The notes under the pieces: model-generated
Told to the model about the DNA's origin: nothing
The model's database searches: none
The model's input: only the letters and a program-made list of their open reading frames with translations
Made by a program: the position numbers and the translations under genes
Shown here: piece by piece, positions 1-64,000 of the stretch
Position numbering within the stretch: position 1 is the first letter of the stretch
How the letters are laid out: each line of letters starts with the position of its first letter
NCBI RefSeq assembly: GCF_000023865.1
Contig: NC_013159.1
Span: 3,870,001 to 3,934,000, forward strand
DNA from: Saccharomonospora viridis DSM 43017
Lineage (GTDB): Bacteria; Actinomycetota; Actinomycetes; Mycobacteriales; Pseudonocardiaceae
Direction: 5' to 3'
DNA length: 64,000 nucleotides

Positions 1-280
1 CGTTATCCCCGAGGGCGTACTCGACCTGCTCCCGTGTGAACGCATCACACGGGTCCTCAGGAATCGCAGACTCCGGCAACGGATCACTCACCGCCGGAGC
101 ACCACTATGCGGCAACCGACCCCCACCCGGTGACTGACTCTCACTGGACGACGAACTCACCGACTGCGAAACACCGGGATCCTGCGAAGCGGGAGATGCT
201 GTGCCATCCGACGTAGCCGAACACCCAGCGACCAACAACACAACCGCACCAACCAGGACTGCACCTGCCATCCGCCTCAT
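1..280 (-). CDS. DUF3558-like lipoprotein (C-terminal part beyond window)
   Basis: Only the first 93 codons are in the window. The protein starts MRRMAGAVLVGAVVLLVAGC, a lipoprotein signal with lipobox VAGC, then a Ser/Pro/Gly-rich linker. It then reads DPCDAFTREQVEYALGDN, which resembles the start of the DUF3558 domain (D-P-C followed by a 'T-x-x-Q-V' helix). Such lipoproteins are common in Pseudonocardiaceae and often sit beside WXG100/PE-like genes. The ATG overlaps the stop of the gene upstream (ATGA), so the two are probably translationally coupled. The molecular function of DUF3558 proteins is unknown. The family call rests on the visible motif only. Confidence 0.72.
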   Translation of the reverse strand, partial: MRRMAGAVLVGAVVLLVAGCSATSDGTASPASQDPGVSQSVSSSSSESQSPGGGRLPHSGAPAVSDPLPESAIPEDPCDAFTREQVEYALGDN

Positions 281-771
281 TCGTAGTGCCCCTTGCTTTC
301 GCCGGTTTCGATGCCACCAACCTGACCGACCTGATGACCAGCCGACTCGTCGGCCTCCGCGACATAGCCGAGCGCCTTCTCCAGACGCTCGACGAGCTCA
401 CTGAAATACGCGATTTCTTTCTTCACATGACCGGCCCCGTAACCGAAAACCCCTGGGCCGGAACTACCACCGGCAAACGCCTCGTTCAACCGCACACTCG
501 CCGGATCCCCTGCAGGAGGCCGCAGCTCAAGTAAACGCCGGGCGTCATACTCCAGCTCCACCAGGTCGTCGTGGATAGCGCGGAACTCCTCCAGGGCCCG
601 TTCGGCTTCCTCGCGGGTCAGGCTGAAGCCCTGCGATCCCGAAGGCGCACCACCCCCGCTGCCACCCAAAGCGCCACCACCCCCAGCGGCGGCACCACCC
701 CCAGCAGCGCCTGAAGCCACGCCGTCGACCCAGAACATCACATCCGACAGCCAATTACCGGACGCGGTCAT
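277..771 (-). CDS. Small helical protein, possibly T7SS-associated, unknown function
   Basis: A 164-residue protein. Residues 1-20 include SGNWLSDVMFWVDGVASG. A Gly/Ala-rich stretch follows, then two amphipathic helical segments (about residues 50-80 and 115-140), a shape like PE or WXG100-like secreted helices. I recognise no specific family. ATG at 771 is preferred over GTG at 777 because the GGGGAGG ribosome-binding site lies at proper distance only from 771. Its stop overlaps the start of the downstream lipoprotein, so the pair form an operon. Pairing with a DUF3558-like lipoprotein suggests, but does not prove, a type VII secretion link. Confidence 0.6.
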   Translation of the reverse strand: MTASGNWLSDVMFWVDGVASGAAGGGAAAGGGGALGGSGGGAPSGSQGFSLTREEAERALEEFRAIHDDLVELEYDARRLLELRPPAGDPASVRLNEAFAGGSSGPGVFGYGAGHVKKEIAYFSELVERLEKALGYVAEADESAGHQVGQVGGIETGESKGHYE

Positions 772-777
772 GCCCAC

Positions 778-1321
778 CTCCCCGAAGCATCACCGCCGAA
801 GAGTAACGCCCAACTCACTCACCGACATCAACTTCCCCCAAAACACCCACCCGGCCACAGAACGTCACAGCCACCACCCACAAGCGCAGACACCCCAGGC
901 ACCACGGCCCACCTCAGGCAACGGTCAAAACGCCCCCACCCCGAAGCCGAGGCCGTACCCCTATTCCCGACAGTCGGTGGATCCGAACAGACCCACCAGT
1001 CGCACAAACCCGTTACGTCAACACACAAACGATTACTCAGCGAAGCCAGAAAGGTACGCTGAATGCCCCATCACGCCGCAATGACTCACCCCCGATTGCC
1101 CCACCGAACAAAATGACCGAACCACCCCACAACGGTCGCTCCACCCCACCCCGAAACGGAATCGAAACAGATACCCGCGCCCACCTGCCCGAGGACATCA
1201 TCGAACCCGGCCGAACCCAACGCCCCCGGCCGTCACGGCGGAATCATTCCGCCTCGATTTCACATCGGCCGGCACTCGGCCCGACCATCCGAACCACAGC
1301 GAAAAGCCCACCACCTCGACA
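778..1321. other. Gene-free AC-rich intergenic region
   Basis: About 545 bases between the start of the small helical gene and the lsr2 terminator. The plus strand is markedly rich in A and C with little G. Apparent reading frames here have low-complexity His/Pro/Thr translations with no recognisable domain. I see no convincing gene, hairpin or repeat. The 3' part presumably holds the promoter of the leftward pair starting at 771. Confidence 0.5.
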
Positions 1322-1322
1322 C

Positions 1323-1358
1323 GAAAAATGGCCTCCCGGGCAACTCGCCCGAGAGGCC
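1323..1358 (-). terminator. Rho-independent terminator of lsr2
   Basis: On the minus strand a GC-rich inverted repeat (arms near 1347-1358 and 1330-1340, GGCCTCTCGGGC pairing with GCCCGGGAGGCC) is followed by ATTTTT. It lies 16 bases after the lsr2 stop codon, the normal arrangement for an intrinsic terminator. Confidence 0.85.
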
Positions 1359-1373
1359 ACAACACGACTTCAT

Positions 1374-1721
1374 TCAGTTCCGCCGGTGGTAAGCCTCAAC
1401 GATCTCGGACGGGATACGCCCGCGGTCCGAGACCTCGTAACCGTTCTTCCGCGCCCACGCACGAATGGCCTGGTTCTGCTCGCGGTCCACAGTGGCCGAG
1501 CGAGCAGGCGATTTCGCGCCGCCCCTGCTGGACGGCCGCTTCCGGCCACCAGCCCTACGGGCGTGCTCAACGTACTGGGCAAGGGCGTCACGCAATTCCT
1601 CCGCATTTTCTGCGGAGAGATCGATCTCGTAGTTGACGCCGTCGAGACCGAACTCGACCGTCTCATCCGCTTCCGACCCGTCGATGTCGTCCACGAGAGA
1701 GACAAAGACCTTCTGCGCCAT
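1374..1721 (-). CDS. lsr2: Lsr2 nucleoid-associated protein
   Basis: A 115-residue H-NS-like xenogeneic silencer of actinobacteria that bridges AT-rich DNA. The N-terminal dimerisation domain begins [16 protein letters not shown] basic Ser/Arg/Gly linker spans about residues 55-75. The C-terminal DNA-binding domain carries the minor-groove R-G-R at residues 100-102 (DRGRIPSEI). Length matches the family. AGGAGGAAT lies just upstream of the ATG. In mycobacteria lsr2 lies between lysS and clpC1; neither is next to it here. A terminator follows the gene. Confidence 0.96.
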
Positions 1722-1916
1722 CCTATTCCTCCTGCTGAAGCCGTGCTGAGATCACGTGGTGCCCACGCCCGAGCCAAAAGCTTTGCCTGAGCATATTGTT
1801 ACTCTCGCGCACAGAATAACGCAAATCAACTTCGCCGATTGTCTCGGCCACCCAACCACGCCTTAAGCGAGAGGAACACAATCTCGCGTCCGATGAAGCG
1901 GCAGGAAACAACCCGC

Positions 1917-2723
1917 TCAGGACCGCGAGTGCCGCCTCGACCCCGTGTTCCTCTCAAAAACAAGACGCAGCCCCAGCAGAGTGAGATGTGGCACGTGTTT
2001 GGTGATGGTTTCCGACTCACCCAACACGAGTGGGGCCAACCCGCCGGTAGCGATCACTTCCACCGGCCCACCCGAGATCGCCGACAACTCCCGCGAGATT
2101 CTTTTGACGAGTCCGTCGACCTGTCCCGCGAAACCGTACAAAATACCTGACTGCAGGCACTCGACGGTGTTTTTCCCGATCACCGATCGGGGAGGAACCA
2201 ACTCCACCTTCCGCAACGCGGCGGCACGGGAAGCCAACGCGTCCACCGAAATATCGATTCCCGGCGCGAACGCGCCCCCGAGGAACTCGCCCTTGGCCGA
2301 AATGGCGTCCACGGTCGTCGACGTACCGAAATCGACCACCACACAGGCTTTGTCGTACAGGTGGTGGGCGGCCAGGGTATTGACGAGGCGATCGCCACCC
2401 ACCTCCTTGGGATTGTCCACCAGCAGCGGAACGCCGGTGCGCACCCCGGGCTCCACGATGATCCTCGGCACCGCCTGGTAGTAGCGGTCCAACATCACCC
2501 GCAGCTCCCGCAGCACGGTGGGCACCGTCGACAACGCGCTGATACCGGTCACCTCGTCGGCGAACCGGCCGAGCAGCCCCCGCATGGTGAGCGCGAGTTC
2601 ATCGGCCGTCATATGCGGATCCGTCCGCATCCGCCAGTGGTCCACGAACCGGGCCTTCTCGCCGCGACCCGAATACAGACCGAGGACGATGTTCGAGTTT
2701 CCGACGTCTACGGTGAGCAGCAC
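1917..2723 (-). CDS. coaX: Type III pantothenate kinase
   Basis: A 268-residue ASKHA-fold kinase that phosphorylates pantothenate, the first step of CoA synthesis. The phosphate motif DVGNSN is at the N terminus (MLLTVDVGNSNIVLGLYSG). NPKEVGGDRLVN and VVDFGTSTTVDAI are family motifs. The GTG start directly follows the panD TAG stop with no spacing, so the genes are coupled. With panD and panC it makes one leftward pantothenate/CoA unit. Type III enzymes are generally insensitive to CoA feedback (family knowledge). Confidence 0.95.
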   Translation of the reverse strand: MLLTVDVGNSNIVLGLYSGRGEKARFVDHWRMRTDPHMTADELALTMRGLLGRFADEVTGISALSTVPTVLRELRVMLDRYYQAVPRIIVEPGVRTGVPLLVDNPKEVGGDRLVNTLAAHHLYDKACVVVDFGTSTTVDAISAKGEFLGGAFAPGIDISVDALASRAAALRKVELVPPRSVIGKNTVECLQSGILYGFAGQVDGLVKRISRELSAISGGPVEVIATGGLAPLVLGESETITKHVPHLTLLGLRLVFERNTGSRRHSRS

Positions 2724-3221
2724 CTACTTCTCCGCGTGCAACAACGCATCCAAACGCGCGGCATCCGCCGTCTCGGCCACCGGCGCACGCGTCTTCGAGG
2801 CCTCGGCATCCACGGTGGCGGCACCGCTTTCCAGACCGTAACCGTCGGGCACCCCGGCAGGGTCGCCGCCGAGATTCACGATGCGGTTGTCACCGTCGAC
2901 GAACACGATCCGCGGTTCGAACGACGCGGCCTCGGCGGAGTCCATGATCCCGTAGGCGATCAGGATGACGATGTCTCCGGGGTGGATGAGATGCGCGGCC
3001 GCACCGTTGATCCCCAGCACACCGCTGTCCCGCTCACCCTCGATGACATACGTCTCCAGCCGTGCGCCGTTGGTGACGTCCACGATCGTCACCTGTTCAC
3101 CCGGCAGCAGGTCGGCCGCCTCCATCAACGTCCGATCCACCGTCACGGACCCGACGTAGTGCAGGTCCGCCTGCGTCACCGTCGCCCGGTGGATCTTGGA
3201 CTTCAGCATGGTCCGATACAT
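2724..3221 (-). CDS. panD: Aspartate 1-decarboxylase proenzyme
   Basis: A 165-residue pyruvoyl enzyme making beta-alanine from L-aspartate for pantothenate. The self-cleavage site is Gly24-Ser25 ([10 protein letters not shown]); the new N-terminal Ser becomes the pyruvoyl group. The start [20 protein letters not shown] fits the family and has GGAGGAGGA about eight bases upstream. The last ~45 residues ([16 protein letters not shown] onward) are an extra low-complexity tail relative to the usual 120-140 residues. It lies between panC and coaX. Confidence 0.95.
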
Positions 3222-3249
3222 GGCGGAATCTCCTCCTCCCCCTGCGTCC

Positions 3250-4158
3250 TCACTGCTCGCCGATACCGTGCTCGGCCGCCGCGCCGAGCAGGACCCCGAC
3301 GTTGTCGATGAGCCGCGTGGTGCCGACCCTGGCGGCCACGAGCAGTCGACCTTCCCCGTCGGTGGGGGGCGGCCCCAACTCGGTGCTCCGAAGCTCGAGG
3401 TAGTCGACCTCCACCTCGGGCCGGGACGCGAGCGTGCTCCTCGCGGCCTCGAGCACCGCGTCCGCCCCACGCGCACCCGCGTGAGCCCCCGCGACGAGTG
3501 CCGCCGACAGCACCGCCGCAAGCTCTCGCTCCTTGTCGGACAGGTAGGCGTTCCGGGACGACAACGCCAACCCGTCGGACTCGCGCACCGTGGGGACACC
3601 CAGCACTTTCACGTCCAGGTTGAGGTCCCGCACCATCCGTTTGATGAGCACGAGCTGCTGGTAGTCCTTCTCCCCGAACAACGCGTAGTGCGGCCGCACG
3701 ATGTTGAACAGTTTCGCCACGACCGTGAGCACGCCCGTGAAATGGCCGGGCCGCGACGCACCCTCCAACTCGTCGCCCAGCGGCCCTGGGTGCACGGTGA
3801 CGCTCGCGTCCTGGGCGTACAGGTCCTCGGCCTCCGGCGTGAACGCGATCTCGACCCCCGCCTCCTCCAACACCTTGAGATCAGCGTCGAGGGTGCGCGG
3901 ATAGGCGTCGAAATCCTCACCTTCCCCGAATTGCAGCGGGTTCACGAAGATCGAGGCCGCGACCACCGTGTTCGGCAGGCGTTTGGCCCTACGCAACAAC
4001 TCCTGATGACCGGCGTGCAACGCGCCCATGGTGGGCACGAGCGCCACGTTGCGGCCGACCGCACGTAAAGCCGTCGTGACCTGGTGCACGTCACTCGGCT
4101 TGCGGTAGACGTTCACCTGGCCTCGGGTGAACTTGGGTGTGATCTTCGGTGTCGTCAC
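3250..4158 (-). CDS. panC: Pantothenate synthetase
   Basis: A 302-residue enzyme that ligates pantoate and beta-alanine using ATP. The nucleotidyltransferase motif [12 protein letters not shown] (HxGH) is near residue 45. [32 protein letters not shown] and FGEKDYQQL are conserved. The start is GTG, overlapping the stop of the upstream Rossmann protein by four bases (GTGA). panC-panD-coaX run leftward, with 28 bases between panC and panD. Confidence 0.95.
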
Positions 4159-5051
4159 TGGCCCTCACGTCCGTCGTCGAGCAGGTCGGTGATCTCGGCT
4201 GCGCCGTCCGACCCGAGCAGACCGGCCCCGTTAGCCCTCGCGGCCGTCCTTCTGGCCAATGCGATGTAGGCGGGCCGTAACTCGGGTGCGTGTTCGGCGA
4301 ACACCCGCAGGTGGGTCCGCACGGTGCCCACATCCCCTCGCGCGACCGGCCCGGTGAGCGCGCGGTCGCCATGGCGCAAGGCGTTGTCGAGCGCGGCGGA
4401 CAACAACGGCGCCAGAAGGCGCTCCGGAGCGCCGACACCGTTGCGCCGTAACAATTCCACACAATCCGAGACCAAAGTCGCGAGGTGGTTCGCTCCGTGT
4501 GCGAGCGAGGCATGGTAGAGAGCCCGAGCCGGCTCGGGAATCCGCACCGGTTCGGCACCCATCTCCATGGTCAACGCCTCGCCGACGTTCCAGGCGGCCT
4601 CGTCACCGTCGGCGGCGGTGACACCGACACTGCACGTTTCCAGACGCTGAAGGTCCTCGGGCGCTCCGGTGAACGTCATCACAGGATGCAACGCCAACGG
4701 CAGCGCCCCCGCTTCCACGACGGGTCGTAGCACGTCGATGCCGTAGGCCCCACACGTGTGCACCACGATCTGGCCTGCGCGGAACGCTCCCGCATTGGCC
4801 AGTCCCGAGACCATGGGGCCGAGGACGTCGTCCGGTAATGCGAGCAACACCAGATCCGCCCTGGTCACCACCTCGTCGGGAGGTAACAGGGGAACACCGG
4901 GCAACAGTCGCTCGGCTCTTCGCACGGAGGCGTCGGACACGCCGGATGCAGCAACGACGGGGTGACCGGCGCGGTTGAGTGCCGCGCCCAACACGCTCCC
5001 GACTCGGCCTGCCGACACCACCCCCACGGCGAGCCGCGCGGGACGGGTCAT
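4155..5051 (-). CDS. Rossmann-fold oxidoreductase, DUF2520 family
   Basis: A 298-residue protein with an N-terminal Rossmann domain ([21 protein letters not shown], a GxGxxG-like loop reading SAGRVGS) and a C-terminal helical DUF2520 domain ([18 protein letters not shown]). Related proteins resemble ketopantoate reductase or F420-dependent NADP reductase, and members of this family usually precede panC in actinobacteria. That suggests a role in pantoate supply, but this is inference. ATG at 5051 is chosen because the fold begins right after it; a GTG four codons upstream is possible. It overlaps panC. Confidence 0.85.
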
Positions 5052-5183
5052 CGCGTGCCCCACTGGACGCTCATTGCACAAACTCCCAAACTCGTTCCAG
5101 TCCCGCTCTGCTGTCGCGGGTACCAGACGATGGCGCGAGATTAGCTCCCATGAGGCGTGTGCGCGCCCACGAGGTGACAAGCT

Positions 5184-6362
5184 TCACCCATCGGTACCGC
5201 TGGCGAGCCTGACCGCACGACTCCGGGTCTGCCGCAGGACGGCGAGCAACTCCGCGTGACGGCCCGCATGCTCTCCGTCGTCGTCGGCCCAGCGGCGCGC
5301 GAACGCGAGCTCGGTCACGGCCGCCTGGTACTCGCCCACGGCCTTCGCCGCGGCCCGACCCGACTCCTTGCGCGCCTGCCTGCGCCACTGCCGACGACCT
5401 CGGAGGTCGGCCAACAGCGGCACCTCGGACGGGGCGATCCAGCCCGCACTCGCCATGTCCGGTAACGCGGCGGCGATGATGCGCTGTTCCCTGCGACGCT
5501 GCCACATCATGATCAACACTACGGCGGTGAAGATCGGGACCATGATCAGGAAGTAGATGTTGAGGAACACCTCCGCACCGCCGAGCGTGGCGGACGCGTT
5601 CCACAAGGCGTGCAACAGCACCGCGGCCACGTAGGCGGCCAGCGGCACCGCGATCTTCGCGCCCGAACTGCGCGACCGCACCACCAGGCCGACACCGATC
5701 CCGATGAGCACGGTGAACAGCGGATGGGCGAACGGCGACAACACCCCGCGCAGAATGAACGCCGCGAGCACCCCCGCCGTCGTCCCGTCCCCGAAACCAT
5801 GCTCCACGAAGGCGCGACCGAAGTAGTAGACGTTCTCGACGAACGCGAAACCCGCGGCGCTGAGCCCCGCGTACACGATGCCGTCGACCACGCCGTCGAA
5901 CTCGTGCGAGCGGCGCCACATGAGAGCCACGACGGGCACCGCCTTGGCCGCCTCCTCCACCAAGGGCGCGGACACCAGAGCGCTCACCTTGCCCCCGTGC
6001 CCCTCGCCCAACAACAGGTCGCCCACAGCCGCGGCGGTGTCGTTGACCAACAGTGCCGTGAGGGTGGCGACACAGGCCCCCCACGCGAACGTGAGCAACA
6101 ACAGTTTGGCGGGCTCGGGCTCCCAGCGGTCGATCCACAGGAACGCCGCCACCACGATCAGGACCGGGACCACGGCGGCCACGACGCCGATGAGCACGGC
6201 GAGCGCTCCCACCCGCACGGTGGCCAACCCCAGGACGAACAGACCGGACAGCGCGAGCCCCACGATGCCCGCCACGGGCACCAGTACGGTCACTCGCCGC
6301 GGTGAATGCCTACGAAGCGTGGTTGTCGACCGGTCGGCCCGGCCGGTGGCGACTCCGTTCAC
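5184..6362 (-). CDS. PrsW-family intramembrane metalloprotease
   Basis: A 392-residue polytopic membrane protein. About eight hydrophobic segments span residues 25-270, followed by a soluble, charged C-terminal tail of ~110 residues. PrsW motifs are visible: EEAAK (PLVEEAAKAVPV), FVENVYYF and SPFAHPLFT, which supply the glutamates and histidine proposed for metal binding. The family includes B. subtilis PrsW, which cleaves an anti-sigma factor; the substrate here is unknown. GTG at 6362 has AAGGTG just upstream. It is in the same direction as the next gene (50-base gap). Confidence 0.85.
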   Translation of the reverse strand: MNGVATGRADRSTTTLRRHSPRRVTVLVPVAGIVGLALSGLFVLGLATVRVGALAVLIGVVAAVVPVLIVVAAFLWIDRWEPEPAKLLLLTFAWGACVATLTALLVNDTAAAVGDLLLGEGHGGKVSALVSAPLVEEAAKAVPVVALMWRRSHEFDGVVDGIVYAGLSAAGFAFVENVYYFGRAFVEHGFGDGTTAGVLAAFILRGVLSPFAHPLFTVLIGIGVGLVVRSRSSGAKIAVPLAAYVAAVLLHALWNASATLGGAEVFLNIYFLIMVPIFTAVVLIMMWQRRREQRIIAAALPDMASAGWIAPSEVPLLADLRGRRQWRRQARKESGRAAAKAVGEYQAAVTELAFARRWADDDGEHAGRHAELLAVLRQTRSRAVRLASGTDG

Positions 6363-6412
6363 GCGGGCACCTTAGCGACCATCACCGACTCCCCTCGCGG
6401 GCCGTGGGACCG

Positions 6413-7981
6413 TCAATCAGCGGCACGCCGACGCCGACGCGGGGTGATGTTGCCCGCGCCGTAGGCGGCGAGCAGCTCACTCACCGAACGGCCCTTGGAG
6501 TGCGAGCCGCTCGGCTCGTCGTCGGCCGATTCAGTGGGCTCCGCCGCACGACGACGGCCTTTCGAGGGCACCGCCGACATCCACGCGGGTTCCTCATCAT
6601 CGGCCCGGTACCGCCTACCGCCGGACGAGCGGGACGACTCGGTGGTCGACGTCGCGTCATCGTCGGACTCGGCCCGACGCCTGCGACCGCCGGGTTCGCG
6701 CACGACCCCGATCTCCGGCGGCAACGTGGGGTTCGGCTCGGATTGAGCGGATTCCGGGGTCGACTCCCCTTCGGGTACGGCGGCTTCCATCGTCGCCTCC
6801 ACCACGGGCTCGGCGATGGACGTCGCCTCCTCCGGGGACTCGGGCGGGGTGTTCCGTGCGGCGTCGCCGAGTCCGCGACCTCTGGAGACGGGAGCCGTCA
6901 CGGTGGTCCTGGGATCCACGGGTGCCTGCGTACGCGTCGGTGCCTCCTCGACGGCGGGACGCCGCCTCCGCTGTGTGGCGGTCGGGCCGTCGGGGTTCAG
7001 CGCCTGCGCGACCCATCCCTCCGCCGCAGCGGTGGCACGGGAACGTTCAGCCGTCTCACCACGGGCGTCACCGGCGTTACCGGGCGCACGATACGGGGCG
7101 TACGAACCGGAACCGGCTTCGCCGTTCACCCGGCTGACCGGCCGCTGCTGTGGCCGTGACATCTCAGCCCGAGCCCTGCTCGCTCCCTCGCTGGCCCGAG
7201 CCATCGCCGCCCCCGGCCTCGGCCGCACCCTGCGAGTCCTCGGTTCGGCGGGTTGCTGGTGCGAACCACCGTCCTCGGCCGGACGCGACGGGCGCGGCAC
7301 GAAACGCGTGCGCGGCGCCCCGGGTTGCCGTCGGCGAGGCTGCTCGGCGCGAGGCATGGCGGCTTCCTCGGCGTCATCCGCCGACTCGGCGTCCGAATCA
7401 CGGATACGACCGATCAACTCGGTGGGCGAGTCGGGCTGTTCAGCCGAGTCCTCCCCCACCGTGATCTGCGCGGGATGCCCGTTCGCGTCCTCGCTCACCG
7501 TGACGAGTCGAGGCTCCTCACCGAGCTTGCGCATGCGCGTGGACTGCGCCGTCAACGCCACCCGCTCCCACAGCACCTCACCGTCGAAGAGGTTCTGCAA
7601 GTTCTCCCGCAGCGTCTTCAGCTCCTCGCGCAGGAGCTCCAGTTCGTCCCGGGTCTCAGCCTCGATCCGCTGCCGGGTCTCCGCCTCGACTTCCAGCTCG
7701 TGCTCACGTCGGGCGGCGATCTCCTTCTGGAGTTCGAGCTCGTAGATCCGCTGTGCCTTGACCGCCGATTTCTCACTCAACGCGGCCTGCTTGCGGTACT
7801 TCGCGGCCATGAGCGCACCGATCAACGCCGCCCACAACGCGGCGACGACCGCGAGGCGGATCCACCGCAGGTCGTCGGTGAGCACCAAAGCGAGAGTGGC
7901 GCCGATGGCGAGGAGGAAGCCGACAGCCAACCACGGTTTAGAGGCCGAGCGGTCCTGCGAGTCGTCACCCACGCCAGTCAT
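6413..7981 (-). CDS. Membrane-anchored coiled-coil protein, DUF6779-like
   Basis: A 522-residue protein. Two transmembrane helices lie at about residues 17-60 (WLAVGFLLAIGATLALVL; LAVVAALWAALIGALMAA). A charged coiled coil spans about 65-140 (ELELQKEIAARREHELEVE). A conserved patch follows (ENLQNLFDGEVLWERVALTA). The remaining ~350 residues are disordered, rich in Arg, Pro, Glu and Ser, ending RRRRRAAD. This layout is typical of actinobacterial DUF6779 proteins in the folK region; function unknown. ATG at 7981 is used; GTG at 7990, closer to GGAAGG, is an alternative. Confidence 0.75.
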   Translation of the reverse strand: MTGVGDDSQDRSASKPWLAVGFLLAIGATLALVLTDDLRWIRLAVVAALWAALIGALMAAKYRKQAALSEKSAVKAQRIYELELQKEIAARREHELEVEAETRQRIEAETRDELELLREELKTLRENLQNLFDGEVLWERVALTAQSTRMRKLGEEPRLVTVSEDANGHPAQITVGEDSAEQPDSPTELIGRIRDSDAESADDAEEAAMPRAEQPRRRQPGAPRTRFVPRPSRPAEDGGSHQQPAEPRTRRVRPRPGAAMARASEGASRARAEMSRPQQRPVSRVNGEAGSGSYAPYRAPGNAGDARGETAERSRATAAAEGWVAQALNPDGPTATQRRRRPAVEEAPTRTQAPVDPRTTVTAPVSRGRGLGDAARNTPPESPEEATSIAEPVVEATMEAAVPEGESTPESAQSEPNPTLPPEIGVVREPGGRRRRAESDDDATSTTESSRSSGGRRYRADDEEPAWMSAVPSKGRRRAAEPTESADDEPSGSHSKGRSVSELLAAYGAGNITPRRRRRAAD

Positions 7982-8050
7982 GTCCCACACCGTACCTTCC
8001 GGTAATCCATCCGAGACCTTTCCGGTACTTCAAGCGGTGGGACCGGTGCG

Positions 8051-8518
8051 CTAATCGGCCGCCGGTCCACGGTTCCGATCGTCACGATCCCCGTTGCCCG
8101 GTGTGCGGCAACAGTGCTCCAACCACAACGCGGCACCGATGAGCGCCGCCGCACAACAGACTCCCACGATGGCCGCCGGAAGGTCCTCCGAGGCGGCGAC
8201 GATTTCGCTCGAACGTGGCGCCAGGTAGCTCAGCGCGCCGAGCCAGGCACCTGCCATCAGCGATCCCAGCAACGACGACGCCTTGGCCAGCGCGACCGCC
8301 CGCGCGATCCACAACCCCGTCACCACCTGATGCGAGCGGATACGTGAACGAATCACGAACGCGAGTGCCAGTTCCACGCAGGCGAGCACCAACAGCGTCA
8401 CGCCGGCGAGCGTGGGCAGGCTGGGCAATTCCCCGAACGCGAAGCGGAACAGGGGAAACGTCAGCCCGAACCCGACCAGTCCGGCGACGAGCAGATCCCG
8501 TGCCCGCGTGAAGTGCAT
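8051..8518 (-). CDS. DUF3180 membrane protein
   Basis: A 155-residue protein with four predicted transmembrane helices (DLLVAGLVGFGLTFPLFRF; LAGVTLLVLACVELALAFVI; ALAKASSLLGSLMAGAWLG; AAIVGVCCAAALIGAALWL). It fits the DUF3180 family, which is linked to folK in actinobacteria; here a MerR gene has come between them. Function unknown. ATG at 8518 (MHFTRARD) fits the family start better than the GTG at 8527. It is divergent from the MerR gene. Confidence 0.8.
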   Translation of the reverse strand: MHFTRARDLLVAGLVGFGLTFPLFRFAFGELPSLPTLAGVTLLVLACVELALAFVIRSRIRSHQVVTGLWIARAVALAKASSLLGSLMAGAWLGALSYLAPRSSEIVAASEDLPAAIVGVCCAAALIGAALWLEHCCRTPGNGDRDDRNRGPAAD

Positions 8519-8552
8519 GGTCACCACCGTACCGAGGCTCGGGAAACCGTGT

Positions 8553-8583
8553 TTGACTCTCCACCGACTGGAGGCTTCAGCAT
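8553..8583 (+). promoter_or_regulatory. MerR-type promoter with operator dyad
   Basis: TTGACT at 8553-8558 is a -35 box. An inverted repeat CTCCA-ccgac-TGGAG at 8559-8573 lies immediately after it, within the spacer. A 19-base spacer puts a weak -10 (CAGCAT) at about 8578-8583. A long spacer containing the dyad is the hallmark of promoters regulated by MerR proteins. It points at the MerR gene starting at 8609 and suggests autoregulation. Confidence 0.7.
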
Positions 8584-8608
8584 GTGGCCCGGTGAGGAGG
8601 TGGCGCGC

Positions 8609-9541
8609 GTGTTCACGATCGGAGAGCTGTCCCGGAGGACGGGCCTGCCGGTCAAAACCATCCGGTTCTACTCCGACAAGGGACTGCTGCCACCCACCGA
8701 CCGCACCCGCGCGGGCTATCGGCTCTACGACGCACAGGCGCTGGCCAAGTTGGAATTGGTCCGAACCCTACGCGAACTCGGCATCGGACTCGCCGAGATC
8801 AGCGCCTTGCTCGAACACACGACGAGTATCCCCGAACTGGCCGCCGCACACGTGAAGGTGCTCGACGAGCAGATCCGCGTGCTACGGCTGCGGCGGTCGG
8901 TGCTCCGCGCGGTGCTGAAACGGAAATCCGAACCGGACGAGGTGAAACTGATGAACAAGCTGGCTTCCATGTCGGACGAGGAACGCAAACGACTCGTCGA
9001 CGAGTTCTGGGACGAGGTCACCGAAGGTCTCGACGTCGACACGGAGTTCTACGACCGGATGCGGCAGGCCAAGCCGGAGCTGCCCGACGACCCCACCCCG
9101 GAACAGTTGGAGGCGTGGATCGAGTTCGCCGAACTGGTCCAGGACGCCGACTTCCGCCGGTTGATCCGGGCAATGGGGGAACAGCAGGCCGCCCTGCGGG
9201 GACGTCACGGCGGTACGACCGACGCCCTGTCGAAGGCCCAGTCCGAACACTGGCGCGAATGGAGTGAGCGGGCACAGGCGGCGCTCGACTCCGACGTGTC
9301 GCCGGACTCGGCGCAAGGCAGGGCACTCGCCGACGAGATCGTCGCCGCGAGTCTCGAGGAAGGCCAATCCGACACACCAAAGCTGCGCCGGTCACTGGCC
9401 GACCGGATCGCTCAAGGTTCCGACCGCCGCGCGGAGCGGTACTGGCAACTGTTGGCGATCATCAACGGGTGGCCGCCGATCCCCACCCGCGTGCCCGCGG
9501 CGCTGTGGATCGTCGACGCCCTCCGCGCGTCGGCACGCTGA
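8609..9541 (+). CDS. MerR-family transcriptional regulator
   Basis: A 310-residue regulator. The N-terminal winged helix is MFTIGELSRRTGLPVKTIRF...DKGLLPP, followed by the MerR coiled coil and a long C-terminal effector-type domain of ~200 residues with no Cys cluster, so probably not a metal sensor. GTG at 8609 is preferred: GAGGAGG lies 8 bases upstream, the protein then begins exactly at the HTH, and the in-frame ATG at 8582 falls inside the predicted -10. It is the only plus-strand gene in this region, between DUF3180 and folK, suggesting an insertion. Ligand and targets are unknown. Confidence 0.85.
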   Translation: MFTIGELSRRTGLPVKTIRFYSDKGLLPPTDRTRAGYRLYDAQALAKLELVRTLRELGIGLAEISALLEHTTSIPELAAAHVKVLDEQIRVLRLRRSVLRAVLKRKSEPDEVKLMNKLASMSDEERKRLVDEFWDEVTEGLDVDTEFYDRMRQAKPELPDDPTPEQLEAWIEFAELVQDADFRRLIRAMGEQQAALRGRHGGTTDALSKAQSEHWREWSERAQAALDSDVSPDSAQGRALADEIVAASLEEGQSDTPKLRRSLADRIAQGSDRRAERYWQLLAIINGWPPIPTRVPAALWIVDALRASAR

Positions 9542-9545
9542 TCCG

Positions 9546-9588
9546 GGCGGTGGGGCGCCCCGAAAACGTGTTCGGCCGCCCCACCGCC
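9546..9588. terminator. Bidirectional hairpin between MerR gene and folK
   Basis: A perfect 12-base inverted repeat (GGCGGTGGGGCG at 9546-9557 and its complement at 9577-9588) lies directly after the MerR stop codon and before the convergent folK end. There is no clear T-tract, as is common in high-GC actinobacteria. Confidence 0.65.
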
Positions 9589-9622
9589 ACCCAGGCCGCC
9601 GTCGACGTCGTGCCCTACCGGA

Positions 9623-10114
9623 TCACAACACCACGTCAGCACGGAGGCGCACGCCCGCACGGTCGTCCTCGTCGAGCGCGGCGAGCAGATCGGCTGCCCT
9701 ACCCCGACCCGGCACCTCGGCGTCGGGATCGATCTCCAACCACGGGATCAGCACCGTCGAACGCTCATGTGCGCCGGGGTGGGGCAGCAGCAACTCCGGG
9801 TCGTCGGAACGCACCGCGTCCACCGTGACCACGTCGACATCGAGCGTGCGTGGCCCCCAGCGGCGTTCCCGCACCCGCTGGGCCCTGCGCTCCAACTCCT
9901 GCGCCGTCCGCAGCCACGCCCAGTGGTCCCGGGCGGGGTCGTCGACGATGCACACGGCGTTGAGGAAATCCGGTTGGTCGGTCACGCCCCACGGCTTCGT
10001 CTCGTACACCGACGAGACGGCCACCAGCACGTCCCGCAATCCGTCCACGGCCAGCCGCAGATAGCCGACCCGGTCACCCAGATTGGATCCGAGGGACAAC
10101 ACCGCCCTGCTCAT
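9623..10114 (-). CDS. folK: 2-amino-4-hydroxy-6-hydroxymethyldihydropteridine pyrophosphokinase
   Basis: A 163-residue HPPK that transfers pyrophosphate from ATP to the pterin precursor in folate synthesis. The N terminus MSRAVLSLGSNLGDR and the motifs YETKPWGVTDQPDFLNAV and RWGPRTLDVDVV (metal-binding DxD) are diagnostic. ATG at 10114 has GAGGT upstream. It is last in the leftward folE-folP-folB-folK run, with a 40-base gap after folB. Confidence 0.95.
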   Translation of the reverse strand: MSRAVLSLGSNLGDRVGYLRLAVDGLRDVLVAVSSVYETKPWGVTDQPDFLNAVCIVDDPARDHWAWLRTAQELERRAQRVRERRWGPRTLDVDVVTVDAVRSDDPELLLPHPGAHERSTVLIPWLEIDPDAEVPGRGRAADLLAALDEDDRAGVRLRADVVL

Positions 10115-10154
10115 CCCCACACCTCGCCCACCACGTGCTCATCTCGTCGGCCGG

Positions 10155-10547
10155 TCAGCGTCGCCCGTCGGCGGCGCCACGCTGTCTGCGCACGGTCACG
10201 GCCACGTCGGCGAACGTCAGCGGAATCGGCGCGGACGGCTTGTGCACCGTCACCTCGACCGCGGACAACCGCTCGTCCCGCATGATCTCGTCGGCGATCC
10301 GACCCGCGACGCTCTCGATCAAGTCGAACGGGGGTCCCGCCACGATGTCGGCGGCCACCTGCGCGAGTTCGCCGTAGTTCACGGTGTCGTCGAGGTCGTC
10401 GGAACTCGCCGCGGCCGACAGGTCGAGCCACACCGTCAGATCGACCACGAACTCCTGGCCGTCCCGTTTCTCGTGCTCGTAGACGCCGTGTCTGCCGAAA
10501 ACCCGCAGACCCGTCAGCGTGATGCGATCATCCTGGGGCCCGACCAC
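10155..10547 (-). CDS. folB: Dihydroneopterin aldolase
   Basis: A 130-residue enzyme cleaving dihydroneopterin to hydroxymethyldihydropterin and glycolaldehyde. [20 protein letters not shown] and the active-site region [11 protein letters not shown] are conserved, as is [13 protein letters not shown]. The GTG start at 10547 overlaps the end of folP by 20 bases, implying coupled translation. Length fits the family. Confidence 0.93.
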
Positions 10548-11376
10548 TCCGCCACGCCTCCCCGACCAGTACCGCGTCCAACGACGCACCCACGTCATGC
10601 ACCCGCACACCCCACGCACCCCGGTACGCGGCCAAGGCCGAGACGGCGGCCGTCGCCACCTCCCGCCCCGCCGGGGCCCTCGGTGTGCCGTCCTCGTCCG
10701 CCAACAAGCGCCCGAGGAACCGTTTCCGCGAAGCCCCCACCAGCACCGGGAAACCGAGCGACGTCACCGCGTCGAGACCGTGCAACAACGCCCAGTCGTG
10801 CTCGGCCCGTTTGGCGAAACCCAGGCCCGGGTCGAGCACGATGGCCTCCTCCCGCACCCCCGCCGCGAGGGCCGCGTCCACCCGGGCACTCAGCTCACTT
10901 CGGACCTCGGACACCACGTCGTCGTAGGTGGCCAGAGCGTTCATGTTCTTGCTGTGGCCGCGCCAGTGCATGAGTACCCACGGCACTCCCGTATCGGCGG
11001 CCACCCTGGCCATGTCCGGGTCGGCAAGACCGCCCGACACGTCGTTGATGATGTGCGCACCCGCCTCGATCGCGGCGGCCGCGACGGCGGCACGCGTGGT
11101 GTCCACCGACAACACCAGTCCTTCGGCGGCCAACGTCCGTACCACCGGCACCACGCGGGACTTCTCCGTCTCGGCGTCCACCCGCTCGGACCCGGGCCGG
11201 GTCGACTCGCCACCGACATCGATGATGTCCGCGCCCCGGCGCCACATCGCGTGCGCGTGCGCGAGGGCATCCTCGCGGCTCAAGTACCGCCCGCCGTCGG
11301 AGAACGAGTCGGGCGTGACGTTGAGGATGCCCATCACCACGCATCGGCCCGGATCGGGCAGCACCGCGTGACTCAT
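10528..11376 (-). CDS. folP: Dihydropteroate synthase
   Basis: A 282-residue TIM-barrel enzyme joining p-aminobenzoate to the pterin; the target of sulfonamides. Motifs: [16 protein letters not shown] (loop 1), [11 protein letters not shown] (loop 2), INDVSGG, and the PABA/phosphate site [11 protein letters not shown]. The ATG at 11376 overlaps the folE stop as ATGA, which fixes the start despite a longer frame upstream. Confidence 0.96.
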
Positions 11377-12020
11377 CGCCGACCTTTGATGAGTTCCAGC
11401 GCCTCGGCCCGCGACGATGCCGACGACTGCAACAGGCCCCGCACCGCCGACGTGGTCGTGCGGGAGCCGGGCTTGCGGACACCGCGCATCGACATGCACA
11501 GATGCTCCGCCTCCACGACCACGATCACGCCCCGCGGGCGGAGCTTGCGGTTCAACGCGTCGGCCACCTGGGAGGTGAGCCGCTCCTGGACCTGCGGCCG
11601 CTTCGCGTACATGTCGACCAGGCGCGCGAGCTTCGACAAACCCGTCACCTTGCCCTGCCCGTTCGGGATGTACCCCACGTGGGCCACGCCGTGGAAAGGC
11701 AACAGGTGGTGCTCGCAGAGACTGAAGATCGGGATGTCCGTCACGAGGACGAGCTCCTCGTGACTCTCATCGAACGTCCGGTCCAGCACGTGGTCCGGGT
11801 CGCAGTACAGCCCGGCGAACAGCTCCCGGTAGGCACGTGCGACCCGGGCCGGTGTTTCCCTCAGGCCGTCGCGGTCGGGATCCTCCCCGCAGGCGAGGAG
11901 GAATTCCCGGACAGCGCGTTCAGCCCTTTCCTGGTCGAAGACGGCGTGACCGGCCTCGGGGCGTTCCGCGTCGACCTCGAACGGATCGACCTCGAGCGGA
12001 GAGGAGCCGTTGGTTGTCAC
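11373..12020 (-). CDS. folE: GTP cyclohydrolase I
   Basis: A 215-residue enzyme producing dihydroneopterin triphosphate from GTP, the entry to folate synthesis. Zinc ligands are visible in [18 protein letters not shown] and [23 protein letters not shown] is the substrate-binding segment. GTG at 12020 ([11 protein letters not shown]) is chosen because GGGGAGGG lies 7 bases upstream; GTG at 12041 lacks such a site. It follows ftsH by 26 bases, an arrangement conserved in actinobacteria. Confidence 0.95.
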
Positions 12021-12046
12021 GTCACTGCCCTCCCCGATCACGAAGG

Positions 12047-14443
12047 CTATTTGCCGTCCTGATCGTTGTTGTCATTGCGCTCGGTTTGGGATTGTCCTTC
12101 CGCGGACGGTGACGGTTGCCCCGGTTGTAAGGGCGGCTGGTCACGCCACGGGTAGCCATGATCGCCTCGCGGCTGCGTCGCCGGAGTCCATCCCGGGGGA
12201 GCCCCGTAGTGAGGCGGTCCCGGGTTGCTGGCACCGGTGCTCGGACGATCCCCGTACGAGGTCCACGGGGTGGCACCGCTGCCTTTGTGGGCTCCGTTGG
12301 AACCGGTGTCACCGGAAGGTGGAGCGTACGGATTGTACGTCGGCGACATCGTGGGAGGTTCGGGCTGCTGGTGCGGTGGACCGCCGGGCAGATCGCCGCC
12401 GCCGGGCGCGGTCCGCACCGGGGTCGGTTGCGGTTCCTCCGGCGCCTCCGCCTTGTCGGAGTCGGACTTGTTCTCGTCGTCCGTCTCCGGAGGCCACGGC
12501 TCGCCCCGCTCCAACGCCAGCTCACGCGGCGTCTTGATCGGCGGCTTGTCCGACGGCAGGCGCTCCCCGAACTCGTTGAACACCGTGATCCGCGGCCGCT
12601 TCTTCACCGAGGCGAAGATGCGTTCCAGGTCCTTGCGCTGGAGCGTCTCCTTCTCCAGCACCTCCATCACGAGATCGTCGAGCACGTCGCGGTAGGTGCT
12701 GAGCACCTCCCACGCCTCGGTGTGCGCCGTCTCGATGAGCTTGCGCACCTCCTCGTCGATCTCGTGCGCGACCTCGAGCGAGTAGTCCGGTTGCCGGCCC
12801 GCCGAGCGCCCCAGGAAGGGGTCACCCTGGTCCTGGCCGTACTTGACCGCACCGAGACGCGACGACATACCGTACTCGGTCACCATCGCCCTGGCGATCT
12901 TGGTCGCCTGCTCGATGTCTGAGGACGCACCGGTGGTGGGCTCGTGGAACACCAGCTCCTCGGCCGCACGACCACCCATCGCGAAGACGAGTCGACCGAT
13001 CATCTCCGACCGGGTCATCAGCTGCTTGTCGTCCTCGGGGACGATCAGCGCGTGCCCACCGGTACGGCCCCGGGGGAGGATCGTCAGCTTGTAGACAGGC
13101 TCGATGTCCGGCATCGCCCACGCCGCGAGCGCGTGTCCACCCTCGTGGTAAGCGGTGATCTTCTTCTCGTGCTCGGAGATGATGCGGCTCTTGCGGGCAG
13201 GCCCGCCGATCACTCTGTCGACCGACTCCTCCAGCGCCGCCTCGGTGATGACGGTGCCGTTCTGCCGCGCCGTGAGCAGGGCCGCCTCGTTGATGACGTT
13301 GGCGAGGTCGGCGCCCGACATGCCCACCGTGCGCTTGGCCAGCGCCTCCAGGTCGACGTTGTCGGCCAACGGCTTGCCCTTGGAGTGCACCTCCAGGATC
13401 CGCCTCCGACCCACGAGGTCGGGGGCCGACACCGGGATCTGCCGGTCGAACCGGCCGGGACGCAGCAGAGCCGGGTCGAGGATGTCGGGACGGTTCGTGG
13501 CCGCGATCAGGATGATGCCGCCGCGCGAGTCGAAGCCGTCCATCTCGACGAGCAGCTGGTTCAGCGTCTGCTCACGTTCGTCGTGGCCCCCACCGAGGCC
13601 CGCGCCACGCTGCCGACCCACGGCGTCGATCTCGTCGACGAAGATGATGCACGGCGCGTTCTGCTTGGCCTGTTCGAACAGGTCACGTACTCGGGACGCA
13701 CCGACACCGACGAACATCTCGACGAAGTCGGAACCGGAGATCGTGTAGAACGGCACCCCCGCCTCACCGGCGACCGCACGCGCGAGCAGCGTCTTACCGG
13801 TACCGGGCGGGCCGTACAGCAACACGCCCTTCGGGATCTTCGCGCCCAAAGCCTGGTAGCGCGCCGGGTTCTGCAGGAAGTCCTTGATCTCCTGCAGTTC
13901 CTCGACGGCCTCGTCGGCACCCGCGACGTCCTTGAAGGTCGTCGTCGGCATGTCCTTGCTCAACTGCTTGGCCTTGGCCTTGCCGAAGTTGAGCACCCTG
14001 TTACCGCCGCCCTGCGCGCTGTTCATCATCCACATGAGCAGCAGCACGAGGATGCCCAGCGGGATCATGTAGATCAGCAGCTGGGTGAAGAAGTTGTCCT
14101 GGCTGACAGTGGTGTCGAACCTGACGTTCTGCTCACCCGTGCCCGCGTTGATCAGCGTGTTGTAGAGCTGGTCGGACGCTCCCGCCGGGAACTTCGTGAT
14201 GACCTGTTCTACTTGCTCGCCCTCGACCTCGATGGGTTCGGACAGCTGCAGCTTGAGCTGCTGTTCCCGGTCCTCCAGAGTGGCTTCGTCGACGTTGCCG
14301 GAGCGGATCTGCTCGATGGCCTGCGACGTCGGCACCTCGGTATAGCCTCGGGTACCGTCTGTGAGGGTGCTGATACCGAAGTACAGCACCAAAGCCACGA
14401 GTATCCACAGCAGTGGGTTCTTCAACAGGCGCTTGCGGTCCAT
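12047..14443 (-). CDS. ftsH: ATP-dependent zinc metalloprotease FtsH
   Basis: A 798-residue membrane-anchored AAA+ protease that degrades membrane and short-lived regulatory proteins. Two transmembrane helices ([16 protein letters not shown] near residue 15; [18 protein letters not shown] near residue 120) flank a periplasm-side domain. The Walker A is GPPGTGKT, Walker B IIFVDEID, and the [22 protein letters not shown]. The zinc site is HEGGH. The last ~170 residues are a Pro/Gly/Ser-rich tail typical of actinobacteria. ATG at 14443 (MDRKRLLKN) is the conserved start; a TTG 15 codons upstream also opens the frame. Confidence 0.96.
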
Positions 14444-14649
14444 TCGATCCGGCCGTGGTGGCCTCGACCCTCCCTGGCTAGGCGGCAAGTTGTGATATCC
14501 GCCGTCGCGGTGTTGACAAAAGCATGGGCGCTACGGGGTTTACCGTCCCACCAGCGTACCGTCCGGCTTCTTCGAAGCGCCGGGCGATCCTGCTGTTGTC
14601 AACGGCCGGAATCACCACGATGTTCCCTGACCAGCCGTTACGCGGATGG

Positions 14650-15453
14650 TCAGGATGTGACCTCGGCGACCAGCTCACCGAGGCGGGAGCGCAACGTCTT
14701 GGTGTCCGCGGGCGCGACAGCCACCCATTCCCGCCCGTCAGGGCCTGTGCGGGACACGCTGAGATAACGTCCCGAAGCCGTGTCGAACCACGCCAGCACC
14801 GACGAACGCCGCTTACCCCCCAGGTCGTCGCGGCTGTTGGCGGCGAGCTGCCCACCCCGAAGCCGCGGTTGCGCGATCAGCTGGGCATAGGTCTCGACCG
14901 GGTCGTGCGAACGATCGGCGAGCCCACCGCGCCTGCGCGGGGCGGTGTCCTTGGCGTCCTTGGCGTCCTTGGCCTGTGCCCCCGTCATCACCCCCGTACG
15001 TGCCGGTTGGATACGCATGGCCTGGTCCAGCGGCAAGGTGACGGACGCCTCCGTGCCACGTCCGTTCGCGGGCAACAGGTCCACGATCGCGGAGACGAGA
15101 CCATCCGGGTAGATCGACCGCAGCCAGATGCCGTCGGCGTTCTGCACCGCGAGCACGGCCCGACTGCCATCGGAGGCCGCCAACGCGGCGACCGGATGCT
15201 GCTGGAACTCAGGGATGTGCAACGCGTCGACACTGACCGAGGGGCGTGCCAGCACCTCCAGCCACTCCCCCACCGGAGAGGAGACGATGCCGCGCGCGGA
15301 GAACTCGGCGTGCACTCGTTGCCGCAGAACGGCGCGTTCGGCCTCGTCGTCACCGTGCGACGGCACACTCAACGGATACGGCAATTCACCGACCCCGGCC
15401 TCCTCCCACAGGAAGTCGAAGGCGACGGGTGTGAAGAACTCCTGCGCGGACAC
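14650..15453 (-). CDS. EspG-like ESX secretion-associated chaperone (copy 1)
   Basis: A 267-residue protein resembling EspG, the cytosolic chaperone that binds PPE partners of PE/PPE pairs for type VII secretion. Typical segments are FDFLWEEAGVGELPYP at the N terminus, DGIWLRSIYPDGLVSAIVDLLP in the middle, and SVLAWFDTASGRYL near the C terminus. It is a diverged paralogue of the next gene upstream. GTG at 15453 is chosen over GTG at 15477 because GGGGGA precedes it and the N terminus then aligns with the paralogue. It is last of a leftward four-gene module placed between hpt and ftsH. Confidence 0.82.
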   Translation of the reverse strand: MSAQEFFTPVAFDFLWEEAGVGELPYPLSVPSHGDDEAERAVLRQRVHAEFSARGIVSSPVGEWLEVLARPSVSVDALHIPEFQQHPVAALAASDGSRAVLAVQNADGIWLRSIYPDGLVSAIVDLLPANGRGTEASVTLPLDQAMRIQPARTGVMTGAQAKDAKDAKDTAPRRRGGLADRSHDPVETYAQLIAQPRLRGGQLAANSRDDLGGKRRSSVLAWFDTASGRYLSVSRTGPDGREWVAVAPADTKTLRSRLGELVAEVTS

Positions 15454-15520
15454 GATTTCCCCCGAGTTGAACAACACGATGAACCCTGATCCCTGATTCC
15501 GATGACCGAGAGACTAGCGT

Positions 15521-16312
15521 TCACAGACGGACGGTAGTGGCCTCGACCGCGGAAGCCAACATCTCAGCCAACCGATGACGCAGAGTGGGAGCGTCGGCGG
15601 GCGCGATGACGATCCAGTCCCTGCCGTCCGGTCCTTTGCTCGCCTGGGTGAGGTACCGACCGGTCTCGGTGTCGAACCAGCTCAGCACGGGTGGCCGACT
15701 CTTACTTCCGGCCTGCCCACGGGCATTGGCACCGATCTGACCACCGCGTTTGCGCTCTTGCACGTGTAATCGGGCCAGTGCCTTTCGGTCCTCGTCCGCC
15801 CGCGCCGTACTGCCGTCGGATGTGGTGGGCCGACGCTGCATGAAGTCGGCCCCCGGCCCGGTGAGCAGCTCCTCCAACGGGACGTTGATCGACTTCTCCT
15901 TGCCCCTCGGGGCGGCGGGCAGCTGACCGACGATCGCGGACGCGAGCCCGTCGGTGGGAATCCGCTCCAACCACACCGTGCCCGCTTCCTGGACGATCAG
16001 GGCGCCTTGGCCCCCCATCGCGGCCGCCACCGCCATCCTCGGCTCCGCGTCCGGCGCACTGAGCAATACGGAGTCGAGGCTGCACTCGGCGAAGGCCAGC
16101 ACCCCGAGCATGTCCTCGAAGTGCGGCTGCGGCCTGCCGTGCTCGTCGACGAGGCCGCGCCGCGCCAAGTCGGTGAGCACACGGGTCCGCAGCACCGCGC
16201 GCTCCTCCAACGTGTCCCCATGGGAACGCACCGTGATCGGATAAGGCAGTTCACCGAGGCCACTCGATTCCCACAGGAAATCGAGTTCGACCTCGGTGAG
16301 CTGTTCCCGCAC
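15521..16312 (-). CDS. EspG-like ESX secretion-associated chaperone (copy 2)
   Basis: A 263-residue EspG-like protein beginning MREQLTEVELDFLWESSGLG. It shares with copy 1 the segments LGELPYPITVRSHGD, ERIPTDGLASAIVGQLP and PVLSWFDTETGRYLT, so the two arose by duplication. GTG start 3 bases after the stop of the PPE-like gene implies coupled translation and a direct chaperone-client relation. No ESX core components (EccB, EccC, EccD, MycP) are in the window. Confidence 0.85.
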   Translation of the reverse strand: MREQLTEVELDFLWESSGLGELPYPITVRSHGDTLEERAVLRTRVLTDLARRGLVDEHGRPQPHFEDMLGVLAFAECSLDSVLLSAPDAEPRMAVAAAMGGQGALIVQEAGTVWLERIPTDGLASAIVGQLPAAPRGKEKSINVPLEELLTGPGADFMQRRPTTSDGSTARADEDRKALARLHVQERKRGGQIGANARGQAGSKSRPPVLSWFDTETGRYLTQASKGPDGRDWIVIAPADAPTLRHRLAEMLASAVEATTVRL

Positions 16313-16315
16313 CTG

Positions 16316-17755
16316 TTATCGCCCTTCGTCGTCGGGGCCCCACGCGCCCAGCACCGGCGGTGCCGCGGCCTCCGTGGCTCCGAACGTGTCGTCGGGGTCG
16401 GGCTCGATGAGGAAGGACGCGTGCGTGTGCTCCTTCTCCTCCTCCTGCGAACGAGCCGCCGCACCGCCCATGGCGCCCATACCCATCGGGCCGACCGCCG
16501 GTGTGGCCGCCGGTCCCGCACCGACCACACCACCGGCGGCGGGCACGGCACCCTGGCTCTGCACCGGTGCCGCGTTAGCCGGCGTGGGCGCAGCGCTACC
16601 CGTCTGGTTCGCCGAGGCGACCGTCTCCGAAGCGCCGGACGACACGGCCTCGGCGGGCTCGAGGGGCTGGGAGTCCTTCTTCACCCCGCCGCGCTTACCC
16701 GACACGGCTTTGAAACCGGCGTAACCCAGTGCACCACCCGCGGCCGCCGCGCCGAGCGACTGTCCGACACCCCATCCTCCGCCGCTGCCACCGGAGGTGG
16801 GGACAGCGCCGGCACCCGCCCCGGGGCCCATGCCGGGGGCCCGGGAACCGTCGGCGCCGCCACCCGCGAGGGTGTTGACCCCACCGGCCGGCACACCGGA
16901 CGGGGTGCCGGGACCACCGGTCGAGAGCGCGCTCGTGTCGACACCGGAGACGGAGACGGTGCCGACGGCGCCGAGCGTCCTCACTTCCCCGGCGACACCG
17001 TCCGCCAACGGCTTCAGCCCCAGCGACTCCGGGCCGAAGCTCGGGGTGGTGCTGTCGATCTGCGACAGCTCTTCGGTGTACGCCTCCAGGAAGGCCAACT
17101 GCTGCGCCTTCACAGCCTGGGCCTCGTCGTACTGCTTCTTCAGGTCGGTGACCATCGCGGCGGGACCACCCGCGAGCATGGCCGCCGTCTCGGCACCCGG
17201 GTCGAAGTCCTTCGGCTGCGGCATCGTCTTCAACTTCGACGCCGCCGCGGCCTGCTGGGCCAGCCTGTCCTGCATGGCCTTGGCCGCCTCGGAAGCCTGC
17301 GCCCCGGAGTTCGCGATACCGACCAGGGCACCCTGGGCGGCGCCGGAACCCTGGCCGATCCAGGCCGACCCCAGCTCCATGATCGCGTTGTAGAGGTCGT
17401 CGGCGATCCGGCTGAGCTCACCGCTGTGCCTGCCCCAGATCTGTCCGAGCTCCTCGGCCGTGCCCGGCTCGTTGTTGACGGTGGCGTAGGCATACAGCTG
17501 CTTGCTGTCCTTCGCCGCCCAGTTCGGCCGCGACCCGATCGCACGGTCGTCGCCGTAGAGGAAGGAGTCGGAGCGGCTACGTGCCCGTTGCACGAGATCG
17601 GCGACTTCCTCACCCTCGCGCCGCATCACGTCCTCGACGTTGGCGCGGGGCCGGTTCCAGCCGTACCCACCGTTCCAGCCGTGTCCGTCGTTCGTTCGGT
17701 GCCCGCCTTCAGGCCCGGTGGTGGGCTCGGGCTCCCCGTTTCTCTCCGAGTACAT
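16316..17755 (-). CDS. PPE-like / WXG-type putative ESX substrate
   Basis: A 479-residue protein. The first ~215 residues are predicted helical and include ELGSAWIGQGSGAAQGALVG, a W-x-G turn like that between helices of WXG100 and PPE proteins. About residues 240-420 are Gly/Ala/Pro/Ser-rich, with a short hydrophobic stretch (SLGAAAAGGALGYAGFKAVSG). The C-terminal ~50 residues are acidic (EEEKEHTHASFLIEPDPDD). Neighbouring EspG-like genes and a small helical partner support a PPE-like role. GGGAGAC precedes the ATG. Function beyond secretion is unknown. Confidence 0.72.
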   Translation of the reverse strand: MYSERNGEPEPTTGPEGGHRTNDGHGWNGGYGWNRPRANVEDVMRREGEEVADLVQRARSRSDSFLYGDDRAIGSRPNWAAKDSKQLYAYATVNNEPGTAEELGQIWGRHSGELSRIADDLYNAIMELGSAWIGQGSGAAQGALVGIANSGAQASEAAKAMQDRLAQQAAAASKLKTMPQPKDFDPGAETAAMLAGGPAAMVTDLKKQYDEAQAVKAQQLAFLEAYTEELSQIDSTTPSFGPESLGLKPLADGVAGEVRTLGAVGTVSVSGVDTSALSTGGPGTPSGVPAGGVNTLAGGGADGSRAPGMGPGAGAGAVPTSGGSGGGWGVGQSLGAAAAGGALGYAGFKAVSGKRGGVKKDSQPLEPAEAVSSGASETVASANQTGSAAPTPANAAPVQSQGAVPAAGGVVGAGPAATPAVGPMGMGAMGGAAARSQEEEKEHTHASFLIEPDPDDTFGATEAAAPPVLGAWGPDDEGR

Positions 17756-17776
17756 GTCTCCCGTTTCCCCCTACCT

Positions 17777-18145
17777 TCAGAGCTGCCCGGTGAACGACTG
17801 GGCGCTGGAACTGTCGAAGTCCTCGTAACGGCTCATCGCTTCGAGAATCGCGTGTTCGGCCTGGTCGTACTGGGTGTACAGATTCCGCAGCGCCTGGGCG
17901 TACGAGTCCCCCATCCCGGCGGCGCGGTTGGCGAACTTGCTCGCGATGGCCTCTCCCACGGGGTTGGCCCCCAGTTTCGGCGACACCGCGAGAAAACCGG
18001 TATCCTCCAGCAGGGTCGCGATCGCGTCCTTGCCGGTACGAATCTTGGTCAGGACGGCCTGCGCGGCGTCCGGGTCGATCCCGACCTGACCTTTCGCGGC
18101 GGCTTCGCGGAACGCGGCGGCATCCGCATAGCTGCTGTTCGGCAT
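17777..18145 (-). CDS. PE-like small helical partner protein
   Basis: A 122-residue all-helical protein (AAAFREAAAKGQVGIDPDAA at the N terminus; AQALRNLYTQYDQAEHAILEAM near the C terminus) without signal peptide. It lies 21 bases upstream of the PPE-like gene as the first gene of the module, the place a PE partner normally takes. Sequence identity to PE is not evident by eye, so the role is inferred from size, helicity and order. A Tyr-rich acidic C-terminal segment (SRYEDFDSSSAQS) could carry the secretion signal, which is speculative. Confidence 0.6.
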   Translation of the reverse strand: MPNSSYADAAAFREAAAKGQVGIDPDAAQAVLTKIRTGKDAIATLLEDTGFLAVSPKLGANPVGEAIASKFANRAAGMGDSYAQALRNLYTQYDQAEHAILEAMSRYEDFDSSSAQSFTGQL

Positions 18146-18296
18146 GTGTTCGCTCTCCTGTCCCCAGCACAGCCCGACATCGGATAAGCGCCTGTGATCT
18201 TCGCTAAGGCTAACGCAACCGAGCTACCTCTACGACGGCTTCTCGCCGGTTCGGGTTCCGTATTCGCGAAAAGTATCCGTTCGCGATGCCGGACCG

Positions 18297-18851
18297 TTAC
18301 GAGGAATAAACCCGCGGATGGAGCGTCCCGATGAACGGCAGATCGCGGTATCGCTCCGCGTAGTCGAGCCCGTAGCCCACCACGAACTCGTTCGGGATGT
18401 CGAACCCGATGTAACGGACGGGCACGTCGACCTTCACCGCCTCGCGCTTACGCAGCAGCGAACACACGGCCAAAGAGGCGGGATTACGGCTGGCGAGGTT
18501 CTTCAACAACCACGACAGGGTCAATCCGGAGTCGACGATGTCCTCGACGATGAGCACGTCCCGGCCGGCGATGTCGCGGTCGAGGTCCTTCAGGATACGC
18601 ACGACCCCGGACGACGAAGTCGACGAACCGTACGACGACACCGCCATGAACTCCAACTGCGCCGGGATCGGCAAAGCGCGAGCGAAGTCGGTCATGAACA
18701 TGACCGCACCTTTGAGTACACCGACGAGAACGAGATCGGACGCCGTCTTGTCGGCCGGGTAGTCCGCCGCGACCTTCTCGGCCAGCTCGGCGACCTTGTC
18801 CTTGATCTGCTCCTCGGTGATGAGCACGGAGGCGATGTCGCCCTCGTACAC
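18297..18851 (-). CDS. hpt: Hypoxanthine-guanine phosphoribosyltransferase
   Basis: A 184-residue purine salvage enzyme. The PRPP-binding motif [14 protein letters not shown] is near residue 105, [17 protein letters not shown] is the loop with the conserved Lys-Gly, and [20 protein letters not shown] is the C-terminal purine-binding region. GTG at 18851 is chosen because it follows the tilS stop by two bases with GAGGGAGC upstream; the frame extends further but overlaps tilS. The tilS-hpt-ftsH order is widely conserved, but here the ESX-like module separates hpt from ftsH. Confidence 0.95.
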
Positions 18852-18853
18852 GG

Positions 18854-19882
18854 TCAGCTCCCTCGAACAGTGGGTTGGCATCGGTTCAAAACGAGCTTTT
18901 CATGCCCCCTGCGGGCCTCGACATCGCCGGGTAGGAAAACGCCGCCTTGCCCACGCCAACGCCCCACGAGATCGTCCACCGACCGCAGGTGCGCGTCCGT
19001 GAGTTCCCGGACCCCGCCCTCGAGCAACCAGGTGCGCAACACCCTCCTCCGCACGGAGGGCGGCACACGGACGAGCACGTCGACGCGCAGTTCGGAGCCG
19101 TCCCGAGCCTGTTCGGCCACCTCGGCCGCCATCGCGTCGAGCGCGTCACAGTCCTCCCGAAGCTGCCGCGCCGTACGAGCGAGCGCCTCGGCGACACCAC
19201 CGGCGAGCACGTCCTCCAACAACGGCAGCACCTCGTGGCGCACCCGCACCCGCCGGAACCGGGGATCGGTGTTGTGCGGGTCGTGCCACGGGCTCACCCC
19301 GAGTTCCTCGCACGCCGCCGCGGTGACGGACCTGGGCACGTCCAGCAACGGCCTCCCCCACGGCGGGTCGAGCGGACGCATACCGGCCAACGACCGTGGC
19401 CCGGACCCCCTGCCGAGTCCGAGCAGCACGGTCTCGGCCTGGTCGTCGCGGGTGTGTCCGAACAGCACGAGCGCGTCGTCACCCGCATGTTCCCGCAACG
19501 CGGCGTAACGCGCCCTGCGGGCCGCGGCCTCGGGACCACCGCCTCCGCTCACCGTCACCGGAAGCACCTTGGCCGTGTCCACCCCCAGCCGCAACGCCGT
19601 CTGCGCGGCCCATTCGGCCACCTCGGCCGATCCGGCCTGCAGGCCGTGGTCGACCACCAGCGCACCCACAGTCAGGCCTCGTCGCCGCCCAACGTGCGCG
19701 GCGGCCTCCGCGAGCGCGAGCGAATCGGCCCCGCCCGACACGGCCACGAACACCTGCCCCGAACCCAGCCACGCGGACACCTCCGGTTCGGAGAGGAACA
19801 GCCGCACCGCGCGACGTACCGTCAGCACCGCGTCCAGCGGTGGACGTCGGGGGCGTCCCGTTAGTGGACTCTGCGCAGCCAT
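18854..19882 (-). CDS. tilS: tRNA(Ile)-lysidine synthase
   Basis: A 342-residue N-type ATP pyrophosphatase that converts C34 of tRNA-Ile(CAU) to lysidine, essential for AUA decoding. The PP-loop is [12 protein letters not shown] near residue 50; [17 protein letters not shown] and [17 protein letters not shown] are family motifs. The C-terminal region ends [20 protein letters not shown] at 19882 overlaps the end of the zincin gene by 22 bases. It lies in the dacB-zincin-tilS-hpt run. Confidence 0.94.
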
Positions 19883-20910
19883 GCCCTCGGCTCCCTGATC
19901 TCGGCCCGGCTCGGGAGCGTGTCCGGAGACGTCCACACCGCGTTGAACCCTTCCATGCCCACGGCGCCGACCACCTCGCGAGTGAACTTGGAGCCCAGCG
20001 CGTACTGCCGCACCTTGGCGTCCACACCGAGCAGACTACGCAGCAACCGGTCCAACGGGCCCCCTCCTTTGCGCCGGGCGGTGAACCGACGTCTGATCGT
20101 CGCCACGCTCGGCACCACCGCGGGCCCCACGGCGTCCATGACATAGTCGGCGTGCCCCTCCAACAGGGTGGACAGCGCCAGGATCCGGTCGAACACCTCG
20201 CGCTGCCGCGGCGACTGCATCAGCTCGGCCAACCCCAACGAACCGTCCAGCTTGATGCGGCGCAGGTTCTCCGGCAGCCGCGACAACGCCGTGAGCAGCC
20301 CGTCCGACTCGGTGAAACCGCTCAGCAGCCTGCCCACCTCGTCGGCGAAGTAGTCCCGCAACCAAGGCACGGCGGTGAATTGCAGCCGATGGGTGCACTC
20401 GTGCAGGCAGACCCACATACGGAAGTCCCGGCCCGGCACTCGCATGGCCCGTTGGGCGGCCACCACGTTGGGCGCGACGAGTAACAGCGCTCCCTCATGA
20501 TCCGGGCCGCCGAACGGGTCGTACTGCCCCAGCACCCGAGAACCGAGGAACGCCAGCACCACCCCGGTCTGCACACCCGCGCTCCCCGCGAGCACCGGGG
20601 CGAACGAACCGCCCGGACCCCCGACCCCGAGCGCCCTGCTGGTCAGCTTGTCGAGTCCCGCCGCGGCCGCACGGATCCAGCCCGGCCGGTCCACGACGTC
20701 GGCGGACAGCAACGGCAGGTCGACACCGAGCCCGGTGAGTTCCCTGACGTGCCGCTCGGCGTCCACGGTCAGACTGCGCAGTTCCGCCACCGCCCGTTCG
20801 GCCTCGGCTCGCTTCACCACCGGGCCACCCCGCACGAGGCGTACACCGGTCGCGGCGGCCACCGACCAGTCGATCAGCGCACCCGGCCGGGTGCTCCCCT
20901 GCGCACTCAC
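19861..20910 (-). CDS. Zinc-dependent metalloprotease-like protein (DUF2342/zincin_2)
   Basis: A 349-residue protein of the actinobacterial family sometimes annotated 'coenzyme F420 biosynthesis associated'. The zinc motif HECTH (VCLHECTHRLQFTAVPWLRDY) is intact, and a second acidic/His segment (LLEGHADYVMDAVG) provides the likely third ligand. The N terminus reads IDWSVAAATGVRLVRGGP, a family signature. Substrate unknown. GTG start. It lies between dacB and tilS, a conserved order, and overlaps tilS. Confidence 0.88.
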   Translation of the reverse strand: MSAQGSTRPGALIDWSVAAATGVRLVRGGPVVKRAEAERAVAELRSLTVDAERHVRELTGLGVDLPLLSADVVDRPGWIRAAAAGLDKLTSRALGVGGPGGSFAPVLAGSAGVQTGVVLAFLGSRVLGQYDPFGGPDHEGALLLVAPNVVAAQRAMRVPGRDFRMWVCLHECTHRLQFTAVPWLRDYFADEVGRLLSGFTESDGLLTALSRLPENLRRIKLDGSLGLAELMQSPRQREVFDRILALSTLLEGHADYVMDAVGPAVVPSVATIRRRFTARRKGGGPLDRLLRSLLGVDAKVRQYALGSKFTREVVGAVGMEGFNAVWTSPDTLPSRAEIREPRAWLRRVH

Positions 20911-21034
20911 AACGGCCGCTTCGGGTCGGTCGACATCGCGTTGCCGATGGGGGTCCTCACGTGTCGTCCTTTCGCCACGCTCGTCTTCTGTCGCCGATCG
21001 CCGCTTTGCGGCTCGATCTCGACGCTACCCCTCC

Positions 21035-23143
21035 TCAGCGGCAACCACAGCCACGCAATCGCGCCGAGATCCTGTCCAGCGCCGCCGGCGCACCCGAATC
21101 GCCACCGTTGGACATGAGGGCGAACACCAGAACCCTGTCGTCCTCCGTCAGTACCACCCCGGCGAGCGTGTGCACCCGTTCCACCGGGATGGTCCCCGTT
21201 TTGGCCCGCACCCAACCGCGGCCCTGCGTGGCCGGACCCTGGTCGTAACGCGTGGACAACGTGCCGCTGCCACCGGCCACCGGCAGTCCGTCGAGCAACG
21301 GCCGCAGTTTCACCGTCACCTCGTTGTCGGTGTCCGGCGACGCCGCCATCGCCAACAGCTGGGTGAGCGTGGCCGGCGGGATCCTGTTCGAAGGTGAGAG
21401 CCCGCTGCCGTCGTTGAGCTCGACCCCGGTGACATCGACTCCGTGCCGCGACAGCACCTCCAACGTCGCCTCGGCCGCCCCCTCGAAGGAAGGCTGCTTG
21501 CCCTCGGCGATGGCGACCTGGCGGGCCAACACCTCGGACACCAGGTTGTCGGACTCCACCAGCGCGACCCGCACCAGTTCGTCCACCGGCGGGGACCACA
21601 CCTCCCCCAGGACCTTCGCACCCTCCGGAGCGGTGGTCGTCCCCCCGGCTTCCGCTCCGAGCCGCTCCGCGAACGTCTCGACGAGATGGCCCGCCGGATC
21701 GGACCGGCCCATCGAACCCTCGTCCGTGGGGTCCGTGCGGCCCCCGTCGAGCATCACGGGTTGGGTCTGGACCATGTAGGTCGACGGGACGTCCTCGGGC
21801 GCCCAGTCCCGGCCTTCCGTCGGACCGGTGAACGCCGACAGATCCAGCTCCACCCGGGAGACTTGGCCCCCCGTGGCCTCGCGGACCTGCTCGACGAGAT
21901 CGTCGAGGTGCGCCGCGCCGGGAAAGATCGACTCCTCCCCTTCCGGCAGGGACGACAAGGTGACGTCACCACCGCCGACCAACACCACCGTGCCCGGCTC
22001 CGCCCCCGCCACGACCTTCGTGGGGAAACGCATGTCGTGGTCGAGCACGAGCAGAGCGGCGGCGGATGTCAGCAATTTCGTCGTCGACGCGGGGGCCAAG
22101 GCCTGGTCGGCGTTGCGTTCCCACAGCGTCGTGCCGGTGGCCGGATCGACGACGCTGCCTAGGAGCGTCCCGAGCGCGGGATCGGTCACCAGGTCGTCGA
22201 TGGCGGCACCGACCCCCGCGGGCGTGGGCGTGGGAGCCGATTCCGGCGGCACCTGGAGAGCCAACGTGATCTCCCTCGGCGCGGGCGGATCAGCCTTCGG
22301 CGCGTTGGGTGCCCACGGCAGACCGAGCCGATTGGACACATAGGGCACCGCCAACACCCCACCCGCGACCAACAGCACCACCACGAACACCGCCGCGACG
22401 ACCACCGGACGACGACGGGGACGCGGCGCGGCCTCCCCTTCCTCCGGCGGAGGCGTCGCGCCGGGCGGGGATTCCCCGGGCGGCGGCCCCTCGACGGGCG
22501 GGCTCGGCTGCTCCGGTGTCTCGGTCTCCGCCTGCGCCACGACGGCCTGCTGTTCCCCGGTGCCCCCGGACCGCGGCTCGATACGCACGGGCCAGGCCTG
22601 CCTTCCCGCCGCGGGGATGCCCCCTTCGGGCTGGGGCGCCGGCGGCCTCGGAACGGTCGGAGGTACCGGACCGGCCTGCGGTTCAGGACGGAACCGCGGC
22701 TGGGAATGCACAGGCTGAGGCTGCACCTGGTGGGCTATTCGTTGGGTCGCCTGTTGCGAAGGCGGTGGCGACTGTGTGCTCTGCGCCGGACTCCGTTCCG
22801 GTGAGGACTGTGCCGACGCGGAGAACCGCGGTGGAGAACCGGCATCCCCCGCTTCAGCCACTTCCGCGGACGGCCACGCGTGCGCCTCCACCTGTGAGGA
22901 AGAACACTCCTGATCCTCCGCCTGTGAAGGAGGCCACCCCTCCTCACGCCCCTCGACCGGCTGCGTGGACGGTACGGGTACCCGTACCGTGGGATGCTGT
23001 TGAGGATTGCCCGAAGCGTTCGCGGGAATCCTCAGTTGGTCGGTCGTCTGCTGTGTCGAGGAGGTGGAATTGTCGGGTGTGGCGTCGGAATCATGGTCGG
23101 CCGATGGCCATCTCGGTCCCGAACCGCCTCCAGTGCCTGGCAA
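21035..23143 (-). CDS. dacB: D-alanyl-D-alanine carboxypeptidase/endopeptidase (PBP4, DacB type) with long N-terminal tail
   Basis: A 702-residue class C penicillin-binding protein that trims peptidoglycan peptides outside the membrane. Residues 1-240 are cytoplasmic, disordered and rich in Pro, Gln, Ser and Glu. One transmembrane helix spans 245-266. The catalytic domain has S353-x-x-K356 (PASTTKLLTSAAALL), SxN (ESDNLVSEVLARQ) and KTGT near the C terminus (RAKTGTIPVERVHTLAG). The start is TTG at 23143 with AGGAGGGG four bases upstream. The tail is long for PBP4 and resembles regulated tails of other actinobacterial wall enzymes. Confidence 0.9.
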   Translation of the reverse strand: MPGTGGGSGPRWPSADHDSDATPDNSTSSTQQTTDQLRIPANASGNPQQHPTVRVPVPSTQPVEGREEGWPPSQAEDQECSSSQVEAHAWPSAEVAEAGDAGSPPRFSASAQSSPERSPAQSTQSPPPSQQATQRIAHQVQPQPVHSQPRFRPEPQAGPVPPTVPRPPAPQPEGGIPAAGRQAWPVRIEPRSGGTGEQQAVVAQAETETPEQPSPPVEGPPPGESPPGATPPPEEGEAAPRPRRRPVVVAAVFVVVLLVAGGVLAVPYVSNRLGLPWAPNAPKADPPAPREITLALQVPPESAPTPTPAGVGAAIDDLVTDPALGTLLGSVVDPATGTTLWERNADQALAPASTTKLLTSAAALLVLDHDMRFPTKVVAGAEPGTVVLVGGGDVTLSSLPEGEESIFPGAAHLDDLVEQVREATGGQVSRVELDLSAFTGPTEGRDWAPEDVPSTYMVQTQPVMLDGGRTDPTDEGSMGRSDPAGHLVETFAERLGAEAGGTTTAPEGAKVLGEVWSPPVDELVRVALVESDNLVSEVLARQVAIAEGKQPSFEGAAEATLEVLSRHGVDVTGVELNDGSGLSPSNRIPPATLTQLLAMAASPDTDNEVTVKLRPLLDGLPVAGGSGTLSTRYDQGPATQGRGWVRAKTGTIPVERVHTLAGVVLTEDDRVLVFALMSNGGDSGAPAALDRISARLRGCGCR

Positions 23144-23196
23144 AGCCCCTCCTCACAGTCAAGGGGGCAGACGTCACATTTGACACCATCAGTGCC

Positions 23197-23215
23197 CCAC
23201 GTACCCGCTACGTGG
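23197..23215. promoter_or_regulatory. Palindromic operator-like site between dacB and ppa
   Basis: CCACGTA-cccgc-TACGTGG is a perfect 7-base inverted repeat with a 5-base centre. It sits 12 bases after a TTGACA (23180-23185) oriented towards ppa. It could bind a dimeric regulator of ppa, dacB or both. The regulator cannot be named from sequence. Confidence 0.4.
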
Positions 23216-23299
23216 TCCACACTAATGACGACCGAAATTGATCACATGTGAGCCGCCCGGATTAGGCAGCGGCACGAGAGACGAGTCAGCGAGGACGGC

Positions 23300-23815
23300 G
23301 TGGAGTTCGACGTCACGATCGAAATCCCCAAGGGGGAACGTAACAAGTACGAGATGGACCACGAAACAGGGCGAATCAGGCTCGATCGCACCCTGTTCAC
23401 GGCCACCCAGTATCCGGCCGACTACGGGTTCATCGACGACACGCTGGGCCAGGACGGCGACCCGCTCGACGTTCTCGTCATTGTTCAGGAACCGACGTTC
23501 CCCGGCTGCTTGATCCGGTGCAGGGCCATCGGCATGTACCGCATGACCGACGAGAAGGGTCCGGACGACAAGGTGCTGGCCGTTCCGTCCGACGACCCGC
23601 GCATGGAGCACCTGCGGGACATCCACCACCTGAACGAGTTCCACAAGCTCGAGGTCGAGCACTTCTTCCAGGTCTACAAGGACCTGGAGCCCGCCAAGAG
23701 CGTCGAGGGCTCCACGTGGGTCAGTCGCGCGGAAGCCGAGGCCGAGATCCAGCGGTCCTACGAGCGTTACGCCGCTCAGGTGAAGAAGGAGCAGGAGCAG
23801 ACCACCGAGGTGTGA
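23300..23815 (+). CDS. ppa: Inorganic pyrophosphatase (family I)
   Basis: A 171-residue soluble, Mg-dependent enzyme hydrolysing pyrophosphate. Active-site residues are visible in the segments [36 protein letters not shown] (the DxDPxD signature) and [16 protein letters not shown] start. Divergent from dacB, the usual actinobacterial arrangement. The window also encodes a membrane pyrophosphatase (hppA), so pyrophosphate is removed both with and without energy conservation. Confidence 0.96.
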
Positions 23816-23856
23816 GCCCCGGTCGGATCCCGCACACCGAAACGTGGAAAACGTGA

Positions 23857-23894
23857 GAGGGAGGGCCACGTCGGCAGCGACGTAGCCCTCCCTT
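23857..23894. terminator. Terminator between ppa and the carbonic-anhydrase-like gene
   Basis: AGGGAGGGC(c)ACGTC, loop ggcagc, GACGT(a)GCCCTCCCT form a long stem with one mismatch, followed by TTCGGTGTTTCGG. It lies 40 bases after ppa and 32 bases before the convergent gene's stop, so it may serve both strands. Confidence 0.75.
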
Positions 23895-23925
23895 CGGTGT
23901 TTCGGCTACTTTTCGCGACGACGCT

Positions 23926-24444
23926 TCACAGCCGTTCGATGCCCTCGGCGTGCCTGCGCGCCAACGCGCGGTACACCTCGGCGTTGTGATCCACCCATCC
24001 CTTCGCCGTGGCGGTGAGAGGGGTGAAGTCCTTCGCCGGGCTGCCCTTGGCGATCGTCTCGTCCGGTACCCGGGTGTTGGGGGTGACGGTCGCCCCGGCC
24101 GCGATCAGACTCCGGGCGCCCACGACGGCCTTGTCCAGCACGATGGAGCCGTTGCCCACCAACGCCTGCTCCCCGATCGTGCAGTCGTGGACGATGCAGG
24201 AGTGCCCGATCGTGGCATTCCGACCGATCTCACACACCCCGTCGTTGACGTGCACGACCGTGTTGTCCTGGATGTTGGCGCCCTCCCGCACGATGATGCG
24301 CCCGAAGTCGCCTCGAAGCACCGCCCCGTACCACACCGAGGCGTTCTTCTCCACGACGACGTCCCCGATCAACGTCGCGGTCGGGGCGATCCAGGCTTCC
24401 GGGTGCACAGTGGGGCTCACGCCCTCGAAGGCGAACATCGGCAT
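23926..24444 (-). CDS. Gamma-carbonic-anhydrase-like hexapeptide-repeat protein
   Basis: A 172-residue left-handed beta-helix protein. Hexapeptide repeats run through AWIAPTATLIGDVVVEKNAS, GANIQDNTVVHV and IGHSCIVHDCTIGEQALVG. The zinc-ligand histidines of gamma-class enzymes are present (TVVHVN, IGHSCIVHD). Homologues include YrdA/PaaY and CamH-type proteins, whose activity is often unproven. ATG at 24444 (MPMFAFEG) is chosen; a longer frame would read into the tRNA terminator. Confidence 0.87.
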   Translation of the reverse strand: MPMFAFEGVSPTVHPEAWIAPTATLIGDVVVEKNASVWYGAVLRGDFGRIIVREGANIQDNTVVHVNDGVCEIGRNATIGHSCIVHDCTIGEQALVGNGSIVLDKAVVGARSLIAAGATVTPNTRVPDETIAKGSPAKDFTPLTATAKGWVDHNAEVYRALARRHAEGIERL

Positions 24445-24484
24445 GGGGGACACCTTAACGAGCGCGGGATCCACGGCCCAGAAA

Positions 24485-24520
24485 GAAGAGGTCCCCTCCA
24501 CAGCGGGAGGGGACCTCTTT
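24485..24520 (-). terminator. Terminator of the tRNA-Thr gene
   Basis: On the minus strand AAAGAGGTCCCCTCC, loop cgctgt, GGAGGGGACCTCTT, then CTTTC. It starts a few bases after the tRNA 3' end and ends before the carbonic-anhydrase-like gene. Confidence 0.85.
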
Positions 24521-24527
24521 CGAGAAG

Positions 24528-24601
24528 AGCCGCCTGGGGGACTCGAACCCCCGACCTGCTCATTACGAGTGAGCCGCTCTGGCCGACTGAGCTAAGGCGG
24601 C
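24528..24601 (-). tRNA. tRNA-Thr (anticodon CGT)
   Basis: A 74-base cloverleaf on the minus strand. The acceptor arms GCCGCCT and AGGCGGC pair perfectly. The D arm is GCTC/GAGC. The anticodon stem GCTCA/TGAGC encloses the loop CTCGTAA with anticodon CGT, reading ACG. The T arm GGGGG-TTCGAGT-CCCCC is perfect. CCA is not encoded. Confidence 0.95.
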
Positions 24602-24627
24602 GCACGGGCGGACCCGGCTTGCCCACG

Positions 24628-24656
24628 AGTATAGCGATTCGATTTCAAGCGTCACC
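24628..24656 (-). promoter_or_regulatory. Promoter of tRNA-Thr
   Basis: On the minus strand a near-consensus -10 TATACT (24628-24633) lies 27 bases before the mature tRNA. A -35-like GTGACG lies about 16 bases further upstream. The position is typical for a short tRNA leader. Confidence 0.6.
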
Positions 24657-24735
24657 GGGAGGGGCCCGGTTCGTTGATCGGGCAGTGACACCGGCGCCTC
24701 CGCGCCGGCTCATGGCTATTGGGAGGACTTCTCGC

Positions 24736-26406
24736 ATGCGCCGACGCCGTCTCCGCGTCCTCACTGTGCCCGTGATGGCCGCGATGCTGGTGTTGTCCGC
24801 CGGGCCGGCCGCCGGCCAGACCGTGCCGACGACCCCGGACCCCAAACCGGCCGAGGACGGTCAGCCCCCGATCTCGGACGAGAAAAAACCGAACGGCCGT
24901 GTCATCGCCGAAGCGAGCACCGCGCTCGGCGTACTCCGCCTGCTGCCCGAATCCATCGAGGCCGACTCCGTCCTGCCCGGGGAACAGCCCTTACCGAAGC
25001 AGTCCGCTTTGGAAGGGGGCGTGGGCCTGTCCTACGCGGGTGCCGACTCCGAGTCGTACCTGGCGCACGAACGTTCCGTCGCCGAAGCCTCGCCGCTGGG
25101 GTTGTCCGTGGCGGGACACACCCCTCAGACACCCGGGTCGGCGGTTCAGACCGCCTTGCCCGACAACGACAAGGCCCTCTCCACAGGGTTGAAAGCCCCC
25201 GACAACCCCTTGGTCAACGTGAGGGCTCTCGAAGGAAGGGCTCACGCCCGTTGGAGCGAGACCATGGGGCCGTGCGTCGACGGCGGCACGATCGCGGACG
25301 CGGGAACGACGGCGGCGAGCCTGTCCCTGGTCAACATCATCCCGACGATGCCGGACACCAACCGGGCAGCGCAGGCCGGAGGTGAACTCGGCGTCGCGCT
25401 GCGAGAACTGCCCGGATCGCTGGCCAACCTCGGCGGTCTGCTCTCCGGACAGGGCAAACCGAACGCCGACGGCACCGGATCGCTCGTCAGCATCGACAAA
25501 GCGCTGGCGACCCGTTCGGTGGTGCGGCTGGTGGACGTCGAGGGCACCGACGGTGAGGACCACAAGGGAGTCGAGGCCGTGTCCACCCTCCAGGGCGGAC
25601 GCATCGACATCCTCAAGGGCACCCCCCTCGGACTCACCGTCAAGATCGCGAGCCAGCCCACACTGCGAGTCGTGTCCACAGGCGACGCCGAGACATCCAC
25701 CGTCGACTACACAGCGCCCGTGCTGACGGTCGAGCGCAACGGCAAGACTCTGTTCGAACTCGACGCGGCCAATCCCACCGCCGACATTCCGCTGGGTATC
25801 CCGAAGCCCAGTCTGAAGGACGTCCCCGGCTACGAGGACGTCAAGAACGCCCCTGTGGTGGGCGACATGGCCGAGAAGATCGACGGCACCGTCACCGCAC
25901 TCTCCGATCGGGCCGCCAACCACGTGCTCGACATCGGTGTGCTCCGGCTGAGCATCGCCGAACTCGATGAGAAGGCACAGACGGTGCGGGAACCGTTCGA
26001 CGGACATCAGGTGTCGGCCGTCGCCCGGCTGCTCGACGTGCGGGTGCTGCCCACCGATCGCCTGCGGGATCTGCTGCCCGGCAGCCTCGGTTCGAAGCTG
26101 CCGTCGGCGTTGGCCCAGATCTCGGTGGGGGAACAGAGCGCGAGCGCGTACGCCCCCAAGGGCGGGGTGGACTGTTCCGAACCCCTCGGCTTGGCCCAGC
26201 CCCCGACCGAGACACCTCAGCCCGACGAGCGGTCCGATGTGCCCGGCAGGTTGGCCCAGACCAACGCCGCCTACTCGGCTGTCCCGCTGTTTTGGAGTGG
26301 GACGGTGATGCTGCTGGTCGGCGTGGTCCTGGTGGCGGCACTGCCCAACCGGAAGAACCGCGAACCCGCCCCGGTGAAACCGTCACCCCGCCCCCGAGGG
26401 GAATGA
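24736..26406 (+). CDS. Secreted, C-terminally membrane-anchored protein of unknown function
   Basis: A 556-residue protein. The signal peptide has a basic start (MRRRRLRVL) and a hydrophobic core, cleaved near PAAGQ. The exported part is mostly predicted beta structure with few Cys. One transmembrane helix follows at the C terminus (FWSGTVMLLVGVVLVAALP), then a short basic tail (NRKNREP). There is no sortase LPxTG motif. ATG at 24736 has GGAGGA 8 bases upstream, whereas ATG at 24712 lacks a site. I recognise no enzyme motif. It is monocistronic with its own terminator. Confidence 0.75.
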   Translation: MRRRRLRVLTVPVMAAMLVLSAGPAAGQTVPTTPDPKPAEDGQPPISDEKKPNGRVIAEASTALGVLRLLPESIEADSVLPGEQPLPKQSALEGGVGLSYAGADSESYLAHERSVAEASPLGLSVAGHTPQTPGSAVQTALPDNDKALSTGLKAPDNPLVNVRALEGRAHARWSETMGPCVDGGTIADAGTTAASLSLVNIIPTMPDTNRAAQAGGELGVALRELPGSLANLGGLLSGQGKPNADGTGSLVSIDKALATRSVVRLVDVEGTDGEDHKGVEAVSTLQGGRIDILKGTPLGLTVKIASQPTLRVVSTGDAETSTVDYTAPVLTVERNGKTLFELDAANPTADIPLGIPKPSLKDVPGYEDVKNAPVVGDMAEKIDGTVTALSDRAANHVLDIGVLRLSIAELDEKAQTVREPFDGHQVSAVARLLDVRVLPTDRLRDLLPGSLGSKLPSALAQISVGEQSASAYAPKGGVDCSEPLGLAQPPTETPQPDERSDVPGRLAQTNAAYSAVPLFWSGTVMLLVGVVLVAALPNRKNREPAPVKPSPRPRGE

Positions 26407-26411
26407 CGGAC

Positions 26412-26448
26412 CCGGGTCACCCCGGCTTCCGTCGGGGTGACCCGGTTT
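26412..26448 (+). terminator. Strong intrinsic terminator
   Basis: A perfect 12-base stem (CCGGGTCACCCC at 26412-26423; GGGGTGACCCGG at 26434-26445) with loop ggcttccgtc and a TTT start of a T-tract, 5 bases after the stop of the secreted protein. Confidence 0.88.
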
Positions 26449-26476
26449 CCCAGCTGAGGCCCTACGGGCACGCAGA

Positions 26477-26572
26477 CCGCGGACACGACCGCGTAGACTG
26501 CGGACACGACCGCGTAGACTGCGGACACGGCTACACAACCTGCGGACACGGCTGCGTGAGCTGCGGACACGC
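26477..26572. repeat. 21-bp tandem repeat, five copies
   Basis: The core CTGCGGACACG(A/G) recurs at 26477 (first copy CCGCGG), 26498, 26519, 26540 and 26561, exactly 21 bases apart. The 9-base spacers are related (ccgcgtaga twice, then ctacacaac, ctgcgtgag). The array lies between the terminator of the secreted-protein gene and the 3' end of holB, so it is intergenic. The 21-base period is two helical turns, placing all cores on one DNA face, and is also a multiple of three, although no gene is evident. Confidence 0.9.
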
Positions 26573-26581
26573 CGGGCGGAC

Positions 26582-27802
26582 TCAGCCTTCGCGGAGGGTT
26601 GTGAGCATGGCCTCCACGGCGACGCGGGGTTTGACGTTCCAGGCGATGGCATCGCGACAAGCCAGGACCGCCTCGAGACGTCGCAACGTCGACACGGGGG
26701 TCCACTCCCTGGCCGCCTCGGCCGCCTGCTCGGCGACGTCGGGATGGTTCAGTGCCGCGTCCGAACCGCTCGACAACACGAGCACGTCGCGATAGAAGCC
26801 CGCGAGGTCCATGAGGGCGAGGTCGAGAGTGTCCCGCTGGGTCCGGGTCGCCCGGGATTTCTGCTTCTTCTCCAATGCGCGGACGGCCGCGTCGGCGGCA
26901 CGTTTCGCCGCGGCGACGCCCTTGCCCGTGCCACCGGATCCCATCGCGGTGCGCAAAGCGTCCTGTTCGGCCTCGTCCCGGGCCTTGCTCACCTCGGTGG
27001 CGTCGGCCTCCGCCGTCGAGATCAGCTCGTCGGCGCAACGGAACACGTCCTCGGCCCGACGCAACCCGAGCGGAATACGGAGCACCGCGGCCCGCCGGGC
27101 ACGCGCGTTCTCGTCCGTGGCCAGTCTGCGAGCCCGACCCACATGACCGCCACACACCGACGCCGCCCACCGCGCCCGCTCCGGGTCGATGCCGTCACGT
27201 TCGACGAGGACGGTGGCGATCGCCTCCGGCGAGGGGGTCCGCAGGTTCACCGTCCGGCACCGCGACCGAATGGTGATGCTGATGTCGTCGGGGTGATCCG
27301 ACGGCGCGCACAAGAGGAACACCGTACGCTCGGGCGGCTCCTCCACGGCCTTGAGCAGCGCGTTCGACGCGCCCTCGGTCAACCGGTCGGCATCCTCGAT
27401 GATCACGATCTGCCATCGCCCGGTAGTGGGCCTACGCGCGGCGGCCTGCACCAGAGCCCGCATCTCCGAGACCGAGATGGAAAGTCCCTCGGGGACGACC
27501 AACTTCACGTCGGCGTGAGTGCCCGCGAGTGTCGTGTGACATCCCTGGCACCGGCCGCAGCCGGCGTCGACGGTGCACTGCAGTGCCGCCGCGAACGTCC
27601 GGGCCGCCACCGACCGTCCCGAACCGGGCGGGCCGGTGAACAGCCACGCATGGGTCATGGAACCCGGATCGGTGGTGCGGCCCGACACCAACGCGGCCGC
27701 CGATTCGGCCGCCGCCGAGAGGGTCTCCACGGCGGGCTCCTGCCCGACGAGTTGCGACCACACCCGGCCGACCGTTGCACCGGACGCGGCGGGATCCGTC
27801 AC
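26582..27802 (-). CDS. holB: DNA polymerase III subunit delta'
   Basis: A 406-residue clamp-loader subunit. VWSQLVGQEPAVETL starts the AAA+ domain. The P-loop is GPPGSGRS, with Arg in place of the ATP-binding Lys as usual for delta'. A four-Cys zinc module is present (CTVDAGCGRCQGCH). EDADRLTEGASNALLKAVEEPP and the SRC sensor ([11 protein letters not shown]) are conserved. GTG at 27802 follows the stop of the kinase fusion by two bases and has GGAGGTGG upstream. The tmk-holB order is conserved in bacteria. Confidence 0.94.
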   Translation of the reverse strand: MTDPAASGATVGRVWSQLVGQEPAVETLSAAAESAAALVSGRTTDPGSMTHAWLFTGPPGSGRSVAARTFAAALQCTVDAGCGRCQGCHTTLAGTHADVKLVVPEGLSISVSEMRALVQAAARRPTTGRWQIVIIEDADRLTEGASNALLKAVEEPPERTVFLLCAPSDHPDDISITIRSRCRTVNLRTPSPEAIATVLVERDGIDPERARWAASVCGGHVGRARRLATDENARARRAAVLRIPLGLRRAEDVFRCADELISTAEADATEVSKARDEAEQDALRTAMGSGGTGKGVAAAKRAADAAVRALEKKQKSRATRTQRDTLDLALMDLAGFYRDVLVLSSGSDAALNHPDVAEQAAEAAREWTPVSTLRRLEAVLACRDAIAWNVKPRVAVEAMLTTLREG

Positions 27803-27804
27803 GA

Positions 27805-29886
27805 CTACGCCACCTCCTGTGTGGTGGGCGGCAACGCGACTTTTCCGGACAACGCCTCCGAAACCGACACCCGTACCCGTTCGGCGACCTCGGCCTCGGT
27901 GCCCTCGGCATCGACGACGACGTACCGGTCGGGGGCCGAAGCCGCCATTTCCGCCAATATCTCCTGCACCCTCCAATGGTGCTCGGCGGTGCTCGTGGAC
28001 TGTTCGGAGGCCTCACCGGGGTCGGCGTCGAGCAGCACCGTGAGGTCGGGGCGCAACGCACCGGTCGCCCAGTCGGTGAGCCCCTCCAGTTCCGTGGCGT
28101 CGAGCCCCGCCATGGCCGACAGATGCGCCAGCGGGGTGTCCACGAACCTCTCCATCACCACGATCGCGCCCTCGTCGAGGGCCGGTCGCACGTTGCGTTC
28201 GACGATGTCGGCACGGACGGCCGCGGCGGCCAGCGCCTTCGCTCTCGCCCCGGTGAGCGCCGCGCCGGACATCAGGGAGGTCAATCGTTCGTCGTCGAGC
28301 GCGGGGTCCGCGGCCAGCACCACCCGCTGGCTGCCGCTGCCGAGCCACTGTGCCAGGTGCGCGGCTTGAGCGGCGGTGTCGGCCGCCGTGGTGCCCTCCA
28401 ACACGATGAGCAGGCCGTTCTCCCTGCGCGGCCGGCGGATGACGTTGCGAAGGTCGGCGAAGATCGGTTCGGCGCGTCGCGAGTCCATCTGCCGGTAGGC
28501 GATCACCCCGACCAACGCGGCGAGCAGCCCACCGGCCAACAGCACGGGACGGGTGCCGTCGATGATGATCTGGTTGCCCCACACGGTGACTCTCCGGGGC
28601 TTCACCAGTCCGATGAGACCGGGCACCGCTGACGTCGTGCCGAAGATGATGATCTTCATCAACGACTGGTAGATGGCGTTGATCCGGCCCCGGATGCTGT
28701 CGTCGATCTGCGAGCCGATGATCGTGATGCCGGTGAGGAACGCCGCGCCCGCGCACGCGCCCACGAGCGCGACGGCGACGAGCGCCACCGCGAGGTGCGG
28801 CGCCAAAGCCACCACGACGAGCGTCAGTCCCGCGGCCACGATGCCGACGCCGAACAGCCGCTCGTGCGGCAGTCGGCGAGCCAGTTTCGGCGCACCGGCC
28901 AAACCGACGGCGGCCCCGACGAACACGGCCACGAACAGCAGACCGAACGCGGCATCGCCACCGCCGAGACTCGACGAGTACGGCTTGGCCGAGCCGATCA
29001 CCGCGCCACCGGCCGCGAACGCCCCCATCATGCCGATGAGCAGCCCTCGGACGAGCGGCGTGCTCCGGACGAACCGCACACCGTCCCGCACCATGCTGCG
29101 CAGGCCGCCCGACTGTTCCTCGGCCTCGCGCTTGACCTGACCGGTCTTCGCCTCGGGCATCGGGTGGACGTTGCGCAGCGAGAGCTCGGGGATGCGGGCG
29201 ACCAGCAGCGCGCTGGCCAGGTACAACAGGCCGTTGAGAACGACGACGATCTTGGCGGTGCCGAATTCCCCCAACAAGCTCGGCGGCAGGTTGAAGGTCG
29301 TCTGGATACCCGTGAGGACCGCGTACAGGCCGGCACCGGTTACGACGGAAACCCCGTAGGTCATGACCATGCCGAGCTGATTCGCCGTTTCCACCTGATC
29401 CCGCCGGCGAAGCAGATTCGGCACGGCGGCGTCCTTGGACGGAATCCACATCATGGCGGCGGAACCGACCAAGAAGTTGCCGATGAACAACCACAGCGGC
29501 GTACCCACGACCGCGATGGAAATGAGCAGACCGAAACGCGCGATATCCGCAACGATCATGATCTTGCGCCGGTCGAATCGGTCCGCGAGCATCCCACCGA
29601 GTGGCGCGAACAACAGGCCGGGAAGCAGCTGCGTCAACACGACCCCGGCGAAAGCGAAGTTCTGAGCCGTGTAGTTGTCGGTGAACTTCGTGACCAAACC
29701 GGTCAGGGCCAACAACGACAACCAGTCGGCCACGCTGCACAAATACGTGACCGCCCACAGCCGGCGAAAGGGACGAATGGCCAGTACCCGGCGTATTCTT
29801 CCGACGGTCGACGACGCCTCAGCGGGCGCGTTCGATCGCGCCCCGACGCCTCGTTCCCTTTGTCGCGACTCGCTGATGGACCCCAC
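27805..29886 (-). CDS. MFS transporter fused to a degenerate dTMP-kinase-like domain
   Basis: A 693-residue fusion. Residues ~30-470 form a 12-helix MFS domain (FAPLGGMLADRFDRRKIMIV is the loop 2-3 motif). From ~491 a thymidylate-kinase-like domain begins. Its P-loop region reads LEGTTAADTAAQ instead of the normal E-G-x-D-G-x-G-K-S/T, so the Walker A lysine and glycines are lost. The dTMP motif D-R-Y is ERFVDTPLAH. DLTVLLDADPGEA aligns with the usual D-L-T-L-x-L-D strand. MFS-Tmk fusions next to holB are known in actinobacteria; the kinase half here is probably inactive. GTG start; start uncertain. Confidence 0.85.
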   Translation of the reverse strand: MGSISESRQRERGVGARSNAPAEASSTVGRIRRVLAIRPFRRLWAVTYLCSVADWLSLLALTGLVTKFTDNYTAQNFAFAGVVLTQLLPGLLFAPLGGMLADRFDRRKIMIVADIARFGLLISIAVVGTPLWLFIGNFLVGSAAMMWIPSKDAAVPNLLRRRDQVETANQLGMVMTYGVSVVTGAGLYAVLTGIQTTFNLPPSLLGEFGTAKIVVVLNGLLYLASALLVARIPELSLRNVHPMPEAKTGQVKREAEEQSGGLRSMVRDGVRFVRSTPLVRGLLIGMMGAFAAGGAVIGSAKPYSSSLGGGDAAFGLLFVAVFVGAAVGLAGAPKLARRLPHERLFGVGIVAAGLTLVVVALAPHLAVALVAVALVGACAGAAFLTGITIIGSQIDDSIRGRINAIYQSLMKIIIFGTTSAVPGLIGLVKPRRVTVWGNQIIIDGTRPVLLAGGLLAALVGVIAYRQMDSRRAEPIFADLRNVIRRPRRENGLLIVLEGTTAADTAAQAAHLAQWLGSGSQRVVLAADPALDDERLTSLMSGAALTGARAKALAAAAVRADIVERNVRPALDEGAIVVMERFVDTPLAHLSAMAGLDATELEGLTDWATGALRPDLTVLLDADPGEASEQSTSTAEHHWRVQEILAEMAASAPDRYVVVDAEGTEAEVAERVRVSVSEALSGKVALPPTTQEVA

Positions 29887-30011
29887 CCCATAAAACTCGG
29901 CGCTGCCGTGCGATCAGGGTAGCGCCGAACTCAGAACGCGCGGTGCGGAGTCAAAACATCACCTAGGGTCAGCGACTCGACACTATTTGTGCGCGTATCG
30001 GGTATCGGGTG

Positions 30012-30482
30012 TCATCCGAAAATACCGGTCACGCTTTCCACAAAACTGACCACGAACTGAATAGCGACCAAAATGAAGATCACCATCAGGACGAGTGCCA
30101 CCGCCAGCCCCGCCGACCCGGACGACGGCTTGCGCACGTGCGGCGCCGGACGACGAGGACGCGGCCGATCCCCCGGCTGCCTGCGCAACCGCAGGATCGG
30201 CGCCAACAACGTGGGCCTGGACGCCCGGACCAGCCCGGACCGCGGCGATACCGCGGCGGCTCCGTTGCCCGCCTCCCCGGACGCATTCTTCGCACCGCTC
30301 TCCACAGCCATCTCGGCCTCCACCAGCCGTCGCACCGCCTCGCGGTCCATACCGGAGGGTTGCGCGACATCGGCACCGGGAGCGTCACCGGCGGTGGTCT
30401 TCTCTTCCCGCGTTCCGCCGCTGAGCGGATCACTGAATGGCTTCGGTGGCTCGGGGTTCTGCGTACCGTCCGCGTCCACCAC
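30012..30482 (-). CDS. Small C-terminally anchored membrane protein, unknown
   Basis: A 156-residue protein. The first ~115 residues are polar and disordered, Pro/Arg/Glu-rich (DREAVRRLVEAEMAVESG is the only helical patch). One transmembrane helix follows (GLAVALVLMVIFILVAIQFVV) near the C terminus. No family recognised. GTG at 30482 is the second of two adjacent options with AGGGAGG upstream. It lies between topA and the MFS fusion in the same direction. Confidence 0.65.
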   Translation of the reverse strand: MVDADGTQNPEPPKPFSDPLSGGTREEKTTAGDAPGADVAQPSGMDREAVRRLVEAEMAVESGAKNASGEAGNGAAAVSPRSGLVRASRPTLLAPILRLRRQPGDRPRPRRPAPHVRKPSSGSAGLAVALVLMVIFILVAIQFVVSFVESVTGIFG

Positions 30483-30672
30483 ACGTCCTCCCTGTCCGGC
30501 TTCCGGGCATGGCCACCCGACACAGCATCACGGGACGCCATCGCGAGGCGTCACTGTGCGTGCCGTATCGAGCGCCGCGTGTACATCAGCGTAGCGGCGC
30601 CCGATCGACTCGCCACCCATCCATCGGGCGCATCTACTGATCACGCAGCGCGTTCGGCCCACCGGACCGGGA

Positions 30673-33438
30673 TCAGTCCTTCGACTTCGCCGCGGCAGCG
30701 GTCTTCTTCCGAGCAGTGCCCTTCTTCGCGGGCCCCTTGGCCCGTTTCTCGGCCAACAGCTCGGCGGCACGTTCGGGGGTGAGATCTTCCACGGTGTCCG
30801 ACTTACGCAACGAGGCGTTGTACTCACCGTCGGTGACATACGGTCCGAATCGCCCGTCCTTCACCACGATGGGCTTACCGGACACGGGGTCCTCACCCAG
30901 TTCCTTGAGCGGCGGCTTGGCCGCGGCCTGCCGCCCCCGCCGTTTCGGCTCTGCGTAGATCTTGAGCGCTTCCTCCAGCGTGATCTCGAAGATCTGTTCC
31001 TCGCTGGACAGCGACCGCGAATCCGAACCTTTCTTCAGATAGGGCCCGTAGCGGCCGTTCTGCGCGGTGATCTCCTCGCCGGTCTCCGGATCGGTGCCCA
31101 CCACTCGAGGCAGGGACAACAGCTTGAGCGCGTCGTCGAGCGTGACGTCCTCCACCGACATCGACTTGAACAGCGACGCCGTCCGGGGCTTCGGTTTCTT
31201 CGCCTTGCCCGTCTTCTTCCCGTCGGCGGACTCCTCCGGTTCGGGCAGCACCTCCGTGACATAGGGCCCGAACCGGCCTTCCTTGACCACGATCTCGTGC
31301 CCCGTCTCCGGGTCGGTACCGAGCACCCGGCCCTCCTGCGGGGTCGCGAACAACTTCTCCGCGACCTCGACCGTGAGCTCGTCCGGCGGCAGGTCCTCCG
31401 GCAGGTTCGCACGCTGCGACTGGCCGTCCACCTCCCGTTCGAGGTACGGCCCGTACCGCCCGACCCGCACATAGACCTGGCGGCCCTCGTTGTCCCGGAA
31501 CATCGGAATCGAGTTGATCTCGCGGGCGTCGATGTCCTCCACCCCGGAACCGACCAGTTTCTTCAACCCGCCGAGACTGCCGATGGAGGAGCTGTCGTCG
31601 TCCTTGCCGTTACCGAAGTAGAACCGCGACAACCACTCGGTGCGCTCCTCCTCGCCGGCGGCGATGCGGTCCAGCTCGTCCTCCATCGCGGCGGTGAAGT
31701 AGTAGTCCACCAGCCGTTCGAAATGCCGCTCCATGAGCCCGACCACCGAGAACGCCACCCACGACGGCACGAGCGCGGAGCCCTTCTTCCACACGTACCC
31801 GCGGTCCTGGATGGTCTTGATGATCGACGCGTACGTGGACGGCCTGCCGATACCGAGCTCCTCCAGCTTGCTCACCAGACTCGGCTCGCTGTACCTCGAC
31901 GGCGGCGAGGTGGCGTGGGAGTCCGGGCGCAGCTCCGTCGCCGTCAACGACTGGTCCTTGACCAGCCGCGGCAGCCTGCTCTGCTTGTCGTCGGCCTCTC
32001 CACCCGCCTCGGTGTCCACCGACTCGACGTAGGCCTTCAAGAAGCCGGGGAACGTGATCGTGCGGCCGGAAGCCGAGAACACACATTCCTCACCGCTCGC
32101 CGCGGTGCCGGCGATCTTCACCGACATCGTGGTGCCCTTGGCGTCGGCCATCTGCGAGGCGATGGTGCGCTGCCAGATCAGCTCGTACAGCTGGAACTCG
32201 TCGCTTTCCAGTTCACCGGCCACGGCACCGGGAGTGCGGAACACCTCACCGGCCGGGCGGATCGCCTCGTGAGCCTCCTGGGCGTTTTTCACCTTGCGGG
32301 TGTACTGACGCGGCTTGTCCGCGACGTACTCCGCCCCGTACAGCTCGGTGGCCTGACTGCGCGCCGCCGCGAGCGCCGACTCGGACAACGTCGTGGAGTC
32401 GGTACGCATGTAGGTGATGTAGCCGTTCTCGTACAGCCGCTGCGCGACCCGCATCGTGCGTTCGGAGGAGAACCGCAGTTTGCGCCCGGCCTCCTGCTGC
32501 AACGTCGACGTCATGAACGGCGCGTACGGCCTGCGCGTGTAGGGCTTCTCCTCGACGCTGACGACCGTGAACTCACGGTCGGCGAGCGCCTCCGCCAACC
32601 TGTTCGCCTCGGCCTCGTCCAGCACCCGCACGTCCTGCGACTGCTCCTTGAGCCGACCGTCCGGGCCGAAGTCCCGGCCCGTCGCGAGCCGGGCGCCGTC
32701 CACCATGGTCAGCCGCGCGGGAAACGACCTCGGCGTGGCCTCCGGGTCCGCGTCCCCGACGTCCATGACGGCGGCGATGTCCCAGTAAGACGCCGAGGTG
32801 AACCGCATCCGCTCGCGTTCCCGTTCGACGATGATGCGGGTGGCGACCGACTGCACACGGCCCGCCGACAACTTCGGCATGACCTTCTTCCACAGCACGG
32901 GGGAGACCTCGTAGCCGTAGAGCCGGTCCAGGATGCGACGGGTCTCCTGGGCGTCCACCAGGTTGAGGTCGAGGTCACGAGTGTTCTCAGCGGCAGCGCG
33001 GATGGCTTGTTCGGTCACCTCGTGGAACACCATGCGGCGCACCGGCACCTTCGGCTTGAGCGCCTCCAACAGGTGCCACGCGATGGCCTCGCCCTCCCGG
33101 TCCGGGTCGGTGGCCAGGTACAGCTCGTCGACGTCCTTCAGCAGGCTCTTCAGCTCACTGACCGTCGCCTTCTTGTCCGGCGTGATGATGTAGAGCGGCT
33201 CGAAGTCGTTGTCGACGTCCACACCCAGCCGCGCCCATGCCTGGCCTTTGTACTTCGCGGGCACGTCAGCTGCTCCCCGGGGCAGATCACGGACATGGCC
33301 GCGGGAAGATTCGACGACGTAGTCGCTCCCGAGATACGGAGCGATCTTGCGGGCTTTGGTCGGTGACTCGACGATCACCAATCTCCGGCGACCGTCACCG
33401 TTCGTGCCCGTTTTCTTCGTCCGTGTCGATCCAGCCAC
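30673..33438 (-). CDS. topA: DNA topoisomerase I
   Basis: A 921-residue type IA topoisomerase relaxing negative supercoils. The TOPRIM domain starts RRLVIVESPTKARKI and contains DPDREGEAIAWHL (acidic triad). The active-site tyrosine is in YITYMRTDSTTLSE. Actinobacterial C-terminal repeats of the type E-(T/S)-G-x-x-I/V followed by G-R-(F/Y)-G-P-Y-(V/L) occur four times instead of zinc fingers. The end is Lys/Ala-rich (KKGTARKKTAAAAKSKD). GTG start. Confidence 0.96.
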   Translation of the reverse strand: MAGSTRTKKTGTNGDGRRRLVIVESPTKARKIAPYLGSDYVVESSRGHVRDLPRGAADVPAKYKGQAWARLGVDVDNDFEPLYIITPDKKATVSELKSLLKDVDELYLATDPDREGEAIAWHLLEALKPKVPVRRMVFHEVTEQAIRAAAENTRDLDLNLVDAQETRRILDRLYGYEVSPVLWKKVMPKLSAGRVQSVATRIIVERERERMRFTSASYWDIAAVMDVGDADPEATPRSFPARLTMVDGARLATGRDFGPDGRLKEQSQDVRVLDEAEANRLAEALADREFTVVSVEEKPYTRRPYAPFMTSTLQQEAGRKLRFSSERTMRVAQRLYENGYITYMRTDSTTLSESALAAARSQATELYGAEYVADKPRQYTRKVKNAQEAHEAIRPAGEVFRTPGAVAGELESDEFQLYELIWQRTIASQMADAKGTTMSVKIAGTAASGEECVFSASGRTITFPGFLKAYVESVDTEAGGEADDKQSRLPRLVKDQSLTATELRPDSHATSPPSRYSEPSLVSKLEELGIGRPSTYASIIKTIQDRGYVWKKGSALVPSWVAFSVVGLMERHFERLVDYYFTAAMEDELDRIAAGEEERTEWLSRFYFGNGKDDDSSSIGSLGGLKKLVGSGVEDIDAREINSIPMFRDNEGRQVYVRVGRYGPYLEREVDGQSQRANLPEDLPPDELTVEVAEKLFATPQEGRVLGTDPETGHEIVVKEGRFGPYVTEVLPEPEESADGKKTGKAKKPKPRTASLFKSMSVEDVTLDDALKLLSLPRVVGTDPETGEEITAQNGRYGPYLKKGSDSRSLSSEEQIFEITLEEALKIYAEPKRRGRQAAAKPPLKELGEDPVSGKPIVVKDGRFGPYVTDGEYNASLRKSDTVEDLTPERAAELLAEKRAKGPAKKGTARKKTAAAAKSKD

Positions 33439-33729
33439 GCTGTCCCGCTCTTTCGCTTGATTTCACTCGTTCGACCAGCCAGTGTGCACGCCGCGCGCTG
33501 TCACTGTCCGCTCAGGTGTTGCAACACACCAGCGCACACGCACGTTCCGCCCGCTGATGAGAGGTCGATGACATCTCCTTTTCCACTCCTAGCACGTGAC
33601 ACACCACGCACCACGTCCAGGGCATACGGTGATGAGTCCGGCACCCGAGGCACGCGGAGTGTCACCGTCAGCCGATGCTGTGCACCACGGACACGGATTC
33701 CCAGCCCGAGGCCGAAGAAACGACCGCGT

Positions 33730-34368
33730 TCACGGTCTCGGCGAGTCCAGCCGGGGGGCGGGATCGGAACCGGTGAGCTGTCGACACGCCGGAGCCTCCC
33801 GACTGGCCTCGCTCAACGCGGGCACGGAGTCGAACTCACCCAGCAGGTTGAGCTCCCCGATCTCGTCCAGTGGTTTTTTGACCGAGCTCACAGCTTGGCG
33901 ACTGGCTTCGGGCCCCTGCGCGGCCTCGAGTTCGTCCAGCACGCTACGTGCGCGGTCACGGATGGCAGAGTACGTCGCGACAGCGTCACGTCGTACCTCT
34001 TCGGCCCCCTCCACCGGCGGCGGGTCGAGGTTGTCCAGCCGATCGAGTGTACGTTCGAGGCCACCCACCACCACCTGCAACAACTCGCCCGACGTCTCCG
34101 AGGCGCGTTGCACGGTGCTCGCATCCACGGTCGGCATCTTCGACACCGAACGGACCAGCTCGGAAACCGCGCCGCAGTAATCCTCGGCCCAGGCCACGGT
34201 GGCCTCGGACACCTCGTCGCCGGCACGTCGCTTCGGACCCGGTGCCTCCTGCGCGGCCGACGGCACCGAACTCGAACGCGGTTCGGGCGGGGCGGAGCCA
34301 CAGCCCGCGGCGATCACGCACACGGCAACGGCTGCGCACAGGCCGACCCTGAGCTTGAGCCGGTGCAC
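33730..34368 (-). CDS. Lipoprotein of unknown function
   Basis: A 212-residue exported protein. The signal peptide RLKLRVGLCAAVAVCVIAAG ends in a lipobox (IAAGC, then GS). The mature part is mainly helical (EDYCGAVSELVRSVSKM; VVVGGLERTLDRLDNL; RDRARSVLDELEAAQG) with two further Cys that may pair. GTG at 34368 is chosen for GGAG upstream and for placing the signal at the N terminus. No family recognised. It follows hppA after a terminator. Confidence 0.75.
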   Translation of the reverse strand: MHRLKLRVGLCAAVAVCVIAAGCGSAPPEPRSSSVPSAAQEAPGPKRRAGDEVSEATVAWAEDYCGAVSELVRSVSKMPTVDASTVQRASETSGELLQVVVGGLERTLDRLDNLDPPPVEGAEEVRRDAVATYSAIRDRARSVLDELEAAQGPEASRQAVSSVKKPLDEIGELNLLGEFDSVPALSEASREAPACRQLTGSDPAPRLDSPRP

Positions 34369-34553
34369 ACACACCTCCGAAGCGAATGAGGCCAACGGCT
34401 GCACTCTAGGGCGTGTTTCCCACGTTCCGCTCACCGGCTTCGGGGATGTGACGCGTCCGGACCGGGACGACCAGACGAGTTCCGTCCCGACCCGGCCCCG
34501 GGAGGCCTCGAAGTCATCCGAAATCCGCCGAACCCGACCGGACCACCCATACC

Positions 34554-34593
34554 CGTCGAACCGGCCGAATCAACTGAGCCGGCCGGTTCGACG
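34554..34593 (-). terminator. Hairpin terminator downstream of hppA
   Basis: Perfect 13-base inverted repeat (CGTCGAACCGGCC at 34554-34566 and its complement at 34581-34593) with a 14-base loop, about 20 bases after the hppA stop codon. No T-tract is visible. Confidence 0.75.
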
Positions 34594-34614
34594 AAACGGT
34601 TCGCAGTGTGGTCC

Positions 34615-36900
34615 TCAGACCTTCGTCGTGGCACCCTCCACCGCCGGCGTGTCGGTCACGGCCGACTCCCGCCGCTTCGACACCACGATCGCCACCACGA
34701 TGATCAACACCGAGACGATCGCGATACCCAGCCTGACAGGGGTGGACGCACTCTCCCCCACCGACAGACTCACCACCGCCGGGGCGATCAACAACGACAC
34801 CAGGTTCATCACCTTGAGCAGCGGGTTGATGGCCGGGCCCGCCGTGTCCTTGAACGGGTCGCCGACCGTGTCGCCGATGACCGTCGCCGCGTGTGCCTCG
34901 GAGTTCTTACCACCGTGGTGGCCGTCCTCCACCAGCTTCTTGGCGTTGTCCCACGCACCACCGGAGTTGGCCAGGAACACCGCCATCAACATGCCCGTGG
35001 CGATGGCACCGCCCAGATAACCGGCCAACGCGCCGGTACCGAGGCCGAAGCCCACCGCGATCGGCGCGAACACCGCCAACAGGCCGGGCGTGGCGAGTTC
35101 CCGCAACGAATCCCGGGTGACGATGTCCACCACCTTGCCGTACTCGGGCCTCGTCGTGCCCTCCATGATCCCCGGGATGGTCTTGAACTGGCGGCGCACC
35201 TCGTACACCACCGCGCCCGCGGCCCGCGACACCGCGTTCACCGCCAGACCGGAGAACAGGAACACCACTGCAGCGCCGATCACCACACCGACGAGCGTGT
35301 TCGGCGCGATGATGTCGCTGAGGAACGCGTCGCTCACCTCACCCAACGTGGCACCCGCCTCCGTCAGCGCCCGCCCGATCGCGTCCGAGTACGACCCGAA
35401 CAGCGCCGTGGCGGCCAGCACCGCCGTCGAGATCGCGATGCCCTTGGTGATCGCCTTGGTGGTGTTGCCCACCGCGTCCAACTCGGTCAGGATCTGCGCA
35501 CCCTCACCTTCGGTGAGATCACCGGACATCTCGGCGATGCCCTGCGCGTTGTCCGACACCGGGCCGAAGGTGTCCATCGCCACGATGACACCGACGGTGG
35601 TCAGCAGCCCGGTGCCCGCCAACGCCACGGCGAACAACGCCACCGAACCACCCAACAGGTAGGCACCGAACACGGCCGCGCCGACGACGAGCGCGGTGAA
35701 CACAGCGGACTCGAAACCGACCGAGATACCGGACAGGATCACGGTGGCGGGGCCGGTCTCCGAAGTCTTGCCGACCTCCTTCACCGGCTTGTGCTCGGTG
35801 CCGGTGTAGTAGCCGGTCAACCACAGGATCACCCCCGCGAGCACGATCCCGATGATCACCGACAGGGTCGCGATCACCGCGGGGTTGCCGTCCGCGCCCT
35901 CGAACGAACTCGGCAGGAACACGAAGGCCGCAACAGTCGACAACACCGCCGAGATCACAGCGGAGATGTAGAAGGAACGGTTGATGGTCGTCAGACCGCT
36001 CTCCCCCACGCGGGCCCGGGTGATGTAGATCCCGATGATCGCCGTGATGACACCGATCGCCGGGATGATGAGCGGGAACACCAGGCCGTGCCCGGTGGTC
36101 GCGAACGCCGCACTTCCCAAGATCAAAGCCGCCACCAGCGTGACCGCATACGACTCGAACAGATCGGCCGCCATTCCGGCGCAGTCCCCCACGTTGTCGC
36201 CCACGTTGTCGGCGATGGTGGCGGCGTTGCGCGGGTCGTCCTCGGGGATGTTCTGCTCCACCTTGCCGACCAGGTCGGCACCGACATCGGCCGCCTTGGT
36301 GAAGATGCCGCCGCCGACCCGCATGAACATCGCGATGAGGGCGGCCCCGAAACCGAAGCCCTCCAACACCTTCGGCGCTTGTCCGGTGTAGACCAACACG
36401 ACGACCGCGGCACCGAACAGCCCGAGGCCCACGGTGAACATGCCGACGACACCGCCGGTACGGAAGGCGATGCGCATGGCCTTCTCCCGCCCCTCCGGCT
36501 CCCTCGCCGCCGCCGCGACCCGGAGGTTGGCTCGCGTGGCCAACCACATCCCGAGATAGCCGATGAAGAACGAGAACGCCGCGCCGACGAGGAAGAACAC
36601 CGACCGCCCTATGCGCTCACCCAGGTTCTCGGCGGGTAGGACGAGGAGCAAAAGGAACACCACCACGCCGAAAACGGCGAGCGTGTTCCGTTGCCGATTG
36701 AGGTAGGCAGCCGCGCCTTCCTGCACGGCTTTGGCGATTTCCTGCATCTTCTCGGTGCCCTGCCCAGCGGCCAGCACCTCTTTGAGTAGGAGATAACCGA
36801 TGACCAATGCTGCAAGGGCGACCACGGCGACCACGGCGACGATGCCGTAGTCACCTCCGGAAAGCTCCAGGGAGCCTTCCGCGAGGAGTTGCCGGGACAT
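34615..36900 (-). CDS. hppA: K+-insensitive membrane H+-translocating pyrophosphatase
   Basis: A 761-residue proton pump driven by pyrophosphate hydrolysis, with about 16 transmembrane helices. The substrate loop DVGADLVGKVEQNIPEDDPRN and ADNVGDNVGDCAGMAADLFESY are diagnostic. GNTTKAITKG carries Lys at the position that is Ala in K+-dependent enzymes, so this is the K+-insensitive type (family knowledge). AGGAGGACA precedes the ATG. A 298-base divergent region separates it from the helicase gene. Confidence 0.96.
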   Translation of the reverse strand: MSRQLLAEGSLELSGGDYGIVAVVAVVALAALVIGYLLLKEVLAAGQGTEKMQEIAKAVQEGAAAYLNRQRNTLAVFGVVVFLLLLVLPAENLGERIGRSVFFLVGAAFSFFIGYLGMWLATRANLRVAAAAREPEGREKAMRIAFRTGGVVGMFTVGLGLFGAAVVVLVYTGQAPKVLEGFGFGAALIAMFMRVGGGIFTKAADVGADLVGKVEQNIPEDDPRNAATIADNVGDNVGDCAGMAADLFESYAVTLVAALILGSAAFATTGHGLVFPLIIPAIGVITAIIGIYITRARVGESGLTTINRSFYISAVISAVLSTVAAFVFLPSSFEGADGNPAVIATLSVIIGIVLAGVILWLTGYYTGTEHKPVKEVGKTSETGPATVILSGISVGFESAVFTALVVGAAVFGAYLLGGSVALFAVALAGTGLLTTVGVIVAMDTFGPVSDNAQGIAEMSGDLTEGEGAQILTELDAVGNTTKAITKGIAISTAVLAATALFGSYSDAIGRALTEAGATLGEVSDAFLSDIIAPNTLVGVVIGAAVVFLFSGLAVNAVSRAAGAVVYEVRRQFKTIPGIMEGTTRPEYGKVVDIVTRDSLRELATPGLLAVFAPIAVGFGLGTGALAGYLGGAIATGMLMAVFLANSGGAWDNAKKLVEDGHHGGKNSEAHAATVIGDTVGDPFKDTAGPAINPLLKVMNLVSLLIAPAVVSLSVGESASTPVRLGIAIVSVLIIVVAIVVSKRRESAVTDTPAVEGATTKV

Positions 36901-37080
36901 TCGTTGTCCTCCTGAAACATCGCCTGTTGCCCACGCCGGTTGGTCTTGGCCAAAACGCGACCGAGTGTGCCGACGACAACAGTGGGATCTTCGCCACTAT
37001 CTTCTGTTGTTCGGCGGAGTCTATTGGTATTGGAGTCCGCCGGCGCAATAGTGACCCAGGTCGCAAACGGGTAATAGCGG

Positions 37081-37133
37081 TGTGAATTTGATCACTTGAC
37101 ATGCGTGCTTGTGGCCACGTTGAACGCGTGTGC
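37081..37133 (+). promoter_or_regulatory. CRP-like palindrome, -35 box and imperfect LexA-like site upstream of helicase
   Basis: TGTGA-atttga-TCACT (37081-37096) matches the CRP/GlxR consensus TGTGA-N6-TCACA. It runs into TTGACA (37096-37101), a perfect -35. Near the expected -10/start region lies GAAC-gcgt-GTGC (37122-37133), one base away from a GAAC-N4-GTTC LexA-type core. A good -10 is not evident. All point towards the MrfA-like gene, but the region is shared with divergent hppA. Confidence 0.45.
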
Positions 37134-37198
37134 GAAGCTCGAAAGGTGGCAGATCGGGTGATAAATCGACAAAGACACTCGTTTGTCGGTGGGCGACC

Positions 37199-39595
37199 GT
37201 GACCGACGACGCGGGCACTCGGGCACACCGCCTTCTTCATCGGACGACGGCGGGGATCCCTGAAGACCTCTCCCCCGTCACGCACGTCGCGAATCTGCCC
37301 GCGGCGGAGCCACGTCACACCGAATGGCCCGAGTGGGTACCCGACCGAGTACGAGACGTACTGCGGAATTCCGGCATCGACAGACCATGGGCCCACCAGG
37401 CCGAAGCGGCATCACTGGCGTGGGATCGGCATAACGTCGTCGTGGCCACGGGCACCGCCTCGGGGAAGTCGCTGACCTACCAACTACCCGCACTCTCCAC
37501 CTTGGTGACGGACGGCAAGGCGACCGTCCTCTACCTGTCTCCCACGAAGGCCCTGGCCACCGACCAGCTACGTGCTGTGTCCGATATGGACATCGAAGGT
37601 GTCCGTCCCGCCACCTACGACGGGGACACCCCACGCGGCGAACGCCCGTGGGTGCGGGACCACGCCCGATGGGTCTTCACGAACCCCGACATGCTGCACC
37701 GCGGCGTGTTGCCCGCCCACCCGCGTTGGGCACGGTTCTTCCGGGGCCTGACCTACGTCGTCGTCGACGAGTGCCACGCCTACCGCGGCGTGTTCGGCTC
37801 CCACGTCGCGCTGCTGTTGCGCAGACTGCGACGAATCGCCCGGCACTACGGGGCCGAGCCCACGTTCATCCTCACCTCGGCGACCACGGCCGAGCCCGCC
37901 GAATTCGCCACCCGACTGATCGGACAGGACTGCGTCGCCGTCACCGAGGACACCTCACCTCGGGGTGCCAGGACCGTGGCGTTGTGGGAACCCCCGCTGT
38001 TGCCGGAGTTGACGGGTGAGAACGACGCGCCCGTCCGTCGTTCCGCGGGAGCGGAGGCGGCCCGCATCCTCGCCGAACTCGTCATCGAGGGCGCTCGCAC
38101 GTTGGCGTTCGTACGTTCTCGTCGGGGCGCTGAACTGACGGCCCTCGGTGCGCGTCGCATCCTCGCCGAGGTGGCCCCCGAACTCGTCGACAAGGTCGCG
38201 GCTTATCGTGCCGGCTACCTGCCCGAGGAACGCCGCGAACTGGAGTCCGCTCTCCTTGAGGGTCGACTGCTGGGTGTCGCGACCACGAACGCGCTGGAAC
38301 TCGGTGTGGACATCTCCGGTCTGGACGCGGTGGTACTCGCGGGATATCCGGGGACATTGGCGTCGTTTTGGCAGCAGTCGGGGCGCGCGGGCCGCGCGGG
38401 TGCCGACGCACTCGTCGTGTTCGTGGCCCGGGACGATCCGCTCGACACCTATCTCGCACATCATCCGGAGGCGCTGCTGGAGCGGCCCGTCGAGAGCGCT
38501 GTGCTCGACCCCACCAACCCTTACGTGCTGGCTCCCCACCTGGCGTGCGCGGCCGCGGAGTCGGCGCTCAAGTCCACCGATCTGGACCTCTTCGGCGCAA
38601 CCGAGGCGCGCGCCGTCCTGGACGACCTCGTCGCGGAGAAGGTTCTGCGTCGACGGCCGAGTGGCTGGTACTGGACGGCGCGGGAACAACCGCACCACGA
38701 AGTGGACATCCGGGGGTCCGGGGCGGAGCAGGTCGCGGTGGTGGAGGCCGACACTTCCCGGTTGCTCGGCACCGTCGATGCCGTATCGGCGTGCAGCACG
38801 GTTCATCCGGGCGCGGTGTATCTCCACCGTGGCGAACCGTACGTGGTGGACGAACTGGACTTGGAGCACGGTGTCGCCTTCGTGCACGCCGAGGATCCGG
38901 AGTGGAACACTTCGGCGCGGGACGTGGTGGACATCGAGATCCTGGACGTCGTCAAGCGGCACGTCCACGACGGTGTGACCGTGAATCTGGGGCATGTGGC
39001 GGTGACCTCGCGGGTCGTGGGCTATCTGCGCCGACTGCCGTCCGGGGAGGTGTTGGACCACATCCCTCTCGACCTGCCTGAGCAGGTGCTGCACACGCGC
39101 GCCGTCTGGTACACGATCAGCGAGGAACTGTTGTGTGGTCCACGCAGGAGGCCGGGGATCACCGGTGTGGAACCGGCGCGTGTCCCCGGCGCCCTGCATG
39201 CCGCCGAGCACGCGGCGATCGGCCTGCTACCGCTGTTCGCGACGTGTGACCGGTGGGACATCGGCGGCGTCTCCACCGCGGTGCACGCTGACACCGGGGA
39301 GGCGACGGTGTTCGTGCACGACGGTCATCCCGGAGGTGCGGGATTCGCCGATCGCGGTTTTGCCGCGTTCGTCCCCTGGCTCACCGCTACGCGGGAGGCC
39401 GTGCTCTCCTGCGAGTGCCCGGCGGGGTGCCCGTCCTGTGTTCAGTCGCCCAAGTGCGGGAACGGCAACGAACCACTGGACAAGGCGGGGGCTGTGGCCG
39501 TGCTGGACATCGTCCTGGCCGCGGTCGGGGCTGCGGCCGGGCACGGCCACTTCGACGATCAGGCCGCCGACGACCAGGTGGACAACTCGCGTTGA
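37199..39595 (+). CDS. MrfA-like DEAD/DEAH helicase with DUF1998 domain
   Basis: A 798-residue SF2 helicase. Motif I is ATGTASGKS, Ia SPTKALATDQ, II DECH (VVVDECHAYRG), III TSATT, V TNALELGVDISGLDAV and VI QQSGRAGRAG. The C-terminal DUF1998 domain ends in a four-Cys cluster (CECPAGCPSCVQSPKCGNGNE). This layout matches B. subtilis MrfA (mitomycin repair) and mycobacterial Rv3649. Predicted role: 3'-5' helicase in DNA-crosslink repair. GTG at 37199 begins just before the conserved region; GTG at 37130 is possible. Its 3' end overlaps the convergent next gene. Confidence 0.88.
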   Translation: MTDDAGTRAHRLLHRTTAGIPEDLSPVTHVANLPAAEPRHTEWPEWVPDRVRDVLRNSGIDRPWAHQAEAASLAWDRHNVVVATGTASGKSLTYQLPALSTLVTDGKATVLYLSPTKALATDQLRAVSDMDIEGVRPATYDGDTPRGERPWVRDHARWVFTNPDMLHRGVLPAHPRWARFFRGLTYVVVDECHAYRGVFGSHVALLLRRLRRIARHYGAEPTFILTSATTAEPAEFATRLIGQDCVAVTEDTSPRGARTVALWEPPLLPELTGENDAPVRRSAGAEAARILAELVIEGARTLAFVRSRRGAELTALGARRILAEVAPELVDKVAAYRAGYLPEERRELESALLEGRLLGVATTNALELGVDISGLDAVVLAGYPGTLASFWQQSGRAGRAGADALVVFVARDDPLDTYLAHHPEALLERPVESAVLDPTNPYVLAPHLACAAAESALKSTDLDLFGATEARAVLDDLVAEKVLRRRPSGWYWTAREQPHHEVDIRGSGAEQVAVVEADTSRLLGTVDAVSACSTVHPGAVYLHRGEPYVVDELDLEHGVAFVHAEDPEWNTSARDVVDIEILDVVKRHVHDGVTVNLGHVAVTSRVVGYLRRLPSGEVLDHIPLDLPEQVLHTRAVWYTISEELLCGPRRRPGITGVEPARVPGALHAAEHAAIGLLPLFATCDRWDIGGVSTAVHADTGEATVFVHDGHPGGAGFADRGFAAFVPWLTATREAVLSCECPAGCPSCVQSPKCGNGNEPLDKAGAVAVLDIVLAAVGAAAGHGHFDDQAADDQVDNSR

Positions 39596-40221
39596 GTGTC
39601 CACCTGGGACTCACTGCGCAACGCACGCATGAGAACGTCGTGCACGATGTCGGCTTGGGGCAGCTTCCAGCCCCAGACATCGGGCTTGACCCTCCAGTGC
39701 ACGACGCCGTGTTCGAACGGCGTCGGCGGAAGTGGGATCCAGCCACCCTTTCCGTGTCGTCTGATCCCTTCCACTTCGGACAAAGTTGAGGGGAAGCTCT
39801 CGGAACTCGAGGTGAGGAACAGCCAACGCCCGTTCGGCATGGCGACGATGGGCGCGGGTCGACCCGTGGCCCGCAACAGCATGGCGGCACGGCGGCCGAG
39901 GTTGTCGTCGACCTCGACGGCGTCTACGACGGTACCGGTGGCGACGAGGAGGCTGTACGGTTTGCCGGTCCACCACGCTGCCACCTGTTGCGGGTGGGCA
40001 CCGAGACGACGTTCCCAATCACTGTGGACGGGGACGGGACCGGTCCACTCGGCGGAGTCACGCGTCTGGGTGACTCCGCCCGCATGGGCGGTATCGGCAT
40101 CGCTGTCCGGATAGGTTCCCGGAATCACCGGCCAACCACGCCACGCGAGACCGATCGCCTCGGCCCGCAGCTCGATACGGAAGGCAGCACGCCAGCTATT
40201 CGGCCATTGGGTGTCCAACAT
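39559..40221 (-). CDS. PrimPol-like (bifunctional DNA primase/polymerase N-terminal) protein
   Basis: A 220-residue single-domain protein. It opens AEAIGLAWRGWPVIPGTYP, like AEP prim-pol domains. LLVATGTVVDAVEVDDNLG corresponds to the strand that normally carries the catalytic D-h-D, but reads E-V-D. APIVAMPNGRWLFLTSSSE and HGKGGWIPLPPTPFEHGVVHW are family features. No helicase domain is attached. Catalysis is doubtful. ATG at 40221 fits the domain start. The 3' end overlaps the convergent helicase gene by 37 bases. Confidence 0.7.
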   Translation of the reverse strand: MLDTQWPNSWRAAFRIELRAEAIGLAWRGWPVIPGTYPDSDADTAHAGGVTQTRDSAEWTGPVPVHSDWERRLGAHPQQVAAWWTGKPYSLLVATGTVVDAVEVDDNLGRRAAMLLRATGRPAPIVAMPNGRWLFLTSSSESFPSTLSEVEGIRRHGKGGWIPLPPTPFEHGVVHWRVKPDVWGWKLPQADIVHDVLMRALRSESQVDTQRELSTWSSAA

Positions 40222-40497
40222 GTCGTACTCGCGCCTCCTCGGAAGTGACCACCATTGGTCGTTCTGCTGTGAACAACTCAACGGCAAATTGCAGGCTGCC
40301 GGAAGCACCCACTCGGCAATCGGCTACCGGTGGACGACGAATGAGCCGGTGAGCAACATGCGGGCCGAACCCGGGAACCCGCTGGCGGCACCGGTCGTCG
40401 CCACCCGCTCACGCTCCGGGATGCCCGAGTCGGCCAGATGCCGTGACAACCTTCGCTTCCGTACCGTTCACCGCTACCAATCGACCGTTGCTCGCAG

Positions 40498-40953
40498 TCA
40501 TGGTGCTCTGGCGGACGGATCAGCGTCCACCGATGAACGCCCGCCGATCGAACCGGCCGTGTCCTCCTTTTCGACAACGGCATCCGTCGTCGGAGTGCCG
40601 ATCACCGGCCCCGCTCTCGCCTTAGCCGTGACCGTTCCACCCAATCCGGCCGGCCCCCTCACTTCCGACTGGACAGTCACCAACACGTCCCATCCGTCGA
40701 GCCGGCATTCAGCGACCCGGACCCTCATCCTGCGGGCCGACTCCTCAGCATGGGCACACGCCGCCATCTCACCGTCGATCGCGCGGCCCGCAGCGCCCAA
40801 CGCCGCCAGATCGGCACCTCCAGCGGCTCGGTGGCGGGCCACCACCACGGCCCCGAGTGTCCACACAACACCGACGATGACGAGGAGGACGGCGATCGCC
40901 CCCGCCGCCCACACCGTCGCCGCGCCCGTATCGTCACCGTCACGCGGCCGCAC
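40498..40953 (-). CDS. TadE-like/Rv3654c-type pilus-locus protein
   Basis: A 151-residue protein beginning MRPRDGDDTGAATVWAAGAI, with an N-terminal transmembrane helix (IAVLLVIVGVVWTLGAVVVA) like a pseudopilin or TadE/TadF. A conserved RHRAAGGADLAALGAAG patch and an AHAEESARRMRVRVAECRLDG segment follow. It is the last gene of the Tad block and overlaps the TadE gene by 14 bases. Probably a minor pilin or envelope component; role unproven. Confidence 0.8.
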   Translation of the reverse strand: MRPRDGDDTGAATVWAAGAIAVLLVIVGVVWTLGAVVVARHRAAGGADLAALGAAGRAIDGEMAACAHAEESARRMRVRVAECRLDGWDVLVTVQSEVRGPAGLGGTVTAKARAGPVIGTPTTDAVVEKEDTAGSIGGRSSVDADPSARAP

Positions 40954-41353
40954 TGCCGCTTCCCCGTTCGACGCCGGGTTCCAGCCGCGCTTGCGCCTCG
41001 GCTTGTGGAGTCACTCCGGGCAACACCGACCGGGCACTCACCCGGACCAGCACGGTGTCCCCACTGAGGTTCACGGTCATGGTCGAACCGGCCGGTGCGA
41101 GAGCGTCGACCAATCGCTTCGCCCCCACCTCCGGTTCTCCGCGTGCGAGTGCCCGGGCGGCCTGGGCGGCGGCATCCGTACACCGCAGCTGGTCGACGGC
41201 CGCCATCACGCCGGCGAGCACGAAGGCGAAGACCGCCACCAAGGCACAGAGGCCGATGGCCGCTTCCACCGTGACACTGCCTCTGTCATCGCCTCTGTCA
41301 TCGCCTCTGTCATCGTTTCGGCCCATGTCGATCGACAGGTAGCGAGTACACAT
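40940..41353 (-). CDS. TadE-family minor pilin
   Basis: A 137-residue TadE-like protein. The pseudopilin motif RGSVTVEAAIG precedes a hydrophobic helix (LCALVAVFAFVLAGVMAAV). LRCTDAAAQAARALARGE is the typical TadE segment. The ATG at 41353 immediately follows the stop of the Flp gene; an internal ATG at 41326 would drop nine residues. The leader holds three D-D-R-G repeats encoded by a 12-base tandem repeat. Confidence 0.82.
   Translation of the reverse strand: MCTRYLSIDMGRNDDRGDDRGDDRGSVTVEAAIGLCALVAVFAFVLAGVMAAVDQLRCTDAAAQAARALARGEPEVGAKRLVDALAPAGSTMTVNLSGDTVLVRVSARSVLPGVTPQAEAQARLEPGVERGSGSAAA
41280..41315. repeat. 12-bp tandem repeat (3 copies) inside the TadE leader
   Basis: CCTCTGTCATCG is repeated three times without change. 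On the coding (minus) strand it encodes Asp-Asp-Arg-Gly units just before the TadE transmembrane helix. Exact copies suggest a slippage-prone site that can vary in number without a frameshift. Confidence 0.85.
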
Positions 41354-41533
41354 CTAGAAATCCACGGAAATCGCCCGCTCGATGAGCGAGGTGAGAGCCG
41401 TCAACACGGAATCCCCCGTGACGATCGCGTACAGCAGAGCGGCGAACGCCGCTGCCGCGATCGTGCCGATGGCGTACTCGGCGGTGGACATGCCTTCGTC
41501 CGAACCATCGGTGTCGAGGATTCGATCGAGCAT
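41354..41533 (-). CDS. Flp/DUF4244-type pilin (59 residues)
   Basis: A very small gene. Translation begins MLDRILDTDGSDEG and continues MSTAEYAIGTIAAAAFAALL. The G-M-S-T-A-E-Y motif is the Flp prepilin cleavage site (cut after Gly, Glu at +5, Tyr at +6) followed by a single hydrophobic helix, as in DUF4244 proteins. This would be the major pilin subunit of a Tad pilus. It lies 46 bases after tadC and ends one base before the TadE start. A purine-rich AAAGGACTTCC lies upstream. Confidence 0.85.
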   Translation of the reverse strand: MLDRILDTDGSDEGMSTAEYAIGTIAAAAFAALLYAIVTGDSVLTALTSLIERAISVDF

Positions 41534-41579
41534 CGCGGAAGTCCTTTCTCGGTTGTGGAAACGGAAACGAAAACCGTTG

Positions 41580-42218
41580 TCACGGCGTGACGGTGAGGTG
41601 GTCGGCGAGACCGAGGACGACCGGAATCACCCCCAGACATAAGAAAGCCGGGAGAAAACACAGCCCTAGTGGGCCGGCGACCAGCACGCTCGCCCGCTGC
41701 GCCCGTGCTTCGACACGGTCTGTCGCGGCATTCCTGATGCGCTCGGCGAGCGCGAAGGCCTGCGCGGCCAACGCACTGCCGGACGAGGCGGTCCGGCACG
41801 CCGCACGAGCGAGTTCAGCCGTGTCGGGATGGTTCCGGGCGTGTTGCCACGCGGATTCGGCGCTCGCGCCGAGCGCGAGCGCATTACCCGTGGATCGGAG
41901 CACCTCGGCGACCGGGCCGGTAGCCACGTCGGCGACCGTCGACACCGCCGTCGGCACCGGCAGACCGGCGATCAGGCAAGCCCCCAACAGATCCGCGAGA
42001 AATGCCGTGTCCGCGGCCGAACACCCGGGCGAATCACCGACCGCATCACCGTGTGACGACGTCCGCCGCGGCAGGCGCAATCGCATGACCCCGACAGCGG
42101 ACCGGGGCCGAACCGACGGAGCTGTCCGCAGCACGTCCCGCAGACGAGCGGAGGCCCTCGAGGGCAGCAGCAGTACCGCCGTCGCGACGAGCACGGCGAT
42201 GCTCATCGTGTTGCTCAT
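41580..42218 (-). CDS. Tad secretion platform protein (TadC-like, T2SSF domain)
   Basis: A 212-residue membrane protein. An N-terminal helix (SIAVLVATAVLLLPS) is followed by a T2SSF domain (FLADLLGACLIAGLPVPTAV; AAQAFALAERIRNAATDRVEARAQRA) and a C-terminal hydrophobic pair (VLVAGPLGLCFLPAFLCLGVIPVV). The ATG overlaps the tadB stop as ATGA. Shorter than proteobacterial TadC, as usual in actinobacteria. Confidence 0.85.
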   Translation of the reverse strand: MSNTMSIAVLVATAVLLLPSRASARLRDVLRTAPSVRPRSAVGVMRLRLPRRTSSHGDAVGDSPGCSAADTAFLADLLGACLIAGLPVPTAVSTVADVATGPVAEVLRSTGNALALGASAESAWQHARNHPDTAELARAACRTASSGSALAAQAFALAERIRNAATDRVEARAQRASVLVAGPLGLCFLPAFLCLGVIPVVLGLADHLTVTP

Positions 42219-43063
42219 TGGAGCACCCGCCCGGTCATCGACGAGGTCCACGCGACACCGGCCACGAGTAGAGCGGCCCCTACGACGAACAGCACGGAAC
42301 CGACGGAGGTCCCCATGAGCACGGGGATCGGAGCGGCCCCCATGGCCTCGCCGAGGACGAGACCCGCCACGGGGAGGAAGGCCAGCACCGCCGCGCCCGC
42401 TCTCGGACCGGCCAACCGCGCGTCGAGCTGCCGGGCCGACCGGGCCGTGGTTTCCATGTCCCGGTGCACGGCGTCGAAGACATCGGCCAAGGGAATGCCG
42501 TGCCGTGCCGACAACGCCCACGACGTGGCGAGTCGTCCGAATATGCGGTCGACGTGTTCCATTCCCGGCCCGCAGGCGGCTCGGACCTCCGGTTCCGCCG
42601 TGGGTACACCGCTGAACCGCGCCGATGCGGCGAGTCCGCGCAGTCGGTCCGCCAACGGTCGTGGAGCCTCCCTCGCCACGTTCTCGACGGCGGTCACCGG
42701 GTGGGCCCCGGCTCGCAGTTCCGTGACCACTCCCCGAAGCAGCGATGCGAGATCACCGCAGACGGCGACCGTCGTTCGCGCACGTACCCGGGCCCTTCGG
42801 TGCAATACGACCGCCGCCACGAGCAGTCCGCATCCCACCGTGGCACCCATACCGACGGTCAGGACACAACCGACCGTCACGCACACGGCGAAAGCGGTCA
42901 GGAAACGTCGGTGGGGTCCCGTCGACCGTGCCATTTCCCCGTCGTCCGGATGCCCGCTGGGAAACACGGTGGGTCGGAGGAGTCGGGCGAGTCGCTGTCC
43001 CGCGGCGCGCGATGGCCACAGCAGTAAACCGATCGCGGACACCGTCATCGCGGCGATCAGCAC
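42215..43063 (-). CDS. Tad secretion platform protein (TadB-like, T2SSF domain)
   Basis: A 282-residue polytopic protein. Two N-terminal helices (FLTAFAVCVTVGCVLTVGM; TVGCGLLVAAVVLH), a T2SSF domain (LASLLRGVVTELRAGAHPVTAV; HVDRIFGRLATSWALSARHG) and two C-terminal helices. The GTG start lies inside the end of tadA (overlap of 7 bases). It should form the inner-membrane platform with TadC. Confidence 0.87.
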   Translation of the reverse strand: MLIAAMTVSAIGLLLWPSRAAGQRLARLLRPTVFPSGHPDDGEMARSTGPHRRFLTAFAVCVTVGCVLTVGMGATVGCGLLVAAVVLHRRARVRARTTVAVCGDLASLLRGVVTELRAGAHPVTAVENVAREAPRPLADRLRGLAASARFSGVPTAEPEVRAACGPGMEHVDRIFGRLATSWALSARHGIPLADVFDAVHRDMETTARSARQLDARLAGPRAGAAVLAFLPVAGLVLGEAMGAAPIPVLMGTSVGSVLFVVGAALLVAGVAWTSSMTGRVLQ

Positions 43064-44244
43064 GACGCCACCCCGCCGCTTGGTGTTCGGGTGTCCCGTC
43101 GTGAAAGCAGCGCCAAGGTGAGCGGTGAATCGCGGGTCAATCGCTCACCCGGACGCCATGCGGGTTCAACGCTCACAACATCGCCGCGACGACGCACCAG
43201 GCCGATCTCGGCGAGCACCCTGCGCCCCGACGGTTCTCGGCGCATGTGCAGCACGACCTGGACCGCAGCGGCGAGCTGACTGTGCAGTGCCTCCCGGGAG
43301 AGCCCCCCGAGCGCTGCGAGCGCTTCGAGCCGTGCGGGTACTTCGGCGGGTGCGTTGGCGTGCAGCGTGCCCGCACCGCCGTCATGCCCCGTGTTCAACG
43401 CAGTCAACAGTTCCACGACCTCGCGTCCCCGCACCTCTCCGACCACGAGTCGATCAGGCCGCATCCGGAGTGCCTGCCGCACCAGCTCCCGGAGCGTGAC
43501 CTCACCCGCTCCCTCCACGTTGGGTGGGCGCGCCACCAGCCGGACGAACTGGGGATGGTCGGGCTGCAACTCACCGACGTCCTCAACGCAGACCACTCGC
43601 TCGGCGGGATCGACGGCTCCCAAAAGCGCGCCCAGCAGCGTGCTCTTACCGGACCCCGTCGCCCCGGACACGAGGAACGCCAACCGTGCCTTCACGAGGG
43701 CTTCGAGCAGTGCCAAACCGGCGTCGTCCACCGTGCCGAGCCGACGCAGGGAACGCAGGTCGTGCGTGGCGGGACGCAATACGCGTAGAGACAGGCATGT
43801 GCCGTCGGCCGAGATCGGCGGTAGTACGGCATGCAGCCGAATACGCCCTCCCGGTCCGCTGCCCGGCAACCATCCGTCCACGAAAGGCTGTGCGTCATCG
43901 AGTCGCCGTCCCGCGGCGAGCGCCAACCGCTGGGCGAGTCTGCGCACGGCGTCCTCGCCCTCGAACCGGACATCGGTCCGGTGAAGACCGTCGGGCCCGT
44001 CCACCCATACCTCGTCCGGCCCCGTGACGAGGATGTCGGTGATCTCGGGAGTCGCCAGGAGCTTCTCCAACGGCCCCACCCCGGCCAGTTCGTCGTCCAA
44101 CAGCTTCAACGCGGCGAGCACGTCGAGATGGCCCGCGACGCCACCCGCTTCGGCGCGCACCGCATCGGCCACCGCCCGTGGGTCCGTGGCGGCGTCCGTA
44201 CCGGCGAGTCTGGCCCTGACCCGATCGACGAGATCGGCACTCAT
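43057..44244 (-). CDS. Tad pilus assembly ATPase (TadA/CpaF)
   Basis: A 395-residue secretion ATPase. The N-terminal domain contains ITDILVTGPDEVWVDGPDGL. Walker A is SGATGSGKSTLL, the Asp box CVEDVGELQPDHPQFV, Walker B-like RPDRLVVGEVRGREVVELL and the His box TGHDGGAGTLHAN. It powers pilin polymerisation. ATG at 44244 has AGGGGGAGAG upstream. Mycobacterial counterpart: Rv3659c. Confidence 0.93.
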   Translation of the reverse strand: MSADLVDRVRARLAGTDAATDPRAVADAVRAEAGGVAGHLDVLAALKLLDDELAGVGPLEKLLATPEITDILVTGPDEVWVDGPDGLHRTDVRFEGEDAVRRLAQRLALAAGRRLDDAQPFVDGWLPGSGPGGRIRLHAVLPPISADGTCLSLRVLRPATHDLRSLRRLGTVDDAGLALLEALVKARLAFLVSGATGSGKSTLLGALLGAVDPAERVVCVEDVGELQPDHPQFVRLVARPPNVEGAGEVTLRELVRQALRMRPDRLVVGEVRGREVVELLTALNTGHDGGAGTLHANAPAEVPARLEALAALGGLSREALHSQLAAAVQVVLHMRREPSGRRVLAEIGLVRRRGDVVSVEPAWRPGERLTRDSPLTLALLSRRDTRTPSGGVASC

Positions 44245-44486
44245 CTCTCCCCCTCTTCGTTCTCCCGGCCTGTAACGGCCGCTCGTCGTGGCCCCGCTCC
44301 CCCGTCTCCGCCCGCCGATTCCACGACCTCGAAAACTAAGTCCCTTGTAGACAATCAGGTCGTCGAACGCCTCGACGTAGCAGCGAAGCGGAAACCACAC
44401 AGGTGCCTTCTGTGCACCATCAGTTCGATTACCCGATCCAGTTCAGACCACAGTGGACTCACAAGGACCGGTCCGATGGCACGTTC

Positions 44487-45581
44487 CTAGGATTCGGCGA
44501 GTACCGACAAAACGGTTCCGGAGACCTTGCCGATTCGCCTACCGGGGTCGAACCTCCCGCGGTCCATGGCCCGAACCATGGACCGCTCGTCCCGTAGCCA
44601 GCCGAGCACGGGCGCCCCCACGGCCTCGACCACATCGGCCTCGCTGAGGCTGGTCGCCGCGGAGGCCCTGACCACCACGGCGATCCGGGCGATGCGCTCG
44701 GACAGTCGATGACGCACCCGCGCGGCCGACACGCAGCCCCGGACATCGGCGGGCACCACCAGCACGGCGAGATCGGCGCGTCGCAGCACCTCGTCGGCAG
44801 CCGGACTCGGATGTCGGGGCACATCGCACACCACCGTCCGACCCGCTCTACGCCCGGCGTCGACGACGGCGGCCAACGCAGCCTCCGTCGGACCCGGCCC
44901 CGTCCGGTCACAGGACAGGATCGACATTCGACCCCGTCCTCGTCGCCGGAACGGAAGGACGGCGTCCAACTCAGCCATCGACACCCTTCCCGAGGACACC
45001 CGCACATCGGACCAGCGCAGCCCCTCGTCCGCCTCGGCGCCCAACACCAGATCCAAACCCCCACCGAGCGGATCGCAGTCCACCAACAGCGCCGCCCCAC
45101 CGGAACGCGCCGCGGCCAGCCCCACGCTCGCCGCCAGCACCGACGCTCCCGCCCCTCCCCGGCCACCGATCACCGCGAGCACTCGCCCCTCACGGTCACT
45201 CGGTTTCTCGGCGACATCGGCGAGCGCGGTGACGACGACGTCCTCATCTGCGGGAAGGACGGCCACACCGTCCACCCCCAGCGCGACGGCCGCCTTCCAC
45301 TGCTCCGGAGTGGGGGTGTCCGTACGCACCAGCAACACCCCGGACCTGCGCGGGACGTCGATCACGTCGGGGACGTGATCGATCAGCACCAATGGCGCGT
45401 CCGACCAACGCGGACGTGCTGCCGCGGAATCGGTGACGTGGTGGAGTTCGCACCCCACGGCCGCGGCGAGTCGAACGACGTGTTCGCGGACGGTGTCGTC
45501 GGTCATGAGCGCGAGCGGTCGCTCGTCGACGTCGGAGACCGCCGCCACCGCCGTCGCCGCTGTGGCCTCCGTCCCGATCAT
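44487..45581 (-). CDS. ssd: Septum-site-determining protein Ssd / CpaE-like MinD relative
   Basis: A 364-residue P-loop protein at the head of the Tad block, as Rv3660c is in M. tuberculosis. The deviant Walker motif reads VIGGRGGAGASVLA: both lysines of the MinD/ParA signature are missing, as expected for the Ssd group. LLVDCDPLGGGLDLVLG is the A' motif region. VVCDVPRHPSPAADEVLRRAD corresponds to Walker B. Rv3660c affects septation and dormancy-type growth when overexpressed (literature knowledge); CpaE relatives localise Tad pili. The gene is separated from tadA by 242 bases. Confidence 0.88.
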   Translation of the reverse strand: MIGTEATAATAVAAVSDVDERPLALMTDDTVREHVVRLAAAVGCELHHVTDSAAARPRWSDAPLVLIDHVPDVIDVPRRSGVLLVRTDTPTPEQWKAAVALGVDGVAVLPADEDVVVTALADVAEKPSDREGRVLAVIGGRGGAGASVLAASVGLAAARSGGAALLVDCDPLGGGLDLVLGAEADEGLRWSDVRVSSGRVSMAELDAVLPFRRRGRGRMSILSCDRTGPGPTEAALAAVVDAGRRAGRTVVCDVPRHPSPAADEVLRRADLAVLVVPADVRGCVSAARVRHRLSERIARIAVVVRASAATSLSEADVVEAVGAPVLGWLRDERSMVRAMDRGRFDPGRRIGKVSGTVLSVLAES

Positions 45582-45701
45582 CGCCGCATCATCGCTTCAT
45601 CACAGCCTCCCCCAGTCGTCCGCGGCCCTCCGCGGTCGTTCGCGTTCCGACACCACGGTCACGCGAATCGGTACGGCACACCAACCCGTGCCCGGACGAG
45701 C

Positions 45702-45761
45702 TGTGGATAACCGGGGCCCTGTGGATAACCCTGTGGACAACTGTGGACAACCCGGGGATAA
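45702..45761. promoter_or_regulatory. DnaA-box cluster
   Basis: Four matches to the actinobacterial DnaA box TT(A/G)TCCACA occur on the minus strand, seen on the plus strand as TGTGGATAA at 45702 and 45720 and TGTGGACAA at 45732 and 45742. A weaker copy (CGGGGATAA) follows at 45753. All share one orientation with 18, 12, 10 and 11 base steps. No dnaA or dnaN gene is near, so this is not an ordinary oriC. It directly follows the 6C RNA 3' end. Confidence 0.8.
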
Positions 45762-45848
45762 GAGAGGCGGCCCTCGCCAGGGGGAGGAGCGAGGGCCGCC
45801 GAACTTCAGTCCCGGGGGGCGGACTGAACGCGTCCGGTCATACCGGAC
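45758..45848 (-). ncRNA. 6C small RNA (B11-like)
   Basis: On the minus strand two stem-loops have C-rich loops, the mark of the 6C RNA family. Stem 1: TTCAGTCC, loop GCCCCCCG, GGACTGAA (45828-45805). Stem 2: GGCGGCCCTCGC, loop TCCTCCCCCTG, GCGAGGGCCGCC (45800-45766), followed by TCTCTTATCC as a weak terminator tail. The place, just upstream of ssd, matches the M. tuberculosis 6C RNA B11 beside Rv3660c. The 5' end is estimated from a TACAGT -10-like box (45860-45855) and may include a third small hairpin (45832-45848). Confidence 0.82.
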
Positions 45849-46012
45849 AACTCCACTGTAACCCGCTGGACAGTGTTTGCGGTCCCACCAAACGACGAGC
45901 GGCCCACCACAATCGGTCAATGTCCGGTCGGTGTCCGGACAGCGGCGCACCGCCATCGCGTCAGCGGGTTCCCATGGCCCACCGCTCACGCCGGTTCCCA
46001 TATCGTGTTGTC

Positions 46013-46855
46013 GTGTCCGCAGCCGACAACACCTCCACCGCATCGACCCCACGACCCGCCACCTCGGCGGCGTTCTTCGACCTCGACAAGACGATCATCG
46101 CGTCGTCCAGCGCGCTCGCGTTCAGCAAACCGTTCCTCCGCCAGGGCCTCATCAACCGCAGGGCCGCTCTGAAAAGCGCCTACGCCCAGCTGATGTTCTC
46201 CTTGTCCGGGGCCGACGCCAACCGCACCGAGCGGCTGCGCGCCGAGATCTCCCGGATGTGCGCGGGGTGGGACGTCAACCAGGTCAAGGCCATCGTGAGC
46301 GAGACCTTGCACGACGTGGTCTCCCCCTTGGTCTACGCCGAGGCCACCGAGCTGATCGAACGGCACAAGGCCGAGGGCAGGGACGTCATCGTCCTGTCCG
46401 CCACGGGTGAGGAGTTGGTGCGGCCGATCGCCGACATGCTGGGCATCACCCATTGCGTGGGCAGCCGGATGGAGATCGTCGACGGCCGGTACACCGGCAC
46501 GGTGGAGTACTACTGCTACGGCGAGTACAAGGCCATCGCAGCGCGTCGGCTCGCCGCCGAGCACGGCTACGACCTCGCCGCCTCCCACGCCTACACCGAC
46601 TCCAGTACCGATCTCCCCCTGTTGGAGACCGTCGGCCATCCCCACGCGGTGAACCCGGACAAGGCGTTGCGCAGGATCGCCGTCGAACGGGGGTGGCCGG
46701 TACACACGTTCACCAACCCGGTGTCCCCGCGCGCCCGGATCCCGACCCCCGCCACGGCAGCGGCCGTGGGGATCGGGGTGAGTGCCGTGGCCGCGGGCGC
46801 GACTCTGTTCGGATTGACCCGGAAGAAACGGAAAGATCCGCCGGCGAAGGCCTGA
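46013..46855 (+). CDS. HAD-IB family phosphatase (SerB-like)
   Basis: A 280-residue hydrolase. The nucleophile motif is AAFFDLDKTII (D-x-D), motif II/III VIVLSATGEELVRPIAD, and motif IV SHAYTDSSTDLPLLETVG. LGITHCVGSRMEIVDGRYTG is typical of HAD-IB. The C terminus has a hydrophobic segment (TPATAAAVGIGVSAVAAGATLFGL) before a basic end, so it may be membrane-associated. It corresponds to Rv3661. GTG at 46013 starts close to the domain; ATG at 45974 is an alternative. Divergent from ssd. Confidence 0.85.
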   Translation: MSAADNTSTASTPRPATSAAFFDLDKTIIASSSALAFSKPFLRQGLINRRAALKSAYAQLMFSLSGADANRTERLRAEISRMCAGWDVNQVKAIVSETLHDVVSPLVYAEATELIERHKAEGRDVIVLSATGEELVRPIADMLGITHCVGSRMEIVDGRYTGTVEYYCYGEYKAIAARRLAAEHGYDLAASHAYTDSSTDLPLLETVGHPHAVNPDKALRRIAVERGWPVHTFTNPVSPRARIPTPATAAAVGIGVSAVAAGATLFGLTRKKRKDPPAKA

Positions 46856-47460
46856 GGCGGCTCGATGCCGGGCTCCTCGGCGTCAGGGGCTCGCGGGAAA
46901 TCCGGTGGAAAACGTCTCGCGAATCCCTTGAAGTGACCTTCATCACTGACTACAAAGGGAAGTACGGAGGTTCCTCGGCCAGGGACCCAGCGGAAGAGAA
47001 GCTCGGTCCACCCCGACGGAACGTCCGGACGTGAACCTCGGGTACCCACGCGCAGCTCGCCGCGGAAGGCTTATCGTCGAGGGACTGCGTAACGGGACGC
47101 CGGACGCCGAGTACCCGGGAATGACGACACCGCATGCACGCTTGTTCGCCCGATCGGTTCACGTGAGAACGTAGCGCCCGTCGCCCCAGCGGCCACGGGC
47201 GCTACTTCTGTACACCCGGGCGATGTCCCTCAACCTTCCACACAGTCGTGCGACCTCCGCACGCTTTCCGCTCACCCCGTGCGATCTTCAGGTGGTTTTG
47301 CCTGATTCCCCTCGACTCCGCAGAGCTTTCGGTAGTCCGTTCGCCGGAACCCGTTGCCACTTTGGGTCATTGACCAGTCACGCATTCGTTAGTAGCTTTC
47401 GCATGCCGACTCGCATAGGTGGACTTTCCACATCTCGCGTGACCGCTTACCGGAGGCTTC
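46856..47460. other. 605-base gene-free region with CRP-like site
   Basis: No credible coding frame. AGTGA-ccttca-TCACT at 46931-46946 is a perfect CRP/GlxR-type palindrome. It lies within a possible plus-strand promoter (TTGAAG at 46927-46932, 17-base spacer, TACAAA at 46950-46955). A hairpin follows at 47172-47206. The nagZ promoter must lie in the last ~150 bases, which I cannot pinpoint. A small RNA transcribed rightward is possible. Confidence 0.45.
47172..47206. terminator. Hairpin terminator in intergenic region
   Basis: GTAGCGCCCG (47172-47181) and CGGGCGCTAC (47197-47206) form a perfect 10-base stem, followed on the plus strand by TTCTGT. It is 317 bases after the HAD gene, so it either ends a long 3' UTR or an unannotated short transcript. 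Confidence 0.65.
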
Positions 47461-49317
47461 GTGACCACTGCCAAAGCCCGTCCTTGGAAAGCCTGCGCGG
47501 CCGCCGCGCTCGTAGGCTTACTCGCCGTGACCACCGGCTCGGCATCCGCCCAACCGCATTCCCCCTCGCCATCGGGTGACCAGCAGACCCAACGCCACTG
47601 GGGGAAGCGGAGCTGGCCCGAGCGCACCTTGCGTGCGATGACGTTGGAACAGAAGGTCGGCCAGTTGTTCGTCGCCGACGTCTGGGGCCAGTCGGCCGAC
47701 GAAGCGCATCCCGGCAACCAGGAGAAGTACGGCGTCGACACCCCCGCCGAAGTGGTGCGCAAGTACCACGTCGGCGGCGTCATCTACTTCAACCACAGCG
47801 GCACCGACAACATCGAGACACCGCGGCAGGTCGCGCGGCTGTCCAACGGTCTCCAGCGCGCGGCCCTGCAGTCACAGCCGCGTGTCCCGCTGATCGTCTC
47901 CGTGGACCAGGAAGGCGGCCGGGTCACCCGCATCGCCGAGCACGTCACCGAATACCCGAGTGCCATGGCGCTCGGGGCGTCCCGGGATGTCGAGGGTGCT
48001 CGCACGGCCGCGGCCATCAGCGCGGCGGAGCTGCGTGCCATGGGGATCAACCAGAACTTCGCGCCGGTCGCCGACGTGAACTCCAACCCGCTGAATCCGG
48101 TGATCGGTTCCCGCTCGTTCTCGGCGGACCCCGAATTGGCGGGTGAGTTCGTCGAAGCACAGGTGGACGGCTACCAGAACTCGCGACAGCCGCGGCAGAC
48201 GGTGTCGGCCGCGGCCAAGCACTTCCCGGGCCACGGTGACGCCTCCGCCGACAGTCACATCGACCTACCGGTGATCGACCGCAGCGAAGAGGACTGGCGG
48301 GCCAACGATCTCCCGCCGTTCGAACGGGCCGTCGAGGCGGGTATCGACGCCATCATGACCGCCCACATCTCGGTGCCGAGCCTCGACGACTCCGGTGACC
48401 CGGCGACGCTTTCCGAACCGATCATCACCGGACTGCTGCGCGAGGAGCTGGGTTACGACGGCGTGGTGGTCACGGACTCGCTCGGCATGGCCGGCGTGCG
48501 GCAGATGTACCCCGACTCCGAGATCCCGGTCCGGGCGTTGGAGGCGGGTGTCGACCAGATGCTCATGCCGCCGGACCTCGACGCGGCCGTGAACGGTGTG
48601 CTCGACGCGGTGGCCAGCGGCCGGATCACCGAGGAACGCATCGACGAGAGCGTGCTGCGCATCCTGAAGCTGAAGTACGAGCGGGGCATCGTGTCCTCCC
48701 CGTTCGTCCCCGAGCACCGGGCCGAACACGTGGTCGGCACCAAGCGCAACCGCGACACGGTGCAGCGCATCACCGACGCCACGACCACCGTGCTCAGCGA
48801 TGATGCGAAGCTGCTGCCGCTGGACTCCGGCGTGCAGAACGTGCTCGTCACCGGTTGGAACCGGCCGGACTACCCCGGTTACGCCGCCGAACCCGTCGAC
48901 GACCTCGCGGACGCGTTGTCGCAGCGCAGCGACGCGAACGTCACCAGCATGCCCACCGGAACCAACCCGGACCCGGCCACCATCGACGAGGTCGTGGCCG
49001 CCTCCGACGACGCCGACCTGGTGATAGTGCTCACCAACGGCTTGCGGGGCAGCGAGGGACAACGTGAGCTGGTTGAGCGGCTGACCAGCACCGACACCTC
49101 CGTGATCGCGGTCGCCGTTCAGGAGCCGTACGACCCCGGCTACGCGGAGGTTCCCACCTGGATCGCCACCTACGACTGGCGTGGCGTCACCATGACCTCG
49201 CTGGCCAAGGTGCTCGTCGGAGAGCACTCCCCCGAAGGGACGCTGCCCGTCACGATCCCGCACGGCGACGACCCGGACCAGACCCTGTACCCGTTCGGCC
49301 ACGGGCTGACGTGGTGA
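47461..49317 (+). CDS. nagZ: Secreted beta-N-acetylglucosaminidase (GH3, NagZ)
   Basis: A 618-residue exported glycosidase. The signal peptide ends near GSASAQ. The GH3 domain contains SVDQEGGRVTRI, KHFPGHGDASADSHIDLP (the His/Asp acid-base pair typical of NagZ) and the nucleophile D339 in VVTDSLGMAGV. A C-terminal GH3_C domain follows (VLVTGWNRPDYPGYAAE). Expected to remove GlcNAc from muropeptides. GTG start with GGAGG upstream. First of the nagZ-namZ-hydrolase-murR-murQ set, matching the B. subtilis MurNAc-recovery genes. Confidence 0.92.
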   Translation: MTTAKARPWKACAAAALVGLLAVTTGSASAQPHSPSPSGDQQTQRHWGKRSWPERTLRAMTLEQKVGQLFVADVWGQSADEAHPGNQEKYGVDTPAEVVRKYHVGGVIYFNHSGTDNIETPRQVARLSNGLQRAALQSQPRVPLIVSVDQEGGRVTRIAEHVTEYPSAMALGASRDVEGARTAAAISAAELRAMGINQNFAPVADVNSNPLNPVIGSRSFSADPELAGEFVEAQVDGYQNSRQPRQTVSAAAKHFPGHGDASADSHIDLPVIDRSEEDWRANDLPPFERAVEAGIDAIMTAHISVPSLDDSGDPATLSEPIITGLLREELGYDGVVVTDSLGMAGVRQMYPDSEIPVRALEAGVDQMLMPPDLDAAVNGVLDAVASGRITEERIDESVLRILKLKYERGIVSSPFVPEHRAEHVVGTKRNRDTVQRITDATTTVLSDDAKLLPLDSGVQNVLVTGWNRPDYPGYAAEPVDDLADALSQRSDANVTSMPTGTNPDPATIDEVVAASDDADLVIVLTNGLRGSEGQRELVERLTSTDTSVIAVAVQEPYDPGYAEVPTWIATYDWRGVTMTSLAKVLVGEHSPEGTLPVTIPHGDDPDQTLYPFGHGLTW

Positions 49318-49348
49318 CCCCGAACCGACGTCAGGAACGAGACACACC

Positions 49349-50620
49349 ATGACCGTGAACAGACGCAGGTTCCTGTCCGCGAGCGCACTCGCGGGTTCAC
49401 TGCTGGCCACCACCGCGACGGCCGCGGCGGCCGCCCCACCCGAGACGGCCGGGCGCGGACGTCCGCGGGTGACGACGGGCGCCGACCGGTGGGCCGCCGA
49501 CGGCTGGCGGCGGCTCAGGGGGCGCCGAGTCGGCGTGTTGTCCAACCCGACCGGTGTCCTCGCCGACCAGGTCCACGTCGTGGACTCACTGGTGGAGACG
49601 GGGATCCGCCCGGTCGCCGTGTTCGGCCCCGAACACGGTTTCCGTGGCAGCGCGCAGGCCGGTGGTTCCGAAGGCGACTACGAGGATCCGCGCACGGGCG
49701 TACCCGTGTACGACGTCTACGGCGTCGATACCGACAAGTTCGCCGAACTGCTGCGCAAGGCGGACGTGGACACGATGGTGTTCGACATCGCCGACGTGGG
49801 CGCGCGGTTCTACACCTACATCTGGTCGATGTACCGCGCCATGGCGGCCTCGGCCCGGGTGGGTGCGTCGTTCGTGGTGCTCGACCGGCCCAATCCGATC
49901 GGCGGGAAGGCCTACGGGCCGATGCTGGACCCGGCGTACAGCTCCGGCGTCGGTCTCAAGCCGATCGTGCAGCAGCACGGTATGACGGTGGGCGAGTTGG
50001 CGAAGTTCTTCGCCGCCGAACTGCTCCCCGAGGAGGGGGTACGGCTGGACGAGCTGGAGGTCGTCACCGTGCGTGGGTGGCGACGCCGGCACCTGTTCGC
50101 CGACACGGGGCTGTTGTGGACGCCCCCTTCGCCCAACATGCCGACCCCGGAGACCGCCGTCGTCTACCCCGGCACGGGGTTGTTCGAGGGCACGGTGTTC
50201 TCGGAGGGGCGAGGCACCACCCGCCCGTTCGAGATCGTCGGCGCGCCGGGGGTCGACTGGCGGTGGCGGGAGGAGATGACCGCGCACGACTTGCCCGGGG
50301 TCGTGTTCCGCGAGTGCTACTTCGTCCCCACGTTCGGCAAGTTCACCGGCGAGACCTGCGGTGGGTTGCAGATCACGGTGACCGATCCGCATTCGTTCGA
50401 CGCCATCCGCACGGCCGTGGATCTGATCGTGACGGCGAAACGGCTGTATCCCGATGTCTTCGGCTGGCGGGAGGACAACTTCATCGACAAGCTCACGGGT
50501 TCGGATCGGTTCCGGACGATGGTGGACGCCGGGGCGACGACCGACGAGATCGTGGGATCGTGGCGTGCCGAACTCCACGAGTTCACCCGGAGACGGCAAC
50601 CGTACCTGCTCTATCGGTGA
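49349..50620 (+). CDS. namZ: Exo-beta-N-acetylmuramidase NamZ (DUF1343, GH171)
   Basis: A 423-residue exported protein of the YbbC/NamZ family, which releases MurNAc from the non-reducing end of peptidoglycan fragments. The signal is Tat-like (NRRRFLSASALAGSLLA). Conserved segments: VGVLSNPTGVL, VFGPEHGFRGSAQAG, DVGARFYTYIWSMYRAM, DRPNPIGG and WTPPSPNMPTPETA. The pairing with nagZ (31-base gap) is the same functional pair as in B. subtilis. Confidence 0.9.
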   Translation: MTVNRRRFLSASALAGSLLATTATAAAAAPPETAGRGRPRVTTGADRWAADGWRRLRGRRVGVLSNPTGVLADQVHVVDSLVETGIRPVAVFGPEHGFRGSAQAGGSEGDYEDPRTGVPVYDVYGVDTDKFAELLRKADVDTMVFDIADVGARFYTYIWSMYRAMAASARVGASFVVLDRPNPIGGKAYGPMLDPAYSSGVGLKPIVQQHGMTVGELAKFFAAELLPEEGVRLDELEVVTVRGWRRRHLFADTGLLWTPPSPNMPTPETAVVYPGTGLFEGTVFSEGRGTTRPFEIVGAPGVDWRWREEMTAHDLPGVVFRECYFVPTFGKFTGETCGGLQITVTDPHSFDAIRTAVDLIVTAKRLYPDVFGWREDNFIDKLTGSDRFRTMVDAGATTDEIVGSWRAELHEFTRRRQPYLLYR

Positions 50621-50696
50621 TCCCCCGCCGATCGGGTACCGACCCGTCGGCGGACAACGGCGGACACGCCGTGACAAGGTGAGGTGGAGGAACGCG

Positions 50697-52445
50697 ATGC
50701 GCGCGAGGACCACAGTCTCCCGGATCGCGGCACTGTTCGCGGTCCTGTTGGTGACAGGAGCGACCGCGATGGCCGCAGGGATGTCGGGCTCCGGCCGATT
50801 CGACCGGCCGCAGCAGGGCTTCGCGCCCGCGTCCACGGTGCTCGAGGCCGCCGCCCCGGAGGACGTCGGGCTGGATCCCAAACCGATCCGGGAGGCCGAA
50901 CGGTTGCTCGCGCGCATGGCGGAGTCCGACTACGTGGACGGGCATCCGCTGTTCGCGGGGGCCGTGGGCCTGCTGGCACACGACGGGAAGGTCGTCGACA
51001 CCTTCGCCGTGGGCAGCGCCGTGCGGTACGCCGACGGGGAAGGCGTCGAACTCCCCGCCGACGAGCGGGTACCCATGCGTGAGGACACCATCTTCGACAT
51101 CGCGTCGGTGACGAAGCTGTTCACCTCGATCGCGGTGATGCAGCTGGTGGAACGCGGCGAGGTGGTCCTCGACCGGCCGGTGGCGGCCTATCTTCCGGAG
51201 TTCGGGGTGAACGGCAAGCAGGACATCACCGTCCGGCAATTGCTCACCCACACCTCGGGCTTGGAGCCGGGGCTGTTCCTGTGGCGGGACTGGCCCGACA
51301 AGCAGTCCCGTATCAACGCTGTGCTGGAGGTCGCGCCGCAGCACGAACCCGGCACCACCTACACCTACTCCGACCTCAACCTCATCACGCTCGGTGTGCT
51401 GGTGGAGCGGGTGACGGGCGATGAGCTGGACGAGGTGATCGCCGAACGGATCACCGAGCCGCTCGGCATGAAGGACACGGAGTTCAACCCTCCCGCGGAG
51501 AAGCTCGATCGGATCGCCGCCACCGAATTCCAGGAGCAACCGGCGCGCGGTCTGGTCCGGGGCGAGGTACACGACGAGAACGCCTGGTCGTTGGGCGGGG
51601 TGGCCGGCCACGCGGGATTGTTCTCCACGGCGCGGGATCTGAGTGTGCTCGGGCAGGCGTTGTTGAACGGCGGCACCTACGCCGGGGAACGCATCCTCCG
51701 TCCGAGCACCGTGTTGCAGCTGTTCACGAACTACAACAGCGAGTTCCCCGACAACTCGCACGGACTCGGTTTCGAACTCGACCAGATCTGGTATATGGGC
51801 GGGCTCACCTCCCCGTCCACGGCGGGCCACACGGGTTACACGGGCACGTCGTTCGTGGTCGACCGGCAGTCGCGCTCGATAGCCGTCCTGCTGACCAACC
51901 GGGTGCATCCGTCGCGTTCGTGGGGCTCGATCAACCCCGCACGGCAGGCGTGGGCCACCGGACTCGCCCGGGCTCTCGCCGTCGAGCCGAAGCACGGTCG
52001 ACGCGCATGGTCGTCCTTCGTCGGCGACGACTCCACCGCGACGCTCACCACCCCGCGACTCGCCCCGCGGGGGCGCGGAGTCACGGTCACGTTCGACGCC
52101 TTCGTCAACACCGAACCGAGTGACGTCCTGACGCTGGAGGCCAGCGTCGATCACGGCCGGACGTGGACGACCGTGCCCCTGCGCGCCAGGGGTGAGGGAG
52201 CGCCCCGCGGGACGGTGGAGGGCCTTTCAGGAACCGATCATCGTGCGTGGTGGTCCGTGCGCGCCACGATGCCGGCGACCGACGCCGTCACTCTTCGTTG
52301 GCGATTCACGACGGACGGGAACTACACCGCGCGAGGGGTCGTCGTCGACGGCATCCGGGTCAACGACGCGCGGGGGACCCTGTTGGACGGGGAACGCCAG
52401 CCACAGCGATTCGACGCGCAGGGGTTTGTCCTGACCGGCCGCTGA
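50697..52445 (+). CDS. Secreted serine beta-lactamase-fold hydrolase (YbbE-like) with C-terminal beta domain
   Basis: A 582-residue exported protein with signal peptide ending near AMAAG. The beta-lactamase-fold domain (residues ~50-430) has S137-x-x-K140 (IASVTKLF), Y-x-N (YTYSDLN) and HTG (GHTGYTGTSF) in place of KTG. About 130 extra C-terminal residues form a predicted beta-sandwich (TVTFDAFVNTEPSDVLTLEA). B. subtilis has a YbbE-type hydrolase in the same gene set, so a peptidoglycan-fragment role is likely. GGAGG precedes the ATG. Confidence 0.85.
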   Translation: MRARTTVSRIAALFAVLLVTGATAMAAGMSGSGRFDRPQQGFAPASTVLEAAAPEDVGLDPKPIREAERLLARMAESDYVDGHPLFAGAVGLLAHDGKVVDTFAVGSAVRYADGEGVELPADERVPMREDTIFDIASVTKLFTSIAVMQLVERGEVVLDRPVAAYLPEFGVNGKQDITVRQLLTHTSGLEPGLFLWRDWPDKQSRINAVLEVAPQHEPGTTYTYSDLNLITLGVLVERVTGDELDEVIAERITEPLGMKDTEFNPPAEKLDRIAATEFQEQPARGLVRGEVHDENAWSLGGVAGHAGLFSTARDLSVLGQALLNGGTYAGERILRPSTVLQLFTNYNSEFPDNSHGLGFELDQIWYMGGLTSPSTAGHTGYTGTSFVVDRQSRSIAVLLTNRVHPSRSWGSINPARQAWATGLARALAVEPKHGRRAWSSFVGDDSTATLTTPRLAPRGRGVTVTFDAFVNTEPSDVLTLEASVDHGRTWTTVPLRARGEGAPRGTVEGLSGTDHRAWWSVRATMPATDAVTLRWRFTTDGNYTARGVVVDGIRVNDARGTLLDGERQPQRFDAQGFVLTGR

Positions 52446-52575
52446 TAGTTGTCAACTCGTTAACCGGTTCGGGCTAACGCTAACGTCTTAATCAGCGACT
52501 TTCCGGGCAACCAGACAATCGCCACCCGTCGCGCGCCCGCTCGGGTTGCGATCACTCCGGAAGGTGCGAGTAACC

Positions 52576-52604
52576 TTGTCACAAATGCCTGGTGTTAGTA
52601 ACTT
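52576..52604 (+). promoter_or_regulatory. murR promoter
   Basis: TTGTCA (52576-52581), a 17-base spacer and TAACTT (52599-52604). The predicted start point near 52611 lies after the ATG at 52585, so it supports GTG 52624 as the murR start. An upstream CGTTA...TAACG inverted repeat near 52459-52480 may be an operator. Confidence 0.6.
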
Positions 52605-52623
52605 TCCCACTGAAGAGCTCGAC

Positions 52624-53625
52624 GTGGAGCAACCAACGAACGAAACCGCCACGGTGTCCGAGCCCTCCGAATCGCCCGAGTCGACGACACGGTCCGAACC
52701 GGTCGACTCGTCCAAACCGGCGGGGTCGGAGGCAAGCCCCCTCGTGCGCATCCGCTCGTTGCTCCCGGGTCTTGCCCGCGCGGAACAACGGGTCGCCAAA
52801 GTCGTGCTGGAAGACCCCTCCTCGGTCGCGCGTCGCAGCATCACCGAGGTCGCCATGGCCGCCAAGACCAGCGAAACCACCGTCACCAGGTTCTGCAAGG
52901 CCATCGGCGTCGGCGGCTATCCGCAGCTTCGCATCGCACTCGCCGCCGACACGGCGCGTACCGAGGCCAAATCCTCCCGGGATCTGGGTGGCGACATCAC
53001 GGCCGACGACGATCTGGCCTCGGTCGTGAGCAAGGTCAGTTTCGCCGACGCCCGGGCCGTCGAGGAGACCGCCGAACAGCTCGACATCGCCGAACTCACG
53101 CGCGTCACCGAACTGCTCGCCGAAGCGACCCGGGTCGACGTCTACGGCGTGGGCGCCAGCGCGTTCGTCGCCGCCGATCTGCAACAGAAGCTGCACCGCA
53201 TCGGCCGGGTCTCGTTCGCCTGGTCCGACACGCACATCATGCTGACCTCGGCGGCCGTGCTCTCCGAAGGCGACGTCGCGGTGGCGATCTCCCACTCCGG
53301 CGCCACCACCGACACGGTGGAGGCTCTACGAGTGGCCAAGGAACACGGGGCCACCACCGTGGCGATCACCAACTTCCCGAGGTCGCCGATCGCCTCCGTC
53401 GCCGATCACGTACTCACCACGGCGGCACGGGAGACGACGTTCCGTTCCGGCGCCACAGCCAGCCGCATCGCACAGCTCACCGTGATCGATTGCCTGTTCA
53501 TCGGCGTGGCGCAGCGACGCATGGACGAATCGATGGCGGCGCTGGAAGCCACCCGCGAGGCCGTCAACGGGCATCGACTCGGCATCCGTCCGGACGGAAG
53601 GCGGCGAACCCTACAGGACCGGTAA
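52624..53625 (+). CDS. murR: MurR/RpiR-family regulator
   Basis: A 333-residue regulator. An acidic, disordered N-terminal ~40 residues precede the RpiR HTH (RRSITEVAMAAKTSETTVTR, then FCKAIGVGGYPQLRI). The C-terminal SIS domain holds the sugar-phosphate site (VYGVGASAFVAADLQQKL; AISHSGATTDTVEALRVA). Placement directly before murQ argues for MurNAc-6-phosphate as ligand. GTG at 52624 is preferred because the best promoter lies just upstream of it. Confidence 0.87.
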   Translation: MEQPTNETATVSEPSESPESTTRSEPVDSSKPAGSEASPLVRIRSLLPGLARAEQRVAKVVLEDPSSVARRSITEVAMAAKTSETTVTRFCKAIGVGGYPQLRIALAADTARTEAKSSRDLGGDITADDDLASVVSKVSFADARAVEETAEQLDIAELTRVTELLAEATRVDVYGVGASAFVAADLQQKLHRIGRVSFAWSDTHIMLTSAAVLSEGDVAVAISHSGATTDTVEALRVAKEHGATTVAITNFPRSPIASVADHVLTTAARETTFRSGATASRIAQLTVIDCLFIGVAQRRMDESMAALEATREAVNGHRLGIRPDGRRRTLQDR

Positions 53626-53680
53626 GTCAGTCGGGCGCTCAACGGTGCGCGTTCGCCAGTCGAGGAACAGTGAGGACCAG

Positions 53681-54607
53681 ATGACCGTTTCACCGCAGGT
53701 CGTGCACGTCGAGTCGCCCACCGAGCGACGCAACCCGAATACGACTGACATCGACCGGATGTCGACCGCCGACATCCTCGCCGCCATCAACGCCGAGGAC
53801 CAGACCGTCCCCGAGGCGGTTCGGCGGGCGTTGCCGGAGTTGGTGAAAGCGGTCGACGCGGCCACGGAGGCCTTACGCGGCGGGCATCGGGTCCACTACG
53901 TGGGCGCGGGCACCTCGGGGCGGCTGGCGGTGCTCGACGCCGCCGAACTGGTGCCCACGTACAACGTGCCGGACGACTGGTTCGTCGCGCACCACGCGGG
54001 CGGTCAACAAGCGCTGCGGAGCGCGGTGGAGAACGCCGAGGACGACGCCGAGGCCGGCGCCGCCGAATTGCGGGCGAGTGTGTCGCCCGGGGATTTCGTG
54101 CTGGGGCTGACGGCCTCGGGACGCACCCCGTTCGTGATCGGTGCGTTGGAGGGTGCAAAACAGAGCGGCGCCACCACCGCGCTCGTGTCGTGCAACCCGG
54201 AAGCGTCCGTGCCCGACAGCGTGGACGTACTGATCACCATGGACACCGGTCCGGAGGTCATCGCGGGTTCCACGCGGATGAAAGCCGGTACGGCACAGAA
54301 GTTGCTGCTCACCGCGTTCTCCACCGCCACGATGATCAAGCTGGGGCGGACGTACTCCAATCTGATGGTCAGCGTGCGTGCGACCAACGCCAAGCTGCGA
54401 GGCCGCACCGTCCGCATCCTTCGCGAGGCCACGGGGTTGAGCGACCAGGACTGCAACGAGGCGCTCACCCGGGCCGACGGTGACCTGAAAGTCGCGCTCG
54501 TGCAATTGCTCGCCGACGTCGACGTCACCGACGCCGTCGCGGCGCTCGAGGCCACGGGCGGGCACGTCCGAGCCGCGCTCGACGCGGTGCGGCCGACGGT
54601 GCCCTGA
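53681..54607 (+). CDS. murQ: N-acetylmuramic acid 6-phosphate etherase
   Basis: A 308-residue SIS-domain lyase converting MurNAc-6-P to GlcNAc-6-P and lactate. The signature TERRNPNTTDIDRMSTADIL, VHYVGAGTSGRLAVLDAAEL, GLTASGRTPFVIGALEGAK and AGSTRMKAGTAQKLLL are conserved. ATG at 53681 follows GTGAGGACC. It is 55 bases after murR, same operon. It needs MurNAc-6-P, so an importing PTS or a kinase must be encoded elsewhere. Confidence 0.95.
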   Translation: MTVSPQVVHVESPTERRNPNTTDIDRMSTADILAAINAEDQTVPEAVRRALPELVKAVDAATEALRGGHRVHYVGAGTSGRLAVLDAAELVPTYNVPDDWFVAHHAGGQQALRSAVENAEDDAEAGAAELRASVSPGDFVLGLTASGRTPFVIGALEGAKQSGATTALVSCNPEASVPDSVDVLITMDTGPEVIAGSTRMKAGTAQKLLLTAFSTATMIKLGRTYSNLMVSVRATNAKLRGRTVRILREATGLSDQDCNEALTRADGDLKVALVQLLADVDVTDAVAALEATGGHVRAALDAVRPTVP

Positions 54608-54681
54608 CGGTATCGCCGGATGTCGTCGAACGGGTGCCGGCGCGAGAACACCGCTTCTCATCCGCCGACGCGACGGGGGAC

Positions 54682-55416
54682 TCACGCACCCGTCGCGTCG
54701 GCGATCCCCTTCGCTTCGCGAGCACCCGTCTCGAAGGCCTCACAGCAGAACAGCAACCACTGGCGCACACCGTCGGGCTCACCGGAAGCGAACGCCTGTG
54801 CCGCCTCCTCATACCGACGCTGCCTGCGGAAGAACGCGACCTCGGGCACCGTGAGGGCCTTCGGGTCCAGCCCCGTGGCGATCATCGAGAGACGGGCCGC
54901 GGCGCGCGCGAGCACACCGTCCGCCGATCCGAACGGGCGCAACGTCAGCAGCTCCCCGTGCACGACGGCCGTCAACACCGGTCCGGGCACGCTGGTGGCC
55001 CCCGTGACGAGCTGTGCGAGCAACTCCAGGCGCGGCGCCACCCCGTCGGCCGGTCGGGGCCTACCGAGCGCGTCGGCGTCGTCGGTCAGGTCCGCCGCGG
55101 CGAGGACGTGCATCCTCGCCAGCACCTGCAAAGGCGCCCGCCGCCACGTCGGCAGCAGTGATTCGGTGGCCTTGGCCACCCGCAGCGAACCCGCGAGCAC
55201 GGGGTCGGCCACAACGCCGTCGTCGGGCAGGTCGGGGTCGGCACCGTCGAGTGCTGCGGACGCCCTGGCCGCACGCACCGACGCTTCCGCGGCGGTGGCC
55301 GAACCGCCCCGCAGGTTGGCGGGTAACCGGTGTACGGCGAACACGGCGTCCTGGGCGCTCTTCGCGGCCTCGGCGACACCGCCGAGTTCCATCAGCGGTG
55401 CGAGTGGGTCGCTCAT
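54682..55416 (-). CDS. Degenerate Fic/Fido-fold protein
   Basis: A 244-residue protein often labelled 'oxidoreductase' in actinobacteria, but with Fic-like features. ASAALDGADPD resembles the Fic inhibitory helix (S/T-x-x-x-E/D-G). HGELLTLRPFGSADGVLARA resembles the Fic motif HPFxxGNGRxxR, but the HPF histidine is Arg and GNGR is replaced. AMP transfer is therefore unlikely. ATG at 55416 is chosen. It lies alone, leftward, between murQ and acs. Confidence 0.6.
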   Translation of the reverse strand: MSDPLAPLMELGGVAEAAKSAQDAVFAVHRLPANLRGGSATAAEASVRAARASAALDGADPDLPDDGVVADPVLAGSLRVAKATESLLPTWRRAPLQVLARMHVLAAADLTDDADALGRPRPADGVAPRLELLAQLVTGATSVPGPVLTAVVHGELLTLRPFGSADGVLARAAARLSMIATGLDPKALTVPEVAFFRRQRRYEEAAQAFASGEPDGVRQWLLFCCEAFETGAREAKGIADATGA

Positions 55417-55576
55417 GCACGCGAGCATAGGCAGCGCTCATCTACCGTTCGTCAGCCACTCGTCCCTCGATGCTTGTCGGCCGTCGCGCACTGGCTACAC
55501 CTAGCTGCCATGGGGTACTAACGTCGCTACCGGCGCCGCGGGCGTAGAGCCAGAAATTCGCATTTCAGGAGGCACC

Positions 55577-57568
55577 ATGACAAAGCAGTCACCGGCACTC
55601 GACAACCTGCTGACCGAGAGCCGAACCTTCCCTCCGAGCGAGGAGTTCGCGGCGAAGGCCAACGCGACCGAACAATGGTACGCCGACGCGGAGGCCGATC
55701 CGGAGGCGTTCTGGGAGCGCCAGGCCGAACGTCTGCACTGGCAGACCAAGTGGTCGCAAGTGCTGGACTGGTCGAACGCCCCGTTCGCCAAGTGGTTCGT
55801 GGGCGGCAAGTTGAACGTCGCCTACAACTGTGTCGACCGGCACGTCGAGAACGGGCACGGCGACCAGGTGGCGATCCATTGGGTCGGCGAGCCCGGCGAC
55901 ACCCGGGACATCACCTACGCCGAACTGCACCGCGAAGTCTGCAAGGCGGCGAACGCGCTGCTCTCCCTGGGAGTGACCGCGAACGATCGGGTGGCCATCC
56001 AACTGCCGATGATCCCCGAGGCGATCGTGTCGATGCTCGCGTGCGCCCGGATCGGCGCCCTGCACAGCGTCGTCTTCGGTGGGTTCTCCTCCTCCGCGCT
56101 GCGGTCACGTGTGGACGACGCCGAGGCCAAGGTCGTGATCACGTCCGACGGTCAGTACCGGCGGGGCAAGGCCATGCCGATGAAGGCGAACGTGGACGAG
56201 GCGTTGGACGGCGCCGACACGGTGGAGAAGGTCATCGTGGTGCGGCGCGTGGGTGACGACCTCGAGGGTGGAGTGCCGTGGACCGAGGGCCGCGACGTGT
56301 GGTGGCACGACCTCGTCGACGCGCAGTCCGACGAACACGAGCCGGAGGCGTTCGACTCCGAACACCCGCTGTTCATCCTGTACACCTCGGGCACCACGGG
56401 GAAGCCGAAGGGCATCCTGCACACCTCGGGCGGCTACCTCACCCAGGTCGCGTACAGCCACCACGTCGTGTTCGACCACAAGCCCGGCGAGGACGTGTAC
56501 TGGTGCACCGCCGACATCGGCTGGATCACCGGGCACTCCTACATCGTGTACGGGCCGCTGGCCAACCGCGCCACGCAGGTGGTGTACGAGGGCACGCCCA
56601 ACACGCCGCACGAGGGCAGGCACTGGGAGATCGTGCAGAACTACAAGGTCACGATCTACTACACCGCCCCCACTTTGATCCGCACGTTCATGAAGTGGGG
56701 CAGCGACATCCCCGCCAAGTACGACCTGTCGTCACTGCGGTTGATCGGCTCCGTGGGTGAACCGATCAACCCCGAGGCCTGGGTGTGGTACCGGAAGCAC
56801 ATCGGTGGTGACCGCTGCCCCATCGTGGACACGTGGTGGCAGACCGAGACCGGCGCGATCATGATCTCGCCGCTGCCGGGTGTCACCCACGCCAAGCCCG
56901 GATCGGCGCAGCGTGCGCTCCCGGGTGTCTCCGCGAAGGTCGTGGACAACGACGGCAACGAAGTGCCGAGGAACGGCGGCGGATACCTCGTACTCGACAA
57001 ACCGTGGCCGGCGATGCTGCGCGGTGTCTGGGGCGACGAACAGCGCTACCGGGACACCTACTGGGCGCAATACGCCGAGCAGGGCTACTACTTCGCCGGT
57101 GACGGCGCCAAGTACGACGCCGATGGCGACATCTGGCTGCTCGGCCGGGTGGACGACGTGATGAACGTGTCGGGGCACCGCATCTCGACCACCGAGGTGG
57201 AATCGGCGCTGGTGTCGCATCCGACGGTGGCCGAAGCCGCGGTCGTGGGCGCCACCGACCCGACCACCGGGCAGGGCATCGTCGCGTTCGTCATCCTGCG
57301 TGGCGGTGTCGCCGAGGACGAGGCCGGTGGGGAGAAGGCCATTCAGGAGCTGCGTGACCACGTGGCGAAGGAGATCGGTCCCATCGCCAAGCCACGGCAG
57401 ATCATGGTCGTACCCGAGTTGCCCAAGACCAGGTCGGGGAAGATCATGCGGCGGCTGTTGCGCGACGTCGCCGAGAACCGTGAGATCGGTGACGTCACCA
57501 CCCTGGCGGACAGCTCCGTCATGGACCTGATCTCGAAGGGGATGAAGTCCCGCTCCGGCGACGAGTGA
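55577..57568 (+). CDS. acs: Acetyl-CoA synthetase (AMP-forming)
   Basis: A 663-residue adenylating enzyme making acetyl-CoA from acetate. P-loop motif [31 protein letters not shown], the hinge region [19 protein letters not shown], and [14 protein letters not shown], whose lysine is the acetylation-controlled catalytic residue. AGGAGG is four bases before the ATG. Corresponds to Rv3667, and the genes downstream keep the mycobacterial order up to MarP. Confidence 0.96.
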
Positions 57569-57617
57569 CCGGGTCGGCACGGAGACCGGGACGAGAAAAC
57601 GGCACGAGACTGAGAAG

Positions 57618-57657
57618 ACAGGCGGCCTCCACCCTGCTCGTGGTGGAGGCCGCCTGT
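57618..57657. terminator. Bidirectional terminator between acs and the anchor-P protein
   Basis: A perfect 16-base inverted repeat (57618-57633 with 57642-57657; ACAGGCGGCCTCCACC and its complement) with an 8-base loop, between two convergent genes. Confidence 0.85.
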
Positions 57658-57705
57658 TCGGTGTGGAGGTGAACCGTCACTTCGACACCGAAGTGATCCC
57701 CCTGA

Positions 57706-58491
57706 TCAGCCGGTCACGTCCAAGTGGCCGGGCTGCGGCACGGGCGTCGGTGCCTTGCCGTCCTCGTCGGGCCTCGAACCGGGGAGGTCGTCGTCGCCGT
57801 CGTCATCGCCCCCGTCGTCGGCCGGCGGAGTGGTCGGCTCCTCGGGTTCGGGTTCGGGCTCCGGCTGGGGCTCCGGCTCGGGCTCGGGCTCCGGCTCCGG
57901 CTCCCCCGCGTTCTGGGTGCAGGTGGCCGTGGACAGCTCCACGGTCTGCGTGCCGTCGAGCAGGTCCACCGCCAGGGCGCTGACGGTGAGTGAACCGTCG
58001 CCGTTGTCGGTCTGCTTGTTCAGCGTGATGCGAGCGATACCCTGCAACGGCTCGGGGATCAGTTCCGTGTTCGGCTTGATCTGGTCGAGGCTGATCTTCC
58101 GACCGTCGATCTGCAGGTCGGCGACGGAGACGCGGCCCTGACCGTTGTCACATTCCGCCGTCACGAGGCCGAGGCTGATGATGGGGGCACCCGGAAGCCC
58201 CAATTTCACGTCGGCGGTGCTGGCCTTGGCGTAGCCCTCCTCGACGGCCGAGTTGAACACACCGGCGTGCAGGATACGGTCGGAGCCGGGCGGCAGGTCG
58301 GTGTGGATGAGGTGGTCCTTACCCTCGCCGACCACGTGCGGCAGCTTGGTGATGTTGATCAGCCCCGACGCCCTGAGCGCGTAGGCGGAGTCCTCCGGCT
58401 CGGCGTACGCGGCCGGCGCGAACGCGACACCACCCACGACGAGGGCGGACAGAATGCCTGCGCCGAGAGCGGCTGTTTTCTTCTTCGACAA
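57706..58491 (-). CDS. Secreted choice-of-anchor-P-type surface protein
   Basis: A 261-residue exported protein. Signal peptide MSKKKTAALGAGILSALVVG is cleaved near AYAEP. The ~165-residue domain SAYALRASGLINITKLPHVV resembles the 'choice-of-anchor P' family of actinobacterial wall proteins, with one likely Cys pair. A spacer of alternating Glu-Pro (and Gln-Pro) follows, then an acidic Asp/Gly-rich tail ending GHLDVTG. The Pro-rich spacer suggests wall spanning. No sortase motif or C-terminal helix is present. Confidence 0.78.
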   Translation of the reverse strand: MSKKKTAALGAGILSALVVGGVAFAPAAYAEPEDSAYALRASGLINITKLPHVVGEGKDHLIHTDLPPGSDRILHAGVFNSAVEEGYAKASTADVKLGLPGAPIISLGLVTAECDNGQGRVSVADLQIDGRKISLDQIKPNTELIPEPLQGIARITLNKQTDNGDGSLTVSALAVDLLDGTQTVELSTATCTQNAGEPEPEPEPEPEPQPEPEPEPEEPTTPPADDGGDDDGDDDLPGSRPDEDGKAPTPVPQPGHLDVTG

Positions 58492-58573
58492 GTGAGTGCC
58501 TTTCTTAGATCGGTAGGGATGGGTCAGCCAGCTGGGTGCGCTGCTGTGCTGTGTGGGAAGCCCCGCTACCTGG

Positions 58574-59407
58574 TCAGACGATGTTGACGATCGTCCCGAG
58601 CGGGAGTTGGGTGAGCGCCTCGAGAGCGTCCTTGGTCACCCGGATGCATCCATCGCTGTTGGCCTTGCCAACGAAGCTGTTGTCCGGCCAGGTGTGGATG
58701 CCGACGGTGCCTGGACCACCGCCGTAGGTTTCGTGCGAGTCGGAGTGATAGCTCAGCGGGAGAACGATCGGGCTGTAGTCGTTCACGGTCTCCTTGATGG
58801 AGGCGATGATGTACGCCCGCCCCGTCGGTGTCGGGGACTCGGGTTTTCCGATGCCGACGGTCCACTCGCCGATCCGCTCGCCGTTCTTGAGGATTTCCAG
58901 GTGGAACGAGTCGAGGTCGACATTGACGAGGTAGTCGTTCTCGGCTGACTCGACCGCATCGCCCGACGTGTTGATCCATCCGGTCGCGCCGTTGGGCCGG
59001 GTGGGCAGCAGGATCTGTGCCCAGTCACCGTCTCGAGCGATGACGGGAACCCACGTCGGGGACGAGATCTGCTTGACGGGAAGACGGGCGATCGGCTTGC
59101 CGTCGACCGCGTCGTGCACCGTCAGCTCTCGGGTGGGGTGTAGAACCTCCCCCTCGGTCGGAGCGTTCGGCTCCGGGTCCATGGGGGCGTCCGGGATCTT
59201 CCCGTACGTGGTCGCCTCCGGGAGGGAGGCGATCTGCTGCTGCGACTGTCCTTCGGCGGCTTCTGCTTGTTTCTCCGTGTCCCCACCGCAAGCGGAGACC
59301 AATAATGTCAGCGTCGCGACGGCCGCGAGCGCCAACAACTTGCGTGAGGACCGTCTACGGCCGACCGAACCTGCCGGACAGCCTTGGGAAATTTCGACTC
59401 TTTCCAT
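58574..59407 (-). CDS. L,D-transpeptidase lipoprotein
   Basis: A 277-residue lipoprotein. The signal LLALAAVATLTLLVSAC ends in lipobox VSAC. An SH3-like region (about 95-150; TWVPVIARDGDWAQILLP) precedes the YkuD domain. Its catalytic motif is H238...S-D-G-C254 (SDGCIRV). It would make 3-3 crosslinks in peptidoglycan. ATG at 59407 is followed by a basic n-region. The upstream region is unusually AT-rich. Confidence 0.9.
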   Translation of the reverse strand: MERVEISQGCPAGSVGRRRSSRKLLALAAVATLTLLVSACGGDTEKQAEAAEGQSQQQIASLPEATTYGKIPDAPMDPEPNAPTEGEVLHPTRELTVHDAVDGKPIARLPVKQISSPTWVPVIARDGDWAQILLPTRPNGATGWINTSGDAVESAENDYLVNVDLDSFHLEILKNGERIGEWTVGIGKPESPTPTGRAYIIASIKETVNDYSPIVLPLSYHSDSHETYGGGPGTVGIHTWPDNSFVGKANSDGCIRVTKDALEALTQLPLGTIVNIV

Positions 59408-59911
59408 TAATCACAGTCCCTGCGGCATAGATCAACTGGGCGAGTGATCAATATTCAAGCAAAGGACTTTTCCCTGCGATCACGCAGGTTGACCATTCGC
59501 CAAAACCACAACCACGAAGAGTCTGAATAAGCCGAAGTCCTGCGGAAACCCATCAAATAAGTCCACTTAGGAACAACGAATCGACCGGTTCCATTGCCCC
59601 ACAACGGATCCCGTCATAAAGTTGATCAAGGCTATTTATTACGGAGAGTTTCATCAGGTCGACCCCGCGACCGTGCGACCCGCCGTTCACCACCCAAAAA
59701 ATCGATCTGAACGACGTTGATGCTTCACTGAGCTACCGGGATTCCCGATTTTTCACTCTTTCGTGTGGATGCTTGTAACGCACCGGCATCGGATTGACGC
59801 GGAAGTAACATTTCCCAGTGATCTCGATTCGGTAACGGGCGCAACCTTTCGGGCATATCCGTAACCACTTTTCCCGCAGAGAAAGAAGCGCCGCGAAGCC
59901 ACCCCCTGGGC
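59408..59911. other. AT-rich intergenic region between divergent genes
   Basis: About 500 bases with clearly lower GC than the rest of the window (runs such as ctatttattacg and ccaaaaaatcgatc). No reading frame or RNA fold is convincing. On the minus strand TTGATC, 16 bases, TATGCC (about 59449-59422) may be the L,D-transpeptidase promoter. AT-rich DNA of this kind is a typical Lsr2 target. Confidence 0.45.
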
Positions 59912-59940
59912 TTAGAACAGTCGAACGCGTGTTCTATCCT
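59912..59940 (+). promoter_or_regulatory. Promoter with LexA (SOS) box
   Basis: TTAGAA (-35, 59912-59917), exactly 17 bases, then TATCCT (-10, 59935-59940). The spacer holds CGAAC-gcgt-GTTCT (59922-59935), matching the actinobacterial/Gram-positive LexA consensus CGAAC-N4-GTTCG at nine of ten core bases. A repressor here would block the promoter. It points to the gene at 59999. Confidence 0.7.
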
Positions 59941-59998
59941 GACCGCTTGCAGGAGCCCTCTTGCAGCAAACCGTGTTCTCTAGGAGACGACACTGACG

Positions 59999-60451
59999 AT
60001 GACCGTTGACGCTGGTTCCGCGACCCAGGAACGGGACGACACCCCGGCGAACCGGGAGGGCGAGCACCCGACCGGAACCGAGCAGCACACGCAGCAGGAG
60101 CAGCCGGGCCAGTCCGACCAGTCACCGCAGGCGGAATCGGCCAAACCGACCCGTGGCAGGGCCAAGAGCAGCGCCCGCAAGACCAGGACCGTGGTGCTCA
60201 CCCTCACCGTCACCGGCACCGCCGACGGTGAATGGCAGGCCGAGCTCAAGCACGGCAGCAAATGGGTCGCCAAGGGTCTGGGCATCCCGGCCTCAGCCGT
60301 GTCCCGCGCGGCGAAGGAACTCCACGAGGAGCTGTCCGCGCCGATCGACGAAGTGATCAACGCGGCCCGCGAACAGCAGCAAGCCAAGGTCGCGCAGCTG
60401 GAGGCCGAACTGGAACAGGCCAAACAAGCCCTGGCCGAACTGGAGAGCTGA
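59999..60451 (+). CDS. Small DUF6319-like protein, probably SOS-controlled
   Basis: A 150-residue protein in three parts: a disordered N terminus rich in Gln, Glu and Ser with a basic patch (RGRAKSSARKTRT, ~50-63); a compact middle domain (VVLTLTVTGTADGEWQAELK; GSKWVAKGLGIPASAVSRAA); and a C-terminal coiled coil (QQQAKVAQLEAELEQAKQAL). The middle resembles DUF6319, of unknown function. The basic patch and the LexA box upstream suggest a nucleic-acid-linked role, which is inference. AGGAGA lies 10-11 bases before the ATG. Confidence 0.7.
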   Translation: MTVDAGSATQERDDTPANREGEHPTGTEQHTQQEQPGQSDQSPQAESAKPTRGRAKSSARKTRTVVLTLTVTGTADGEWQAELKHGSKWVAKGLGIPASAVSRAAKELHEELSAPIDEVINAAREQQQAKVAQLEAELEQAKQALAELES

Positions 60452-60472
60452 CGAAAGGCATCCATCCGTGGT

Positions 60473-60505
60473 GGAGAAGGGGGCGGCAACGCCCCCTTCT
60501 CCCGT
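60473..60505 (+). terminator. Terminator after the DUF6319-like gene
   Basis: A perfect 13-base stem (GGAGAAGGGGGCG at 60473-60485; complement at 60490-60502) capped by the stable tetraloop GCAA, 22 bases after the stop codon. Confidence 0.82.
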
Positions 60506-60541
60506 CTTGCCGACGGTTCCGATCCGGGTTGTCATGAAGCG

Positions 60542-61264
60542 GTGTCCGACACCCCCAAACAGACCCACGCCGACGAACCACACGGCCTCAACGTGAGCGG
60601 CAAGCTCAACTGGTTGCGGGCAGGCGTACTCGGCGCCAACGACGGCATCGTGTCCACCGCCGGACTGGTGGTGGGTGTCGCGGGAGCAACAGCGGACCAG
60701 CACACCATCCTGCTCGCCGGACTCGCCGGGATCGCGGCCGGAGCGTTGTCGATGGCCGGCGGTGAGTACACCTCGGTGTCGACACAGCGCGACACGGAAC
60801 GCGCGCTGCTGCAACTCGAGCTGCACGAACTGCGCACGATGCCCGAGGAAGAGGAACGCGAGCTGGCACAGTTCTATGAACTGAAAGGACTGTCGCCCCA
60901 CCTGGCGGCCCAAGTGGCGCGGGAACTCACCGAAAAAGACGCGCTACGCGCGCACGCCGAGGTCGAACTGGGCATCGACCCCGATCAACTGACCAGCCCG
61001 TGGCATGCAGCATGGGCCTCTCTGATCGCGTTCACCGCGGGCGCGTTGCTGCCGTTGCTGGCGATCCTGTTCTTCCCACCGGCAGCGAGAGTGCCCGCCA
61101 CAGGCGGCGCGGTCGCACTCGCCCTGGCTCTCACCGGCTGGGTGAGCGCCAGACTCGGCAGCGCACCCCCGGGGCGGGCCGCCGCCCGCAACGTCGGAGT
61201 GGGATTGTTGACAATGCTCGTGACGTACGCCGTGGGCCTCGTATCCGGTACGGCGTTCGGATAA
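60542..61264 (+). CDS. VIT1/CCC1-family iron/manganese transporter
   Basis: A 240-residue membrane protein. GVLGANDGIVSTAGLVVGVAG and GALSMAGGEYTSVSTQRDTE are family signatures; the cytosolic metal-binding helices with Glu residues follow (MPEEEERELAQFYELKGL). Three C-terminal helices complete the fold (LLPLLAILFFPPAARVP). Predicted Fe2+/Mn2+ transport, direction uncertain. GTG start. Confidence 0.9.
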   Translation: MSDTPKQTHADEPHGLNVSGKLNWLRAGVLGANDGIVSTAGLVVGVAGATADQHTILLAGLAGIAAGALSMAGGEYTSVSTQRDTERALLQLELHELRTMPEEEERELAQFYELKGLSPHLAAQVARELTEKDALRAHAEVELGIDPDQLTSPWHAAWASLIAFTAGALLPLLAILFFPPAARVPATGGAVALALALTGWVSARLGSAPPGRAAARNVGVGLLTMLVTYAVGLVSGTAFG

Positions 61265-61321
61265 ACACGTCGCGGCGCGCCCGGCGCGCCTTCGGATTGA
61301 TCACGTGGCACGATGAGGCGC

Positions 61322-61822
61322 GTGAGCAGCCCCAAGAACCTTCAGCAGGACGGCGCGGGGGGCCCTGCGGTGCCCTACCTCCCGTTGTCCTCAGACGACG
61401 GCACAGCACAGGACGCGTCCATCGGCTCCCTGGTGAAGGACGCGGCCCAACACGTGTCCACGCTGGTCAGAGCCGAGGTCGAACTGATCAAGACCGAGGC
61501 GGTCGGCGAGGCGAAGAAGGCGTTCAAGGGCAGTCTCTTCTTCGTCGTCGCCGGTGTCATCGCGCTGTACAGCTCGTTCTTCTTCTTTTTCTTCCTCGGC
61601 GAGCTGCTGGCCGAGTGGCTGCCGCGGTGGGCGGCGTTCGGCATCGTCTTTTTGGTGATGCTGCTGACGGCCGGACTCGCGGCCTACATCGGCCTGCGGA
61701 AATGGAAACGGGTGCGCAAGCCCCAGCGCTCGATCGACAGCCTCAAAAGCACCGCCGACACGCTGAGGCACCGGCGGACGCACGACGCAAGCTCCACTCC
61801 GAACTCCGTGACCACGTCCTGA
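61322..61822 (+). CDS. Phage-holin-like membrane protein (DUF1469; Rv3669-like)
   Basis: A 166-residue protein with two transmembrane helices (GSLFFVVAGVIALYSSFFFF; AAFGIVFLVMLLTAGLAAYI) after an amphipathic helix (SIGSLVKDAAQHVSTLVRAE). DUF1469 ('phage holin family') proteins are cellular, not phage lysis proteins. A run of consecutive Phe codons lies in the first helix. GTG at 61322 is preferred; ATG at 61313 is nine bases upstream. It precedes the hydrolase gene, as Rv3669 precedes Rv3670. Confidence 0.82.
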   Translation: MSSPKNLQQDGAGGPAVPYLPLSSDDGTAQDASIGSLVKDAAQHVSTLVRAEVELIKTEAVGEAKKAFKGSLFFVVAGVIALYSSFFFFFFLGELLAEWLPRWAAFGIVFLVMLLTAGLAAYIGLRKWKRVRKPQRSIDSLKSTADTLRHRRTHDASSTPNSVTTS

Positions 61823-61846
61823 CGACTTCCCCGAGTCTTGTTGCAC

Positions 61847-62779
61847 GTGCCTGCTCCCGATCCGTCGACCGTGCGTCTGGAGGGTCCCTGGACACATCGC
61901 GATGTGTCCGCGAACGGCATCCGGCTGCACGTCGCCGAACTCGGAACCGGTCCGCTGGTGTTACTGCTACACGGGTTCGCGGGGTTCTGGTGGGCGTGGC
62001 ACCACCAGCTACGCACCCTGGCGGACGCCGGGTTCCGCGTGGTCGCCGCCGATCTGCGAGGCTATGGCGACTCCGACAAACCGCCCCGAGGCTATGACGG
62101 CTGGACGCTCGCCGGTGACGTCGCAGGGCTCGTGCGTGCGCTCGGAGAGCGCAAAGCCCACCTCGTCGGACACGCCTGGGGCGGTTTACTCGCGTGGTCG
62201 GTGGCCGCGCTGCATCCGCGCGTGGTGGCGTCCGTCAGTGTGCTCGGTGGGGCTCACCCCCTCGCCCTGCGAGCGGCGATCGGGCACAGCTGGTGGCGAT
62301 GGCGAGGCCAGGCGAGCGCGATGCGGCATCTGTTCCGTTTCCAGGTGCCGATGGTGCCCGAACGCAAGCTCGTGGCGGCCGACGCCGCCGAAGTGGAGCG
62401 ACTGCTGCGGGCGTGGTCGGGAGAGGAGTGGCGTCGGCGTCCGGATTTCCCCGAGACGGCACGCCGGTTCCGGCAGGCCATGCGGGTGCCCGGGGTGGCC
62501 CACAGCGCGTTGGAGTACTACCGGTGGGCGTTTCGGTCGCAGTTCCGTGGTGACGGACGCCGATTCGCCGAAGCGGTCGCCGACAGGGTGTCGATGCCGG
62601 TGCTGCAGATCCACGGCGCGGAAGATCCGTGCGTGTTGCCGAGCACCGCGCAGGACTCGGCACCGTGGCGGGGCCCCGACTCCCGACTCGAACTGTTGAG
62701 CGGGATCGGACACTTCCCCCACCTGGAGGCGCCGGAGCACACCGGCAAACTGCTCGCCGGATTCCTCCACGGAACCTGA
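61847..62779 (+). CDS. Alpha/beta hydrolase, EphE-like, lacking the usual nucleophile
   Basis: A 310-residue alpha/beta hydrolase in the position of EphE (Rv3670). LLLHGFAGFWWAW carries the oxyanion H-G. The nucleophile elbow reads G108-H-A110-W-G, so the residue that should be Asp or Ser is Ala. The acid (IHGAEDPCV) and His (GIGHFPHLEAPE) are kept. Either activity is lost or another residue serves. GTG at 61847 is chosen over TTG at 61838. Confidence 0.82.
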   Translation: MPAPDPSTVRLEGPWTHRDVSANGIRLHVAELGTGPLVLLLHGFAGFWWAWHHQLRTLADAGFRVVAADLRGYGDSDKPPRGYDGWTLAGDVAGLVRALGERKAHLVGHAWGGLLAWSVAALHPRVVASVSVLGGAHPLALRAAIGHSWWRWRGQASAMRHLFRFQVPMVPERKLVAADAAEVERLLRAWSGEEWRRRPDFPETARRFRQAMRVPGVAHSALEYYRWAFRSQFRGDGRRFAEAVADRVSMPVLQIHGAEDPCVLPSTAQDSAPWRGPDSRLELLSGIGHFPHLEAPEHTGKLLAGFLHGT

Positions 62780-62805
62780 GGACCCGAGCGGGGAAGCGGA
62801 CAACC

Positions 62806-63990
62806 TCAACCCGTGCAGGGCCCCGTGTCGACCGCGGCCGTCAGGAAGCGGGCCTGTTCGATCTCGTCGCTCACCTCGTCGGCCGTGAGCACGAACCCGG
62901 TGTCGGGGTCCTCCACCGCGGCACCGAACACGACACCGACGACACGGCCGTCCGGGTCGATCAGGGGACCACCCGAGTTACCGCTGCGCACCTGCCCCCG
63001 AACGGTGTAGACGTCGCGCTGCACGGTTCGCGAGTCGTAGATGTCCGGTCCGCGTAAGGTGATCCGCTCCCGGATCCGCGTCGGTGTGGCGGTGTACGGT
63101 CCGTCGAGGGGGTAGCCAAGCGCGATCGTGTCGTCGCCCGCCTCGGCCGGCTCCTCCGCCAACGGCAGTGGCTTCTCGTCGAGCCCGGGGACGGCGAGCA
63201 CGGCGACGTCGGTGGCGGGGTCGTAGTGCACGACCTCGGCTTCCAAGTGACCCCGTGTCGTCTCCACCAGGACCTGTTCGGTACCCGCGACGACGTGCGC
63301 GTTGGTCATCACCCGTTCTTCGTCGATGACGAACCCCGTGCCCTCCAGGGATCGGGAACAGCTCGGCGCGGTGCCGCGTACCTTCAGCACACTCGGCCGC
63401 ACGTTCTGGACCACGGCACTGTTCTGCAACGCCGGGTCGGGCGGGTTGATCTGGCGCACCGGAGCTTCCTGGAACGGTGCCAGGATCGACGGGAAGCCGG
63501 ATTCGTCGAGCAGATTGCGCAGTTCCCCCGGCAGGCCCTGAGCCGCCTCGGGCATCAGGTCGTTGACCCCACCCAGCACGGACGACTCGTTGATCGCCTT
63601 GGTCAGTCCGGGCAGAGCGGCGACGCTGGTCAACGGCAGGGCGATGAGCCAAGCGACCACGAACACCACGGCGCCTTGCACGACGGCACCCAGCGCATTG
63701 TCCACACCGGACAACTTGGATGACGAGATCCTGCGTTTGAGCTTGTTCCCGAGATACACGCCGACGGTCTCGCCGAGCGCGACGAGGAAGATCACCGTGC
63801 CGACCGCGAACGCCACCTTGGCGGTGGGATGGTCGACCTCCTCGACGATGAACGGGGCGATTCGGATTCCCAGTACCGCGCCGACGATCACCCCGAGGAA
63901 GGCGGGCAACGCGACGACGAACCCCTGACGGGCACCGGAGACGGCAGCGAGCAGGGCCAGCAGGATCACCAGTAGGTCGACCCAGTTCAC
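62806..63990 (-). CDS. marP: MarP periplasmic serine protease
   Basis: A 394-residue protein with four N-terminal transmembrane helices (CvpA-like; residues ~1-125) and a trypsin-like domain. Catalytic residues H232 (TNAHVV), D261 (PATDVAVL) and S339 (SGNSGGPL) are all present. C211 and the Cys near the C terminus (GPCTG) match the disulfide of M. tuberculosis MarP, which activates the peptidoglycan hydrolase RipA under acid stress (literature). GTG start. Convergent with the hydrolase gene. Confidence 0.94.
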   Translation of the reverse strand: MNWVDLLVILLALLAAVSGARQGFVVALPAFLGVIVGAVLGIRIAPFIVEEVDHPTAKVAFAVGTVIFLVALGETVGVYLGNKLKRRISSSKLSGVDNALGAVVQGAVVFVVAWLIALPLTSVAALPGLTKAINESSVLGGVNDLMPEAAQGLPGELRNLLDESGFPSILAPFQEAPVRQINPPDPALQNSAVVQNVRPSVLKVRGTAPSCSRSLEGTGFVIDEERVMTNAHVVAGTEQVLVETTRGHLEAEVVHYDPATDVAVLAVPGLDEKPLPLAEEPAEAGDDTIALGYPLDGPYTATPTRIRERITLRGPDIYDSRTVQRDVYTVRGQVRSGNSGGPLIDPDGRVVGVVFGAAVEDPDTGFVLTADEVSDEIEQARFLTAAVDTGPCTG

Positions 63991-64000
63991 CGTCTCTCCT

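What the first reader, a model, noticed from the sequence alone, without database searches (positions are those of the whole stretch)
45702..45848. 6C small RNA abutting a DnaA-box cluster beside ssd
The 6C RNA is a conserved actinobacterial sRNA linked in Corynebacterium to SOS/cell-division phenotypes and located beside Rv3660c in M. tuberculosis. Here its 3' end runs straight into four same-direction DnaA boxes, all in the intergenic region of the septum-site gene ssd. This suggests a locus that ties replication initiation (DnaA level or titration) to sRNA and septation control. I do not know of a described link.
Basis: partly seen in the sequence, partly recalled or inferred. Interest (0 to 1): 0.75.

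Follow-up and report, generated by a model that had tools for sequence, protein, structure and literature searches.

The report
Shared competence-gene switch beside 6C RNA
The four 'DnaA boxes' next to the 6C small RNA contain a paired DNA switch that recurs, at fixed spacing, in front of DNA-uptake genes in many actinobacteria, so this spot looks like one member of a competence gene set whose controller is still unknown.

Summary
In detail: 6C RNA (RF01066, 55.6 bits) lies at 45832..45762 (-), and four exact TTRTCCACA boxes lie at 45750..45702 (-), between 6C and ssd. The reading changes. In relatives the boxes keep their distance to ssd, not to 6C, and are absent at 10 of 10 loci where no ssd was found beside 6C. 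Their conserved core is two boxes in direct repeat, 18-19 bp apart, usually 39-41 nt before a -10-like hexamer. The same pair precedes comEA, yraN-comM, cpaB-like, tadA, recA and SSB genes. Searching three genomes of the genus for the 18-bp pair gave 13 of 13 hits at Tad-pilus or competence genes. A scan of 84,980 species genomes with pair plus -10 gave 76 of 80 listed hits at comEA, cpaB-like or recA genes, all in records titled as actinobacteria. So ssd/tad most likely belongs to a competence (DNA-uptake) regulon. The binding protein is open: the 9-mer is a DnaA box, but boxes 5' of dnaN in 30 genomes show no 17-19 bp spacing, and published mycobacterial DnaA maps do not name this site. For the actinobacterial model Micrococcus luteus the competence cascade was still unidentified in January 2026; this operator makes it searchable.

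The parts
45762..45832 (-). 6C RNA (RF01066), separate transcription unit upstream of the boxes
   Evidence: cmscan 55.6 bits, gathering 47
45855..45860 (-). Predicted -10 (TACAGT) of the 6C promoter
   Evidence: Sequence; similar hexamers precede 6C in many relatives (by eye); -10 TATAGT reported for mycobacterial B11 (PMC12395582, passages)
45742..45750 (-). Box 1, TTGTCCACA (extra box; next box starts 10 bp away)
45732..45740 (-). Box 2, TTGTCCACA (extra box; next box starts 12 bp away)
   Evidence: an extra box 12 bp before the 18-bp pair also in G062 (exact) and G090 (one mismatch)
45720..45728 (-). Upstream half of the conserved 18-bp tandem operator, TTATCCACA
   Evidence: G000 3915702-3915728; spacing 18/19 conserved
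45702..45710 (-). Downstream half of the tandem operator, TTATCCACA
45655..45660 (-). -10-like hexamer GACCGT of the ssd promoter, offset 41 from the last box; predicted start of transcription near 45648 (inferred)
   Evidence: the class xAxSGT begins at offset 39-41 in 53 of 84 ssd, 19 of 24 comEA and 13 of 23 yraN promoters
44487..45581 (-). ssd (CpaE/TadZ-like)
   Evidence: TIGR03815 302.4 bits, cut-off 154.45
43057..44400 (-). tadA, pilus ATPase (start codon uncertain)
   Evidence: TIGR03819 488.8 bits, cut-off 373.15; PF00437
42215..43063 (-). tadB/C-like membrane protein
   Evidence: PF00482, 40.7 bits
41580..42521 (-). tadB/C-like membrane protein (start uncertain, ORF overlaps its neighbour)
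   Evidence: PF00482, 50.2 bits
46013..46855 (+). HAD-IB hydrolase, divergent neighbour, no sign that it shares the operator
   Evidence: TIGR01490 207.1 bits; no exact box on either strand 100-400 nt 5' of 6C, on its side, in 91 loci

Best explanation
The boxes are the operator of the ssd-tad promoter. The two boxes nearest ssd (45728-45702) are a tandem TTRTCCACA site that marks promoters of a competence (DNA-uptake) regulon in actinobacteria: ssd/tadZ, tadA, cpaB-like, comEA(-comEC), yraN-comM, and in some genera an SSB gene, recA, DUF4192 and other little-known genes. A protein binding both half-sites about 54-80 bp upstream of the transcription start would activate a weak promoter that has a -10-like hexamer and no evident -35. 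Shown: shared sequence, strand, spacing and gene set, and for ssd, comEA and yraN the distance to the -10-like hexamer. Inferred: transcription start, activation rather than repression, and co-expression as competence genes. Open: which protein binds (DnaA or a dedicated factor). 6C is an independent transcription unit that happens to end just upstream in this genus.
For: Family: 89 loci with ssd found beside 6C; 81 of 89 have at least one exact box between 6C and ssd, 68 of 89 a pair (each box at most 1 mismatch) at 18/19 bp; 135 exact boxes against a mean of 0.12 in 100 dinucleotide shuffles; one locus per genus: 35 of 38 and 33 of 38. Strand: 120 forward, 1 reverse in 300 nt 3' of 6C, 91 loci. 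Genus, 18-bp spacing, at most 1 mismatch: 13 of 13 hits upstream of yraN (3), comEA (3), cpaB-like (3), ssd (2), tadA (2); reversed-pattern control 0. Gene first: comEA 24 of 30 and yraN 23 of 30 genomes with a pair, reverse strand 0 of 30 each. -10-like hexamer: 85 of 131 promoters at offset 39-41, 21 occurrences at all other offsets of 0-69. Scan of genome contigs: 76 of 80 listed hits at cpaB-like (39), comEA (31) or recA (6) genes. Dissociation from 6C: 0 of 10 loci without ssd against 49 of 60 with it. Tad genes are required for transformation in Micrococcus luteus (PMC4322843, passages).
Against: No expression or binding data. The genus search covered the 18-bp spacing only: by difference, one 19-bp pair in G062 and two in G111 were not examined, and the one in G000 precedes a DUF559 gene. 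In some genomes pairs are far more numerous (103 in G115, 101 in G001); of 19 G115 places fetched, 14 precede short repeated elements rather than recognised genes. 6 of 15 pairs in six low-count genomes precede DUF4192, DUF559 or unnamed genes. 11 of 60 ssd loci outside the family have no box and only 21 of 60 have a pair. 6 of 30 comEA and 7 of 30 yraN loci lack a good pair. The cpaB-like matches are below NCBI's cut-off. M. luteus lacks TadZ (PMC4322843), and I did not examine its comEA promoter.
Confidence: 0.75

Rival explanations
1. DnaA itself is the regulator (compatible with the best explanation; it names the binding protein): it binds the tandem boxes and switches the uptake regulon with replication state or replication stress.
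For: The 9-mer is the DnaA consensus, including G/A at position 3 (recalled). Each of 25 genomes has a single DnaA_C match, so no DnaA paralog was found. The window's two extra boxes have 10 and 12 bp spacing, as found 5' of dnaN. The same 9-mer forms clusters upstream of dnaB and at crgA in this genome, which I take (gene equivalence recalled) as counterparts of two of the five DnaA-bound regions of mycobacteria (PMC7738170, passages).
Against: No 17-19 bp spacing among 143 same-strand spacings 5' of dnaN. E. coli DnaA prefers boxes 2-3 bp apart (PMC11317965, abstract and passages). Mycobacterial DnaA maps name five regions, not ssd (supplements not seen; boxes there are degenerate). One-mismatch variants of regulon boxes are not shared with the own oriC region more than by chance (10 observed, 9.4 expected, p 0.47).
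Confidence: 0.3
2. It is a DNA-damage regulon rather than a competence regulon.
For: recA and an SSB gene carry the pair in some genera. Several G115 promoters, recA included, have a TTGTCGGTG-N8-TANNNT-like core as recalled for PafBC/RecA-NDp promoters (by eye). 6C itself rises about two-fold with mitomycin C in Corynebacterium glutamicum (PMC6789036, passages).
Against: comEA, yraN-comM, cpaB-like, tadA and ssd are not classical damage genes (recalled), and the PafBC-like core is not evident in the printed comEA and ssd promoters (by eye).
Confidence: 0.1
3. A DnaA-titration or datA/D78-like replication-control locus near oriC.
For: The 6C/ssd locus lies 274-582 kb from dnaN in 29 of 30 genomes and 806 kb in one. 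[quoted passage not shown]
Against: One strand only, a set distance to a -10-like hexamer, and the same pair at genes far from oriC, such as comEA at 1.3 Mb in the own genome. The location may simply be synteny.
Confidence: 0.07
4. A 6C-linked element: the boxes control 6C or its termination.
For: The first box follows the 6C model end by 5-19 nt in all 7 genomes of the genus examined.
Against: 6C-to-box distance reaches 885 nt in the family, and 0 of 10 loci without ssd keep boxes (five of the ten are from one family).
Confidence: 0.04

Closest known systems
ComK box of Bacillus subtilis (recalled)
   Same: Two repeated half-sites at a few set spacings, upstream of late competence genes
   Different: No ComK homolog found in M. 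luteus (PMC4322843, passages); different half-site; regulator here unknown
DnaA boxes at oriC and DnaA-regulated promoters
   Same: Identical 9-mer TTRTCCACA; clusters in the same genome 5' of dnaN, upstream of dnaB and at crgA
   Different: 18-19 bp direct repeat not seen among 143 spacings 5' of dnaN; set position before a -10-like hexamer; not named in mycobacterial DnaA maps
datA (E. coli) and the DnaA-box clusters of S. coelicolor (D78 recalled; the 2006 paper is not held)
   Same: Several good boxes within a few hundred kb of oriC
   Different: Here a directional promoter element shared by a gene set
6C / B11 sRNA
   Same: Family match and intergenic position beside ssd: B11 lies between Rv3660 and Rv3661 in M. 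tuberculosis (PMC12395582, passages), 6C (scr3558) beside SCO3558 in S. coelicolor (PMC8539372, passages)
   Different: Nothing new about the RNA itself
Flp/Tad pilus-dependent natural transformation of Micrococcus luteus (PMC4322843)
   Same: tad and comEA/comEC as one uptake machine
   Different: No shared operator or upstream regulator in the passages read

Membership tests
6C RNA (RF01066) | Covariance-model score above gathering cut-off | tested here: met
   55.6 against 47 bits
6C RNA (RF01066) | Transcribed small RNA of about 90-100 nt | not testable with these tools
   -10-like hexamer and 3' hairpin present; no RNA data
DnaA-binding site cluster | 9-mer TTRTCCACA | tested here: met
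   Four exact boxes
DnaA-binding site cluster | Spacing as found near oriC in the same clade | tested here: inconclusive
   Spacings 10 and 12 occur 5' of dnaN (11 and 18 of 143); the conserved 18 does not (0 of 143)
DnaA-binding site cluster | DnaA binds it | not testable with these tools
   Published mycobacterial maps name five regions, not this one (PMC7738170, passages)
Competence regulon | One cis element shared by uptake, pilus and recombination genes | tested here: met
   13 of 13; 76 of 80 listed; comEA 24 of 30, yraN 23 of 30
Competence regulon | The element is confined to such genes | tested here: inconclusive
   9 of 15 pairs in six low-count genomes; but 14 of 19 fetched G115 places precede repeated elements
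Competence regulon | Genes co-induced and needed for transformation | not testable with these tools
   Only literature on M. luteus tad genes
Competence regulon | A known master regulator (ComK, ComX, CRP-S/Sxy type) | not tested
   Only a search for DnaA paralogs was run
Ssd / CpaE-TadZ of actinobacteria | TIGR03815 above cut-off | tested here: met
   302.4 against 154.45 bits
datA/DARS-type replication control site | Affects DnaA nucleotide state or initiation | not testable with these tools
   No bench data
PafBC (RecA-NDp) promoter | TTGTCRGTG-N8-TANNNT (recalled) | tested here: not met
   Not visible upstream of the -10-like hexamer in the window (by eye); similar cores in some G115 promoters (by eye)

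The most novel reading that the evidence does not exclude
DnaA, or a dedicated factor that reads DnaA-box 9-mers in an 18-19 bp tandem, is the long-sought activator of natural competence across the class Actinomycetes. It would fire Tad-pilus, ComEA/ComEC, YraN-ComM, SSB and RecA genes together and so couple DNA uptake to the replication machinery. Ssd, known from overexpression as a septum inhibitor, would be part of the uptake state and could pause division during it.
Probability: 0.35. Interest if true: 0.95.

Novelty: new variant of a known kind. Interest (0 to 1): 0.85.

Why it matters
Natural transformation in actinobacteria was found more than four decades ago (PMC4322843, abstract), and in its model M. 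luteus the upstream signals or cascade were still to be identified in January 2026 (PMC12849477, abstract and passages). A conserved operator with a defined geometry gives a bait for pulling out the regulator, a way to list the regulon in actinobacterial genomes, and a prediction that many antibiotic-producing genera (Amycolatopsis, Saccharothrix, Micromonospora) carry a wired competence programme. It also marks DUF4192 and a few unnamed families as candidate competence genes and shows what 'ssd' sits in.

Tried and rejected
6C-DnaA-septation locus as one unit: rejected by the dissociation of boxes from 6C. DnaA paralog as the regulator: a single DnaA_C match in each of 25 genomes. Co-variation of box variants between oriC region and regulon as a test for DnaA: no signal (p 0.47), so it decides nothing. 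Triple-box pattern (29 of 150 genomes) and origin proximity: real, but not decisive. Box clusters (loci L031-L060): ssd was found by tblastn only in L053, L054 and L058, so most triple clusters are elsewhere. G-tract near the ssd start as a 6C target: 42 of 89 against a shuffled mean of 16.5, maximum 24; left as a lead because Shine-Dalgarno sites are G-rich too. The last paper search was limited by my setting to 2026 and says little about the 9-mer in older literature. My notes call some short proteins 'AbiEi-like'; Pfam supports DUF559 for L221 only and gives nothing for L227, L230 and L327.

Rows dropped or selected: of 128 family genomes with 6C I analysed 91 loci (30 best-scoring, 60 chosen for spread, the window); two without ssd (L006, L020) were left out of the 89. 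Of about 157 genomes outside the family with 6C (63, 94 more, my count) I analysed 70 loci, chosen for spread over families; one of the 60 counted as having ssd (L162) has it on the other side of 6C. The 131 promoters were pre-filtered for a pair.

Full report
1. The observation. 6C RNA is at 45832..45762 on the minus strand, 55.6 bits against a gathering score of 47. Four exact TTRTCCACA boxes lie on the same strand at 45750-45742, 45740-45732, 45728-45720 and 45710-45702, between 6C and ssd (44487-45581, minus; TIGR03815, 302.4 bits). In 5000 dinucleotide shuffles of the 180-nt interval the mean was 0.0012 boxes and the maximum 1. The whole genome has 71 TTRTCCACA sites (reversed control 31), and this is the only place with four in 50 bp.

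2. Conservation in the family. 6C was found in 128 of 150 family genomes. I analysed 91 of these loci. In the 300 nt 3' of 6C there were 120 forward and 1 reverse exact boxes; 73 of 91 loci had at least one; the stretch 100-400 nt 5' of 6C had none on either strand, and the far flanks 6 in 144.8 kb. For the 89 loci with ssd identified, 81 have an exact box between 6C and ssd and 68 a pair at 18/19 bp with at most one mismatch per box; the means of 100 shuffles are 0.12 boxes and 0.02 loci. With one locus per genus: 35 of 38 and 33 of 38. Exact-box spacings are 18 (28), 19 (17), 17 (2), 12 (2), 10 (1), 30 (2) and 31 (2).

3. The boxes belong to ssd. Last exact box to ssd start has median 109 nt and IQR 96-129; 6C end to last exact box has median 119 and IQR 75-203, up to 885 nt. 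In 70 further loci from other families, 49 of 60 with ssd have a forward box with at most one mismatch within 600 nt, and 0 of 10 without ssd do; reverse boxes occur in 2 of 60 and 1 of 10. The ten are from families f8 (1), f9 (2), f13 (1), f15 (5) and f51 (1), so they are not ten independent cases. 21 of the 26 other families with ssd loci have at least one locus with a box; a pair is present in 21 of the 60. Abutment to 6C (5-19 nt, 7 of 7 genomes of the genus) is thus a matter of a compact interval.

4. A regulon. The exact pair at 18/19 bp occurs in 123 of 150 family genomes, control 0 in all 150. In six genomes with few pairs (G000, G059, G021, G099, G043, G023) all 15 places were identified: ssd (3), comEA (1), SSB (2), cpaB-like (2) and yraN-comM (1), which makes 9 of 15 uptake, pilus or single-strand-DNA genes, and DUF4192 (3), DUF559 (1) and an unnamed short gene (2) (the ssd places of G059 and G021 from their position 3' of 6C). 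A search of three genomes of the genus (G000, G062, G111) with spacing 18 and at most one mismatch gave 13 hits: yraN (3), comEA (3), cpaB-like (3), ssd (2), tadA (2), no control hit; their 19-bp pairs were not part of that search. Starting from genes, a pair (score at most 2) is upstream of comEA in 24 of 30 and of yraN in 23 of 30 genomes, with 0 of 30 on the reverse strand in both.

5. A common promoter. A hexamer of the class [TCG]A[AGC][CG]GT begins 39-41 nt after the second box in 53 of 84 ssd, 19 of 24 comEA and 13 of 23 yraN promoters (85 of 131), with 21 occurrences at all other offsets of 0-69 together. The class was chosen after looking at comEA and cpaB-like promoters. In many comEA loci the predicted start codon follows the -10-like string by 4-5 nt, which suggests leaderless messages (inferred). 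In the window the hexamer is GACCGT at 45660-45655, so the transcription start would be near 45648 and the two boxes would lie at about -54 to -62 and -72 to -80 (inferred).

6. Genome-wide test. The gene downstream was cpaB-like in 39, comEA in 31 and recA in 6; four (L342, L361, L391, L415) were not assigned. Genes were chosen by an ORF heuristic and named by own HMMs, NCBIfam or Pfam; for L398 the chosen ORF was comEC and the nearer frame comEA; L347 is a weak cpaB-like case (RcpC, 21 bits, below cut-off). The -10 string was taken from comEA and cpaB-like promoters, so their share is not an unbiased census; but the pattern carries no gene information.

7. Results against a pure competence regulon. 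G115 has 103 pairs and G001 101. Of 19 G115 places fetched, 8 precede one short repeated element and 6 another; the rest include recA and DUF4192. Some genera have thus put the operator to other use, or carry a repeat with it.

8. What it does. Tad genes are required for transformation in Micrococcus luteus (tadB nearly so), and tad with comEA/comEC is frequent in actinobacteria (PMC4322843, passages). The upstream signals or cascade of M. luteus competence were still to be identified in January 2026 (PMC12849477, abstract and passages). The best account is therefore a competence regulon with a tandem operator upstream of weak promoters. Activation is inferred from the upstream position; repression is not excluded.

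9. Which protein. For DnaA: the 9-mer; a single DnaA_C match in each of 25 genomes; extra boxes here at spacings 10 and 12. In the same genome such boxes cluster upstream of dnaB (L225, five boxes) and at crgA (L223, two boxes 12 bp apart), which I take as counterparts of two of the five regions bound by mycobacterial DnaA (PMC7738170, passages; equivalence recalled). Against DnaA: those maps do not name Rv3660c-Rv3661 (main text only), although mycobacteria-like genomes keep only degenerate boxes there; spacings in the 1500 nt 5' of dnaN in 30 genomes peak at 10-12, 20, 32 and 43, with 0 of 143 at 17-19 (for some genomes this stretch covers only part of the dnaA-dnaN interval); E. coli DnaA prefers boxes 2-3 bp apart (PMC11317965). 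The variant-sharing test was neutral. I give DnaA 0.3.

10. 6C. It is an ordinary member; mycobacterial B11 pairs through its C-rich loop with G-tracts near ribosome sites (PMC12395582, passages). GGGGG occurs within 45 nt of the ssd start in 42 of 89 loci against 16.5 in shuffles: a lead for post-transcriptional control of ssd by 6C, not evidence.

11. Literature limits. The searches, in a library of CC-licensed papers, list no title on this operator or on DnaA at ssd; I saw only the listed top titles, and passages of 13 papers. Mai 2019, Pahlke 2016 and Smulczyk-Krawczyszyn 2006 are not held and are recalled or seen only as citations.

Noticed in passing
L314, L317, L319, L320, L322, L324, L329, L332 (G115); second type L318, L321, L323, L328, L330, L331: In one genome with 103 pairs, 14 of 19 fetched pairs precede one of two short repeated elements (first type begins GGCAAGGCGGGACGCCCCCGGGA) that look like multicopy small RNAs or repeats wired to the same promoter.
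   Followed up: partly
L229, L232, L236, L326: DUF4192 genes (PF13830) carry the tandem operator; candidate unknown competence genes.
   Followed up: partly
L221, L227, L230, L327: A DUF559 gene in the window's own genome (L221) and short genes without a Pfam match in other genera (L227, L230, L327) carry the pair.
   Followed up: partly
L225 (own genome 4268500-4271500): Five TTATCCACA boxes, four on one strand and one on the other, upstream of dnaB.
   Followed up: no
L223 (own genome 24000-26500): Two boxes 12 bp apart at the junction of a PH-domain gene and crgA, probably the counterpart of the M. tuberculosis Rv0010c-Rv0011c DnaA site (equivalence recalled).
   Followed up: partly
L325 (G115), L344, L372, L381, L396, L401, L420: recA carries the tandem operator in several genera; in L325 it sits above a PafBC-like core.
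   Followed up: partly
L304 (G111), L311 (G062): A second pair lies at the ssd/tadA junction, upstream of tadA, in two genomes of the genus.
   Followed up: no
Genera g3, g4, g28, g36, g39, g42 (for example G002, G003, G028, G036, G039, G042): Six of 46 genera of the family have no 6C match; G036 nevertheless has a box cluster upstream of ssd.
   Followed up: no
G023, G034, G043, G052, G055, G059, G085, G099, G142: A second dnaN-like gene lies about 20-45 kb from the 6C/ssd locus in nine of 30 genomes.
   Followed up: no
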